Translations under genes and position numbers: made by a program | Part shown: positions 1-64,000 of the stretch, piece by piece | Position numbering within the stretch: position 1 is the stretch's first letter | Layout of the letters: each line of letters opens with the position of its first letter | Notes under the pieces: generated by a model | Database searches by the model: none | What the model was told of the DNA's origin: nothing | What the model saw: only the letters and a program-made list of their open reading frames with translations | NCBI RefSeq assembly: GCF_033473495.1 | Contig: NC_088941.1 | Span: 1,488,001-1,552,000, forward strand | Direction: 5' to 3' | Source: Cercospora beticola | Lineage: Eukaryota > Ascomycota > Dothideomycetes > Mycosphaerellales > Mycosphaerellaceae | DNA length: 64,000 nt

Positions 1-615
1 CGACGCCGCGGGTTGTGTGTGTTTCGCGCAAGCGAGTGATGAGGTCGAACGGACGAGTCGGATCAGATCCAGTCGCTCACGAGGGCAGGCTTTGACACGC
101 GCTCGTGCAGCGCGAAGAGTTCATCACTCTGCATCGACCAGAGTGGCCATTAACTCTTCGTCGCGTGCTTCGAATATGGCGTACTCGATCCACGCTGCTG
201 TTGGAACTGTCGTATGGTCGCGTACAGACTCATGAAGTTTGCCTGGAAGATGGCGAGAGGGCATTGCCAGCTTGGCCTTGAATCGTGGTACGGGTCGCGG
301 TCCATCCGTGACTGCAGTCGGGCGGAACCAAAGGAGCATTGGGAGATATCATCAGTAGGCATGCGACTTTCAGATACGCGTGTACACGCGCACCTGCCAA
401 CACTCTGGTCCTTGACAAAGCTCCTGGCTTTCACCTTCGACAATGACTGCGTCAACCGGAACACAAATCTGATCGGTCGTCAGTGCCTGCGTCCGCGCTA
501 CTGCCACTCCTTGCTGTGGTCACGTCTGTTGACCGCTTTCAGACAGCCTTTGGTGCAGCTGGTGAGCACGGCATCGGCACACTGACATTGCATTGCTCCT
601 CGGTTCCGCGACAGG

Positions 616-1273
616 ATGAAGATCAACTCGAGAGCGAAGGCAGCCATGCCGTGGAAGAAGTTCGCTGGAACATGCGGCAAAGTTATGCCTTCTGATCCAG
701 CCCTGCCTGCTGGAAATCCTGCTTCCCTGTTTGCTGTGGCGTCAACTCACACATACCGACTTCGTGGTCGCGATTCTGAGTTCTATATTATTTCGATTAT
801 CATAAGCGACAGAAGGAAACTTCGATTAATCCTCTCCCAAAGACGAACACTCGCATTTGCGTTAGCAGACGGCATGTTACAACTTTGTCATACCCCCTGG
901 CATGGCGCTCAGTGGGGCAAGAATGAGAGCACTCTTTTTGAGGACTCCGGAGCAGTGAATGCGGTGCATCCTTTTGTGTCCGCTGATGTCTCAGCGCCCA
1001 TAAATGGCTCGAAGTATTTCCAGAAATGTCATTCCATCCGCGAGGATACGCTGTTCGCCCTCGGACTCATGCTCATCGAGCTTGCCCTGGAGAAAGGATC
1101 TGAAGACTTTCAAATCCCGGACGACATTCGGCACGGGGTCGAGCCATCGGTGCATATGGTGTGAATCCGACCGTCGTACGATTGGTCTCCAAGACCCCAC
1201 ACTTCGGGGAAAGGTATTTCAAGGGGTGGTCGCTGAGCTTGAGCAAAAAGTATCCAGCTTGACGACGCTTTAA
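616..1273 (+). pseudogene. DUF7580-type (HET-s-associated family) fragment, frame-broken
   Basis: An open frame from 616 to 1164 contains a stretch like the C-terminal half of the fungal DUF7580 family, whose members often carry N-terminal prion-forming or HET-s-like regions. Visible landmarks are an LADGMLQLCHTPW-like helix near 860-900 and SIREDTLFALGLMLIELALE near 1035-1095, the family's most conserved segment. The expected continuation, RCIWCESD followed by LQDPTLRGKVFQGVVAELEQ, lies in another frame (about 1147-1260) and ends at 1273. Between them roughly 25 family residues appear to be missing and the frame changes, which suggests a deletion plus frameshift; a missed intron is the alternative. 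No N-terminal half was recognised upstream. Family assignment rests on remembered motif similarity, so confidence is moderate. Confidence 0.45.
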
Positions 1274-2334
1274 GGATGCCTTCCAGATGAGGCTGCATCT
1301 GGACCAACACGTCGTCGCTCTTTCGGCGACGAGAGTCGTGCACGCGGCCACGTTGCTGAGAAGTCAAAGAGCACCAGTGGAACCAATGACAAAGCGCAGC
1401 GTCCTGAACTTCCAGACGACGCGATCTTTGCAAAAGAATCTGGCGATAATGGCTGGGTATGTCACATCGCCGTCCTAGCCAACAAGAACAAAAAGAAGAA
1501 AAGGAGTCACTGTGTGGTGGTCTTCGTACTGAACACGAGTTTGAGTACAAGGAAAAGAAGACCGAGTTCTTCGTGCTCTTTCGCTTGAAGTCGTTTATGA
1601 GCGGTGTGATCTTCGCAAAAGTCACTGGCTCTCGTATCGTTGTCCATAGAGAACCTTCGGGCTTTGCTTCGACCTTAAACACTGAGCTGAATGGGGAAGA
1701 GCCAGTTGAGTGCAAGACGAGCATGTCGAACATGGAATGAGCTCCCTGAGTGCTCAATCAACGAGCTGAATGGGGAACAGATCAAACTTCGTCTGGCCCT
1801 TTGCCGTTCTCGCGTAGAGGCTATGGGCGTGGAACCGGTGAGAGCGACGGTCGGGTATGTCGTCGAAAACCTCCGGGCAACCCGTGAATCCGCATGCAAC
1901 TTTGACGTCCGATGCGATGATGGATGGGGCATGATCTGGGACACCGAGAAAATCTCCAAGATCCAGGCCCTGCAGCGCGTGCGCCAACCTGAGAGCACTG
2001 TCGTGTTGTGTGTTTCACAGAAGTCCTTGCCACTCCTATCGTTCTCGATGCAAGCCTGTCAGGCTCTGTTCCGGGCTTGACTCTCCATCTCCGCGTGACC
2101 GATCAAGACGCAGCCGACCGAGATGTCACAGAGATGGCTGACCTCTCTCTTGCCCATAAACTTACCAATCCATGACTCGAGATCGAAACTGTGCTGCGTC
2201 AGCTAGATCACAATCTGTGTCGCAGGACAGATTACCGATTGAAAGCCAGCAAAACCCACGCCGCCCACTGGAATTTGATTTCCACTCTGCACTTCCATCC
2301 ACGTGGCTTGTAAGAGAATTGCTTCGACTGGAAT
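1274..2334. other. Non-coding or unassigned stretch
   Basis: Several overlapping short open frames occur on both strands, but none shows a recognisable domain, an intron pattern or a clear start. The frame at 1691-2080 (+) is the longest and resembles no family known to me. Confidence 0.4.
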
Positions 2335-2910
2335 TCAGCCACCCTTCTTTCGGCCGTACACCGAGTCAGGATATCTCCCACCAGATGCCTTATGATTCAT
2401 CAGGAGTTCGATTGGCCAACAAGCAGTCCGCATCGAGAAAGCATCTTCGAAATAATTCGGCAAATTTTCCGGAAGAACTTCTTGGAGGTTTGGTTCGAAC
2501 TTCACCATCATCTCGTGAACTCCTGGCAGGAGCTCTTTCTCCCGCCACGTATCGTCGGAGAACATCTGTCTTCCGATGGCAATTCGGTCGGCCTCATCGA
2601 GTTTAGTGTGCGTATCATGGTTCTGGACATACTTCGGCATTGGCGACTTCCTCTGCCGCACTTCTGCCAACACACTCTTGATGCCTTGGTTGTAGTAGAT
2701 GTTGCGCAGCATCTTCACTTGGTCGACTTCCATCGGCACACCCAATGACAGCAACGTGTTGTGCTTGAAGAGATTGATGAACTCAGTCTTCTCCTTTTTG
2801 CCCAGTGTGGCTCTCTCTGTATCGTTCGTGAAATCAATGGTCCAGCTTGGCGTGGCGGCGGAGTGCATGTGCCAATGTGAATGTGCTAACACAGCGAATG
2901 CGTTTGCCAT
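2335..2910 (-). CDS. Hypothetical protein, 191 aa
   Basis: A single-exon frame with a true ATG at 2910 encodes 191 residues and ends in a Gly/Lys-rich tail. The protein is mixed alpha-like, charged and free of low complexity, which favours real coding sequence over a shadow frame. There is no signal peptide, membrane segment or motif that I recognise. It sits between the broken DUF7580 fragment and the mucin-like gene, both poorly conserved, so this may be a lineage-specific gene. Additional exons upstream (2911-3240) cannot be excluded, because a short minus-strand frame exists there but could not be joined with convincing splice sites. Function unknown. Confidence 0.45.
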   Translation of the reverse strand: MANAFAVLAHSHWHMHSAATPSWTIDFTNDTERATLGKKEKTEFINLFKHNTLLSLGVPMEVDQVKMLRNIYYNQGIKSVLAEVRQRKSPMPKYVQNHDTHTKLDEADRIAIGRQMFSDDTWREKELLPGVHEMMVKFEPNLQEVLPENLPNYFEDAFSMRTACWPIELLMNHKASGGRYPDSVYGRKKGG

Positions 2911-3445
2911 TTACGTCCGTCGTGAGAAAAGGACATACCCATTCATTGCTACCAGTCGCCGGTATATCGCCCAGGAAGGTGCGATTTGTGACTGCAGCTG
3001 TCACTCCAGACTCTCATTTCACATGCCGCTGCGATCTATGCTCAGTTCGTTGGCATTCTCACCAGCAGATCTCTTCAGTCTCGTCGCTTGAACGTCCTCG
3101 ATCGCTGATACTGTCGAACTTGATGTCCATGCAAGCGTTGTCCGCGGTGAGAAACCCTCGTTCGCCGTTTTCTGCCATCCTGTTGGGAGCTTCGCGCTTG
3201 CAACACGCGCCTTGTGAGGATCGTAAATTTGTAGAATCAAAAGGAGTGTTTCTCGCCGTAGAGTCCAGACGATGCCACTGTATTAGAGAAGTATATTCGA
3301 AAACTTGTATTCAGAAAGGCTGAGACAGTCGGGATCGGCCCCATCCATATATTCTGCTGAGCACTTCCGCTCCCTCCACAAAGATCTTTATCAAGCAAAC
3401 AGCATCATGCTTCCACAGCATCTCAGTACGTACGCACCAAGCTAC
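2911..3445. other. Intergenic stretch
   Basis: No supported gene. A 73-codon minus-strand frame at 3019-3240 has no recognisable feature. Confidence 0.4.
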
Positions 3446-5526
3446 TTAGACAGCTTGAAGTCTGTCTCCAATGAGCTTGCGACGCTGGTGTGGCCGCTTT
3501 ACCCCTTTGTACACGTCGAAAACTCTTTCCAAATCCCTCTTGGCCGATGCGGGTTGAACAGTACAAAAACCGTCGTTAACGGAGGCGCATAATCTCGCTC
3601 CTACACCTTGGCCACAAGCGCCTGAACAATCAAGGGCACAAACTTCATCCGTCGCCGTGCAATCGCCGTCAGTGTTGCAGGGCTCGCAGGTCGCCCCACC
3701 GGCACATCTAGCCGCCGCATTACTTACCGGTTGGAAACAAAAGCAGTCATCTGAACCGCAGAGAGCAGTTCCACCGTTGCCACAGATCGCGCAAGTTGGT
3801 ACAGGTGGAGCCTGGATGAGTTTAGCTGATATTCGTATCACTCAGCTGCAAAGAGGAATCTACTCACACTCGAGCTGGTCGTAGTTGAAGCAGTGGTCTG
3901 TTCTTGTCAGCATTTGATCATGAATTGGGCAATTCCTAGCTGTCTCTCACGGTCATAGAGGGAGTAGTGCTATTTTGAATCAATTAGCCTCGTAACATCA
4001 AATTCTGCAGCATTCCACGAACCTGGGCGTAGTGCTCGGTGTCTTTTTCACTTTTGTTAGCATCAAGACATGCATTAGAATGTTTGGGGGCGTACTGTAG
4101 ACGGCGTTGTGCTATTTCGAGATAATCAGCCTCACATATTAAATTCTGCAGCGTTTCACAAACCTAGGCGTAGTGCTCGGAGTCTTTCGCGCCTGTTGTT
4201 AGCATGAAGACATGTATGAGAATGTTCAGAAGCGTACTGTAGACGGTGTGGTGCTATTGTGATTCAGTTAGCTTTATAATGGCAATCTCTGTAGCATTGA
4301 ACTTGCCTCGGTGTGGTTGACGGGGTCTGACGCGTCTTCGTTAGCATTGAGTCATATAACAGACCGTTCAGAGGCTCACTGTTGATGGAGTGGTGCTAAT
4401 TTGAATCAGTCAGCCTCACAATCTCAAATTCTGCAGCCGTCCACAAACCTGGGCGTAGTGCTCGGAGTCTGTTGTGATTTGGTCAGCATTGAATCATATA
4501 ACATATCGATTCTCGGCGGTCTCACAGTTGAGGGAGTGGTAGAGGGGGTCTGAAATGGAAGGTCAGCTATGCAAAATCAAGTAATGAAGCCGGAGATAGA
4601 AGGCATACAGTTGTCGTGGTAGTCGTGGTCGTAGTGCTGGTACTGATGACTCTGGCAGCGACGTTGCCTGGGAGAACAACCAGTCTGTCGTTCACTCTCG
4701 AGAAGAGCGTGCAGCCGTTAAGACCTAGAGCCTCCTGCGAGTTCAGAGCAACGCATGCTGTAAGGGCGTCACAATCCTCCTGGCATTCTTCAAGCGGCGT
4801 CAACACGGCACGATGTCTGAGGCGGCGGCCGCCGCCTCCGACACCAGGGTTTGCGATAATGTCTCCTGTGAAAGCTACGTCACATCGGATGAAATACGTT
4901 TTGGATCCAGTACCAGTTGCTTGGACGGGACAGTCGGTAGTGGTTGTGCTCGTCTGACACAATTAGTACTGAATCAGCCAATCGAGTAGTATCGATCGTC
5001 TCTCACCGTTGTTTCTGTGGTCGTAGTGCTGCTAGTCGTGGTGCTCTCGCTGCTAGTCGTGGTGCTGCTAGTCGTGGTGCTGCTAGTCGTGGTGCTATCA
5101 GTTGTCGTGGACGATGAGGAAGTAGTGGACGATGAAGTTGACGTGGTGACTGGTGTGGTTGTCGCAGTCTAATTGAAAAAAAAAAAAAAAGAGCAACGTT
5201 AGTCTCTATCGTTGCCAACAGCACAAGAGCCGTTGGAAGCAAAAGCGAACATACCGTAGTGCTCGTCGACTTAGAAGTAGACTTGGTAGTCGATTTGCTA
5301 GTCGTGGTGCACTTCGTAGTCGTCTTTGGCTTTCAATGCTCCATGCGGGATGCCTCAGGTTGCACCGCTGCCTTGGGTTCCTGCATTTCTTGCCATGCAA
5401 ACTTACATGCCATGCAAACAGGTCATTCCGTGATGAAGTCTCAGATAGAGAGGCTGTATCACTTCTAGTCGAAGTTTTTCCAGGCGAGATGATGAACGCA
5501 GTACGCCGACAGTCGAAAGGGAAGTC
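3446..5526 (-). CDS. Mucin-like Ser/Thr-rich, Cys-rich protein built from many micro-exons (5' end unresolved)
   Basis: Reading the minus strand with GT-AG splicing (one GC-AG) gives a continuous all-phase-consistent chain of about 15 exons: 5407-5526 (partial), 5255-5329, 5007-5168, 4609-4953, 4526-4549, 4449-4468, 4380-4395, 4307-4326, 4238-4253, 4164-4183, 4096-4111, 4023-4042, 3951-3969, 3868-3897 and 3446-3811. In order it encodes a Lys/Ser/Thr-rich stretch, a long Thr/Ser run, a PAN/Apple-like cysteine segment with ECQEDCDALTAC and GCTLF motifs, a poly-Thr run, repeated TPST units, and a C-terminal cysteine-rich module with about 18 Cys. This is the layout of an O-glycosylated secreted or wall-associated protein. 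No ATG with a signal peptide was found in frame upstream of 5526, so further 5' exons or a broken start remain possible. Function unknown. Confidence 0.65.
3951..4468 (-). repeat. Tandem ~142-bp exon-intron repeat, 4 copies
   Basis: Unit starts at 4023, 4164, 4307 and 4449 give periods of 141, 143 and 142 bp. Each unit holds, on the minus strand, a 20-nt exon, a 52-54-nt intron, a 16-nt exon (19 nt in the last copy) and another 53-54-nt intron. The 36 exonic nt of a unit spell TPSTTPSTTPST in phase. The introns keep AG acceptors; donors are GTTTGT, GTTCGT, GTACGC, GTGAGC, GTGAGA and, at 4301-4306, GCAAGT. A diverged 24-nt exon (4526-4549, TPSTTPST) and a 30-nt exon (3868-3897) flank the array and extend the pattern. 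Confidence 0.85.
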
Positions 5527-5529
5527 CAA

Positions 5530-6466
5530 CGTCCGACGTGTCTCTCATCACATGATTATCACATGTCAGCTCGCTAGCCATATGTGTCCGGTAGTGTGTT
5601 CCCACGGCCGTCACACATGTACAAGGCTTTGCCTGTGTGCGGTCTAGCGGGCCGGTAGCTCGATTCTTCTGGTTTTCTTCTTTCGCGAGAAAGGTTTCTA
5701 GCTCACTTGGGCGTGCGAGCCGAATAGCGAATCACGAAGCATGTAATTACGTCCTTGTCACTTTCTTTGGCACAGGAAACATTGGTACTGATGGAGACTC
5801 CCGTATCTGGCGATGTCTGTGTACAACCCAACGGATGTGGTACAAGCGGAAGTTGGAACGAATAGGACTCGAGCTCGGTGAGAAGGAGGGATGAGAAGCG
5901 GGAATGTGAATAACTCGAATGCATGTGAGAGGAGGATGGATGAAAGTGAGCCAATCGTGCGTGTGTCCCCTTGCTGCTGAAGGCTCGCGGATCGTTGATG
6001 ATGATGCGGCGGATGGAACTTGATGATGTCGATGCCCAGTCCCGCTCTCCCCTCTCCCTCTCCCTTCCGCTCGCATTGGCTTCTTCCCCGACTCCCGCGA
6101 AAGCGAAAGAGCTTCGAAACACGCGCGAACTGCCTGCATCAATCGCGCTCTTCTCCCTGCATCGACGACAACCAGCGTCGCGAATCTGGGAATCGACTGC
6201 CTGCCGCAGAATAGGCTCCTTGGGCACGGCGCCGACGGAGCTGATCCGAGTCGCTGGGCTAACTAGTCAAGAGCTAGCATCCCAGAGTTACGTTATTTTA
6301 GCCACATCTGCTTCGTGCCCTCCCGGTCAGACCACCACCACCGAACACCAACCACTTCTCCTAACCCGTCACCTTCTTCGCCTGCATTTCTTCATCTTTT
6401 GCCATTCGCCACGCAACAGCGACATAACCACAGCAAAGGACCCGCGATCGAGCAGAACCCGCAGCC
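5530..6466. promoter_or_regulatory. Intergenic region and 5' leader upstream of the Rheb gene
   Basis: No gene is supported. The region is pyrimidine-rich on the plus strand near 6047-6066 and 6345-6415, as is common in promoters and leaders of highly expressed filamentous-fungal genes. No specific binding site is claimed. Confidence 0.35.
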
Positions 6467-7539
6467 ATGTCGTCCAAAGAACCCAAGCAGAAGCAGCGCA
6501 AGATGGCCATTGTAGGCAGCAGATCGGTCGGTAAGTCGCGCCAACAGCGATTCACATAATACAACCCATTGCCCTCCAGCACACCTGTTCACAGGATCGA
6601 GCCGTCATTCTCACCTCCCACAATGAGCCCACGCGCATTCCTTCCACCCCTCTCATGGCCCTCCGGTTCTAACACCTCTTTCCTCCAGGCAAATCCTCCC
6701 TCACAGTCCAATACGTCGACGGCCACTTCGTCGATTCCTACTACCCCACCATCGAAAACACATTCAGCAAAGTCATCAAATACCGGAATCAGGACTTTGG
6801 CGTGGAAATCATTGACACGGCGGGACAAGACGAGTACACAATTCTGAACAGCAAGCACTTTATTGGCATTCATGGCTACATGATCGTGTACTCGGTGGCG
6901 AGCAAGCAGAGTTTCGAAATGGTGCGCATCATTCGGGATAAGATTCTCAATCATTTGGTGAGTGCTTTTTCTCTTTCTACTGCAGTGTTCTGGCGCGTTG
7001 CGGTTGCGGCATTGGGAAGAGGAAAGCGCGAGGCGGTGCGCCGGAGCTTGCTGGGCGGGAATTGCGAAGGAAAATGCGAGGAGGAGAGAAGGAAAGAACA
7101 TGCACGCGAATCAGCATGAGCATGAAGGGTGCAGGACATGGCAGAATGGGCATTGGGCAGTGCAGCCGCGTCTACGCGTCGCGTGCGGCTCCGAGCTCTG
7201 CTCCATCTGCTCCGCCAATGGCTCCCAACGTGTACCCAGGCGGGCACACTACACCCTCTCACAACAATCTATACTGACCCACCCCTTCCCATCTAGGGCG
7301 CCGAAGCAGTCCCAATCATGATCGTAGCGAACAAATCCGACCTGCGACCCGAACAACGCCAAGTCTCCGCCGCTGACGGCAAAAAGCTCGCCGAAGAGCT
7401 CGGCTGCGGTTTCGTCGAAGCCTCGGCACGTTATAACGAAAATGTCGGAAAAGCCTTCGAGGGCATGATTGCCGAGATTGAAAAGGGTCAAGAGGCCGGT
7501 CAACCGAAGGAGGGAAACTCGAAGTGCGCGGTGATGTGA
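6467..7539 (+). CDS. rhb1: Rheb-type small GTPase (TOR pathway), 191 aa
   Basis: Three exons, 6467-6530, 6689-6957 and 7297-7539, join in phase to 191 codons. The product is a Ras-superfamily GTPase that activates TORC1 from endomembranes. The P-loop GSRSVGKSS (residues 17-25) has Arg19 at the position of Ras Gly12, a hallmark of Rheb. The switch I segment has PTIENTF, switch II has DTAGQDEY, the base-specificity motif is NKSD and the SAK-like motif is EASAR. The C-terminus CAVM is a CaaX box with Met, expected to be farnesylated. The first intron splits the P-loop codon for Gly22. The nearest alternatives, Ras1 or Rap/Rsr1, lack the Arg. Length matches the family. Confidence 0.95.
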
Positions 7540-8317
7540 AGAGTAGGATGGAAGAAAATCAATTACGGAAAAGAACTAGGACTTCGCTTCAGCTCGCTAG
7601 TGAGCAGGCGAGGGAATGAGGAAAGGGAAGACACGAGTGCATTTTCAACACAGACGTTAGGGCATGGTGCTCGAAGCGAGCAAAATGCTTTGGGCAAGAG
7701 CTTGGGTCGCGCGTTTCATCTTTGCTACGCGTCCACAACCGGACCACCGATACGGCACATGAAGAGAAGATCTCAGGGCGTCCTGCACAGAAGCACAAGA
7801 GATTCGTGGACACGCAATACGACAGCACAGAGCCCAGCAATGGGCACTGTGCAACACTATCGTGGTTTCGCACGCTCCTCACGGAGCAGCCAAGGCGGTC
7901 GCTTGACTTTTCGGGAGGTTTGTTTCTTTATCCCCAGGACTGTTTACTTTTGGGATTCGTCTATTCCCAGGGCGAGGCAGGAAATCACTTTTTGTATGAT
8001 TACCCACTCATGCAGCGGAATTCGTTTTGGGAGGCTATAGATGGTTGTTTTTCAGTTTTCGGCAGCGGCGCATGGAGATACCATTGGGCGCATTCATGGT
8101 TTTGGTATGGGAATAGACTTGTCCTCCTCTGTAATAATACGAATGATTCGATCAGAAGTACAGTGGCACACAGTATGACGAAGTTTAGGATGAGAATTGC
8201 GCTTCGTTGCACCTTCTTCTGCTTTGATAATGATACCAATTCTGTCCAAGACACTTTGGGTAGCTGCTGCCATGAGCTATTGAGCATTGCAGTTGAACAA
8301 CCATAGAAGGTTGCGCA
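7540..8317. other. Intergenic stretch between convergent genes
   Basis: Contains the 3' ends of the Rheb gene (+) and the telomere-binding-fold gene (-). Open frames here show no recognisable protein. Confidence 0.4.
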
Positions 8318-11300
8318 TTACTTCTCGACCGCTGCAGCATTAAGATCACCCGACACTCCCTGCCACCACTCCCTCAATTCCCTCGCACGCTGCCTCTCCT
8401 CACTCCCCAGCTCAACCGGAGGACCTTTCACTTCTTCCCTCACACCCGGTCCCACCAAACTACCTCTTCTCGTTGACCGCTTAGGACTTCCCGCACTTCC
8501 AGGCCGCTGTGCATCTTCGCCGAATCGCCAAACAAGCCAAGCGCTCGCATCTGTCGACAAGAGGTATGGCTGGCGTTTACGGGATTTGACAGCGAAGCTG
8601 CGCAAAAGTATGACATCGCCTTTCTGAGCAACGGGTAGAGTCGCGTGCCATGGACGGAAGACTTCGACTCGGACACTCGAGACTTTCGCCGAGGTGGAAG
8701 TGGAAGGATCAGCGATCTTGAAGATGGTGAAGTAGTCTCTCGGACCGCCTTTAGCGCGTTCGGGAGCTTTGGTGTCGTCTGTCACGACTGCAAGGATGTC
8801 GATCGTGTTGTCTACGCCGGGCTGGCTTGAAGGATTGAGCTTCTCATGAAGGTTTGACAGTGGAGTGTAGTATGCAGATGAAGTAATCAGGCCGTTTGAC
8901 GTTGTTCTCTGCAGTAGATCCGCTTTCTCGTTGGTGGCATCGGCCACGAGAGTAGAGTCTTCTTCGAGCTGTTGACGTGTCGAGCGACGAGGAGAAAACC
9001 AAGAGGAGATCACTTCAGGCACTTGGCCCAGTCGAGCAGCCAGTGATTTCCTGCCAGGCGTCTTGGGAGCAGCAGCGCTTGGCGTCTCCACGGCCGAAGT
9101 GGGCTTGCCTTCTGCACTCTCGATATGCACCTGCTCTGGAACCAGCGTCGCATCCTCGCCAGCATGCTGATGCTCGTCCTCTTCAGTTTGTCGCTGACTC
9201 AGCTGCTTCTTCGTGGACTTCTTGGCGGTTTGCTGCCTCGACTTCACTTCAGTAGTATTATCACCTCTCGCTTCTGCAGCCTCCTCGAACGACTCCGTCA
9301 GCGCCCGCGACTTCCTAGGTGACCGTCTCACAGGCTTTAGAGGGGCTGGAGAAAGCAGCTTGCCGTCAAACGAGGCCATACTTGATATTGTATTCTCAGG
9401 AGTCGCCGTGCGCTGTGCATTTGTCTGCCGCTGAATGGGCTCAGGAGAAACTGTGCGTTGCGACCTGGTCTGGCGCTTAGAGCTGATCTGGGAGGGCTCA
9501 GGGGACGCCGTACGCTGCGATCTTGTTTGTCGCCTCGTAGACGCTGGAGCAGGCTCGGGTGAGGCCGTGCGTTGACTTCTTGTTTGGCGCTTTGGCACAG
9601 CTGTTTCTTGCACCTCTTGCTCAGCTAGAGACTCAGCATTACGGGGAGACCTTCGCACCACGGCGGCCATGTTCTCTTTCGCGGATGTTTTGCGCGTGTG
9701 CTTCCTCTTAGGAGTGGCAGGTGGCGCTTTCTCTTCGACAGGTGCTTCCTTTGCGAGTTTCAGCCCCTCATTCGTGATCTCTGGAGTCGGCAGGGGGACC
9801 GGCAGCTGGGTTTCAAAGGGTTGCGATTCAATGCGATGTTGTGTCTCAGCGAAGAATGTCTGCTGCCGCGGCTGAGAATCCTTGGGGCTGGGCAGTGCTG
9901 GCTGTTGTGACTGCTGTGCCGCAGGCTGTGATTGCGAGTTAATAAGGTCGTCGGGAAACGATGACTCCCTAACTCCAAGGCGAGCCTGCGGCTTTGTCGT
10001 CACCTGCTCATTGACGGCCACTGACTGAGGTGCCTGTTCAGTGAGCTCAACGCGGGCGTCTTCACTTTCAGCCTCAGAACTCTCATCATCCGAGCCAGTG
10101 GACTGGAATGAGAAGTAGTGATAGTGGTCGGCCATTTTATTACCCTTCGATTGAGTTGAAGGTGCTTCACTGATCTGGCTCTGAGGCGGTGGATTAGATG
10201 GCGTTACTGTAGGCACTGAGATCCCACTGGCTTGCATCTCGTTTTCAAAGAAGCTTGTTTCATTCGCAGCTGATGCTGAAGTGTCCGCATGTTGCAAGTC
10301 TGGCTCAGGAATGAGCTCGTGCGAGGCGTCGAGGTCAGACACCACATCCGGCATGTCGACATCGGCAGACTCTTCTACCGCGGGTGAGGAGGCAACCTCG
10401 GTAGGACTGTATGATCGATCATCGAGGTCGTCAATGTCAGCGAGAATATCGTGCGATTCGATCGTATCAATTTGCATTGGCTGAGATGGCAGTGCTACAT
10501 CATCCTCAGCGTCCGATTCATCACTTGTGTCAAGATCGATGACCTCCACCTGAGCCCTTTTGGGTGCAGTACTGGTTGGAGGAGCATCGACCTTTTTAGA
10601 TCCCAGAGACCGGACTGGAGCTGTACCGGGAAGAGGAGCATCTTTTCTGACTTCCTTCGGGGCCGTATGTGAAGATTCCTCACTGGTTCTCGGAATCGCT
10701 GGCGAGGATCGTGGTTTGCGTTCGCCTGGATTGTCTACGGGTGTCGCCACATCGCCAATCAGAACCTGCGAGCTGGGTAGCACGGGTGTAGCATCCCTCA
10801 GCATTGATGCTACGAGCGCCTCGTCGTCAAAAGGTGCATCGTCCTCGACAGAGGCCTGCTGCTGAGACATCGACTCTGCAGATGGCATGTCATCCAATGC
10901 GTGGGAGTCAAGGGGAACTGCAATCTGTGATGTTGGCTCAGAGAGTTGTGCTGGCTGATCTACTGAAGAAACGGTATGTCGCTCGTTCCGCAGTACATGG
11001 TCCTCCTGTTGCTCCTGTTCCGGCTGAGATGTCTCGGAAAGCTGCACTTCGAGTGAAGGGAAGGTATCTTGACTGGTCAAATTCGAATCAATTCCAGGCT
11101 GCGATGCTGCCACATCCACCATTGGTATTGACTGCACTGGTTGGCTCTCACTTATGAGTTGAGAATCCCCTTGGGACTCAGCAAGCGGCTCGTCGATATG
11201 CAAAGGGTCGTGCTGCGGGGGTACGGCATTAGAAGCTATGGTACCAGCTGTAGCAGCAGCTGAGGAGATGTGATTTGTATCAGAGGGAGTCTGAGAACCG

Positions 11301-13675
11301 ACGAAATCGTTGAGTGGGGCCACTGGAGCGCTCTGAGACTGGGCCGAGGGCACCTCGACATCTGACGCTTCTCGCTGCACAACACCAAAGGGGGTTGGAG
11401 TCTCAAGTATCTGCGGCGCAGGCGTGCGTTCTTTCTCCGGTGACGGAGATGCTTTGAAGCCGAACAAGCTGCTGTAGGTCTTCTTCATTATGCGTTCCTT
11501 CTCCGATTGTGGTGTGGGTTTAGTGACCTCTATTGGCTCAAATGGCACGTCATTCGTGCCATCCATGCCGAAGCCAAACCCAAATAGGCTCTGTATTGTC
11601 TTCTCTGGCGTCTTCGGCGGCAGCCTTCGCTCTGGCTGTGTTAAGGCGCTCTGGGCCACTGGATGAGTTGCAGCAGCTTCGCTCGATGCGGAAATCTTCG
11701 CTGATACCTCTTCATTTGCCGCCAGCTCCTTGGACATGGTGGCAGGCTGGGAAGACATGACCGAAGTTGCGGCTGATTGTCCCTCGACCGGCTCAGCAAC
11801 ATCAAGTCCTTCAGGAGGTGAACTTTTCGGTCTGTCGTGCGCGGGTCTTTGCGAAATCCGGCCTGAGACGTTGATAGGGGGGTCCGCTGCTCTGTCTGCA
11901 ACGCTCTGTCTGGCTGTAGTCTGTGAAGGGTCTGGAGAACGCAAACCAGTAACGAGATGAACGTCAATCTCGTCCTCATAGTCATCGTCCTCGGCGTCTA
12001 GCATATCATCGTCTTCATTACTTTCGTCATCATGTTCTTCATCAAAATCTTCATCCGAACTCGTCTCCGGCCGTTCACCCATGTCTTCGATGACTTCAGC
12101 AGCATCGTCACGATGGACCCAATCTCGAATCTTGACGCCTTCACGCTCGAGCATTGCGCGAGCATGGCTCAGAGCCCGCTGATCGTACACTTTCTGCATC
12201 TCTTCATCCTCTTCTGTGTCCGAGCCTGAACCTTGATGATCAGGGTAGACTTCTTGGCTGCTGTCGGGAGGTTGTCTAAGCATTCCATACGACTGAGACT
12301 GATATGCGGTCTGGCTACCAAACGCCTGTGACTGCTTGCTGGAAGCACCTATGGACCTTGGACTGCCGGAGGACCGCGACGCTTGATTGCGTCCTCGAGC
12401 TCGCCCTTGCGCGCTCTTGTTTGACCTCTGCGGTGACCCCTGTGATGGCGAGCTAGCCAGAGCAGCGATGGTAGGGTTGATCACAAGCCGCACTTCGTCG
12501 TTGACTCTGTCCTCCCGCTGCGGAGAAGTGCTTGGCTCTTGCTGTTCGGCAATCTTCTGTGCTGTGGCGAGATCGGGTTCGATTGACGGTTGTGCTGACT
12601 CTTGTGGAAACGGTGAAGGTATCGGCAGTGTGTAACCTGGCACAGCTTTGAGTTCCGGCGTGACAGGCCGCTTGGGGTCTTGCGTCGAGTTGTCGTGATC
12701 TTCCTCAGACTGCATCATGAATGGATTATCTGGCATGCGCAGCTTAGGCAAAGGTGGTGGCAACATTGATGCGGGTGGCTCTTGAAGCGGTTGTGCAACA
12801 TCGCTCTTCGCAGGTGGCAGCGGCGAGAGCTTGACGGGTAGCGATGAAGGTGTCGGTGAAGTGTTCGAAATGGGGCTGGCGTTTCCACCTCGCCCGTTCA
12901 AGACGTCGACCTCATGTCTGACACCTGATGTTGCCGCAGCCATATCAATTTGCTCCTCTACGCCCTCCCTCGCCGTTCGCTTCTGTGGGCTAGGCGTTCT
13001 GTCCGCGAACCTCCAAAAGCTTACATCGCTGATACGCTGTCTCTTTCTCGGCTGCTCATCGTCCAGCTCCCGATCGATGTCCGCGAAAGGATCGTACTCA
13101 GGTCCAGCGCCGAAGCCGTCCCCAGAAAGCCGCTGTCTCCGAATGAATGCTGGACTTGAATATATCGGCACAAGATCCACTGCTCCTAAGCTGTCTCTTA
13201 AGCTCGCCACTCTTGTGTTCCTGATCGGTGTTTGATGGACTGGCGGGTCCTCATCTGGAGGTGGCGTGGACACATTGACATCGATGCGCTGATCGATCGC
13301 CTCGTTGCTTCCAGCCTTTTTCACAACGCGCAAGCTCAAGTCTCCTCTGTAGACAAGCTCCCCTTCAACGCTCTTGCCTGGCGTCGAGACTGTGGAGCTG
13401 TAGCTCGACCATTGAGCACCACGTAGGTTAAGCAAGACCTCATCTCCAATACCAATTTTGCCCTGTGCCACTGCAGTCGCGCTGGCCAAAGTGAAGCGTA
13501 CGCGGACCTGTCCTCGTCGGCTTCTCAGCCGAGGGTCTGGATCGGTCAGTAGAAAGGCGCATTGCTTCGTCGAAGAGCTGTACGGCCAATATAACGACAC
13601 GACGGCACGAATCGTCTTGTCCGGCGGAGGTCTCGTTTCGGGATCGAGAGCGGTGATCGGTGTGAGAGCTGCCAT
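8318..13675 (-). CDS. 1785-aa protein with C-terminal Pot1/Cdc13-type telomeric ssDNA-binding OB fold
   Basis: One uninterrupted frame from ATG at 13675. Residues about 20-115 look like an OB fold (AVVSLYWPYSS, then QVRVRFTL and GDEVLLNL). Residues about 1623-1718 match the Telo_bind fold of Pot1/Cdc13: DILAVVTDD, RDYFTIFKIAD, VRVEVFRPWHATLPV, GDVILLRSFAV and QPYLLSTDASAWLVWRF. The 1500-residue middle is disordered: a Glu/Asp block near 540-575, two SLFGF motifs near 700-740, a SUMO-interaction-like VEVIDLD followed by acidic SDESDAEDD near 1040-1055, and four imperfect copies of RQTRSQRTASPEP near 1360-1427. Many SP/TP and SQ sites suggest cell-cycle or checkpoint phosphorylation. A role at telomeric or other single-stranded DNA is inferred from the fold. 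It shares a 314-bp divergent promoter with the PSI-domain gene. Confidence 0.8.
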   Translation of the reverse strand: MAALTPITALDPETRPPPDKTIRAVVSLYWPYSSSTKQCAFLLTDPDPRLRSRRGQVRVRFTLASATAVAQGKIGIGDEVLLNLRGAQWSSYSSTVSTPGKSVEGELVYRGDLSLRVVKKAGSNEAIDQRIDVNVSTPPPDEDPPVHQTPIRNTRVASLRDSLGAVDLVPIYSSPAFIRRQRLSGDGFGAGPEYDPFADIDRELDDEQPRKRQRISDVSFWRFADRTPSPQKRTAREGVEEQIDMAAATSGVRHEVDVLNGRGGNASPISNTSPTPSSLPVKLSPLPPAKSDVAQPLQEPPASMLPPPLPKLRMPDNPFMMQSEEDHDNSTQDPKRPVTPELKAVPGYTLPIPSPFPQESAQPSIEPDLATAQKIAEQQEPSTSPQREDRVNDEVRLVINPTIAALASSPSQGSPQRSNKSAQGRARGRNQASRSSGSPRSIGASSKQSQAFGSQTAYQSQSYGMLRQPPDSSQEVYPDHQGSGSDTEEDEEMQKVYDQRALSHARAMLEREGVKIRDWVHRDDAAEVIEDMGERPETSSDEDFDEEHDDESNEDDDMLDAEDDDYEDEIDVHLVTGLRSPDPSQTTARQSVADRAADPPINVSGRISQRPAHDRPKSSPPEGLDVAEPVEGQSAATSVMSSQPATMSKELAANEEVSAKISASSEAAATHPVAQSALTQPERRLPPKTPEKTIQSLFGFGFGMDGTNDVPFEPIEVTKPTPQSEKERIMKKTYSSLFGFKASPSPEKERTPAPQILETPTPFGVVQREASDVEVPSAQSQSAPVAPLNDFVGSQTPSDTNHISSAAATAGTIASNAVPPQHDPLHIDEPLAESQGDSQLISESQPVQSIPMVDVAASQPGIDSNLTSQDTFPSLEVQLSETSQPEQEQQEDHVLRNERHTVSSVDQPAQLSEPTSQIAVPLDSHALDDMPSAESMSQQQASVEDDAPFDDEALVASMLRDATPVLPSSQVLIGDVATPVDNPGERKPRSSPAIPRTSEESSHTAPKEVRKDAPLPGTAPVRSLGSKKVDAPPTSTAPKRAQVEVIDLDTSDESDAEDDVALPSQPMQIDTIESHDILADIDDLDDRSYSPTEVASSPAVEESADVDMPDVVSDLDASHELIPEPDLQHADTSASAANETSFFENEMQASGISVPTVTPSNPPPQSQISEAPSTQSKGNKMADHYHYFSFQSTGSDDESSEAESEDARVELTEQAPQSVAVNEQVTTKPQARLGVRESSFPDDLINSQSQPAAQQSQQPALPSPKDSQPRQQTFFAETQHRIESQPFETQLPVPLPTPEITNEGLKLAKEAPVEEKAPPATPKRKHTRKTSAKENMAAVVRRSPRNAESLAEQEVQETAVPKRQTRSQRTASPEPAPASTRRQTRSQRTASPEPSQISSKRQTRSQRTVSPEPIQRQTNAQRTATPENTISSMASFDGKLLSPAPLKPVRRSPRKSRALTESFEEAAEARGDNTTEVKSRQQTAKKSTKKQLSQRQTEEDEHQHAGEDATLVPEQVHIESAEGKPTSAVETPSAAAPKTPGRKSLAARLGQVPEVISSWFSPRRSTRQQLEEDSTLVADATNEKADLLQRTTSNGLITSSAYYTPLSNLHEKLNPSSQPGVDNTIDILAVVTDDTKAPERAKGGPRDYFTIFKIADPSTSTSAKVSSVRVEVFRPWHATLPVAQKGDVILLRSFAVKSRKRQPYLLSTDASAWLVWRFGEDAQRPGSAGSPKRSTRRGSLVGPGVREEVKGPPVELGSEERQRARELREWWQGVSGDLNAAAVEK

Positions 13676-13989
13676 GGTGCGCAGCGTCGTTCAGGATCGT
13701 TCAGTCGTTCGGCGACATGTCGTACACACTGTTCCGGCCGTTCGCAGCGTTGTTGGAGCGGCTCGCTGCTCTTCGCCGTTAACTCGTCGTCGCGTGAGAT
13801 TCGGCATCGAAGTCGCGAAGCGTGTGGCGGCTCGTGCTCTCCGCAAGCTTGATCCCAGTGCTTGGCTTGGGCAATGACGATGGCCCACGACATGGCTGGA
13901 ACAGCACTTGCAACGAACATCGTTGCTCACCAACGACTAGAATACAGCATCACTTGATACGACGTCGGGAGGGCCATATATACCACAAG
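13676..13989. promoter_or_regulatory. Divergent promoter, telomere-fold gene / PSI gene
   Basis: A 314-bp region between two divergent starts. An in-frame upstream ATG at 13822 could lengthen the PSI protein by 56 residues, but that extension lacks a signal peptide and overlaps the likely promoter. Confidence 0.5.
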
Positions 13990-14532
13990 ATGGATTCCCA
14001 GGCACCCTTCACCACTTTCCGTGACCTAGCCTCCAACGTGACCATCATGGACCGCGAGGCTGCCTGCTGGAGGCGACAAGACTGCTATTCCTGCACACAC
14101 GACAAGCACGGCTGTGGCTGGTGTCCATTCTCCTCGACTTGTGTACCTGCTTCAGCCCTCACAGACCCAGTCAACAACAAGAACATATGTCCACTTGCTT
14201 CCGAGAGATGGGAACTCAGAACCAAAGCTCTCGGATGTGGATGCTCGACTACAACACTCCTTAGTATCATCGTAACCGTCTTCGCAACTGTAACTGGACT
14301 GCTACTTTTGGCTGCTTTGATATGGATTTTGAAGAATCTCAACCCTTTCTTTGGCTCCGGAGTGGTTGCTGGTACCGAGCTTGAGGTCAAGGAAGATGGT
14401 ACTCGTGAGGAACATGAGTGGCATAGGCCTGGACTGGGCAGCAGACTACGCGCTTGGTTGAAATCTGAGCCTGATCTCTCGAAGCAAAGTGAACAAGAAG
14501 CTATCACAGAGCGATCGAGACTTCTGGGATGA
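13990..14532 (+). CDS. PSI-domain single-pass membrane protein, 180 aa
   Basis: Single exon; the ATG at 13990 was chosen because the cysteine-rich module follows directly. Residues 26-67 form a plexin-semaphorin-integrin (PSI) type cysteine module with Cys26, 32, 35, 42, 45, 51 and 67 and the signature GCGWCPFSSTC. Residues about 88-114 are a strong transmembrane helix, followed by a charged tail rich in Glu, Arg and Lys that ends in SRLLG. There is no cleavable signal peptide, so the helix probably acts as a signal anchor with the Cys module on the lumenal or outer side. Such proteins are widespread in Pezizomycotina and little studied; function unknown. Confidence 0.75.
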   Translation: MDSQAPFTTFRDLASNVTIMDREAACWRRQDCYSCTHDKHGCGWCPFSSTCVPASALTDPVNNKNICPLASERWELRTKALGCGCSTTTLLSIIVTVFATVTGLLLLAALIWILKNLNPFFGSGVVAGTELEVKEDGTREEHEWHRPGLGSRLRAWLKSEPDLSKQSEQEAITERSRLLG

Positions 14533-14750
14533 TTGAAGGATGTCTTATGAGGCACGGCGGAATGAATTAATGACTTTGAAGAATCAGGTACAGCAACCTT
14601 GTCCGCATATAGGCTCTGCTTGAGGGACTGTCTACAGCGCAACACCACAGTTGAGACGACATGACACAGTGTGAGATACAACAGACAGAAAACGAACAAT
14701 CAGTGACAGGCAATTTTCCTTTTCGAGCCGCAAACTTCCATGTCTTCATG

Positions 14751-16418
14751 CTATCGACCAACATACCGATACTCAAGATAACGAGCAGGCCAATACGCAA
14801 CCAACGTCACAACCAGACACAACTCATTCGACACATCACCTCCCGAACTTCCAATTTGTCTTGCAATCGGTCCCACGAACCAAGTCTGCACCATGCCGCA
14901 AACCCAGACAACGATACCTAGTCCAAAGGCCGTAGCCCCTCCAATCCCTACAGGTAACCTCGCAGGATCATTCCATCCCGCCAGGTCGTAATTCGCAAAG
15001 TCGCCTTTTCGGAAAAAATAATGCTCGCTGAAGACGATGACGAAGTACGATGTGCACCAGTACCCGAGCAAAGCGAGGAAGTTCTGCAAATAGGCCAAGA
15101 GATTATTGCGTCCAGCCAGTGCGAGAGCAATAACCACACCATAGCATAAAACCGTCCAGAAGATCCGCGGAACCTTGGCCAGAGGTCGAGCGAATTGCTG
15201 ACATGACAGGGCCGCGCTGTATGTATTCATGATGTTGTTGTTGATCCCAGACAACACCAATAGCACGAGGACAAATTTCGCCCACCCGTTCGGTGTCAGC
15301 ATATCGTTAATCAAGAACCCAAGCCCGCGATTCTCATAAGCATCCTGCCACTCCGGTCGATTATTCATCGCAAAACTGACCACACAGCCAGCAAGCATTC
15401 CAATACTCGTTGGAATAGCCACACCAAAAGTCGTCATCAAAAAGACCTTCGTCCTCGATACATCCACAGCATAGTGAACGTAATAATCACTCGCAATCGT
15501 AGCCCACGAAGCCGAAGATCCATAGACAATCGCCAGTAGATTGAGTACTGTCCCGCTAAAATCCGCTCCAGTAAGTGACGAAGGTGTACTGTTGTCGGTA
15601 TACTGCCCCGTCTGTCCGAAAATCACCATAAAAATGATGAAATAGACGAGCCAAGCATACTTCTCATAGACCAAAATCGCGCGTAGTCCGAAGAAACTGA
15701 CAACCAGACTACAAGTCGCGATGATGATAATTCCGACCACAATCGAAACACTCCCGTTCGACACAGCAGTCAACGCGAGGCCCCCAGTAATACAACCCGC
15801 TGCACTCCATCCCAGTTGCTGAATCGTATTCAATGCAGCGATGATTTTATTAGGATACCAGCCAAAACTATACCTCGAAATGGAAATTTGTCGGAGACCT
15901 GTTGGGGCTCCCATTGTTGCGCAGAAACCTGGTAAAGCGCCGCCGAGGAGGGATCCGAAGATTACGATGAGGATGGATTGTTTGAGACTGAGGCCGAATT
16001 GCCAGCCGAGGAAACCTGTGGCGAAGCAGCTGATGTTCAGTGTTCCGCTGGCCCAGATTAGAGCCATGTTGAGTTGGGCGTGCCAGGGTTGGGGTTTACG
16101 GTCTTCTGGGAGCTTGCGATCAATTGCTTCGGATTCGATGCCGAGTTTCCTGTCGAGGGCGGCTTCGAAGTTGCGGAGTTTGGTGAAGATGTCCGGGTTT
16201 GAGTCCTGGGTTGGTGGGATGTGATCGAATGTATGTCCATTATCCCCAGCAGAAGACGCGTCCCGGGAATCGATATCTCTTGACTGTATTCTTGTCGCAT
16301 CCAATTTCTCTTGCATAGTCAGTGGCCGCTGAGGGAGTCTTGTCGCTCGGGGAGCCTCTTCAATCATGATTTCTTGTGGTTCGCCATGCTGGACTTGCTT
16401 CTCTAGATCCCGCGGCAT
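14751..16418 (-). CDS. NCS1-family purine-cytosine permease, 555 aa
   Basis: One exon on the minus strand; the first true ATG is at 16418. After a ~110-residue cytosolic N-terminus come about 12 transmembrane helices of the nucleobase-cation-symport-1 family. Supporting motifs include LNMALIWASGTLNISCFATGF in the first helix, the glycine-rich SLLGGALPGF, RQISISRYSFGWYP and SGINNNIMNTYSAAL. These place it in the Fcy2/FcyB purine-cytosine branch rather than the Fur (uracil/allantoin) branch, which lacks this type of N-terminus. The protein would import cytosine, adenine, guanine or hypoxanthine with protons across the plasma membrane; substrate choice cannot be read from sequence. No neighbouring gene suggests a nucleobase cluster. 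Confidence 0.9.
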   Translation of the reverse strand: MPRDLEKQVQHGEPQEIMIEEAPRATRLPQRPLTMQEKLDATRIQSRDIDSRDASSAGDNGHTFDHIPPTQDSNPDIFTKLRNFEAALDRKLGIESEAIDRKLPEDRKPQPWHAQLNMALIWASGTLNISCFATGFLGWQFGLSLKQSILIVIFGSLLGGALPGFCATMGAPTGLRQISISRYSFGWYPNKIIAALNTIQQLGWSAAGCITGGLALTAVSNGSVSIVVGIIIIATCSLVVSFFGLRAILVYEKYAWLVYFIIFMVIFGQTGQYTDNSTPSSLTGADFSGTVLNLLAIVYGSSASWATIASDYYVHYAVDVSRTKVFLMTTFGVAIPTSIGMLAGCVVSFAMNNRPEWQDAYENRGLGFLINDMLTPNGWAKFVLVLLVLSGINNNIMNTYSAALSCQQFARPLAKVPRIFWTVLCYGVVIALALAGRNNLLAYLQNFLALLGYWCTSYFVIVFSEHYFFRKGDFANYDLAGWNDPARLPVGIGGATAFGLGIVVWVCGMVQTWFVGPIARQIGSSGGDVSNELCLVVTLVAYWPARYLEYRYVGR

Positions 16419-17912
16419 CTTGACCAACGCACGAGATACCAGTCTCGATGCCCAGCGTCGCAGATCCTGGAGAACAGCAAGAGCGACGATCGCCTCACGC
16501 TCGAGTGCAAGTGCGGTCAGACCGTGCTACTGCTACACCGGCAGAAAGAACTTGAAAGTAACATGAACACCACACCATGCCGCGCCACGCGTGATACACA
16601 CTTGCACCCCTCCCGCAAGGCAAAGCACGTTTTTCTCACAAGATTTGTGCTTAACCGGCATCCAAACAGCAGCTTTGCCGTAGCAGGAAAGGTGCCATGA
16701 AGCTTGTCCTGCACTCTTTCGTGTCCAACCAATGGCAACCACGATCTGCCGCTCTCGGCTTCTGTAGCAATATGGGCGACATTTCGGTAAGAACGGCTAA
16801 CGGGGGTCGTTGGTGGCGAGATCTTCCCTGCAGCCAGCCAGATAGCGGGGCTGCAGTCGAGAACGTTTTGGCCAAGGAATCCTGGCGGATTGGGTTGTTG
16901 ATGGGTAAAGATGGAACACAGAACAGATTCACTTGGTTATGATATTGTAATAGAACATATCTGATGTTGCGGTATGGAAATTTGTTAAAGAGAGGAGGTG
17001 ATCCAGTCAATACACGAGCCCCGCAGGCTGTGATGCCCTGGTCTGCGCTAATGTCCTGCGCTGCGAAGTCGGCTGCAATATACCATCGCGCTGTGCAGTA
17101 GGATGATTTCCGATCACGAGTCCTGGGGTGCGACAAGGTGTGCCGGTCGCGCGAGCAGCGGAGACCGATCAATTCAAGATGCAGTATCTGGATACAGAGT
17201 TTCTCATCACATTCGTGGGTACTCTGTTTCGGCGCCGCCGTTATCTTGAACGGTACGCCTGTCTGGTCGTGTTCGCGGCGTGTTCTGCACGTTCATTTTA
17301 GGAACCCCGAGCGTAGTTCGTGGCAGACATTGCAAAGTTTTGTCCGACAAACTTATGCCCTGGCGATGGCTGTAGGCGTTGTCAAATGTCGTCCACGATG
17401 TAAATTGTCGCCGTTAACATCTCTGCACTACTTAATATTCTTTGTAGACTTGGGAGCATCGATTGCTGATCAGCAGCGATGGAAGTGTTCATGCATGAAC
17501 ATCCTGTCATCCACGTCCCCTGCCCACGTGGAGGTAAACCTCTAGATGCTTCGGGAGCGTGTTCTTGTACGAGCTTGACAAAGGTTTGAAAGCTCAAAGA
17601 CATGGGATGCCTTGCGCCTGGGCCGAACCGTGTCTTCGACACTCAATGCTCCGGTCTATGCGTTGCAAAGACAAACCACAGCAGGCTCAATTGTGCTTTG
17701 GTCGAAAGTGCGACTGAGTTGATCCAGTGTCGCCAATCATTTCTGGACATGTGGCAACGACCCGAATTCCCATCCATTCATGGCCGTGGAAAGCATATGG
17801 TCTCATACCCTTGGGAACGATTCGAAGACCCAGGAACACGTTTTGATGAAGTACAATGCAGATTCACGATGGTTTGGGTCGGTATGCGTGATACTTCTGC
17901 GCGCTCTCCATT
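16419..17912. other. 1.5-kb gene-free stretch
   Basis: No supported gene on either strand. Short open frames (for example 17138-17545) show no family resemblance. It includes the upstream region of the permease gene. Confidence 0.4.
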
Positions 17913-18665
17913 TCAGCCACCGGTTCCGATCCAGGTAGCTCGCACAACAGTTGCCTCGTGTCGCATTCGTCCGTCACGTAGATCAAAGGAGGAGCAGGCA
18001 GATGTGCCGGTGGTATCGCACGAGGAGGGGAGTGCGGACGAGAGTCCCATATTGAATCTGAGCGGCGCGATTCTGTACCGGGTGTCAATATGCGAGCGCA
18101 GAATGTGTGAATTTCGCCGGAACCCACCTGGGACATCCTTCCCATATGCTACTAGGCTGACCACTGAGCCTTGATATTCGTCCTTGCCGACCGCCTTCTC
18201 GTTCGCTGTCTTTCGCGGACGCCGTAGCAGCCATACGAGACCCAAGGTCAAGATTGCCAACACCGCAAGACCACCGACGACACCTCCGGCTATAGCGCCG
18301 GTGTTTGGAGAATTCTGACTTGGAGGACTCGCTGAGACTGCCGCAGTCGGCACAGAGGTGGTCGTGGTTGCCGGTGAAGATGTAGTGCTCGAGGACTGCT
18401 CCAGAGACGTCGTTAGGCTCGTTGTGCTTGTGGCACTGGGGGCCACCGCGCTGGTCGATGTCACCACAACCACAGTGCTTGTCGATGGCTCTGCGGGCGT
18501 GGGCGCGGTCGCAGCGGAGGACGGAATTGGTTCAGGCTCAGTCTGTGTCCGTGATCGCCTGGTTCTCGTCGTAGGTTCTGGGTCTTCTCTGCTCGTTCTC
18601 GGTGACTTTGGATCCAGCAAGCTCGTGAGGAAGCCCGCGATTGGGGCAAATGCATCATCGGCCAT
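17913..18665 (-). CDS. Ser/Thr-rich single-pass membrane protein, 250 aa
   Basis: A frame with ATG at 18665 encodes a Pro/Arg/Thr-rich start, a strongly Ser/Thr-rich region (about 50-120), a glycine-rich transmembrane helix (about 124-147, starting TGAIAGGVVGG) and a basic juxtamembrane RRPRK followed by a cytoplasmic tail. This is the Mid2/Wsc-like wall-sensor layout common in filamentous fungi, but no WSC domain and no convincing N-terminal signal peptide are visible. The N-terminus may therefore continue in an upstream exon. A small intron near residues 165-180 is also possible because splice-like GTGGGT and AG signals occur there. Role as a stress or wall sensor is inference only. Confidence 0.6.
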   Translation of the reverse strand: MADDAFAPIAGFLTSLLDPKSPRTSREDPEPTTRTRRSRTQTEPEPIPSSAATAPTPAEPSTSTVVVVTSTSAVAPSATSTTSLTTSLEQSSSTTSSPATTTTSVPTAAVSASPPSQNSPNTGAIAGGVVGGLAVLAILTLGLVWLLRRPRKTANEKAVGKDEYQGSVVSLVAYGKDVPGGFRRNSHILRSHIDTRYRIAPLRFNMGLSSALPSSCDTTGTSACSSFDLRDGRMRHEATVVRATWIGTGG

Positions 18666-19802
18666 GTTTGCGACTCATCTGTGGCAGAGGGGAATCTGCG
18701 ACAGCAGACCCCGTATACATCTTGAGACTCTGAGGTTCGTGTTGGCCTCCTGTCGCGCCATGCCAAGTTCGATAGTACAGTGGCGTATGGACAATTTCAT
18801 TGACTTCAGGGCTAAAGACATGTCGATCACGGAAAGAGAAGTTTCCTTTGAGATGTCTCTTGATTGGCCGTGTGTCTGGCTCGCACGGCTGCAGATGTTC
18901 CAGTGACGCACCGAGCACGTCTTGTAGACGCTACAAGTACCGAGGCGGCCATCGTAGTTTGAGTTGTTTGGGCGTCTGGCTGGTATGATAGGAACAGGCG
19001 TTTTCTCGCCGTCAGGTACTGCGACTAGTGCAAGGAGCACAATCAATCAACTGCTGGCTTGTATGATTCTTCAGATCTTGACGCGAAACAATCTGTGGTT
19101 GCTGGGGTCGAGCAGGCGCTTAACATCTGGACGGCGAGACGAGTGGTGAGATAGGAGGTCGGAGTTCACGTCGAAGATGAGGACCAATGGCAAGGAAGGA
19201 GCCAATACGACACCCGCAGCCACGACGCGGGGCTGTGGCTGCCTGGCCGAAACCGTCGCACACCTGAGCCACAACGTCCGAGCGTGCAACTCAACTCTTC
19301 CACAATGTTGTCCTCACACCTCTTCTTCATCAATTCTCCAGCATAACACCCAACATGGAATTGTCGCCATGGAGCTCAGTCGTCCTTGGACTCCGATCAA
19401 TGAGGCCTCCAAGGACCACAATGTTTCAGGCCGGGAGTAGGTGAGGGCGGTCAGTCTGAAAAAGTGCAGAACCTAAGTGCAACCTGGGCGCTGGAAGCGT
19501 CACACGCACTGCAAAAATGGCCTCTGGTCGTTTTCTTTATCTGCTTCTCCAATCCCCAAAGACATGCAGCCTCTGCCGACTACCCGTCCAGTGCTTGTTG
19601 CCCTATAGCCTCGCTCAAGTCCCACACCTCCACGGGCTATCTCGGCCAAGCTCACCGCCGAACGTCGGGTTAGCCAGATGCAACACGCACGCAATCGCGA
19701 CTACATCCAACCAGACTTCTTTTTTTCTCTTTGACTTTCTGCTTGCTTTGGCTTAACCATGCGTATGGATGCGATTCTGTCTGACTCTAGATTTCATTCA
19801 AT
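18666..19802. other. 1.1-kb gene-free stretch
   Basis: No supported gene. The last ~100 bases are pyrimidine-rich and precede the MFS start, as expected for a promoter and leader. Confidence 0.4.
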
Positions 19803-21516
19803 ATGACAGCAGCAGACGAAGGTCGTCCTGGCCATCACTCAAGACCAAGAGCCGAGTCAACGATATCGGAGCGTGCGCCACTCCTCGGCAACAAGCCCCG
19901 TGACCGCAGCCCAGTACAGCAGGGCGATGGTGGAAAATGGAGTGCAAGCGTTGTATTGAAGTTGTTGTTTACGAGCACAATCGTCAGTCTGTCTTTCGGC
20001 GTGACGCAAGTTCCGTAAGTCCTTTCACAACCAACACAAGAGCAAGATACTAATTGACAAGAACAGGCTGATCTATGTGTTTGGAACGATGACATGTGAA
20101 GAGTACTATAAGCACCATCGTGACCCTGGGACATTACCTGATCGATGCCATCTTACAGAAATTCAAGCTAGCACAGCGAGAGCAGTAGCCCTACTTGGAG
20201 CCGGGACGACGCTGTTCGGCGTGCTCAACCTCTTCTACACGACCTGGACCATCAAAAGATTCGGCGTCAAGTCCGCTCTCCTAAGCAGCGTTTTCTGGCC
20301 TGCCGTTCGACTTGCTGTACAAAATGTTGGTGTACAACTCGGGGGCGGCTTGGGCATCTGGATCATTCAGGCTTCGCAGGCGATCACAATTATTGGCGGG
20401 CCTGCAGGGTATCTTCTGGCCTTGAACTCGTTTGCAACAGAAGTGATCATGCCCTCTGCGCGAACAGCTACTCTTGGGCGGTTGCAAGGTTGTGCGTTCT
20501 TCGGCACCGCACTTGGTTTTCTACTGGGAGGTTATTCTGCTGACTTGCTCGGGATCATATGGCCCTTCCGGATTACTCTCGGATTGTTTCTACTCTCCAC
20601 CGTCTACATTCTTCTCTTCCTTCCATGGATCAAAGTCGATCTCGATCCGGAAATGCAAAAGCGAACCAGGTCACTGTCCTCGTTTTTCGATCCGCTGCGC
20701 ATGTTTGTACCATCGAAGTGGAGACTGAAAGACGGTCGTGTCACGACAGAGTACGGCATAATACTTCTCGGTGCTGGTGCATTCACAGCTTTGCTGGCTA
20801 CAGGCTACATTCCTGTCTTGCTTCAGATGTACGCAACGGACGTTCTCGATTTTGGCACGACAGAGAATGGCTGGCTCATCTCGATCAACTCTCTGATTCG
20901 AGGTTGCTTTCTGACCTTTGCGTTCCCTGCAATCATCGCAGCAGGGCGACGATGGACGGAGCGTCGAGATACCGATTATGAAAGGGTCAAGATCGAGGAC
21001 TCTGATATTCCTGATCTGCCTACTGATGCTCATGAGTTTGAGCCAGAACCAATCGCTGGCGGGGAAGAGCCAATCGAGCCTCCGAGGCCGAATAACGGCC
21101 AAGAAGAGTCCTTTGTCTTCGATCTGTACTACACACGATACAGTATCCTTGTCGACGGTGTCCTGACTGCTCTGGCGACTTTCAGTTCTAAGGGTTGGCA
21201 CATGTACGTCGTTTCCATCGTGCTACCGCTAGCAGCGGGGACGGGGTCTGCTGCTAAGGGCACCATTCTGCAAATGTGCTCTCCAGCGCAACGCGCAGAT
21301 GCCTTGGGCGCGATTAGTCTGGTAGAAATGGCGGCGAGACTGGCGACGACTGGACTGTTTGGATATATCTTCTCCGCCTTCGCAGCGATCGGACAGCCGT
21401 CATTGACATTTGCTGTCAATGGTGGTGTTGCGGTGCTGGCATTCGTAATTCTGGTCTTTGCAAGATTCCCGCCCCACGGAAGCACTAGGGTGGAAGACGA
21501 AGATGCAGCGACTTGA
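19803..21516 (+). CDS. MFS transporter, 553 aa
   Basis: Two exons, 19803-20014 and 20067-21516, spliced in phase through GTAAGT and a CTAATT/ACAG 3' end. The first ~45 residues are hydrophilic and carry an ERAPLLG dileucine-like motif, often linked to vacuolar sorting. About twelve transmembrane helices follow, with a long acidic loop (residues about 360-420, many Glu and Pro) near the middle. The TCEEYY and CHLTEIQ segments in the first extra-membrane loop resemble the tetracycline-resistance-like MFS group of Pezizomycotina. Substrate unknown; a vacuolar or plasma-membrane solute exporter is plausible. No biosynthetic genes adjoin it. Confidence 0.85.
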
Positions 21517-22284
21517 CATCGATTAAAAACCCAGCCAAAAGAAAATGCCCGGGATATCGTTCTACACGTGAAGTTGGCCAGGGCAATCAGCTCTGCGTTC
21601 ATTTCGCGCCTCCAGCTAATAGCACCTGCGCATCGCTGGACATGCCAAAACCCCAGCTGAAACAGCTGCTATCCAGCACGAAAAGACTGCGCACAGTATC
21701 TGTCACCTGTGGCGCTTCTCGAGCCGAGCCTTTGAGGTATAAATAATCAATGGCTTCCATTAGCGGATGGCTCAGCCGAATCAATGTCAATGCCAGGCAT
21801 TGTGCGAAAACGTCCTCGGACATGCGCGAGCTTCCCAGATCCAGCGGTCCTCTCAACGCCACGAGCTTCAAACTAGACTAGACAGCCTTCTTCAACAAGC
21901 GTATTCGAGCATTTCATGCACGCCGTCCGTTGGCTTAGACGAGCGCCTGGTGAAAGGTTTGAATAGAGCTCTTCCGAAGTGGATCTTTCTGACTTGGGTA
22001 AATGCAAATAGAGATAGACCCAAAATCCAAGGTTAAAGAGCATTGCTCTGATGTTATGAATCTCAGACATCGCTCTTTCTTCTTGTGCTTTGAATTTTTG
22101 TGCTCTCCGAATCTCGATTTTTCTCAGAGGATCAGGTCAGTATGAAGGGTCTCGAATTGCCGAAGCTTTGCCCTGGAGGATCGAACGAGACAAGTGCACT
22201 TGCTCTTTCAAAGAAAAGGTACACCGATGACAAGTTTACAGGGACAAGTAGATTCGTTCATTCATGATATGTGCAAGACTGTAA
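21517..22284. other. Intergenic stretch between convergent genes
   Basis: Holds the 3' ends of the MFS gene and of derlin. No other feature is supported. Confidence 0.4.
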
Positions 22285-23148
22285 TCAACCGACGTTCGGC
22301 ACAGCAGGTGCAGCAATGTCTCTGTTCAGAGCCGCTGCGTGCACATCTGTCTCGGGTGCGGCTAGCGGTCGTCTGTCGAAGAGCGAGATCCACCATTGCG
22401 GAGGATCCAGTGGCCGATGACCACCGTGCGTCGAAGGATAGATGTCGTTGAAGAAGTACACGACTGTAAACACAATTAGTCTTCCTGCTCCCACCACAAG
22501 CTGTACTCACCAACTTACCATGTCCCACAGCAATTCCACACAGCTCATCTTTCGGCCAATGTCCATGCAACACCACATTGAAGACGATCAACACCCATGG
22601 CAGCCATGGCGCAGTGAAGGTCAACAAGCCGAGGAAGCTCAGCCGCGTATCCGGATTCCTCCTCGCCCAGATGTAGACCATTGTACTGCTCAGCGTCGTC
22701 CCGAGGAAAGCTTGATTGAAAAGCGGTTGGGCGACGACGAGTAGTGTAACAGCCGTATATGCGAGCATATAACTGAAATGTGCGACCGAAGCTGCCGACT
22801 CTTCGAGCATTCGCGCATATCGTTGGATGAAGAATATGTGGAAGACGAGGTTGAGCGATAGTGGGCCGAAGTAGATGAATGTTGTTATGAGGCGCCAGAA
22901 CTATTTCACATAATATCAGTGTCAAGTCTTCGTAAGTGGAAGTGTCTGGGAGATACGCATGCCTGCTGCTTATGAAAGACGGCGCGGAAGCTGTAGAACA
23001 GCTGGAAGGGTGTGAGGACTTGACATTGTACCAAGACACCTGTCACGACTGTCGCTGTGGTCCACCATCGCGTGCACACGGGCATCTCGAAGAACCATTG
23101 CTCTAGCGGTAGAGCGCCCGCGCCATCTCCGCCCATGATGGCGGCCAT
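22285..23148 (-). CDS. der1: Derlin (Der1 family) ER-associated degradation protein, ~249 aa
   Basis: Three exons, 22957-23148 (or ending at 22963), 22519-22900 and 22285-22463, join in phase. The protein starts with LEQWFFEMPVCTRWW, then TPFQLFYSF, FWRLITTFIYFGP and IQRYARMLEES, which is the derlin/rhomboid-pseudoprotease core including the conserved WR motif. About four to six membrane helices follow and the tail is Pro/Asp-rich. Derlins thin the ER membrane and help retrotranslocate misfolded proteins with the Hrd1 complex. The first donor is ambiguous: a GT donor (GTATCT) adds two residues compared with a GC donor (GCATGC) six bases upstream; both keep the frame. Divergent from the CENP-A gene. 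Confidence 0.92.
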
Positions 23149-23740
23149 GCTGACTGATGCTGTCAGGCAAAGGGGGTTTCGTCGCGGTCGAGGCGGTAGC
23201 GGAGTTTTCGATGTGCGATGTTGTTCTGATCTTCGCGATCAAGGCCCGCAAGCTTCTGTGTCCGCGATAGAGTCGTTGTTGCGATCAGTGAATTGATCAA
23301 TCGAATGGCCAGCTGTCAGTCGTTCCTTTGTTTGGAGAACCTTCTGCCGCCGCCGGGTGCCGTCACTGCCAGCACGCGATAAGCCCTATCGTGAATTAGC
23401 GCGCGGGCACCAGCCACGCGCCTTCCCGGAAAACAGGGACAACCGTGGCTGGGCTTGCATTCCGAAGCGTAAACAGAAGTCGCTACCATACGGCATTGAA
23501 CGCAGCAATCGACACCACAACACCGTTGCCATCGCTTGGTATTTACCGCATCTCGCGCAGAACGACGATGCGATCGTGATTAGAACAGAAGCGCATCTTG
23601 GACAGCCTTCGGTTCACGTTTGCGACGCGTCTGATTTCACCCTCGAGAAGACAGCTCCATCTAAAGACGACACGACCGCGCAACATTGGACACACAATTG
23701 GCAAAATTACCAAACTTGAACCTCAAAATCCGCGTCAGCC
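23149..23740. promoter_or_regulatory. Divergent promoter, derlin / CENP-A
   Basis: A 592-bp region between the two divergent starts. It contains one ACGCGT (23625-23630), the core recognised by the G1/S factor MBF in yeasts, 111 bp upstream of the CENP-A ATG. Confidence 0.5.
23625..23630. promoter_or_regulatory. MCB-like element (ACGCGT)
   Basis: A palindromic ACGCGT lies 111 bp upstream of the centromeric histone start. In yeasts this MluI cell-cycle box drives G1/S genes. Function here is an inference from position and target type. Confidence 0.35.
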
Positions 23741-24297
23741 ATGATGGCACGTACAGCAGCCACATCATCAAGAGGTGGGAGAACGAGTACGGGCTCGGCA
23801 GGAACTCCGTCGCGCGGCAGAATGGTACCCACAAGAGGAGGCAGAGGAGGAAGAGCAAGTCGCGGAGGGAAAGAGCCCAGACGAAGTAGCGGCGTAGCAG
23901 AAAGTCCGCGAAAGAAGCGCAGATATAAGCCTGGCACGGTGGCTTTGAAGGAGATTCGTCGGTATCAGAAGTCTACGGAGTTGTTGGTTGCGAAGCTACC
24001 GTTCTCGCGATTGGTATGTCCTTAGGCCCCTCCTGTGAATGGTCAAGTGCTTGTCGGAGGACTAACATGATGGCATAGGTCCGCGAAGTTTGTATGAATG
24101 TTGCGCCTCCTGGATCGGAAGTCACAAGGTGGCAATCACAAGCTATCCAGGCGTTACAAGAAGCCGCCGAGGCTTTTCTGGTGCATTTGTTCGAGGATTC
24201 GAATCTTTGCGCTATTCACGCGAAGCGTGTAACGATTATGCAAAAGGACATACAGTTGGCACGGAGAATTCGTGGAGCTTGGGGAGGATTGGGCTGA
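23741..24297 (+). CDS. cse4: Centromeric histone H3 variant (CENP-A/Cse4/Cnp1), 163 aa
   Basis: Two exons, 23741-24013 and 24079-24297, spliced through GTATGT and CATAG. A Gly/Arg/Ser-rich tail of about 60 residues lacks the canonical H3 ARTKQ start. The histone fold begins at residue 61 with [19 protein letters not shown] and LPFSRLVREV, and continues with [16 protein letters not shown] and [20 protein letters not shown]. The stretch between VRE and ALQEA is about four residues longer than in H3 and carries a Trp-Gln-Ser-Gln (RWQSQA) in place of the H3 FQSSA. Both are CENP-A hallmarks (longer loop 1 and the Trp). It marks centromeric nucleosomes and recruits the kinetochore. A second in-frame ATG follows immediately at 23744. 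Confidence 0.96.
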
Positions 24298-24804
24298 CGC
24301 TTGGGATGGACGAAGAAGTTGTTGTTTCTTGTTCTGGATGATCATTGTTGTTGTGCTCAGCGAGGCGTCTGGCGAAGTTTTTGTTTTTGGGTCTTGGAAT
24401 GTGATGACACCAGACTTTGGAGGCAGACACGGATGAGGACGTGGCTCTTTGGACAGTTCTTATCTTGATATATGTCAGATGCTTGAATCAGAATACACAT
24501 GTTCACTGCCAAAGCCTCGTGATATCTAGCATGTCGTTCTCGCTTTCGTATCTTCACTGTTCCAACTGTCAGCGCATATCGGAGCGCCAAGCCCTGACGT
24601 AGAGAGGCTTGCGGATTTCTGCCGCGTGATGCTTGCTGGTCGACTTCTCTTGTTTCACATTTCTTGCCAGCCTAGCAAACACAAGCGCCGAGCAGCACTC
24701 ACCGTGCGCAGACAAGTTTGCAATCGTGCTATGGACTGAGCAAATCTCACAAAGACTGCTTTCGACATCACAAACGGGCCAGTTGGCTCGACAAACAAGC
24801 GGAG
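24298..24804. other. Intergenic stretch
   Basis: 3' region of CENP-A and upstream region of the MBOAT gene; nothing else supported. Confidence 0.4.
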
Positions 24805-26692
24805 ATGTTGCCATATATCAATGCTCGTAAGAACCACAGCCGCATGCTTGGAAGCGAGCGAGTACTGACGTTGTATTAGCTTTCGACTTTGTCGCAGGCA
24901 AGCTCGGGGCCTCGACAGATGAACGTACGTTCTTTCTCGATAGGGACTGGGCCCTCGCTGAATACATTGACAGTCAAGCTCATAACTTCGTTCCTATTGT
25001 CCTATCCACTCGCGGCCGTTCTCAAGCGTCTTCCTGACGAGAAGCCACATTTGAAGAATGTCTTCAGCATATCGTCAGTTCCGCAAATTTGCCAATGTAG
25101 ACCTGTCTGCTGACCTTTTCCAGCGTGGCGTTATTCTACCTGGTTGGGCTATTCGACCTCTGGAGTGGCCTGGCAGTTGTGCTCTTCGACGCAATCGGAA
25201 CCTACCTGATCGCCGCACACATCCAAGGACCTTACATGCCATGGATTGGCTTCACCTTCCTCATGGGTCATATGTCTGTCAGCCACATCTATCGCATGAT
25301 CGAGAACAGTCCGAGCTCAGTCGACATCACGGGCGCCCAAATGGTCCTCGTGATGAAGCTCTCTGCTTTCTGCTGGAATGTCTGGGATGGCACGCAAAAG
25401 GAAGAGGATCTGAATGACGTCCAAAAGGAGAGGGCGATTAGGAAATTGCCTGGCCTCTTGGACTATGCCGGATTTGTGGCGTTCTTTCCCTCAATCATGA
25501 TCGGTCCTGCTTTCGACTATGCCGACTACGAGAGGTGGCTCAATACGACTATGTTCCAGCTCCCTCCAGGTACGGACCCTGCAAAGGCCCCAGCTACGCG
25601 CAAGAAACGCAAGATTCCCAGAAGTGCTACTCCAGCCATGTTCAAGCTTGTTACTGGCTTGCTCTGGACGCTTGGCTTTCTTCAGCTGTCGGCCTACTTC
25701 TACCCAGAACTACTTCTGAGTGACGAGTATGCGAAAATGAACATCTTCAAGCGTATCTTTCACATGTATGCTATGAATTTTGTTCAGCGAATGAAGTACT
25801 ACGGCGTGTGGACATTGACAGAAGGCGCATGTATCCTGTCGGGAATTGGCTACAAAGGACTCAATCCAAAGACTGGAAAGCCTGACTGGGATCGTCTCAC
25901 CAATATCAAGCCTTGGGGCGTTGAGCTTGCGCAAAACACTCATGCCTATCTTGGCAACTGGAACATCAATACCAACCACTGGCTGCGAAATTACATCTAC
26001 CTGCGTGTCACACCAAAGGGAAAGAAGCCTGGTTTCAGAGCTAGCATGGCGACTTTCGTTACCAGTGCTTTCTGGCACGGTTTTGCACCAGGCTACTACT
26101 TGGCATTTGTGCTCGCAAGCTTCATTCAGAACGTGGCAAAGAGTAAGTCAGTTCAGAACTGAGAAGTGAACATAGCTGACTTCAAGCAGACGCGCGTCGC
26201 CTCATACGCCCCTTCTTCATGTCACCAGACGGCACAAAACCGACCAAATATAAGCCCTACTACGACGTCTTCACCTGGCTCGTCACCCAACTGGTCTTCT
26301 CTTTCACAACCACACCCTTCATCTTACTCTCCATCCACGACAGTCTTCTGGCCTGGAGGCGCGTCTACTTCTACGCCGTCGTCGGCGTTGCACTTTCCAG
26401 CGGCTTCCTCGCCACACCCGGCAAAGCCTGGCTATCGAAACAAGTCAAAGCACGAGGTGGCAGACCACAGCTCAAAAAGACGGACAGCTACGAGCATATG
26501 TCTGGCGCGACGCTCGGTGTACCGTCGGAACCGGGTAAGGAATTTGATGAGTTTGTTGATGAGATTGTGGAAGAGGTGAAGAAGAGGAAGGGGTCGCAAG
26601 CTGCTGCTATTCCTGATGCGCAGGAACTTAGGCGCAGAGTTGAGGCTGCATTGAAGAGTAAGACGAGTGGGAAGGATTTGAAAGAATTGTGA
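24805..26692 (+). CDS. ale1: Lysophospholipid acyltransferase, MBOAT family (Ale1-like), 562 aa
   Basis: Five exons, 24805-24826, 24880-24924, 24974-25073, 25124-26142 and 26190-26692, give 563 codons in phase. The first two exons are only 22 and 45 nt, so the N-terminus MLPYINA is easily missed. Ale1-type features are PLAAVLKRLPDEKPHLKN, MGHMSVSHIYRMIE, VDITGAQMVLVMKLSAFCW, the MBOAT Asn in NTNHWLRNYIYLR (about 340) and the catalytic His in TSAFWHGFAPGYY (about 374). About ten membrane helices are present. The enzyme reacylates lysophospholipids with acyl-CoA in the ER. The hydrophilic Lys/Glu-rich tail is typical of fungal members. Confidence 0.94.
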
Positions 26693-26956
26693 TGAAAGAG
26701 AGATGCTGTGATTTGATAAAAAGCGACTAAGCAATATCTTGAATTGACTGTTCAACACTTTCCGTAGCACAATCGTAATTCTGTGTGCTGTCAAACATCC
26801 CTTTACATGTTGTCTGTATTTCCAATCTGGACGCCTGCAAGATGCCACTGTTTTAAATGCAGTCATGCTCTGCCCAATTATATGCTGTCGTTACCATTGA
26901 TTCTACCGCTCTCAGGGTGGTTCCCTTCTGTGATCAAATTGCACATGTTGTTCAGC
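26693..26956. other. Short convergent intergenic stretch
   Basis: 3' ends of the MBOAT (+) and LysM (-) genes; nothing else seen. Confidence 0.4.
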
Positions 26957-27579
26957 TCAAGCCTTCACGCAAGCCCAATACGCAGCCCACGCGGTCGTCG
27001 AATTTCCATTCCATTCCGCAAACTGGCTCTCCTCAAATCCATTCTCCGCAGCAAGCGTGTCAACTCTCTTTCCAGGCTCAATCAACTCATACTCTTGGCA
27101 CGTGGAAATGATGTTTGGCATGACAGGAACTGGAGTCTGATCTGGAGTGTAGTGCGTGCCGAAATCGGGTTGCACGGGAGGAGTGAATTGGTACCATGGT
27201 GCTAGTTCACGTGTCAGAACACATTGGACCAAAAAATTGGTAAAGTGGGGTCGAAGGACTTACTGTTAATGCAAACTGGAACATAAGCCTGGAGACCGAA
27301 ACAGGTCTGGCCGATGGAAGGATTCCATTTGTAGAATTGGGTTACGGTGAAGTTGGAGAAGGATTTGGCGATGCTGAGGCAGGTGTCGCCGGATTCGACG
27401 GTGTAGAAGGCTGAGCAGTCGGAGGGGCGGACGGTGCAGACGCAACCGGCGGAGACGGAACAGTATTGGGTGCAGTTGTTGCTCTGGCGGGTTTCGAGTT
27501 CGCCGTAGTAGGTTGCTGGGAGGGCGGAGCTCAGAGATGTGGTGGCCAAAGTGGCGAGGGTGAGGAGTTGGAGTTGCAT
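26957..27579 (-). CDS. Secreted LysM-domain protein, 186 aa
   Basis: Two exons, 27264-27579 and 26957-27201, spliced through GTAAGT and CTAG. Residues 1-18 are a signal peptide (MQLQLLTLATLATT then SLSSA). A short Cys-rich segment follows (NNCTQYCSVSAGCVC), then a clear LysM module with CSAFYTVESGDTCLSIAKSF, YKWNPSI and YVPVCIN. A second, more divergent LysM-like segment is near the C-terminus (CQEYELIEPGKRVDTLA, then WNGNST and a final Cys). LysM modules bind chitin oligomers. Small secreted LysM proteins of fungi are often effectors or wall-associated chitin binders, but no function beyond chitin-type binding can be read here. Confidence 0.85.
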
Positions 27580-28934
27580 TGTTGGAAGGTTTGCTTGTAT
27601 CTGTTTAGCGGATTGAGTAGTAGACTTGTGTTTTGTTGGAGAATGTATGCTGATGAAGTTTCGACTTTGTGAAGAAAGACGCGAGTACTTATACTTGATC
27701 TTCAAAGCCAGCTCGGTTGCGTTGACGCTCATTAGTGTAGGCCGCAGAGTCTATTTTGATCTCATCGTTCCAAAATTCAATATACTGCAACTATCCGACT
27801 GGATGCAGCCTGCCAGATGAAGTGCCCAAAAGGGCATCTCCACATTTCTCCGAGCTGATCGACAGCATGGTCTGCCTGTTCAGTCGCTTCGAGAACATTT
27901 TCAGCATCTGCAACGCGGTGTTTCGCTCGTTGATGGGATGTTGAGCGGGTGTAGCGGCATTAAGTAGGTGAGCGCAGGATTCCATGATGGACGATCGGCC
28001 AATGGCAATCCTTTGGTGCCTGTGAGTAAGTGGGTCGAAGGATGCAAAGTTGTCCCTTTTTCGAGCATTACTTTGCTCGGGTCATGCCACTTCGAAGTGG
28101 TCTACCGGTCAAGACTATGGCACCGAAGCGTTGCCGTGAAGCTTGTTGACCAGGAGGGTTCGTCTCGGTTCCGCGTGAGTTGCTACTGTATGAATCCATC
28201 GCCTCGCGTGTTCCTTGGTGTTGCAAGTTGCAACTTATGCATGTTGCCACTCAGAGCAATATCGCTAACTGAACTACCTCCTCATTTCGCTCCATGGCGT
28301 GCGGAATCGCTGGAAATGGCAGAGGATGCTGCTGAATGCTGAGAGCGAAGCTGGCAGCTCAGATTGTGTGACGAAAGTTTTCACTCATACTTGGGCCCTC
28401 CTGATTTCCTGGCAAATTCAACCCGGCCCAGGTTTTGTTAGCTCTGTGCCTTCGCAGAAAACGGGCTTTCGAAGCAGCGTTGATATGATGGTCGTACGTA
28501 TCAAGGACAATGCTGCGCCGCGTCCTGGTTCAGGTTGGCCTTCCGGTCTCGTGCGATCCGACACAAGGCAGTTCTTACCAGGTTCTAGTAAGCGGTAGGC
28601 AATTGTGTCTCTTGCTGACGCGGTTTGTGCAAGAGCGATGAAATATTGTACTCGCACTCGCCGGTAGATACGAGCAATGCGAAGGGCTTGGCGGTGCGGA
28701 CTTTGCGGCCGCAACGCCAGTCAGCACAACGCGCCCACTTCACAGTTGCCCTACATCGCCGTGAACAAAGGATTACATGGTCCGCGGCTGACATGTCCTA
28801 TGCACATGGTGCATAGCTTATGCACTTATACGACCCGTCATTGACATTTGTGCCACTGACGCTGCGTAGGCTCAGAAAGAGCTCTCAAGCTGAAAATGGT
28901 ATAAGTAAGGAGCGACCCTCCCAGCTAATTGCAG
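27580..28934. other. 1.35-kb gene-free stretch between divergent genes
   Basis: Upstream regions of the LysM (-) and SDR (+) genes. The many short frames show no recognisable product. Confidence 0.4.
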
Positions 28935-30159
28935 ATGGCAAGGAGCATACTACTCTCTGGCATTCGCACCACAATCACATCACCCATCCACTTCACTCGA
29001 ATCACTTTCCCCAATCAGCCCATCCGAATCATGTCACGCTACGCAGATGCCCACAAGAACACGCAAGGTCCCGGCGATGCCAGGCCGACTGCATTACAGA
29101 TCGTGCAAGACGAAGGCCTCATCGGCAAGCTGACAGACAAGGTATTCGTGGTCACTGGTGTCAGCAGCGGCATTGGTATAGAGACTCTGAGAGCACTGTA
29201 TGCCACAGGTGCTCATGTCTTTGGAACAGCGCGAGACGTGTCCAAAGGTGAGGCCGTCCACTGTCAGTATTGAGCACAAAGCTGACATACTGCAGGGCAG
29301 AAGGTCGTCGATGAGATCACCGCCCATACCCAAGGTGGGAAAATCACGCTCGTGAAAATGACACTGGACGATCTCTCTTCTGTCAAGCAAGGCGCTCAAG
29401 ACATTCTCAGCAAGACGGACCGCATCAATGTTGTCATCAACAATGCCGGAGTCATGGCCACGCCTGAGGGCAAGACTAAAGATGGCTTTGAGACGCAATT
29501 TGGTACCAACCACATTGGTAAGCTTGTCTTAAGCAGGTTTTGTGAAATGCACTATGCTAACATTTATGTTCCGACGAACAGGCCACTTCTATCTCTTCCA
29601 GCTGCTGAAAGATACTTTACTGAAATCCGCCACATCTGACTTCCCTTCAAGAGTTGTCTCAGTCTCCAGCATTGGCCATCGAAGTGGTGAGGTTCGCTTC
29701 CACGATTACAACTACGACGAAGCTGGGTCCTACAACGACTGGCAAGCCTATGGCCAAGCGAAGACGGCAAACATCTATTTCTCCAACGAACTCGAGCGTC
29801 GATACGGAGCCAAGAACCTACACAGCACTTCCCTCCACCCAGGCGGTATTGTGACTGGCCTCCAAGTACACGTAGCCGATATGATGAAGCAGTATGAGGG
29901 CAACAAGGAAGTCATGGATTATATGAAATCTCCAGCGCAAGGAGCTGCCACTTCGGTTTACGCAGCTTTGAGCGAGGAGTGGAAGCACAAGGGTGGTAGG
30001 TATTTGAGCAACTGTGTCGAGCAGAAGCCGTTCGCCTCCGCAGGCGGTGCGCTGGCTACGAATGATGATGGTTATCAGACTTGGGCGTATGACGAGGAGA
30101 AGGAAAAGAGACTGTGGAAGGATTCGCTGAAGATGGTTGGCTTGGAGGATGATCAATAG
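28935..30159 (+). CDS. Short-chain dehydrogenase/reductase (retinol-dehydrogenase/WWOX-like), 338 or 370 aa
   Basis: Three exons ending at 29247, then 29296-29517 and 29582-30159, in phase. Two starts are possible: ATG at 28935 (370 aa) or ATG at 29031 (338 aa). The extra 32 residues are basic, hydrophobic and free of acids, which could be a mitochondrial presequence, while the short form begins closer to the usual SDR start. In the short form the NAD(P) motif TGVSSGIG is at 42-49, NNAG follows, the catalytic Ser lies in VSVSSIGHRSG (about 175) and YGQAK gives Tyr203 and Lys207. All catalytic residues are present. Substrate is unknown; the class acts on retinoids, lipids or secondary metabolites. 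Confidence 0.9.
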
Positions 30160-30792
30160 CGGACGATGAATGCTGAGATCATAAGTAGATGGCTGATTGA
30201 TTTAGGTCCTTTGCAGCTCAAATTCCCCATTGTTGCCCAGCAAGCTCCACAAAGTTTACAAGACCCAGTGACTGATATATACAGCTCTGCCCGTTGTCCC
30301 TGCCGGCGTGAGATTCAAGTGGTGCACGAAACGTCGGTGGCTCGGTGCTGCTTTCCCGATTGGTACAGAATTCTCTTTGTGGTGCGGGGCAGCGAGCTAT
30401 CAGGACTTGGCCAAAATCCAACAGCATCAGTCTTGATACACAAGTAACCTGGGTCTCGGTTGTAAGGTCAACAGATACACGACAATGCGTGCTCATGTGT
30501 CAGCAACTTCAATCAAGATTCAATACTTATGTCTTAACATGCACAATCAACGAACAAGAGCTATCATTCACTTCTCTCGCCAAGGTTCCTTGCCCAGGCT
30601 GCAACGTGCTTGGCCGCCGACGATCGCCGTAACGAGTGGACGAGGAGCTGCAAGTATATCGTGAGAGCGGAGATGCTGTGCCATGAGGAGATTTGCAGAG
30701 CACATATAGTGAAGGAAGACCCGGTTTATCCTCTTTTCTTTTGGTGACAGCTGCACCAGCAACAACATTCAAGCCAGAACCTTCCTCTAGCT
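30160..30792. other. Intergenic stretch
   Basis: No gene supported; upstream region of the acid phosphatase-like gene. Confidence 0.4.
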
Positions 30793-32381
30793 ATGCTGAC
30801 CCAATACGTTCTCGTTCTCACGGCCCTGGCTAGTCCAGTCCTGTGCCGAACCGTACACAGCGTCCTCGTCTTCAGCCGTCATGGCGACCGTAAGTTCCTC
30901 ACCCACCAACCACCACCAAACTCAAGCAAAAGTCTAACTTCCATCACACCCAGGAACTTCCAAAGTATTTCCCAACTACCAAATGACCTCTCTCGGAGCA
31001 CAACAATGCTACAATTCCGGCACCTTCTACCGCAATCTCTACATCTCCTCCAACTCAACCTCCCAAATCCGCGACATTTCCCCCAACCAAGTCGATCACA
31101 CTCAAATCTGGTCCTCGGCGCCCGATCAACCAGTCCTGTATCAAACCGCAGAGAATTTCCTCCAAGGACTTTATCCTCCTCTGAGCACACTGTCGTCATC
31201 TGAAGCGAACAGCGACGCTCCTCTGGACGGCTACCAATATGTTCATATTCATGGCGAAGCAGACAATGCTCCGGATATGATTTGGTTGAAAGGCGACGAT
31301 GAGTGTCCTGCTTACACAGCTGCTTCGAGGACGTATCGTGATTCGGAAGAATACAAAGCTACGCTGGGAAATACAAGAGACTTCTACGCGCAGTTTGAGG
31401 ATCTTTTGGGGCCGATTCTAGGAAGGGAGAATGTTTCTTACGCGAAGGCATATGATGTTTTCGATCTGTTGAATACAGCGAAGACTCAGAACATCAGTAG
31501 TGGTGTTGCGGATCAGATCTCGGAAGACAATTTGGCGAGGGCGAAGTGGTTGGCTGATGAGTGGGAGTGGAGTAAGTTCTTTTCCAACCTCTTGGTCTGG
31601 AGAGCAAACGTATTGATTGACGATCATAGACATGAATTACTCCCCTTCGCAACCGCTTCGTTCGATCAGTGGTTCCACTCTCCTTGGCGGTATCCTCCGC
31701 CAGCTCACATCCGTCATTGAAGATAATGCTGCTACGAAATTCTCGCTCATGACAGGTTCCTACGACACTTTTCTTGCGTTCTTCGGCCTCACGGAGCTTC
31801 CGTCTCAAAGTCCAGATTTCCGAGGACTACCAGATTATGCTGCCTCGATGGCGTTTGAGCTGTACTCCGAAGCAGACGATGCAGAGCTTCCAGAGCGTGG
31901 CACTGTTGACCAAGATTTGAGAGTGAGATTTCTGTTCCGCAACGGGACAGATGAGGGAGATGATCTGACAAGCTGGACACTTGGAGGCCTGGAAGGTGTG
32001 GATGATGTGGGTGGGATGAGATTTGGTGAATTCAAGGAGATGATGGAAGAGAAAGCGGTTCTGAGTGTGGGAGATTGGTGTCAAACATGTGGGAGTTTGG
32101 CGGAGTTCTGTGTTGCTGCTAATGCTACAATTGAGACGCAGCAGCAGGAACAAGCGACTGGAGGGGATTCTGGAAGGGGTGGGCTGTCAGCTGCCGCTGC
32201 GGGAGGCATCGGTGCTGGGGTCACATTGGCCGTTGTTGGACTTGTGGCTCTGCTGATTTGGGCTTTGATGTCCCGCCGGCAAAGACGTTCTTCTGCTGCT
32301 GCGACGTCCGGTCATGCGAGTGCGAAGAGAGTCGATAGTGTCTCGACGAGCAAGGGTGGCAGTGATAGCGACAGCGTGTAG
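30793..32381 (+). CDS. Histidine acid phosphatase-like membrane-anchored protein, 488 aa
   Basis: Three exons, 30793-30889, 30954-31571 and 31630-32381, in phase. Residues 1-18 are a signal peptide. The catalytic RHG motif is at 29-31 in VFSRHGDRTSKVFPNY, with the first intron splitting Arg33. N-glycosylation sites (NSTS, NISS, NATI) are scattered through the chain. Where family members carry the proton-donor HD pair, this protein reads GSYDTFLAFFG (Tyr283-Asp284), so the Asp is kept and the His is replaced by Tyr. Residues about 430-453 form a membrane helix followed by SRRQRR and a Ser-rich tail, giving a type I surface protein. Activity toward phosphomonoesters is plausible but needs testing. 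Confidence 0.82.
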
Positions 32382-32796
32382 ACATGGTCTGCATACGAGC
32401 TGTAAGACCATGACTTGAGGATCGGTACTGTAAATTTCAATCTGCTTTCTTCTCAAGCCTACCTCCCAAGTCAGGCACGTGCCTTCGCTAGTGATTGAGT
32501 AATTAAGTGATTGAATGTTCTTGCCTTCGGTGAATTGGTGCACGCGCTTGTTCACTCTTTGGTGACTGACGATTGTATATTCACTGGTGTTACCTTTACC
32601 TGCTCGACCTCTACCTCGACTTCAAAATTGGCCTCGACCTCGACCAAGCACAACATCTCTCTCCACACAGCAAAGGCTTCAACGATTCTGGCCGACCAGA
32701 ATCCAACGATTGCAGCTCAGTCACACATCGAGTCCCACAAGTTGCATCGATTGAAACACGAAGAAACATTGGACAATCTGTTCGCAACACATCATC
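32382..32796. promoter_or_regulatory. Intergenic region upstream of the F-box-like gene
   Basis: No gene supported. Contains CT-rich tracts at 32600-32660 as expected for a leader. Confidence 0.35.
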
Positions 32797-34059
32797 ATGG
32801 CGAGTACCGGTGACAGCTTACCGCCTACAGTCGAGGCGGACAGCGCCGCTGTGGCGACAATCCCATCGCGTGCTGTGGCAGCAGGTCTGAAATTCCATCA
32901 TACCGCTCCTCTACGTCCTTTGAAGGACGAGGTACTTGAGTTGCTGCTACCTTGGCGTGGCAGAAAGGATAAACCACCTTTCACACTTGGCCAAATGATC
33001 GTCATGATTCTCGTCATCGGAGACTTGGGACCGTGGTCTGTGGAGAGGATTCATATCATGATTCTCCAACAGTTCGATTACTATGGGGAGGACGCTTTGG
33101 TGGAGTTTGTCACGCAGCTGAATGCCGAAAAGAGCATTGAATACAACTACGCGAGCGACGACAATGTGCGCATGTACGGCGTAATTGGCGACATTTATCG
33201 TACTGTGCAACACTTTGATCTGCCGTTGACGCGTATCCCGGCCGACCAGGACCATCCAGATGTTACCAAAGACAAGTTCACGATCTCTAATGCTGCGGCA
33301 CGCTGCTTCTTGCGGGAGCTCCTGGAGCCTCCACGACAGGGAGCTTTCGACTTCATGGGGCTGCCACCGGAGCTTCGCGAGAAAATCTACAAGATGGTCA
33401 TGGTCTATCCCAAGCCTGGCTTTACGCGTGCTAGGCACGTCATCTTCCGAAACCCGGATGTCGAGTTCCTTGACAAGACCATGCTGCGGCCTCGCGACGA
33501 TGCAGATGTGCCGACATTCCAGGCCTCTGCAGAGACGATAGCGAATTACACCCCAGTCGAGAAACTTACCACGACGCTCGGGTTGTTGCGCGTTTCGAAG
33601 CAGGTCCATCACGAGGCGCTGCCGGTGTTCTATGGCCAGAATGGCTTTCGATTCGGGACTCTGTACTATTTGCTCGATGCTCTCCAGCTCATGTCGCGCG
33701 AGACCATTCAGCAGGTACGAGACGTTCGAGTCGTCGTCAAGTACGTTGATCTGTCCCGAGATATTCGTCCTACGCCAGTAAAGCTGTCTTACCTTTCCCC
33801 GGTGAACCTGGTGCTAATCGTACCACGCGACAATCCTAGCTGGGAGCAGACTTTTACAAGCGAAAGCAAGGAGATGGGTTTCGCTTATGGCAGGAAGTTG
33901 AGATGTTTGATCGATCTTGCTCAGCGGGCGGGGCATGTTGAGGTCAAAGGCGATGGTGTCTTCGGAGACTGGCTTCGCAAAGAGATCGAAACGTCGCAGA
34001 AGGCGGTTGAAGTGATTGGAGAAGAGGGAAAGAGCACGATGCCGCATGCAGACCCATAG
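32797..34059 (+). CDS. F-box-like / 2EXR-like protein, 420 aa
   Basis: Single exon from ATG at 32797. The N-terminal ~180 residues are mixed helices without recognised motifs. At about 186 the sequence FMGLPPELREKIYKMVM matches the F-box-like start of a large, poorly characterised Dothideomycete family. It is followed by LGLLRVSKQVHHEALPVFYGQNGF (about 265-290), the family's second signature. The tail is helical and charged. Members are thought of as possible substrate receptors of SCF ubiquitin ligases, but that role is unproven for this group. Confidence 0.7.
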   Translation: MASTGDSLPPTVEADSAAVATIPSRAVAAGLKFHHTAPLRPLKDEVLELLLPWRGRKDKPPFTLGQMIVMILVIGDLGPWSVERIHIMILQQFDYYGEDALVEFVTQLNAEKSIEYNYASDDNVRMYGVIGDIYRTVQHFDLPLTRIPADQDHPDVTKDKFTISNAAARCFLRELLEPPRQGAFDFMGLPPELREKIYKMVMVYPKPGFTRARHVIFRNPDVEFLDKTMLRPRDDADVPTFQASAETIANYTPVEKLTTTLGLLRVSKQVHHEALPVFYGQNGFRFGTLYYLLDALQLMSRETIQQVRDVRVVVKYVDLSRDIRPTPVKLSYLSPVNLVLIVPRDNPSWEQTFTSESKEMGFAYGRKLRCLIDLAQRAGHVEVKGDGVFGDWLRKEIETSQKAVEVIGEEGKSTMPHADP

Positions 34060-34531
34060 CTATTGGCCGGATCGTGAGGACTTTGTGCATGGTGATGCGT
34101 GATACGGGCTTCGGGCGTACGATGGTGCCGGGCTGATCTGGGCAGTTGATGCGTTTGGACTTCGCGTCAGTGGGAGAATGTGGCTGCTGAAGGGCAAAGG
34201 CAGTGGTGATAGCGAGAGCGTATGACTCCAGTCTCATCTCGGTGCAGCTTGCTCGACGTACCTATTTTGGTAGATGAAGAGCTCCGCTAAGTTGAAAACA
34301 CAAGTCGAATTGTACAGGTTTTGCTGTTAAATCTGTCCGGCTCGAGACTGTCGCGGCGGTAGTGCTTGCGAATGTTCCAAGGTTGTGATAGCAGCACGGT
34401 GCGATCATGCGCCCTCTGTGCAGCATATCTTGCCTGTAGCATAGTATGCTCGATCTCACTCGACCGGAGCCTTCTATCCCATCCGCTCTTCGTCGGACTC
34501 GTAGAATGTGTGCGGTCGCATTCCCGCCTCC
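34060..34531. other. Convergent intergenic stretch
   Basis: 3' sides of the F-box-like (+) and CHY zinc finger (-) genes; nothing else supported. Confidence 0.4.
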
Positions 34532-34955
34532 TCAGCCCAATCTAGCAGCCTCCAATTCATCATCCCATATGGTTAGGTCAGGCTTAGGCTTCACACGCTC
34601 GTCCTTGATCATCCTAGCATCTTTTCTGATGTCCTCTCCTTCCACCTCCAATCGCGCCTTTGGTTCTTTCGCCTCAATAACAAAGTGATTGTCGCAATGC
34701 GGGCAGTATTCGTCGCTGTCCTCGAACTCGTTCATATCCTTGCGGAAGCATTTTTTGCACTTTTTACATGCGAAAACCATTTCCATGGTTTGCTTTAGGT
34801 TGTGGTCCTGTGTCTCGGCATGGCACTCGGCGCAGTCGAACCACTGCTTGCAGCAGGGCGAGCGGATGGAGACCTGTGCGTTGAGAATGTGTTTGCTGAG
34901 GGAGTCAGTACTTATTGCACCAGTAATTACCGTCTTCCTGCTCGACCTACCACAT
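34532..34955 (-). CDS. CHY-type zinc finger protein (Hot13-like), ~122 aa
   Basis: The main exon is 34532-34895. It begins in phase 2 with HILNAQVSIRSPCCKQWFDC and continues ECHAETQDH, FACKKCKKCFRKD and YCPHCDNHFVIEA, a complete CHY zinc finger with paired CxxC/H ligands. A GT-AG intron (donor at 34950, acceptor before 34895) joins it to ATG-TG at 34951-34955, giving the N-terminus MCKHILNAQ that is usual for small fungal CHY proteins. The first coding exon would thus be only 5 nt. Alternatively the frame stays open upstream to 35198, adding 81 residues without recognisable features. Yeast Hot13 works in the mitochondrial intermembrane space with Mia40; the role here is inferred. Confidence 0.82.
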
Positions 34956-35518
34956 ATTGGTGGTTTGCGGCACAGTATGGGATGTGGAGGGGTGGAAGAG
35001 TTTCGGGTTTGGTAGACGATCTGTGCCCACGCGCACCTGAAACACGCCATTTTCTCCAGGCTTTTGAGTTTCACCTGACAGGGATCGACACCGCGCGTCA
35101 CTGACGCACGCAAAAGTGAATGCAAACTTGTTGCCTTTGTTTGTTGGCGCTGTTGTCGAGGTGCATAGCAGGGACATTGCCGCTATTCCGGACGGCATTC
35201 TACACGGCCATATCGTGCCATTGCAACAAGTGGTAGGCGAATACGGTCAGTCAACAAGACGAAGGTGGCTGTAGCGTGCCTGGCAGGGATGAGTGAGCGT
35301 GCAGGAATGGCCTGAGCCGGCATGCATCGTGATGTGATTCTTCAGGCATACAGAAAAGCCAACTTCTCAGACACCACCTGTTGTTGACTACTTGATGGAC
35401 CCCGACGCGCGATCAACAACCCTCCACCACATGGCAGACGCACTGCTGCCTCCCAGCGACTGACCGAGCCTGCCTGGAACACCTCACCCTCGCCCTCCAC
35501 CCAGGCAGCGTCATCACC
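34956..35518. promoter_or_regulatory. Divergent intergenic region
   Basis: Upstream regions of the CHY gene (-) and the WD40-phosphatase gene (+). The minus-strand frame to 35198 could be a 5' exon of the CHY gene. Confidence 0.4.
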
Positions 35519-38500
35519 ATGGACCGCGCGGAAGATGGTCCCGACACGACGTCGATCAAGCCCATGTCGTCGCTGCGCGCCAAATTCGAGAGTATGGGCA
35601 AAGAGCAGGATGCTATAACAACAACGCCAGTGGGCGCCGGTCCTGCCATGCTGGGCGTGAACGGGACAACACCTCCGAGCCGTCCGACGATCGCAGAGGG
35701 AGGGAGAAAGAGTGCGGATCTGGGCGCGAGACCCGTTGTTGCGCCTGCTCGTCTGCAGAGGTCTGTCAGTCCGGCGCACAGGCCTCAGTCCATGGCCTCT
35801 GTCACTCCCACGAAACCCTCCCCGCCGCTGCTCAAGATCAACTCGCCTCGATCACCGCACAAGACGAGCTCGTTGGACCTCCGTACGGCAACTGGCAGTC
35901 CGTATGTGGCCCCTCTCACACCGGACCGTACTGGCGAATCGGCTAGCAAAGGTCACGCGAGGGCTATCAGCAGGGCTACAACTCCTGCTCTGGAGGCACG
36001 CATGAGCGCATTCTTACAAGCTGCCGACCTGCCCAAGACACCCGCGGCTGAAGATATTCCTCCGCCTCCACTTCCAGGCAATAAGCCGAAATCTGACACC
36101 AAACCAGAGACTGCCACTGGACCTCCCGCAGTCAATCGAGCGGCGAAACCGAAAGTGCCTGTCAAGCCACCAGTTCTGGCGAAGAAGTCGAGTAACCTGA
36201 CAGCCCCCGAATCGAAAGCAGAAGCTACCGAGAAGACTCCCTCGCCTTTCACAACACCTCCAAGCAGTGGCCAGTCCTCACCTGCCAGGTTTCCAGGCCA
36301 GAATGGGCACCAACGGAACGTTGGAGGCTCTCACACTTCAGCTGTGAATCGCATCCGAGCCGACTCGGATGCTTCCTGGGTACAGCGGATACGCGGAGAT
36401 TCGGATGCCTCGATGACAGAGCGTGGCCGAGCCGAATCCAATGCGTCAAGCGCATCATTCGTGGAGCCGTCTTCCTTGCCCGACAACTGGTTTCCGCGGC
36501 CAAATGGGCCTCCTGCGCGGGAGCAAGAACCTAAGTCCATCCAGCGAGCCCCTACAATGCCTGCGAGGTACAGAGACATTAACCGCGGGGAGGCAAGATC
36601 GTCGGAGAACCTCCAGGACCATTCTAACCGGATGCCCGCCAGGCCTGAGTTGCAGACGAGATCAGGCCGGACGAGTCCCCCGAAACCTCGATCTGGAAGA
36701 ACTAGTCCACTCAAACAGCAAATGCTTCCACCAAAGCGATCTGTGGATGCACTAAGACGAGCACCAATCAAACCCGAACCTGACACTGTAAATCGCATAT
36801 CTGCGATACCTGCGATGAAGATCAACACAAAATCAGCGCTATCGCAAGGGTTCAGCACTTCAACGGCATCACCTGCTTCAGCGACTCCTACCGGGCCTCC
36901 TGCAATACCTGCACCCCGGAGATCCGTCGATGCGAGAAGGTCACTCGACACAAGACGAGGGCCGCCTCCTCCACCGCCCCCTGCCGTAATTCATCGTGGA
37001 CAGGACGATCAAGAGGAGGTCATTCCGCCTTCTAGCAGCGAGCAAGGAATGGCATTTTCGGAATACCCCGACGGAACAAGGGCAAACCGACGGGCCCCTA
37101 AATTCAAGTCGAGACCCTGGCAGATTCCGACCGAGTATGATACACGCCTGTTTGCTGTCTGTGGTGAGATCATATGTACCACTGGATATATTACCAAAGT
37201 GTGGAATTTTCAAACCGGAGAACAATTGCTGCACATGGAACATCGAGAGAACATCAAGGTCACTTCAGTCGTATTCAAGCCATCTCCCGCTATCGAGGGC
37301 GAGGGCAACCGCATTTGGATTGGAACAAATTCTGGCGACATTCACGAAATTGATGTGCCTTCAGAGCAAATTGTCAAATCGAGATCTGCTGCTCATACAC
37401 GAAGAGAGGTGATACGCATGTTCCGTTATGCATCAGAGCTGTGGACTTTGGATGACAGCGGTGAGCTTTTGGTGTGGAAGCCAGGGAATAAGGGCATGCC
37501 GAGTCTGGATTCCCAATACAATAACTGGCGAGTCCCAAAAGGACACACATTCTCGATTGCTTGCGGGAAACAGCTTTGGATAGCAACGGGGAAGGACATC
37601 CGAGTTTTCGCGCCCGGAGCACTTTCAGATGCTGAATTTCAGCTGACGCGACAACCTTTGTCACAACCAGGAACTGGAGATGTGACTGCTGGGGCCGCTC
37701 TCGACCATCGCCAGGAGCTCATATATTTTGGACACTCCGATGGGAAGGTCAGCATATACAACAGGCGTGACTTTTCGTGTCAGGCCGTGGTGAACGTGAG
37801 TGTCTACCGCATTGCCTGCATGGCTGGCGTTGGCGAATATCTCTGGGCTGGCTATAGCACAGGTATGGCTTATGTCTATGACACGTCAACGACTCCTTGG
37901 GTCGTGAAAAAGGACTGGAAGGCGCACGAGAAGCAGATCTGCAGCATAATCGCCGACCCTTCTGCTATGTGGAAGATGGGTCGTTTAAATGTGATCACAC
38001 TGGGTCTTGACAACCTGTTACGAATCTGGGACGGGATGCTGCAAGAGGACTGGCTCGAAGCACGTATGCAATCGCGCGACTCCGAGTTCTGCAACTTTCG
38101 GGAGCTCACAGCAGCGGTGCTTACTTGGAATGCAGGTGCCAGCAAACCAAGCCACTTATCACATACGAAAGAAGATAATAACTTCTTCCGAGATTACCTT
38201 ACTGCTCGCGAGGCGCCAGACATCTTTATCTTCGGCTTCCAAGAACTTGTCGATTTGGAAGACAAGAAAGTTACGGCGAAGTCATTCTTCAAGAGTAAGA
38301 AGAAGGAGCCCGACGAGCAGCAGCACATGTCACATCAGTACCGTGCGTGGCGAGACTACCTGGGTAAATGTCTTGACGATTTCATGCCTACCAACACAAG
38401 TTACACACTGCTTCATACGGCGAGCATGGTGGGCTTGTTCACATGCATCTTTGTGAGATCCACGGAACGAAATCGAATACGCAATGTGCATGCATCGGAG

Positions 38501-39350
38501 GTCAAACGTGGCATGGGTGGTCATCATGGTAACAAAGGCGCTATCATTGTTCGCATGGTTCTTGACGACAGCAGTATTTGTATGGTCAATTGCCATCTGG
38601 CGGCTGGGCAGACGCAAACCATGCATCGCAACAATGACATCGCCGAGATCCTGGAGTCGAGCACACTGCCGTCTTATCCGCTTAACTCTAGCGAGACGGC
38701 TGAGCACAGCGATGTCTTCGCGTCTGGCGGCGATGGTAGCATGGTCATGGATCACGAGATTTGCATCTTGAATGGAGACCTCAACTACCGCATCGATACG
38801 ATGGGCCGTGACAGTGTGATCAAACACATTCAGCAAGGCAATCTCGCCAGACTACTCGAGCGCGATCAACTTCTTCTTAGCCGAAGGAAGAATCCTGGAT
38901 TCCGTCTACGAGCTTTCCAAGAGAACACGATCAAGTTCGCGCCCACTTACAAATACAATGTTCATACTGACGAATACGACACTTCGGAGAAGCGCCGATC
39001 TCCGGCTTGGTGCGATCGGATTCTGTATCGCGGGCTGGGCAAAGTGAAGATGGAGGAGTATCGAAGATGGGATCAGATCCGAGTAAGCGATCACCGGCCC
39101 GTGAGTGGGCGGCTACGGCTGCGCGTGAAAACTGTCGATCCGGATAAGCGAGAGATCATTTGGGACAAGTGTGTGAAGGAGTATGAGAGTGTGCAGCAGC
39201 GAATCGCGAGGACTGCGCAGTAAGTTGTTTCCTCATACCTGATGGTGAAGCTCGAAATTTTGCTGACTTTCCCGTGACAGACTCGAATACCTCACCAACA
39301 CACTTGGTCTTTCTCAGAAAGAGGCTGTGGCTGCGCTGCAAGGAACGTAG
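35519..39350 (+). CDS. WD40 repeat plus inositol polyphosphate 5-phosphatase fusion protein, 1256 aa
   Basis: Two exons, 35519-39219 and 39281-39350; the 70-nt last exon adds LEYLTNTLGLSQKEAVAALQ and is missed if the first stop is taken. Residues 1-540 are disordered, rich in Pro, Ser and Arg, with three RIRxDSDAS-type repeats (about 278-310) and RSGRTSP repeats. Residues about 540-850 form a WD40-like beta-propeller. Residues about 855-1215 are the phosphatase (IPPc) domain: FGFQELVDLEDKK, HHGNKGAI, NGDLNYRID (about 1084), SPAWCDRILYRG and SDHRPV, all the catalytic motifs. It would remove the 5-phosphate from phosphoinositides or inositol phosphates. The WD40-IPPc order also occurs in plant 5PTases. 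Confidence 0.92.
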
Positions 39351-39537
39351 GCGGCTGAGCACTCTGTTGTAGATATCTCACGTGTTTTGATGATGATATC
39401 ATTTCTTCTTTCTGAGCTATGCTCGAAAGTATTTCTACAAACTCCACTGATTCCCGCATTGCTCAAGCGAATTTTCATTCTACGTGGCTGACTCTGGTAG
39501 AGGTTCGCTGAGATGACCGGCTCGACGAGAAGCAAAA

Positions 39538-40182
39538 CTACGGTGCAGCCGGAGCACCACCGCCGCCTCGACCGAATGGAACTTGAGAACCTCCGTAAAC
39601 GCTTCCGGCACCAGCAGAGTTTGGAGCTCTCGAACTTGCACTTCGCCTCGAGCCTGATGTCCTAGAACCTGATGTTCTAGAACCTGAAGTCGTCGAGCCT
39701 GCACTCGCGGAACCCGATGATCCAGATCCCATACCTAACCCCACGCCCTGTCCTCCTTGAAACGGAATGGACATGGTCATACCTGGCATACTCATAAACA
39801 TGCCACCACCAGCTCCCGTCATCGGATTTGGCATGGCGATTTGCTGGATTTGACCAAAATTTACGCTGCTTCCGCCCGGAAATACACTATTGTTTCCTCT
39901 GCCACGGCCACCATTTGACACAATCGTTATTCCGCCGCGGCCGGGGCTTCCAATTTGCATGATAGAACTACCAGGCGGGTTGATGAATCCATTCCCGCCG
40001 ATTGTCATGATTTGGCTGCCTCTTCCACGGCCACCGGGTGAGATCATGGTGATTCCGCCGCGGCCGATCGACATGAAGGGTCCGGGGCCGTTCATGTTTT
40101 GCTGTGGTTGAGGTAGCTGTTGTGCGGAGTTATTCGAGTGGGTAGAGGATCCGCTGGAGTGAGTAGAGGATCCGCTGGACAT
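39538..40182 (-). CDS. Gly/Ser-rich low-complexity protein, 214 aa
   Basis: Single frame with ATG at 40182. The start has a duplicated SSGSSTHS block. The middle contains a repeated module GRGGITMIS-PGGRGRG and GRGGITIVS-NGGRGRG separated by glycine-rich SIMQIG and QIMTIGG segments. The tail has three TSGSR repeats and ends GRGGGGAPAAP. No membrane segment or signal peptide is visible. RG-rich, intrinsically disordered composition resembles RNA-binding or condensate-forming proteins, but no RRM is present. It may equally be an orphan protein. The nucleotide repeats match the protein repeats, so recent duplication is likely. Confidence 0.55.
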   Translation of the reverse strand: MSSGSSTHSSGSSTHSNNSAQQLPQPQQNMNGPGPFMSIGRGGITMISPGGRGRGSQIMTIGGNGFINPPGSSIMQIGSPGRGGITIVSNGGRGRGNNSVFPGGSSVNFGQIQQIAMPNPMTGAGGGMFMSMPGMTMSIPFQGGQGVGLGMGSGSSGSASAGSTTSGSRTSGSRTSGSRRSASSRAPNSAGAGSVYGGSQVPFGRGGGGAPAAP

Positions 40183-41378
40183 TGTGATATCGTTCCTACG
40201 GGGCTTCGTTCAGATGCGGGTGAGCAGCATTCCGCCGAAATTACTAAACGGGAAAGTTGATACTTATGCGATCCGCGAGGAGGCAGAGTATACATAGTAT
40301 AACGCAAATTAGTTGAGTATACATGATATGATGTGAGTTGGTCCTGGACAATGTTCAAGATTGCTTTTAAGCGGAAGTATACTGCATCTTAACAATACTG
40401 TACGCGATCGAGAGACAATCGATTGCTGCGCGCTGCAGTGAATGATGATCGATCCGATGTCGATCATTTGGCACTTTGAGTAGTCACGAACATGTTTCTC
40501 GCTGGTGAGACCAGGCATAATAGGAGAAGAAATTTACGGGGCCGGTCAGTCTTTTGGGTCATGAAAGCCGGAGGATACCTGATGTCCGTGTGCCATACAC
40601 ACCGTCGTATCATCTCGCATCATGAGTCTGACATATTGCGTAGTCGGCAATCTGCTTTTACTCCGCAGGACCTCGATCAGATTCTGCCGAAGCCCGTCTT
40701 GATCGATCGTCTTCAAGGGTGAAGCGAGCAGTGATGATGCAAACGATAGCCATCGAACGCTCCACAAAGCAGAGAAACAACCACGGACACATCTCCGAAA
40801 GTCCAAAATGGTGATGCGATGTGATGAACAGGCGAATTGTCTCTCTGTAGTCTAGCCCCTAAGACCTTAGGCAGCCTAGGGAGGCCAACCAGGATCAAGG
40901 GAGAAATTTTCGGCAAGTCCGCCGTCCCCTGTTCATAATCTCAAACATCACAAGTGATAAGCAGCGCGGACCAAACAACTCACACATACTAACACTCCTA
41001 GCGGTCGTAGCCTTATCCGCTCCGACAGTGCATAAAAGACCACGATACATTCGGCGAAGTTGACCCGTCACGTGCTCGTTTCAGCAAGAACAGTCCAGTG
41101 CCCAGTCCAGTCCAGTCTTAAATAGTTCTTGTGTAAAACCAGCCCATCTCGCGCGCGCACGAGCAAGCACGGTCCCTCTCGAAATATATTGCCTTGCATT
41201 GTATTCTGTCTCCACTCGACCTTCCCCATCTTCCGCAATGGGAAGAAACCGACTCCATCGATCTTCCTAATCCGATCCTCGACTATACCAGCATCGATCG
41301 CATCCTCGCTCCACACCGTGTAACACCACGACATCCACAAAGCATCCCCTCGATCATGCAAACAAAACAGAAAAAGGA
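40183..41378. other. 1.2-kb gene-free stretch
   Basis: No gene supported. A short CCAGT-type direct repeat occurs at 41091-41118, close to the transporter start. The rest looks unstructured. Confidence 0.4.
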
Positions 41379-43173
41379 ATGGACTATGAGATGAACTCCG
41401 ACACCAAAGGCTTAACAACAGGCATAATCCGCGAAGCCGAAGTCGACCAACTCAACCTCCGACTCGACGTCCTCTTAAACCCCGACGATGAAGCCGCGAA
41501 AATTCTGATCAATTACAGCGCTGCGAATCCGCATCTGACAGGCTGGACGGAAGATGAAGAGAATAAATTGAAACGAAAAGTGGATTTTCGTTTGATGCCG
41601 ATTTTGTGTCTGATTTATGGGATGCATTATTATGATAAAGCGATGATTTCGCAGGCGGCTTTGTTTGGGTTGCAGGAGGATTTGGGGCTGAATCGGGGGA
41701 CGAGGTTTTCGATGGCTTCGGCGATTTTTTATTTGGGGTTTATGGCTGGTGAGCATTATCGTATTGGATGAAGGGAGATTTGTTCCTGGATTGGTCCTGT
41801 TGAATACTAATGCGCCGTTGTGAAGGTGCGTATCCTGCGATGTTTCTGGCTCAGAAGTATCCCCTCGAACGGGTTGCGGCTGCCATTGTCGTGTTGTGGG
41901 GAGCTTGCGTTCTGACTGCGCCGGCTTGCGTGTCCTATAAGGGGCTGTATACGCAGCGATTCTTCCTGGGGTTTCTCGAAGCTGGAGTGTCGCCGATGTG
42001 GATGATGATTTGCGGTTCGTGGTACAAGAAGAACGAGCAGGCGTTGCGCATCGGGATCTGGTACTCGACAACGGGATACGTCTCGATCTTCTCGCCTTTA
42101 ATCAACTACGGCCTGGGTCATATCGAAGGTTCACTATCCAATTGGACGTACATGTACTTCTTTGCTGGAGGTAGGTTCCCAGAGGAAAGTTTCGTGTCGA
42201 TCTGAGCTGACTCTGCGCACAGCTTGTACGATTGTTCTCGGAATTGCAACCTTATTCGTGTTGCAACCAGATCCCATCCGTGCGACTTTCTTCTGCGACC
42301 GCGAGCGATACATTTTGATTGCTCGTATGCGAACAAACAATTCCGGCATTCGAAACCAGACCTGGAAAAAGGACCAAGTAATCGAACTGCTCTGCGATCT
42401 CAAATTCTGGCTTGTCTTCTTCATGGCGGCATTCGGCATGGTTAACAATGGAGCCGTGTCGACATTCATGCCCGTGGTTGTTTCTGGATGGGGATATTCT
42501 TCGCTGACTTCGCTACTGCTCACTATGCCGGCGGCAGCGTATGCGGGCACATTGATCTTGCTTTCGACCTATTGCGCCATGAAGTTCGACCATATCCGGA
42601 CCTGGCTGATCGTTGCGGCACAATTCATGACGACACTTTCCGCCATCCTTTTGTGGCAGTTGCCGCGAGATGCACAAGGTGGTCTGCTCTTTGCTTTGTA
42701 TATTTTGCCCAGCACTGGTGCCACGTAAGTTGAATCCCAAGAGAGAATACTTAATCGTGTCTCGGGCGCTTGCTGACCTGTGACCCGCAGCTACGCTATA
42801 CTGATGGGTCTCCAAATCGCCAACACCGCGGGCTATACCAAACGTGCCCTGGCGTCATCAGGTATCTACATTGGATACTGTCTCGGGAACTTTGTTGGAC
42901 CGCTCGTGTTCCTGGATCACGAGAAACCAAAGTATTCCACTGGTTTCATCATCACCTTCGTCACAGCAGCAGCGACTGGCGTGATGGGAGTGATATATCG
43001 TCTCATATGCCAGCATGATAATCGCAAACGAGACAGAGAAGGAGTGCATGAAGGCTTTGATCATGCCTTTGAGGACCCAACAGATAAAGTCGTTTGTCTC
43101 CGCTTCGGCCAGTCTCGCTCGAGGGTTTTTGCTGACTTGTTGACAGAACAAACAATTCCGATATATCATTTGA
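41379..43173 (+). CDS. MFS transporter, anion:cation symporter family (Dal5/allantoate-permease-like), 513 aa
   Basis: Five exons, 41379-41748, 41826-42170, 42223-42724, 42791-43088 and 43147-43173, give 514 codons in phase. A second in-frame ATG is at 41391. The chain shows the Dal5-type start KLKRKVDFRLMPILCLIYGMHYYDKAMIS, the GFLEAGVSPMWMM signature and HGlu-FDHAFEDPTDK near the end. The last exon is only 27 nt and supplies NKQFRYII, the family's conserved C-terminus; without it the frame runs into unrelated sequence. Substrates in this family include allantoate, nicotinate, biotin and other organic anions, so the substrate is open. It lies near a MOSC protein and a Zn2Cys6 regulator. Confidence 0.9.
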
Positions 43174-43719
43174 TCTTTTGTAGCATCACGATTTACGACC
43201 ACAATACCACCAAATTTTGCTGTCACGGGACAGCTTTCTTCTGTCCAAAGGCTTGTCGTTCCAAGTCGCACGTGCTGCGGACGTCCTTGATGATGTTCGG
43301 CTGGGACATCCCTGTCGTCGACACGCTGTGCATTTTGTCGTATGACGTTGGCGCCGATGTCGCCCGTGTAGAAAGCGCCCAGCTGTTCGAGTACCAGCAT
43401 TGGAGCTGTCAGAGGGAGGTAGCTCGCTCAAAAGCTTCCGCAATAGGAAACACACACCGAGCTCGAGCTTGAGGCCGATTCTGCTGACGAGCTCCTGCTG
43501 GAAACCAAGCGATTCCATTTTGCAAGCGCGCTGGCCAGCGCAGTTTTGATGACCAAGTGGTTGCATGTGGCTCTAGTTGTGCGATTCCAATGGCCAGGCT
43601 AAGTCGCGCAGCACGCAGATGGCAGGGCAACAGAGGAAACTTGGTGGGCATGCAACGCCATAGCATGGCTGAACACCTCTGTGTGATAATATGCATAGTC
43701 GTATTTTCACGATGGAGGT
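43174..43719. other. Convergent intergenic stretch
   Basis: 3' regions of the transporter (+) and MOSC gene (-); no other feature supported. Confidence 0.4.
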
Positions 43720-44893
43720 TCACGTATCGTCTTCATCCTTGATGATGGGCGTGATGGGAGAACCCGGGCTCATTGGCGAGAGAGGATGGCTGACACGCCC
43801 CGTGATTTCGACGTCGTCACCGACGCGCAACACGGCGCCGCTGGGTCCTGCGCATGCGTATTGACCAAACACGGGCTTATCTATGCAAAGTCAGCGTCAC
43901 ATTCACACAACTGCGGATAAATTTGTGTTTCATCGCAGCTTACGTGGGAAAAGCTCGTTCACTCTGCGGTCTTTTGCGAGTAGCCCGTATAGTTGTCGAT
44001 TCGTAGTGATCATGCTGCCTTTGGTCAAGTCGGCGTTCAGACTCAAACAGCGTACAGTTCGGAATAGACAGCGAACAGACACCTCTTGCGCCCGATCAAT
44101 TTTAGATCTGATTGTTAGCAGATCCCAGCGGTCCTCGTCGTAAGGCGGCACCTCGTTCCCCACATCGACGTGAATGTTCGGCCGGAATCGTACGATCAGG
44201 TCTTCGCCTCGCGCCGAGGGTGGCAATCTCTGTCTTGCGTCTTCTTCTGACGCACTTGAAGTGATGAGCAGTGGTGCTGCATCCGCGAAACGCACTCTCT
44301 GTGGTTGTAGCTTGTCGTTGACAGCGATGGACAGCGCTCGGTATTTGTGCTTGGGCATGAAAACAGCTCCGGGAATCTCACGTTGGCCATTTCCACCTAT
44401 GTAGAGTAGTTTCACTTGCTTTCCAAGGTGATGTGAGAAGTACTGTGACACTTCGTCTCCCATGTCAATGCCTTGCGCCTTGGTGCCAAAAATGCTCACT
44501 TGGAATACTTCCGAGTTGAACAAGCTGACGGGAGACGGCGTGAGCGGAATAGTGATGGCTGATCTCTCCTCAGCATGAATGTGCGTGATGGTGAGCTTTG
44601 ACCAGGCCTTATCGATCATGGTATGGAATAAGCCCAGCTCGAAGTGGTTCTTGATGGTTATGTGCTCTGCCAGTCCCTTGGTCTCCTCGGTGGGTGGCTT
44701 GACGAGAACATACTGGCGATCGAAGCGTAGCCCTTCATTTGTGATTTCTGCGGCATTCACTTCGACGGGCCGCAACGACTTGACTGGGTATATGAAAATC
44801 TATGTGATGCTTGTCAGTCTACCAAGCACGACGCTGACGAAGCACGGTCAGCCAGTGGTGTTGGAGAAGCATACGTACGCGTTTGATCTTCAT
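43720..44893 (-). CDS. MOSC domain protein with N-terminal MOSC beta-barrel (mARC/YcbX-like), 343 aa
   Basis: Three exons, 44879-44893, 43944-44799 and 43720-43880, in phase. The first exon is 15 nt (MKIKR) and the second opens with IFIYPVKSLRPVEV, the classic MOSC_N start. FDRQYVLV, GDEVSQYFSHHLGK, DAAPLLITS and RFRPNIHVD follow, and the last exon gives KPVFGQYACAGPSG and LRVGDDVEITGRV. The FRPNI stretch and a downstream Cys (VSVRCLFRTVRCLS) fit the molybdenum-cofactor-binding sulfurtransferase/reductase fold. mARC-type enzymes reduce N-hydroxylated compounds. Which Cys is the ligand cannot be settled here. Divergent from the Zn2Cys6 gene over 464 bp. Confidence 0.9.
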
Positions 44894-45357
44894 GGCTGTT
44901 ATTGCTGCATGGCCCTGTTTCGTGGTGGCTGGGAAGAGAGGAGGACCCAGCGGTGGTTCATGAAACGTCGGCGACAGAAGAGTAAGTCTGGATCGCCGCG
45001 TCGCCGTCCATGCAGAGAGAGTGGCTCGCGTGGGTGTTGCGATGACGGAAGTCAGCAAGCTTTCGGTCCAGAACGACCGTCACGCCGCTCTTGGCGCAGC
45101 TTTCGTCGTCTAACGCTCTTCGGTCTAGCCACGGCGATGCGTGCTGCATACAAGCTGCATCTGAATCAGCACTTGAAAGCTCTCACGCCATTCGACACTT
45201 CCCGTCCATGGATCTCTTGCCGACGCAATTGAGCTGAATGCCCCCAACAGCGGCGCGGCGGTGTGCGAAAGGACCTCAGACGGTATACTTGCTGCTGAAC
45301 CCTCCATGAGTGGCTTTTCGGGCACTTTGAGATTGCTTTGGGCGATCAACGCTGGAA
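44894..45357. promoter_or_regulatory. Divergent promoter, MOSC gene / Zn2Cys6 regulator
   Basis: 464 bp between divergent starts, a layout compatible with co-regulation. No specific operator was identified. Confidence 0.4.
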
Positions 45358-47667
45358 ATGGCCCAAGAACCCTCTGAACGGGCCTGCGATAGGTGCAGAG
45401 AACGACGCGTAAAGGTCAGAAGTCTTCGGATGAGCCAGGAGCTTGTACATGCTCGCTGGGAAGCCTCCGCTTACACCTTCTGGTAGTGCGACAAAACGCA
45501 ACCGACATGTCTGCGATGTGAGAAGCTGGGCAAGCCATGCCCAGGCTACGACAAGAAACGCAAGTTCGTTGATGAGGGCGTGACGCTGCGAAAGAAGTAC
45601 CAAAGCTCGGGCGACCGGCCTCCAGGCGACGACAAGGTTATTTCATCTCCAGTGAGCATGGATCTCGCACGTCAAATCACCGCGCTGCGCTGACACTTCC
45701 TCAGCACCCCAATTCTGCAGTTGCCCAGGCAAGTAGTAATGGCGATCATGCGCAGTTCAGCACAGGGTCGCCGGCCATAGCAGTGCCAAACAACCTACCT
45801 GGAGCGCTCGGGACACCAGGAAAGACTGAAGCTTCGCCTGCACTTCCTACGTTTGGCACACCGAGCCATGCCATACTCGCACAGCGCACTGGGCCTGGCG
45901 GCACAGTTCTCCCAAACGTAGCAGCGCCGCATGTTGAGCCCGCAGACGCAATGCTCCTTTCAGAGCCGCCTATGCAGGTGGCTTTCACGACTGACGATGC
46001 AATGCTAGACGAATTATGGAAAAACGAGCATTTCGACCCCCAGTTCTTCGACTTGCAGCCAGACGCATACTACTCTGCTGCTGGCAATACCTGCGGGTTC
46101 TTGCCCAACATACCTGAAATTGTGGATGAGGTCGATCAGAGTGACATTCTGCTGAGCAATTCAGCTTCTGGAACACCACTCTCAACTGGAATATTTTCCG
46201 GATCATTCTCAGATAGTAATCTATGGGCGCCCGAATCGCAACTGAACACGAGCGCTCTAATCACTAGCGAGCGAGATCACGAAATGGCCTATCTGATAAG
46301 ACACTTTACGGAGGCGATAGGTCCCTGGTCAGTGTACAACTCACCATGTCGAGGGTGTTTACTAACGAGTGATCAGGATGGATCTTTTTGATAGAGACAA
46401 ACATTTTACGCATCTAGTACCGCTCAAAGCTCTCAGAGATGCCCTATTACGTAACGCCATAGCCGCAGTTGCAGCGAAGCAGCTGGGTCGTGTCAAAGGC
46501 CAGAAGCCCTTTACAGGCCGACAGTCGCAGAAACCTTCAGCTATGGAAGTCCTCGATGATGGAACAACGGAAGTGGACTGGTTTTACAAGGCCGCAAACT
46601 ATTACGACAAAGCAATCGCATTCTCACGTCAATATTTACAAGCAGTATCTGGTGAGCTCAGTAATCCTCCGAGCCCCAATACACAGATGGCTGTCTCGTT
46701 GGCCAACTCCGATGACCTCTTGGTCGCAGTGTCCATCTTTTCGCTGTACGAGTCCCTGGACAATTTAGAAACTGGCTGGCTACAACATCTTGCGGGCCTG
46801 AAATCGTTACTTGGGGCAGTGAGCCCGACACAGCAGGTACAGAATCAAGTGGTGCCCTCACTGACAGTAGGACGACTGGCCTCATTTTGGAACTTTGCAA
46901 GAGCAGATTATCAAGCAGCTTATCTCAACAAGCAAACGACTCTTCTCAATACCGAGGACTTTGCATTATGGCATAGCTGTGGGCTGGAAATTCAACAAGA
47001 TGGCAGCCTATACAAGTCCACAGATTTCGTCAAGAACGATCCCACGCACAGCCGCGCATTGGCCGAGCTAGTAGCACACACACTTCTCTGGCTTGTGCTT
47101 CGAGTCATGAACTATCTCGCCAGTGATGAAAACTCGAGCGCTCGACAATCACAATGGGAGATGCTCACGCGCCAGCTAGACCACTGGTACGGCAACCTAC
47201 CAGACACTTTTCAACCCTGCGCCCACATACGACATCCCGCTTCAGGACGAACAATGCGCTCTCAACTCTTCGAAGCATTCTTCAGCATTGATGTATGCGC
47301 CGCCGCAATGCAATTATACCACTTCACTCGAATCCTGCTCCTCCTTCATCGCCCAATAACAACAGCGACCGAACGCAGCGCTTTCCGAAATCGTCTGAAA
47401 GCCTATAGAGAAGTCTCCACAGAAGCGATCAGACATGCGCATGAGATCATTGGTATCGCACTGGGGAGACCGCATCCTGCGATTCGAGTGGAGATGTTAC
47501 TACCGCTTTCCATTGCAGGAGCATGTTTAGAAGAGAACGACGAAAGGAAAGTCGTGCTCGAATTGCTGCGCGCTATTGAGCAAGACACGGGGCATTCGAC
47601 GGGCACGCGTTGTGAGGAACTGATGCAAGAATGGGGTTGGGCGCAAGAGCCCGAAGGGATAGCCTAG
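45358..47667 (+). CDS. Zn(II)2Cys6 fungal transcription factor, 711 aa
   Basis: Four exons, 45358-45414, 45487-45651, 45705-46327 and 46377-47667, give 712 codons. The binuclear zinc cluster is at residues 10-37: Cys10, 13, 20, 27, 30 and 37 with spacing 2-6-6-2-6. An intron lies exactly between Lys19 and Cys20. A basic linker (YDKKRKF) and a Ser/Pro-rich stretch follow. From about 280 the protein is helical and resembles the C-terminal fungal-specific region (YLIRHFTEAIGPWMDLFDRDKHF), typical of the DUF3468/Fungal_trans_2 type. It would bind CGG half-sites. Targets may include the adjacent MOSC and transporter genes, which is an inference from position only. Confidence 0.9.
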
Positions 47668-48415
47668 AGAGAAGGAAATCATGATTACTTAAACAAAATC
47701 ACAACTCGATACCACGACGAAAAGAACATAACGTCACCTCTTCGCACACTTCAAAACCGAGAACTCACCTCATGAAGTCCCACCCAACATTAATTCTCAA
47801 TACAGTAACCGCGTTCCATCATATCTCTCATCACAGTGCATCGTCAATCTGATTTTCTGCACATTCGTCATGCCCCTCCGCCACCGCGCTTGTCTCACAA
47901 TCATCTCCACCGGCCCCTCTCAATCGGCCGAGACCAACTTGAACAAGACTTTGCTACGCGAAGTCTCTTTTACATCACCGTCAACGAACACGAGTCTTGA
48001 CGCTCGTTCTGAGAATCTCATTTGTCGTGCAATTGCACGCACTAACGGAAGTTGTCAAATCGTCGAGTGAAACATTCCCCAGAACTCCACAGGATGTGGA
48101 AATGAGATGAAACTACCATACTACTACCCACTGTGGCGATCTGATCGCATGTGCGGTTGCTTTCGTGCGTACTTATTAAGTGAGAGTGGTGAATCGTGAC
48201 TTGCGTCAATTTGGCAGAAGTATTGTTCTTGGAGAGGGAAGCATTGTGAATGAAGTGAAGGATTATTCCAAGCAGGTAAGGCCAAGATTCATTCTCGCTT
48301 TTTTTCAAAAGATAAAAGTACACAACGCTATGGAGTACAAGACAGATGTCAACTATGGTGAGCCTGATGATGGTGAAGCCTGCGGACTATCCGGAAATTC
48401 TGCTTCAAGTTTCTC
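47668..48415. other. Convergent intergenic stretch
   Basis: 3' sides of the Zn2Cys6 gene (+) and CTR9 (-); no other feature supported. Confidence 0.4.
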
Positions 48416-51400
48416 CTAATCCCCACCATGATCAGAATCTCCCGCTGCAACAGCTTCACCATCGCCCGCTGCATCGTCGTCGTCCTCATCGTCGTCGTCG
48501 AGAACACGAGCAGGTTTCCTCCGTTGCGTGGATCGTGCAGCCGAAGGCTCGTCGTCTTCGTCTCCACCATCTGCCATAGTATCGTCTTCGACATCTGCAC
48601 GAGGCGTTCCTGCGTCGTCCGACTTGGGCTGTGTCGAACCGGGAGCTGCAAGTCCGCCATCGTCGTCTTCGTCTGAATCTTCCACAGTCTCGGCACTCTT
48701 GTACTTGGAGTTGCTCTTGACGGCTTGTCCTTTGCGTTCGAGTCTTCTCTTCTTCTTCTTTCGTGGTGCTTCGCCGTCACTGGCGGTAGCACTGGTAGCG
48801 CGTGAGCGATGGCGACTTCGTCTGCCTTCGTCCCCAGTCCCGTCGGCCACAACGTCAGCGTCAGTGTCGGTGTCGTCGCCCTTCTTCTTGCGTTTCTGTC
48901 GCTTCTCTTTGGGCTTCTTCTCTCGCTTCCTACGAGTCCCATCCTCGTCAGTGGTATACTGTGCCTCTTCCGCAATGCGTTCGTCATTCAGACGCTTTTC
49001 GATCAGTAAACGATCTTCTTCTTGGATGCGCTCACGCTCTTCACGCAATTTGCGCTTCTCCTCATCAGCCTTTTCTTGCGCGATGCGCTTCTCTTCCTCG
49101 CGCTTCCGAATCTCTTCTTCCCGGCGCTTGCGGGCCTCTTCAAGCCGCGTCGCATTCTTGCGCTCGTACTCAGCTTGTTTCTCGATCGCGGTGGCCAGCT
49201 GGCGCTTCATCGTGTTGCGACCCATGTTTGCACGCTGTTCAATGTCATGCCTTGGGAATGGTGGATTGGGTCCTTTTGCGATCGCGATGAATGACTCAAT
49301 TGCCTCATCCAAGCCTTGATTAGCAGCCTCCACGTCCACCAGCGTCTTGTTCGCTTCAGGCTGTGTGATCATTTGCTGAGCAATCTGTATCTGCACAAAT
49401 GCCACGTTGAATTTGAAGTTGATGTTTTCAGGTGACTGCTTCAGCGCCTGTTGCGAGTAGTCCAAGCTCATCTTGTAGTGTTCAAGATTCTTTTCAGCCC
49501 GACCACGCATTAGCCAGGCTCGCCCTAGACACGCCATGATGTGTGGGTCCTTTTCGCGCGATTTCACCAGTGCCAGTTCGTAGTTCTCAATAGAGCGACT
49601 GAATTGTTTGAGCTCGCAGAAGACGTGTCCGAGGTTGATGTGCACCGAGGCATCCTTCACGCTTTCTCTCACTTTGGCAAAAATCTGAATCGCGTTCGAG
49701 GTATCTTTACGGTCCTCAATTAAACCAATGCCAACGCCTTGCGCGGCGAAGGCATTCTTCGGGTCGAGGGTCAGAACCTTGTCGAAGAACTCGATGGCTC
49801 GGTGGTAGGTCTTGCTGCGGCGGTCCTTGTGTTGCTCCGTATCGCGAGGCATTTCTCTGGCAATGACGAGGTTCAGATTGCCCATGCCTGTCAGTGAGTA
49901 GATGTCATGCTTGTCGTATGTCATGAGCGTGTGCTTGTAATGTCGTTGTTCCTGATCTTCATTGATAGCCAGTGTGCGCTTTTTCGTGCGATTTAGGTGC
50001 CATCCGTACAAAGCTCGCACCTGCAAGTTTCCTGGATCGGCGTCAAGGAGCTGTTTGATCGCCTCTGCGCCCTTCGTCGGGTCGGATCGCAGCTGAAGGC
50101 ACGCCATACGGATGTTAGCATCAATGTAATCAGGATGGCGATCCAGCAAGCTCTTGTAGATCTTTTCGGCCTCATCCTCTATGCCCTCTGCTTCGTACAC
50201 CCGGCCGAGGTTGTAACTGATTGTCGAAACAAGGGCGTCAGTATCCACCGTTTCGTCCTTGTTGCTAATCGATACACTAGATCGTAAAGCAGCCTGGAAG
50301 TTCTCGCGTGCTTGTGCATATCGTTCTGCTTGGAAATGGAAGCAGCCAATGTTGTTCAGCAACTGTGGACTCAGCATCTCACGTTTTGCAGCCGCGATTG
50401 CGATTTCGTCTTCAAGACCTTCGGGGAGATCGTTGTCGCTAATTTCCTCGATCTCGAGCTGTTCAACATGCTGCAAGCACGCCAATGCTTTGTCAGGAGA
50501 ATCAAGCTCATACAGACGGGCTAGGTTCAAGAGCACGGCCGAGTCTGGGGAGATCTTCTTCTTAGAGTCCTTCCACGCGACACGCACTTGTTCTAGGAGT
50601 GCAATGGCTTTCTTCCTTGAATCGGCCAGTTCCTCTTTTAAGCCGGTAGCTTGCTTCGCAAAAACATCCTCGGCATGCAGTATACCAAGCAAGGTCATGG
50701 CTTCCACGCTCTTGTTAGTAGAAAGCATTTTCTCCAGTCGGAATTTGGCGCCGTCCAGATCGTTCATCAGCGTCTTGAGCTGAGCGGCGCCGAATTTGGC
50801 TGGCAGATAACCTCGATCATCACCCCCTCTGGCCTGGTCGGCCTTGCTGTAGTAGTCCTGGGCTTTTTGCAGATCACCATCGTAGTGCTCTTTTCGCGCC
50901 AGCAAGTACCAACCATCGCTAGCAACCGCATTGACGTCGGTGTGCTCGATGGAGCGACGTGCAAGGCGCTCAACGTTCGCCCAGTTGCGTCGAAGAAGAA
51001 AATACCCACCGAATGTGGCACATGTCAGCGCATGCATGTCGTCGAGCTTGAAGGCAGTCTGTGTATATGTGGTCATTGCCCTCTTGTAGGTATCCACAAA
51101 GGCCGGATCGGCGGAGTTGTATTGGCTGCACTGATCGAGATGATAGACTCCCAATAGGATGTTGGCAATCGTTGACCTCGGATTGAGCTCCAACGCACGC
51201 TCCCATGCCTCTTTTGCGTTCTCCTTGTGCCCTAGCTGCCATAGACAAGCGCCAATGCCAATGCGAGGATCTGGGTCGATCATGTCCGGTGCGCGCTCCA
51301 ACACCTGCTGGTAAAGAATGTACGCCTGATCAAACTTGTTCATCGAGAATTGTGCCTTCGCTTTTCCCATAACAGCAAGCAAGTTTTTCTGGCCAGAGGT

Positions 51401-52024
51401 TCGGTAGGCATCGTCGAAGCATTTTGATGCCTGCTTCAAGGTGTCTGCGCGATCCGAGTGATCACCACCAGGCCCGAATTTCGGATTTTGTAAGGATGCC
51501 TTGAGCAATAACAGCGTCCCGCGGGCGAGAAACAGCGGTGGATACGAAGGACTGATACGCGACGCATCATTAAGGGTGCTGGTCGCCTGGGCCAACCAGT
51601 TCTCCTTGATGCGCTCATCGGCCGAAGGCTGGGTTGGCTTCACTCGAGGAGCGCGGCGACATTGCCAGAGGTACACCCAGCACATGCACGTCAAAAGACT
51701 GAGTCGATCCTCATCCTTGCCAACGCGCAAAGCCTCCAGCCCTCGCTTGAGAATGTCAACGGCCATGTCCGGCTTTTTCTGTTTGACGTAGGCAAGCGCG
51801 ATAGTGATCCAATAGCTCTTCGCGACGCCTTCATTCTCCAGCAAATCGCACAACTCGCCGGTGTCGTCAAGGGCGTCGCTGAGGTCGACATTGACAGCTT
51901 CGTCGCCATCTTCGCCGCGCACAGGGATATCGATGACGGTGGGCACGTCGGAGAAGCGTTCGAAGAGAGGTGCGGAGGCATGGCCATTGACGCCATTCGT
52001 GTGGCCGTTCGTGACGGCCGCCAT
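48416..52024 (-). CDS. ctr9: CTR9, TPR subunit of the Paf1 transcription elongation complex, 1202 aa
   Basis: Single exon with ATG at 52024. After an N-terminal IDIPVRGEDGDEAVNVDL segment, tandem tetratricopeptide repeats occupy roughly residues 50-880, for example KPDMAVDILKRGLEAL, NPRSTIANILLGVYHLDQ, DKALACLQHVEQLE, FHFQAERYAQARENFQAAL and KNAFAAQGVGIGLIEDRKD. A long Lys/Glu/Arg coiled coil follows (about 950-1030). The tail is alternately basic (KRQKRKKK, RKKKKRRLERK) and acidic (DDEDDDDAAGDG). Size and order match fungal CTR9, the scaffold of Paf1C that couples Pol II to histone modification. It shares a 477-bp divergent promoter with SEC8. Confidence 0.96.
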   Translation of the reverse strand: MAAVTNGHTNGVNGHASAPLFERFSDVPTVIDIPVRGEDGDEAVNVDLSDALDDTGELCDLLENEGVAKSYWITIALAYVKQKKPDMAVDILKRGLEALRVGKDEDRLSLLTCMCWVYLWQCRRAPRVKPTQPSADERIKENWLAQATSTLNDASRISPSYPPLFLARGTLLLLKASLQNPKFGPGGDHSDRADTLKQASKCFDDAYRTSGQKNLLAVMGKAKAQFSMNKFDQAYILYQQVLERAPDMIDPDPRIGIGACLWQLGHKENAKEAWERALELNPRSTIANILLGVYHLDQCSQYNSADPAFVDTYKRAMTTYTQTAFKLDDMHALTCATFGGYFLLRRNWANVERLARRSIEHTDVNAVASDGWYLLARKEHYDGDLQKAQDYYSKADQARGGDDRGYLPAKFGAAQLKTLMNDLDGAKFRLEKMLSTNKSVEAMTLLGILHAEDVFAKQATGLKEELADSRKKAIALLEQVRVAWKDSKKKISPDSAVLLNLARLYELDSPDKALACLQHVEQLEIEEISDNDLPEGLEDEIAIAAAKREMLSPQLLNNIGCFHFQAERYAQARENFQAALRSSVSISNKDETVDTDALVSTISYNLGRVYEAEGIEDEAEKIYKSLLDRHPDYIDANIRMACLQLRSDPTKGAEAIKQLLDADPGNLQVRALYGWHLNRTKKRTLAINEDQEQRHYKHTLMTYDKHDIYSLTGMGNLNLVIAREMPRDTEQHKDRRSKTYHRAIEFFDKVLTLDPKNAFAAQGVGIGLIEDRKDTSNAIQIFAKVRESVKDASVHINLGHVFCELKQFSRSIENYELALVKSREKDPHIMACLGRAWLMRGRAEKNLEHYKMSLDYSQQALKQSPENINFKFNVAFVQIQIAQQMITQPEANKTLVDVEAANQGLDEAIESFIAIAKGPNPPFPRHDIEQRANMGRNTMKRQLATAIEKQAEYERKNATRLEEARKRREEEIRKREEEKRIAQEKADEEKRKLREERERIQEEDRLLIEKRLNDERIAEEAQYTTDEDGTRRKREKKPKEKRQKRKKKGDDTDTDADVVADGTGDEGRRSRHRSRATSATASDGEAPRKKKKRRLERKGQAVKSNSKYKSAETVEDSDEDDDGGLAAPGSTQPKSDDAGTPRADVEDDTMADGGDEDDEPSAARSTQRRKPARVLDDDDEDDDDAAGDGEAVAAGDSDHGGD

Positions 52025-52501
52025 GGCGAGGTCGGCAAAAAGTTGAGGAAGCGCAAAGCTCCCTCTATGTCACTGCTGAGCTTTGCTGACCTTCTACCGC
52101 ATGTCGGCTTGGCGCGGAGTCGTCTGTCACAGGGAGACGAGACTGTTTGAAGGCGATCGGAGTTGTGGCGACGGCGATGATGATGGGCGGGTGAGGTCGT
52201 TCGATGTGAAGTTGCGAACGCGAACAAAGGTCGCGTTTTGGCTTCGAGACGAAGTTCGGCTGCATGAGGCTCTTTCGGGAGCTGCCGCCTGCCACATGCA
52301 CGAACGGGCGCAACCTTGCAGGACGCGGAGGAGGAGGATGAAGCGCGCTCGTCAGTAGAACGGCAACAGCATAGGCAGAGCATTCGTAGTGGTATTTCGC
52401 AATTACAGGACACTTATCAACATTGATACGCAACCGACACGATGACGAGATAGCACCCATATTGATCCCCCGCCAGCCAGGACTCGAGGCGGTCCAGCAA
52501 C
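52025..52501. promoter_or_regulatory. Divergent promoter, CTR9 / SEC8
   Basis: 477 bp between the two divergent starts of housekeeping genes; no specific motif claimed. Confidence 0.45.
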
Positions 52502-55500
52502 ATGTCCTCCCATCGCAATGGCTACCTGAATGGCGGCGATGGGCCATTGCACCGCTTCCACTTCGAGGACAGCAGCAGAGAGACTAGCGACGCTGAACGG
52601 AGTAGATCGAGGGGTACGCCAGCCCCGCGGGGATACCAGGCGGGCGCATCTGCCAGAGGACAGCAGCCTGCGAGCCGGTTCGATCGCAGTCAAGGACGGA
52701 GTCGCGAGGATCCATACGGCTACAGCCAGCAGAGTCAGAGCCGCAGCAGAAGTCGAGTGAATGCGAATCGCTATGGACCTGCAAGTGGGCAGGTGGAAGG
52801 TGCGTATTCAACCTAGACTTTCCCTCGAACATGGGTGCGGACTGCCGCAATGTCGCCGACCACTTGCTGCCAATGCTCCATGTCATGCGCGAGTAGGAGC
52901 GCGTCGTTGCACCGCAATCATGGCTCTTGATATCGACGAAAGCCATTTGAGCCGACGATGGACTGCGCTGAACAGACCAACAGATATCCTCCGCTACATC
53001 GAGCAACAATGGGCCTTCATGGCCAACGACAGCTGTGTACCCGTCAAGGTCGCCCTACAATTAATGGACAACTCGTCACTGGGTCTCGCCGACCAGTATC
53101 AGCAATTCGGAGAAGCGCACACCCAGCTGCAGAATGCACTCAAAGTCATTGTCAATGAGCACCACCAAGGCTTCAACAGTAGTATTGGTACTTTCCACAA
53201 AATCCAGGCGGCGATACACACCTCTCAACAGCGAGTGCGGACATTGCGAGCGGGATTGGTACAAGCAAAAGGTAGTCTGGCGACGGGCAGGCCGGAACTG
53301 AAGGCATTTGCACAAAGCAGTCAGAGCTATGATCAGATGTTACAGGTCTTGGGGACGATAGAACAACTCCAGCAGGTGCCAGAGAAGCTCGAAGCGCAGA
53401 TTTCCGAGAAACGCTTTTTAGGTGCCGTCGATATACTGCAAGATGCGCTCAAAATGATGCGCAAGCCAGAAATGGAGGAGATTGGTGCGCTGAGTGATTT
53501 GAAGGTATATCTGAGCAACCAGGAACATTCGTTAACAGATATCCTCATTGAGGAGCTGCACAACCATTTGTATCTGAAGAGCCCGTATTGTGAAGAGCGT
53601 TGGAAAGCACACACCCGGCGGGACACAACCAGCACCGCACTCGACGATGGCGAGCGGGCCATGTTCGAGTTCCTCGAGAACTTTGACGCTTCCAAACCGA
53701 TGCTGGAGGATACGACCAGAAACCCAGAAGCAGATACGTTCGCATACATCCAATTAATCGTCGAGTCGCTCAACCGCATGAACAGGCTGGAAAATGCAGT
53801 TGATGCAATCGAGCATCGACTTCCGGTGGAGCTGTTCACTGTCGTCGAACGATCACATATGGAAGTCGAGCAACGACATCCGTCTGTCACACGAAATGCG
53901 ACAAAAGGACAGACCGGAAAAGCAGGAATCACATGGGGAGCAGACGGGGAGCGTAAGGAGACACTCGAAGATCTGCTCACAACTTTGTTCGCCAAATACG
54001 AAGCCATCGCAGAAGGGCATCGCGTTCTTTATGACGTGACTGCAGCCATTATCAAACGCGATGATCACGACGAATCGACCGGTTTGAATCGAAGCTTCCG
54101 TGAACTGTGGAAACTATTGCAAAGCGAGATAAGGTCTCTTCTGCATGACCACCTGGCAACGAATGGCAATCTCGAACAAAGGATGCGGCAAGAGAACGAC
54201 CCTAATACGAACATTTTCAAGCCTCAGCCTCGTGACAAAACTCGCAGGCTCTTCAAGCTCACGGACACCGACAGCAAGTCGCCCGAGCTCGCGACAGAGC
54301 GCGAGGATCTTGAGGCTATACTTAAACAATCAGTTCCTGGACTGGTTGGTAGTAATGCACAAAATGCCAAGCAGGATCGCGATACGGTCACAGACATCTC
54401 AGCGACCGGGCACAAGCTGCTGGTCGAACCTAGTGTGTTCAACATGGGCATTTTACTGAAGCCATCGCTAGACTTCCTGACACGGCTGCGAGATGTCGTG
54501 CCACCACATTCTGGTGTTGTGCCGAGCACATTGACGTCCTTTCTTGACGACTTCCTTATTAACGTCTTCTACCCACAATTGGACGAGACATTGCTGGACC
54601 TGTGCAGTCGCAGCATGACGGAGATTGATGCGTTCCAGGCAGATCCGAAATGGCAGACGCACGCACAGCGGCCAATATTCAGGGGTACTGCTCGCTTCTA
54701 CGAGCTCATCCAGGCCTTCTGTGTTATGCTAGACAGTCTTCCTCACGACCAGAGCTTCAGTCAGCTCATCATCACGCAAATGCGGTCATACTACGACAAA
54801 TGCTACCAGTGGTCTAAGAGTCTGCTACAGCGTGCCCTTGCCGAGAACGGCAATGCGAAGATGAGACTGGCCGCACACCTTGCCACGGATGGCGAGGTCA
54901 ACAAGGTCGTAATCGAGCTATCGAAGGGAGATGCTCGTGATCCGATCGTGCTCGCTGAGAAGGAGACAGCACTTCTCTTACGGCAGATCAAAAACACTCG
55001 TCTAGAAGAGGCAGACCTCATTGTCGACCGAAAGGCCATTGCAGCCCTCTGCACACTGCACACGAGCATGAAATGGCTTGCTGCGCAATGCAAACAGCTG
55101 CGTTATATTTCACCTCGTGCGATTGACACATCCAGCATGCAAGCTCATGACCGCAGGCGCTGGACACAAATCGCTCACGTTGGGTCGGCGCCCGCTGGTC
55201 CTTACCTGCCTCTGGACCAGCAGACCGCGGCAGGTTTTGATGCAGTCATTGCATCTTTCACTGAACTGTCATCACTCATATTGCGAACCCTACATGTCGA
55301 CCTTCGCCTGCACTTGCTGCATGGTATATACGCCGCGATGGACACAACGTATGCTCTCGGCCAACCATACAACGATCCCGATCCCGCCATTCTCAACCTC
55401 GCTGCAAGTTTGGGAACTTACGATACTGCCATCTCCACGAACTTGCTCGCTGCGCAGTACGATTTCTTGACTGCCAACCTGCACGTCCTCGCCAACAACG

Positions 55501-55793
55501 CCTTGGTCTCTCTCGTCGGGTGTATCCCTGCACTCGATGGGCACGGGCTAGACCGTATGGGTCTCAACATTCTCGTTCTGCAGCAGACGTTGAAGACAGC
55601 GATGCAGCAAGACGCGAGTCTGGACTTCGCCGCGAAATTCTATGGACTGTGCGAGCCCAAGGCCATCGTGGTGGAGTCGAAGAAGGGCGAATATGCGCCT
55701 GAGGATTTGAAAGCTTTGGCAAGGCTGGTGTGGGTCGAAGATCGCGATCGGGAGCAAGGTGCTTTAGACCAGGTTGTGGCTAGTATTGGATAA
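52502..55793 (+). CDS. sec8: Exocyst complex subunit SEC8, 1064 aa
   Basis: Two exons, 52502-52799 and 52897-55793, spliced from GTGCGT to AGTAG in phase 1. The first ~100 residues are a disordered Ser/Arg/Gln tail. From about 115 the Sec8 N-terminal region appears: WTALNRPTDILRYIEQQWAFM, LALQ-type coiled coil through NALKVIVNEHHQGFNSSIGT and FHKIQAAIHTSQQRVRTLR. The remainder is helical as expected of a CATCHR rod. Sec8 (EXOC4) tethers secretory vesicles to the plasma membrane at growing tips. The exon 1 start is the best ATG; an alternative internal ATG is in MALDIDESHL. Length is in the usual fungal range. Confidence 0.93.
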
Positions 55794-56460
55794 ATGGAGA
55801 TGATGTCGGGGTGTCAACAAGGTGACTCGTTGGTCAAGACATGGTGAAGGCGGATGTAGTGCTCTGTTGGCCGACGTTGCTAGTTGGCACGATGTACAGA
55901 ACGTAAGATGCCCTTTCATCTTGGTGCTGGCGCTTCTCCCGTATACTTTTGGTCTGTGCGATGAGTTTTCGTTTTGAGATTATCTGCCATCACCTCGTCT
56001 CCGGAACAATAGCAGATGCAGCCTCAGGTTGCCGTTCTGTTCGGCGACTCGGAAGTCTTGGCATCAACCACACGTCGCCGACTCGCATGAACGAGATTGC
56101 GCCGCAGATTATTACTCTTCGACTCACCTCGCCTGCAATATTGCTCTCTAACTTCAAGGTTGCGACGAGTCCATACGCTACAGAAGTCAAGTTCAGTCTC
56201 GGCTCATCGATTGGATCAAGTCTTGGCGTCAACCCAAGCCTGCGGATCCGGTATACTTTGTCCACGCCGTGTACGGTACACGAATCATTCACAACCAATT
56301 TCTACTTCCTGCATGACGGTTTCAATATTTCGAAGATTACATCTATATGTGCTGTAGTTTTCGCGATCAGGTCCGTCGCTGATAGTCGGGGGCCTTTATC
56401 TGCCTGAGATTCTCGCCGAAGCCATGCAAAATTTCACGGCGCATCCTTTCTACAGTGTCT
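55794..56460. other. Intergenic stretch
   Basis: No gene supported. The 152-codon plus-strand frame at 55949-56407 has no recognisable family. Confidence 0.4.
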
Positions 56461-56712
56461 CTTGATTGTCGGACACATTTAGCGCCCGCATCACGTGAAC
56501 TTGGCATCTCACAGTCTCGATCAACAACGTCGAAATCGCTATGTTCGAGCAGGAAACTCAGGAAAACTCATGCAGAGTGATTAGTAACCCTCGAAAGCAG
56601 TGCCAAAATCCCCACCCCCCTGCAGAGGTTTCCTGTAGGTGCAGAAAGGAAGTAACCATCAACTTGAGGTTTAAGATTTTGTGGCGTCACTTTCCGTGTC
56701 CGACAATCAAGA
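56461..56712. repeat. 252-bp segment bounded by a 16-bp perfect inverted repeat
   Basis: CTTGATTGTCGGACAC at 56461-56476 is the exact reverse complement of 56697-56712. Neither a target-site duplication nor any coding sequence was found, so a small non-autonomous element (MITE) is only one possibility; the ends may also be a regulatory palindrome pair. It lies 90 bp upstream of the tRNA-Thr gene. Confidence 0.45.
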
Positions 56713-56758
56713 CAAACTCTTTCTACCGTCGCGCGTGGCCCCTTGGATGCATAATCAT

Positions 56759-56767
56759 ATATAATTA
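56759..56767 (+). promoter_or_regulatory. TATA-like element upstream of the tRNA gene
   Basis: TATATAATT lies about 35-43 nt before the tRNA 5' end. In fission yeast and some other fungi Pol III tRNA genes need an upstream TATA; here it might help compensate for an interrupted box A. Inference. Confidence 0.35.
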
Positions 56768-56812
56768 TGAGTTAGCTCCTGCCATCCAATAGGAGTTCCC
56801 AGCCCTCTTAGC

Positions 56813-56866
56813 GTACGCGTCAACCCCTGCTCCTTCACTTTGGAATTTTCACTAACATCTTCACAG
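56813..56866 (+). other. 54-bp spliceosomal-intron-like insertion in the tRNA D-stem
   Basis: It lies between tRNA positions 11 and 12. It starts GTACGC, has CTAAC at 56852-56856 preceded by a pyrimidine-rich TTTTCA, and ends TTCACAG. The same GTACGC donor is used by two introns of the mucin-like gene in this window. Its length equals that of ordinary introns here. The junction TAGCGTACGCG partly recreates a box A. An ACCCCTG in the insertion (56823-56829) is complementary to CAGGGGT in the D-loop (56868-56874). Confidence 0.75.
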
Positions 56867-56891
56867 TCAGGGGTAGAGCGCATCACTAGTA

Positions 56892-56904
56892 CTACAACAG
56901 TGAC
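56892..56904 (+). other. Canonical 13-nt tRNA intron (position 37/38)
   Basis: CTACAACAGTGAC separates A37 from A38. Position matches the site cut by the eukaryotic tRNA splicing endonuclease. Confidence 0.8.
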
Positions 56905-56944
56905 ATGATGAGGTCATTGGTTCGAATCCAGTAGAGGGCATCGC

Positions 56945-56949
56945 TTTTT
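56945..56949 (+). terminator. Pol III oligo-T terminator
   Basis: Five consecutive T on the plus strand, four bases after the discriminator base of the tRNA. Confidence 0.75.
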
Positions 56950-59664
56950 GCTCACTACGTCGTTGTCGACATCGTCGTGGTGAAGATGTCGGTGGTATAC
57001 TCGCAAATCTTTGAATTTTTGTTGTGGGCGGGGACGCCAAGAGTTTTGGGCTTCCGGCGACGTTGCTATACAAGTAATACTGCGGAAAGACGATGGAAAG
57101 TGTGCTGGCATCGATGGCTATGGTTGTGGGATGATATGTTGCATACGGGAATGAAGTGAGGGAAAGTGAGGGAAAGTGAGGTCTGGCAGGTGAATACTTG
57201 TCAGAATGGCATCATTTGCGAACAGGTTCATGGATATACGATGGATTCAAGCAGTATTGCTCTGTTATCGATATTTTGAGAAAAATACATGAAGTTGACA
57301 AGGGCAGAAGCAATCTGGTCACTATAGATCAACCACAACTACCAATCGCACCATATCCGCAAAATCAGGCAGACTCCCGAGGAGTAAGATCTCAGTTATT
57401 ACATACAGTCGGCCTGCCTTGCGTTTCGAGAAAGAAGGGCGGAAATGCAAGAAATGAGAATATGTGCTGGGAAAATGCCAATTCGTGTTCCCAACACGGT
57501 CAATCGGTTGCCGTTGCTGGAGTCTGTCAAACTACTGAAGTCGCTTCTTTCAAATTATGCTGCAGCGCACCAATGTTCGACTTGGCACAGCAGAAACATG
57601 CTTGGCCTGAATAGAACGTAGTTCAGGGAGGCGATGATTAGTTTGTCAAGACTCGACACATCGCACTGGCGAGCCTTCTTATCACATTCTTGACGAGACG
57701 CAGTAGTGCCTTGTTTGACTCGCTGAGCTCCGCTGCAGTTGATATCGCATACGCTGCTCGATGTGGCAGATCCTGGAGTTCTGTGGCAAGCGAATTCGTC
57801 GAATGCTGGGGAACAATCTGAAGTATGGGAGAGATTGCCGCTTCAGCCCACCATGTGTGACACGACCTGAACTAAGCGATGCAGGTGTGCCTAAGTTCGA
57901 GCTCAAGGACATGATCGCTTCCAAAACGTCGACAATACACGCCGAGAATAGACAGAAACACTGACGAACAATAAGACAGGCCACGAATGCACGTCGTCAT
58001 GGATGCCATGCTTTCCATGGCCCCAAACCTCGTGGCTCTGCGGTGGCAGCCCAATGTGAAGTCCGAGACTGAGGATGTCGATCATCCATAATTAGTTACT
58101 CGTGGGAGTAAAGCAAAGCGCCTCATGGATTGCTATCCCGATCCGCTCGGAGCCCACATACCACACGGAGGTGTGCTGAATGCTCATAATTTCCTGTCAG
58201 AAAGCCAGCGACCGAACAAATTTTGAGGCCTTCTCGTTCTAGTCGCGCAAGTCAGAAGATGGATCAGGTGTATTTCCCGGTAGCGAGAATTCACCTTCTT
58301 CGCTTGTGAGGTGGACGCTGTGAGTGGCAGGTCGCTGCTGCCGCAGAGATGCCGGAAACCGGTGTGAGCTTCTGGACGGCAACTGGATCCTGTAGGAGCT
58401 TTGTTTGCTCACAAAGGATGTTCCCAAAGTCGCTGCAAGTACCCGGCCTCGCCCAATTGAGAGCTTGCTTCGACTCTCAGCTCGTCTGCGCATTGCGCTG
58501 TGTGCTGCAGGCATCAGACCGGTCAGTCGAGTCGCTGGTGTTGTCTAGACCTTCGCTGCGCCGTCCTGCTGTTAGTTCATGAAGTTCTGCCTTCTCAGGA
58601 GCAGCAAGCTTTGTGGAGGATAAATCGGCTTTGTGCTGCCAGCAAGATCGCTACTGCAGGAAGCCACCAACAGCTCACAAGTCGCAACTGCGTGATGCCT
58701 GTATGTGCATACGGCTGAGCGCGTTTCGTTGACAATTTTTCGCGGCATGTAACAGCTCATTGTCTCAACAATTGGAGCCTGCGCGGCTGGAGTGTAGATG
58801 ACGAACAGAAGGACGGCAAGGGAGGAGAGAGGAGGCTGTTCACGATGGCTGCGTGTCTGTGCAGATCATCGCGGCAGGAACCCTTTTCCACGTTCCTGGC
58901 GGAGAGCACGTCACATTGCCTGTTGTCCACCTCCTCTTTCACTTCATGCCACCGAGCTTCTGCGCCCTCGTGCCGTCTCAACTCACGCCGTGCTCTTTTT
59001 TGTGATGAAACCGGATTGTCGGTGCGGGATCGTCTGCCCTGCGTACAAGTGGAGATGTTGCTGCCGAAGAGTCTGGGGATGGAAGCGAACCCGGTAGCAC
59101 TGCGTTGACGACCGTTTCACAGCGTGCCTGGATTGCTGATGGCTGCAGCTGAGCCATGTGTACCAACAGGTACCATCCTTCTGCCAACGTCGGCGAGAGG
59201 ACGTGAATCTTGACGCGAGGCGAAGCTCCGCGGTGTTTGGAGACGGCGGATCGCGTCGATTCTGCGGCAGGCGATGTGCGCAAGAGCGGCAGCCAGACCG
59301 GGATGCAGCTTCGCCGACTTCACGTTGCCGCGAGTCCATCGCGCATCGCGTCAGACAAGGCGAATGAGGGGGCGCGGAGGGAGGTGGCGCGGTGACGCCG
59401 GCGATCAGCCAGCGTGACTGCGGTGTCAAACGTCCAGGATGCTGCTGCCCGCCCACCGCACGCGAGCATGGGCCTGGAAGTCCCTGATGCGGCGACACAC
59501 AACCTCGCCGAACTCGCGTTTGCCCACTCCTGCCAAACGGCTACCCGCCGCAAAGAGGACGCGCTGTCAAAACCTCCTCCTCCGACACATGACGATGCTC
59601 ATGTGGAGGACTAAGTGAGGTTAGGAAGTGCGAGTTTCACTTCCGCCGTCAACGCAGCTGTCCC
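56950..59664. other. 2.7-kb gene-poor stretch
   Basis: No supported protein gene or further tRNA. A short triple repeat of AGTGAGGGA occurs near 57155-57180. The last kilobase (58800-59600) is GC-rich with overlapping open frames on all frames, typical of a GC-rich non-coding or promoter region, not of a gene. Confidence 0.45.
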
Positions 59665-61880
59665 ATGCCAGCACGAACCTCCTATCGCTCCGATATTGAG
59701 ATGCTGATTGTGCCCGGAGAGATGCAACGAGACTCGAACTCCACCGCCGGCGACGTCCAGATGGACGACATCGAGAAGCACGCGAATGCCAGCTCGGCCT
59801 TCACCAACGAAGACGTCGACAGTCTGGTCTGGAAGGATCTGACTGTCAACGTCAAAGACCGTACCAGCGGTCATCAACGCAACATCCTGGAGAATGCTTC
59901 GGGCATTGTACGACCTGGAGAGCTGGTCGCTCTGATGGGACCTTCCGGTTCGGGCAAGACCACTTTGCTTCACACACTGGCTCAGAGACAGACAGCAACA
60001 GTCCGAGGTCAAGTCCTGATCAATGGCGAGGAGCAGTCGCTTGCCACCCATCGAGCTATCTCTGCCTACGTCGAGCAAGAGGACACGCTGATCGGCAGTT
60101 TGACTGTCGAAGAAACATTGAGATTCGCAGCCCGCTTGACTTTGCCACGGTACGTTTGGCTTCATGATCAGTCTTTCCGATATGCTTGCTGACATGGGTC
60201 TAGCTCGGTGACCAGGAACGAAGCACGCGAACGTGTCTCAAAGCTCATTGAGTCGTTCGGATTGGCTGGCCAGCGGCGCACTCTCATTGGTACTCCACTA
60301 CAGAAAGGCATATCCGGTGGTCAGAAGAGACGTGTAAGCGTCGCTACGCAACTCATTACAGGTCCACGAGTTCTATACCTGGACGAGCCGACTTCTGGTC
60401 TAGACTCGACCGCGAGCTACGAAGTCATCTCGTTCATTCGAGACATCGCTCGGCGCAACAAGGTGAGCCACATCAAAACAGAATTGTCTTGGTACATGTT
60501 GCTAACAATTGTTTCAGTTGATCGTAATCGCCAGTATTCACCAACCCTCCACTAAAACTTTCGATCTGTTCTCCAAAGTCACCTTGCTTTCGCAGGGCAA
60601 GACTGTGTACAATGGCGACGTCTCCGGAATGTCTGCGTTCTTCGCCGAGGCTGGCTATCCAATACCATCGCACATCAATCCTGCCGAGGAGGCTCTCGAC
60701 CTTATCAACGTCGATTTCTCTGGTGATGCTGCCCAAGCCAACCTTGAGACGATCCTTGCGAAATGGGGAAATTCCCCTCGTGCTCAGCAAGTCAACGACG
60801 AAATAAAAGGCTTCTCGGTCCGCAAGCAACTGCATCTCACTGCACACAACAAGCCGGGATTCGTCGCCCAAACCATGACTCTCCTGCATCGATCGTTCAT
60901 CAAGAGCTACCGTGACCTGGTCGCATATTGGGTGCGCGTGGCAATGTATATGGGCCTTGCGATTATGATGGGAACAGTATGGTTGCGCCTCGGATCAACG
61001 CAGCGGAACATACAACCATTTGTCAATGCCATCGTAAGTTCACATCGACTCATGGGTCAACTTTAGCTGACTGTGCGGAACCAGTTCTTCGGGTCGGCCT
61101 TCATGAGTTTCATGGCTGTTGCCTACGTACCGGCCTTCCTCGAAGATCGCGCAATCTTTGTCAAAGAACGCGCAAATGGCTTGTACGGTCCTACGGCGTT
61201 TCTGGTGGCGAACTTCCTCATCGGCTTGCCGTACCTGTGTGAGTACAACACTTGACCCCGCCGTCGTACTACTGCTGACAGTGCTACTAGTCCTCATCTC
61301 TGTGCTCTTCTCGATTGTGTCCTATTGGCTCATCAACCTGCGACCAGATGCTGGTGCTTTCTTCACCTGGATCATGTGGCTCTTCCTGGATCTGCTTGCC
61401 GCGGAGTCGCTCGTTGTCTTCATGTCGAGCTTATTCCCCAACTTTGTGGTTGCACTGGCCCTGATTGCATTTGCCAATGGGTACGTTACATGTTGCATGC
61501 TACATGCAGTGATCGCTGCAGCGGCTAACCTTGTGTCCAGACTTTGGATGAGCGTTGGCGGCTTTCTCGTGTCAATGCCGGTGCTCAACGCCTTCTGGAA
61601 GTATGTTTTCCACTATATCGACTACCAAGCGTACGTCTTCCAAGGCATGATGGTCAATGAGTTCAAAGATCGCAGCTATTCCTGCGAGCAACGCGCGGGA
61701 CAGTGCTACTGCATGTATCCTAGCGAGCTTCAAGACGAGTGCGGGATTGCGGGAACCGCAGTTCTCTCCGAGTATGGCTACGCATTGGGCCGCGAAGGCA
61801 AATGGGTCGGCATTATGATTGCTATCATCGTGGTATATCGGCTGTTGGGCTGGGGCGTAACCTGGGCTCGCAAGACTTAA
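59665..61880 (+). CDS. ABCG (White/Scarlet-type) half-transporter, 647 aa
   Basis: Six exons, 59665-60149, 60204-60462, 60518-61033, 61085-61238, 61291-61480 and 61541-61880, sum to 648 codons in phase. The N-terminal nucleotide-binding domain carries Walker A GPSGSGKTT (about 92-100), signature ISGGQKRRVS (about 196) and Walker B VLYLDEPTSGLD (about 218-230), followed by the ASIHQPS H-loop. A domain of about six helices follows, with the ABCG FFGSAFMSFMAV and FVKERANGLYGPTAF motifs and an external Cys-rich loop (SCEQRAGQCYCMYP). One NBD plus one TMD makes it a half-transporter that must dimerise. Cargo (sterols, pigments or toxins are typical of the class) cannot be read from sequence. Confidence 0.93.
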
Positions 61881-62547
61881 CGACGGCACGCGAAAAAAGG
61901 TTTTGGGAGTTCATGATACCCTGGGCGTCGGTTTCCCGGCTTTGGCGTTAGGATGGGACCTTGGGACGCAACAAAGGCTGGTGACGCAACGTAGCGAGCA
62001 GATAATGGCGACTCAGCACAGGTACAGCACACGACATGGAGCAGAGTCTGCAATTCCGATCGATGCGCGTGGCGAAGGTGCACCGTAACAGTCGGTACCA
62101 GAACGTGATGTGAATCGTTCGCTGACTGCAGACGCCCTGTGCCGCTGTGCAATCCGTCTGCGAGCCGGCAGCGCGTCGTCAACTCCTGTGCATGACAGCA
62201 ACAAAGATGAAGTTCATGCATCTCAGCACTCTGCAGCGAAGTGTGAAAAGGTGACGGGCCCCTAATCAGGAAATAAGCTTTGATGATCTCTAAAAACGGC
62301 TGCAAATAGGGTGCCGAACTGATTCGGGACGGACCCTCACACGACTCTTTGAGCTGTACTAATTCTCCCTTGCCTCCACACCATGGCCGTTCCGGCCGCA
62401 GTCTGCAGACGCCATCGCGTCTGGAAAGTGGGCAGGTCGCGCAGTCCCGCAATCTGAGGATACGAAACGGAGCGCTGCTCAAGGACAAACTGTCTTCTTC
62501 TCATCAACCACCTGCCACGCGTCATCGTGGACACAACACCGCAGAAT
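61881..62547. other. Intergenic stretch
   Basis: No gene supported between the ABCG gene and the exonuclease-fold gene. Confidence 0.4.
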
Positions 62548-63588
62548 ATGCTCCAACTCCAGCTATCAGATGAGAGCCTGTCGGCAGATGTCCTCTTCAA
62601 GAGGGTTCCGTCCGGCTACGCGTCGAGCGCGTCGATCTTGCCTCCGACTCCACTACTTTCGTCTTCATCAAGTCGGACCAAATCAGCAGCTCCTAAACCA
62701 CGATGGGATCTACTCTATCCTGATGAGCCTATTTCCATCAAGATCGTACCTCAACGCTACCTCGCCCCCACCGAGACGTCCTGGAATCACCGGATAGGCT
62801 GGATATCAGTAATAAACACGGCAGGCCAAATCATATACGACCCATTCGTGACATATCCCAAAGAGGACGGCTTAAAAAAGTACTTCTACAACAAACGCTA
62901 CGATGTCGTCAAAGAAGACCTACTATTCAGCAACGGCGCACGTGACGGCAAAGAAGTCGAAAGGAATTTGACGAAGCTTCTCGATGGCCGAACAGTCGTT
63001 GTACACGGTGGCCAAAGCTATTCAGATTCTTTCTACTTCTACGATGAAGCACTCGGAGACAGCCTCGTCTGGGATACCCAAAAACTGTACTCTGACATGC
63101 AAAACGATGGGCAGCCTACTTTGTCAACAGTCTCACGCCTCGTACTTGGACGCAGCATCCGCGGAGAATGTGACGATACACGAAGACCAGACCAGGACGC
63201 CACAACAGCAATGGAGCTCTACCTCCTTCGATTCCCTTACGACCGCGAAGCAAAGCGGAAAGGATTCGAAGAAAGTGGAATGAATGCTCTCATCAGTAAA
63301 ATAGCCTCCACGAAAAAACACAAACTGAAAAAAGCCAAGTCCTCTGCTCATCTTCCTCTAATACGACCCGACAGCGTCCCGGCAGTTCCCAAAAGACCAG
63401 AGACAAGCCATGGCTCCTGTCGACCTTCAAGTGACCCGCCAGAAAAAGGAATGAACGCCGCAGCACAGTTTGCTCTTCGACTGCAGCGGCGGCATTTCGC
63501 TGATTTGGGCGCACACGGGCAGGGACGGCGAGGTTCACAGCAGGACTCCTCAATTCATGGCACTGGAAGACTATCAATAATGACATGA
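62548..63588 (+). CDS. Degenerate DEDDh exonuclease-fold protein (REX4-like), 346 aa
   Basis: Single exon; the first true ATG is at 62548. The Ser-rich start (SSASILPPTPLLSSSSS) is followed from about 80 by an RNase T/REX4-like core: IGWISVINTAGQIIYDPFVTYP, LLDGRTVVVHGG, LGDSLVWDTQKLY, LSTVSRLVLG and PDQDATTAMELYLLR. In active members a D-x-E (DCEM) motif lies just before the ISVIN-type strand and an H-x4-D at the end. Here no DxE is present, and the terminal His is replaced, leaving only the Asp. The basic, Lys/Ser-rich tail (KKHKLKKAKSS) could bind RNA. A catalytically dead RNA-binding relative is the likeliest reading; a degenerating gene is the alternative. Confidence 0.65.
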   Translation: MLQLQLSDESLSADVLFKRVPSGYASSASILPPTPLLSSSSSRTKSAAPKPRWDLLYPDEPISIKIVPQRYLAPTETSWNHRIGWISVINTAGQIIYDPFVTYPKEDGLKKYFYNKRYDVVKEDLLFSNGARDGKEVERNLTKLLDGRTVVVHGGQSYSDSFYFYDEALGDSLVWDTQKLYSDMQNDGQPTLSTVSRLVLGRSIRGECDDTRRPDQDATTAMELYLLRFPYDREAKRKGFEESGMNALISKIASTKKHKLKKAKSSAHLPLIRPDSVPAVPKRPETSHGSCRPSSDPPEKGMNAAAQFALRLQRRHFADLGAHGQGRRGSQQDSSIHGTGRLSIMT

Positions 63589-64000
63589 GAGATCGACAGA
63601 AGGAGGAATTCGGGAAGAAAAGGTTACGCAGAGCTTACCCACTGCTTTGCTTTGCTCTACTTTGTTTTGAGAAACGAGAATTCTATTTGTGCCGAAGGCA
63701 GAGCGTGGCGCAGGAAACGAAGCTAAATTGTGGCTGGACCACAAATATCACAATTCTGTCGTGTCCGCAAGTAGCGGCCTATTGTACGATACGGACCAGA
63801 AGGATCATCATGTGCCAATGTCTTTTCTATGTTTAGTGCAAACATAATCATACTAGCTTAGTACCACTAGTGTCTGCTGTATATTACGAATATATCAATA
63901 CTGCTCAACAGATGGGCTGCAGCGGCAGCAGGCTAGCAGGCATTGCTCGTACTAATCGTGGGTGCTGTGTTGATTCGGACTTCTTTTCTGTATGTACGAC
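63589..64000. other. Intergenic stretch at window end
   Basis: 3' flank of the exonuclease-fold gene; no further feature supported. Confidence 0.4.

Follow-up and report, generated by a model that had tools for sequence, protein, structure and literature searches.

A tRNA-Thr(AGT) gene of Cercospora beticola with a putative spliceosomal intron in its D stem, and similarly interrupted tRNA genes elsewhere in the genome

The tRNA-Thr(AGT) gene and its paralogues

The window, by which we mean the whole stretch of 64,000 nucleotides of Cercospora beticola DNA analyzed here, contains a tRNA-Thr(AGT) gene that is interrupted twice, once in the D stem by a 54 nt segment with the features of a spliceosomal intron and once in the anticodon loop by a 13 nt intron of the ordinary kind (Table 1). 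An earlier note, made from the sequence alone, had reported both inserts and had proposed that their removal leaves a tRNA with all stems paired, and that the longer insert has GTACGC, CTAAC and CACAG in the order and spacing of a U2-type intron. The sequence and coordinates of both inserts are as it described; the three motifs are present, with CTAAC ending 10 nt before the end of the insert, and the RNA without the two inserts folds into a full cloverleaf. Exact removal of the GT-AG segment gives the unique top cloverleaf score among 3457 distinct products of 30-90 nt deletions in the window gene, and the exon/intron pattern of the gene has one match in the window and none in 100 shuffles; a chance match was rejected on the strength of these two results.

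Table 1. Features of the tRNA-Thr(AGT) gene, with positions counted from the first letter of the window.
Feature	Position	Strand	Remarks
TATA-like sequence ATATATAAT	56757..56765	+	start lies 45 nt before the mature 5' end
Exon 1	56802..56812	+	acceptor 5' strand, positions 8-9, D-stem bases 1-2, first half of A box
Spliceosomal-type intron	56813..56866	+	54 nt, at 11/12
5' splice site of the 54-nt intron	56813-56818	+	GTACGC
Branch-site-like motif of the 54-nt intron	56851-56856	+	ACTAAC, within CACTAAC
3' splice site of the 54-nt intron	56864-56866	+	CAG (end CACAG), 10 nt past the branch motif
Exon 2	56867..56891	+	remaining D arm, anticodon stem 5' strand, anticodon AGT
Ordinary intron, tRNA-endonuclease type	56892..56904	+	13 nt, after position 37
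Exon 3	56905..56940	+	anticodon stem 3' strand, variable loop, T arm, acceptor 3' strand, discriminator A
B box GGTTCGAATCC	56919-56929	+	in the T arm, within exon 3
TTTTT	56945..56949	+	4 nt past the mature 3' end

ARAGORN calls no tRNA in the window, and the Rfam tRNA model gives the gene a score of 15.5 bits where the cut-off is 29, so that the gene would go unnoticed in annotations made with such tools. The gene is adjoined by a Sec8 reading frame that is 100% identical to a C. beticola protein across 93% of its length; Sec8 was the one gene of this genome in which an mRNA intron was sought for comparison, and no clean intron was obtained from it.

The earlier note had proposed an alignment of all tRNA-Thr(AGT) genes, and for this genome (36.07 Mb in 10 contigs, with the window on contig C7) three were found to compare. 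When the 3' part of the window gene was used as query, three genomic places were found, namely the window gene itself, one on C4 and one on C2. Both of the latter copies have an insert at the same 11/12 point, GTATGT...CACTAAC...ATAG (53 nt) in one and GTAAGC...GCTAAC...GCAG (54 nt) in the other, and all three Thr(AGT) genes found have a GTANGN...CTAAC...AG intron at the identical site. The pattern TAGCGTNNG...CTAAC...AGTCAG has three matches in the genome, all of them tRNA-Thr(AGT) genes, and the reversed control pattern has two. Mature sequences are identical at 72/72 positions across the three copies, and the intron cores are 42-50% identical, where shuffled cores average 33-42%; the divergence of the introns, beside exons that are the same, makes the introns look old and the exons look held constant. 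No uninterrupted Thr(AGT) gene was found in the genome search. The suggestion that the window gene might be a fresh casualty of intron insertion does not survive this comparison, since 3/3 copies are interrupted and their introns have diverged around identical mature sequences. What was found are the attributes of a functional tRNA-Thr(AGT) (a cloverleaf, the anticodon AGT and conservation among copies), and neither the decayed exons nor the intact paralogue that would mark a tRNA pseudogene. Exact scans of viral, bacterial and archaeal DNA collections for related tRNA pieces gave 0 matches.

GT-AG introns in tRNA genes across the genome

Of the options raised in the earlier note, that of a spliceosomal-type intron lodged in a gene for Pol III finds support, and the arrangement recurs: in the C. 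beticola genome, 21 tRNA genes were found to hold 24 GT-AG introns of 51-61 nt outside the anticodon loop. A search with the Rfam tRNA family, in which 62 of 905 first-look candidates were scored, gave at least 44 matches, and a reading by eye of these 44 identified 14 with GT-AG introns at sites other than the anticodon loop, together with three of mitochondrial type. Seven interrupted genes (three Thr, two Phe, one Cys and one Asp) came from other searches. The interrupted genes are three for Thr(AGT), three for Val(AAC), three for Phe (one with two introns), two for initiator Met, two for Cys (one with two introns), two labelled Met(CAT) (L033 and L049, one with two introns), and one each for Ser(TGA), Ala(TGC), Asp(GTC), Leu(CAG), Leu(CAA) and Arg(CCT). 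The identity of the two labelled Met(CAT) is uncertain because an uninterrupted elongator-Met-like gene, L008, exists. Intron positions are 4/5, 11/12, 14/15, the D loop, 25/26, the variable region, 53/54, the T loop and the 3' acceptor strand, and the regions hit are the acceptor stem, the D arm, the variable region and both the stem and the loop of the T arm. Among the 44 Rfam matches no non-canonical insertion without GT-AG was seen, setting aside L043 and L044, two long-intron genes in which ARAGORN calls anticodon-loop introns of about 100 nt.

Other tRNA loci were encountered in these searches. L049 (G000:C4:1794122-1794824) combines two GT-AG introns, at acceptor 4/5 and at the T-stem/acceptor junction, with a 48-nt anticodon-loop intron. 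L007 (G000:C7:2750480-2750551) has the anticodon GAT, which is unusual for a nuclear Ile tRNA, on an elongator-tRNA-Met-like body. tRNA genes that share one body type, GGGG.TGTGGTCCAATGGTAAGAT...CTGGCC.GCTCCA, are clustered at G000:C7:1261541-1262737, C8:747298-749136 and C5:2689076-2689696, and have variable anticodon-loop introns, the longest called by ARAGORN being about 104 nt. AT-rich tRNA genes of mitochondrial type are present in a contig of nuclear size, at G000:C2:3502591-3503121, and represent either a mitochondrial insert or an assembly join. Further tRNA-like pattern matches include C8:1415354, C1:3936001, L057, L070 and L076.

The intron sequences were compared as a set of 27, of 49-61 nt, composed of the 24 in tRNA genes and three in a U6-like gene described below. 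These were first chosen by eye and GT/GC...AG was required at extraction, so that the invariance of GT and AG is by construction; G at +5, which was not a selection criterion, is nonetheless present in 27/27, and the end is YAG in 25/27. Of the 25 tabulated introns, 22 have a YTRAY motif 9-13 nt ahead of the 3' splice site, and the two that were added later have one, by eye, at 11 and 12 nt; the motif is lacking in the 4/5 introns of both Cys genes, which have CTTAC instead, and in the Asp intron. The U2-type attributes found are therefore GT...AG with a fungal 5' splice site, a branch motif (tested in the looser form YTRAY), and the restoration of a continuous functional sequence on removal. 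For fungi, the branch motif is given as RCTRAY, 6-36 nt before the acceptor, in a section of PMC5832005.

How well the boundaries are defined was assessed by cloverleaf scoring of roughly 2,800 to 5,300 deletion products per intron. The GT-AG product is the unique best for 14 of the 24 tRNA introns and has the top score for 16; another deletion outscores it in the other eight, six of which are in the D loop region or variable region, where the score hardly constrains the choice. ARAGORN returns the expected anticodon for 18/21 genes spliced in silico versus 0/21 unspliced, the misses being Thr on C2 (called Ala, by a shift of its anticodon intron), Cys on C7 and Leu(CAA). For the 18 single-intron genes, the call is correct in 16/18 with the deletion at the GT-AG site and in 83/900 with displaced deletions of the same length, these 83 being spread over 12 genes. 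Two assignments are weakened by residual mismatches: Ala(TGC) retains one U-U acceptor mismatch after GT-AG removal and scores better with a non-GT-AG deletion, and Leu(CAA) by eye retains an anticodon-stem mismatch after splicing.

It might be argued that the inserts in the D arm, T arm and acceptor stem are instead non-canonical introns cut by the tRNA-splicing endonuclease and sealed by tRNA ligase, as in Cyanidioschyzon merolae (a red alga), nucleomorphs and archaea. Introns of that sort have precedent in those groups (in parts of PMC4090602 and PMC3978253), and many of the interrupted genes do also have ordinary anticodon introns. The sequences nevertheless make this most improbable. The central helix of a bulge-helix-bulge, 4 bp formed by the start of the intron with the 3' exon and bounded by 3-nt bulges, is complete in the exact register in 0/27 introns, so that an intron of this class was rejected, and with a relaxed register it is seen in 2/27 versus 4.1 expected from shuffled introns (the central helix alone being tested). 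A G at +5, a branch motif at fixed distance and a YAG end are spliceosomal signals for which an endonuclease that reads structure has no need, the inserts are not at the 37/38 position of fungal nuclear tRNA introns, and at 51-61 nt they exceed the insertions of 3-24 nt described for the Guillardia theta nucleomorph in a passage of PMC4090602.

Exon conservation and transcription

For Thr(AGT), Phe, initiator Met and Cys all copies found are interrupted (three, three, two and two, respectively), with 3/3 Phe genes hit at 53/54 and 2/2 Cys genes at 4/5. An exact search of the genome for the uninterrupted Phe T arm, TGTTCGATCCACAG, gave 0 matches, and no intact Phe, Cys or initiator-Met gene was found in genome searches that score the best candidates. 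One such search missed the third Phe gene, which was later found by a pattern search, and unseen intact copies of other tRNAs are therefore not absolutely excludable. Phe and Cys each have a single isoacceptor in eukaryotes and the initiator Met is unique; given this, and as no intact copy was found, a complete assembly would require the interrupted genes to work.

The exons themselves have the appearance of sequences under constraint. Mature sequences of three Val genes are identical (74/74), as are those of two Phe genes (73/73); the eight bases that differ between the two initiator-Met genes form four compensatory pairs, the Phe copies are one compensatory pair apart, and the Cys copies differ by two pairs and one loop base, with no one-sided stem changes among the initiator-Met, Phe and Cys paralogues. 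In both Phe and initiator Met the two halves of a changed acceptor pair flank a spliceosomal-type intron. From these patterns we infer that the mature tRNAs of the interrupted genes are used in the cell.

Dead copies or assembly errors, with the needed tRNAs supplied by intact genes that escaped notice, would offer another account, and uninterrupted copies are indeed available for two tRNAs. Val L009 is an uninterrupted, close and non-identical paralogue of L045, L047 and L050, in which the intron comes after GTGTAGT in two genes and after GTGTAGTTG in one with the same 74-nt product, and Asp allows an empty-site comparison of uninterrupted and interrupted close paralogues (L054 against L062). 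That the genome search scored best candidates and missed one gene also speaks for it. We consider this account very unlikely all the same, as no intact Thr(AGT), Phe, Cys or initiator-Met gene was found, the exons are identical or compensated in their stems in a manner unexpected of dead genes, and an assembly error is hard to reconcile with paralogues on different contigs that have the same insertion site and different intron sequences.

Transcription of the interrupted tRNA genes by Pol III is likely, to judge from their flanking and internal signals. The TTTTT beyond the window gene is likely a Pol III terminator, and ATATATAAT is a possible upstream Pol III promoter element. When the 21 tRNA genes are taken with the U6-like gene, whose distance was measured from the end of the stretch used, a run of at least four T lies within 25 nt downstream of 15/22; the first such run is at 35-51 nt in 5/22 and is absent within 60 nt in 2/22. 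TTTT or longer occurs in one of the 27 introns (that of the window gene) as compared with 4.8 in shuffles, 2% of which are as low, and five T in 0/27 as compared with 1.4. Over a span of roughly 80 nt upstream (less for two genes), TATA-like strings by a loose pattern occur in 14/22 genes versus a mean of 6.8 in shuffles, and 0/500 shuffles reach 14. Inspection by eye against the box consensus indicates that in initiator Met and Val the start of the intron continues a near-consensus A box, and that in Phe the end of the intron and the exon recreate a AGTTCGATCC box. The intron of Thr(AGT) divides the A box and leaves the B box intact, so that transcription must either tolerate the split or use upstream elements.

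Splicing is normally coupled to Pol II, and the introns could be spliceosomal in transcripts of that polymerase, for example longer read-through RNAs that are later trimmed to tRNAs; this would link them to Pol II-coupled splicing. The norm of coupling, the split internal promoter boxes of some genes (the A box in Thr) and the two genes with no T-run within 60 nt would fit such an origin. There is little to recommend it, however, when runs of at least four T follow 15/22 genes within 25 nt and are scarce inside the introns, when Thr keeps its B box intact and the AGTTCGATCC box is recreated in Phe, and when the intron-bearing U6 and U3 genes of fungi are Pol III genes (according to parts of PMC10484740 and PMC5832005); we regard it as a slim prospect.

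We note that a U6-like snRNA gene (L088, 1453-1709; G000:C7:2731422-2731678) has three GT-AG introns of 49, 50 and 52 nt, and that its spliced core reads ACAGAGAAGATTAGCATGGCCCCTGC, which we take to be the canonical U6 core. A second U6, at C2:3146896-3146997, is uninterrupted. Two 5S rRNA genes of 120 nt (47 of 1696 candidates were scored) are likewise uninterrupted, and invasion by introns is thus not seen in every Pol III gene.

A proposed maturation route and its relation to known systems

The window Thr(AGT) gene is, with high probability, a functional nuclear Pol III gene whose precursor carries both a spliceosomal and an endonuclease intron, and is one of at least 21 tRNA genes with introns of the spliceosomal type; this reading draws on sequence comparisons. 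Pol III would transcribe the interrupted genes, the spliceosome would excise the U2-type introns (54 nt in the D stem of Thr(AGT)), the tRNA-splicing endonuclease would excise the anticodon introns (13 nt in Thr(AGT)), and the precursors would undergo ordinary end maturation. The broader proposition, which we hold a little less firmly and still think probable, is that the spliceosome serves as an obligatory tRNA-maturation machine in C. beticola and perhaps its relatives, with essential tRNAs (initiator Met, Phe, Cys and Thr(AGU)) apparently existing only as Pol III precursors that bear U2-type introns, often with an endonuclease intron as well.

In the standard account, as presented in part of a 2026 review (PMC13149111), the spliceosome takes no part in the removal of nuclear tRNA introns; against this, essential tRNAs of C. 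beticola appear to need both the spliceosome and the endonuclease. If this is true, translation depends directly on splicing and, given the U6 gene with three introns, the splicing machinery depends on itself. It would show the spliceosome acting at large scale on short, highly structured Pol III transcripts, and would make the gain and loss of introns testable in 72-nt genes of known structure. It would also explain why tRNA genes are missed or misnamed in annotation, as ARAGORN fails on 21/21 of the unspliced genes. Short insertions in the D and T arms of eukaryotic tRNA genes were supposed to be mostly pseudogenes in a passage of a 2014 review (PMC4090602), a view that deserves rechecking. 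The earlier note knew of no fungal tRNA gene with a GT-AG intron, and we too found no spliceosomal intron in a tRNA gene, fungal or other, in searches of the open-access PubMed Central literature.

Several known systems resemble parts of what is described here. Eukaryotic tRNA introns outside the anticodon loop have been reported in nucleomorphs and a red alga (parts of PMC4090602 and PMC3978253), and the ectopic introns of C. merolae, nucleomorphs and archaea are similarly found at many non-canonical positions, among them both the D arm and the T arm and, for some archaea, the acceptor stem as well, with several per gene (passages of PMC4090602). Archaeal and C. merolae introns differ in that they are linked to the tRNA endonuclease and to bulge-helix-bulge motifs (same source, in part), whereas those of C. 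beticola have GT-AG and branch motifs and no such helix; Guillardia nucleomorph introns differ by their length of only 3-24 nt.

Introner-like elements of Dothideomycetes belong to the same fungal class and, as spliceosomal introns that multiply, represent a possible origin (parts of PMC4457414). They differ in that the hosts described in parts of PMC4457414 are protein-coding genes, the word "tRNA" occurring 0 times in its main text, and in their near-identical copies at many sites; for the core of the window intron no second copy was found in the genome. The introner-like origin that had been suggested for the window intron is accordingly not borne out, its 35-nt core occurring once in the genome with up to three mismatches allowed.

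Introns of mRNA type in non-coding RNAs are also known from ascomycete and lichen rDNA and from Rhodotorula. In yeast, spliceosomal introns of lichen origin were removed from rRNA transcribed by Pol I (parts of PMC8527467), and papers on such introns in rDNA and in the Rhodotorula U2 snRNA gene are cited in PMC2586383; the hosts there are rRNA and U2 and not tRNA, and the polymerase for rRNA is Pol I. The U3 and U6 RNAs were, in the relevant part of a 2017 paper (PMC5832005), the only small structured RNAs then known to be often interrupted by introns, and the fungal U6 and U3 introns are alike in that they are short GT-AG introns with RCTRAY branch motifs in Pol III genes for small structured RNAs (parts of PMC5832005 and PMC10484740). 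They differ in that the hosts in C. beticola are tRNAs, for which the known route of intron removal in fungal nuclei is by endonuclease and ligase.
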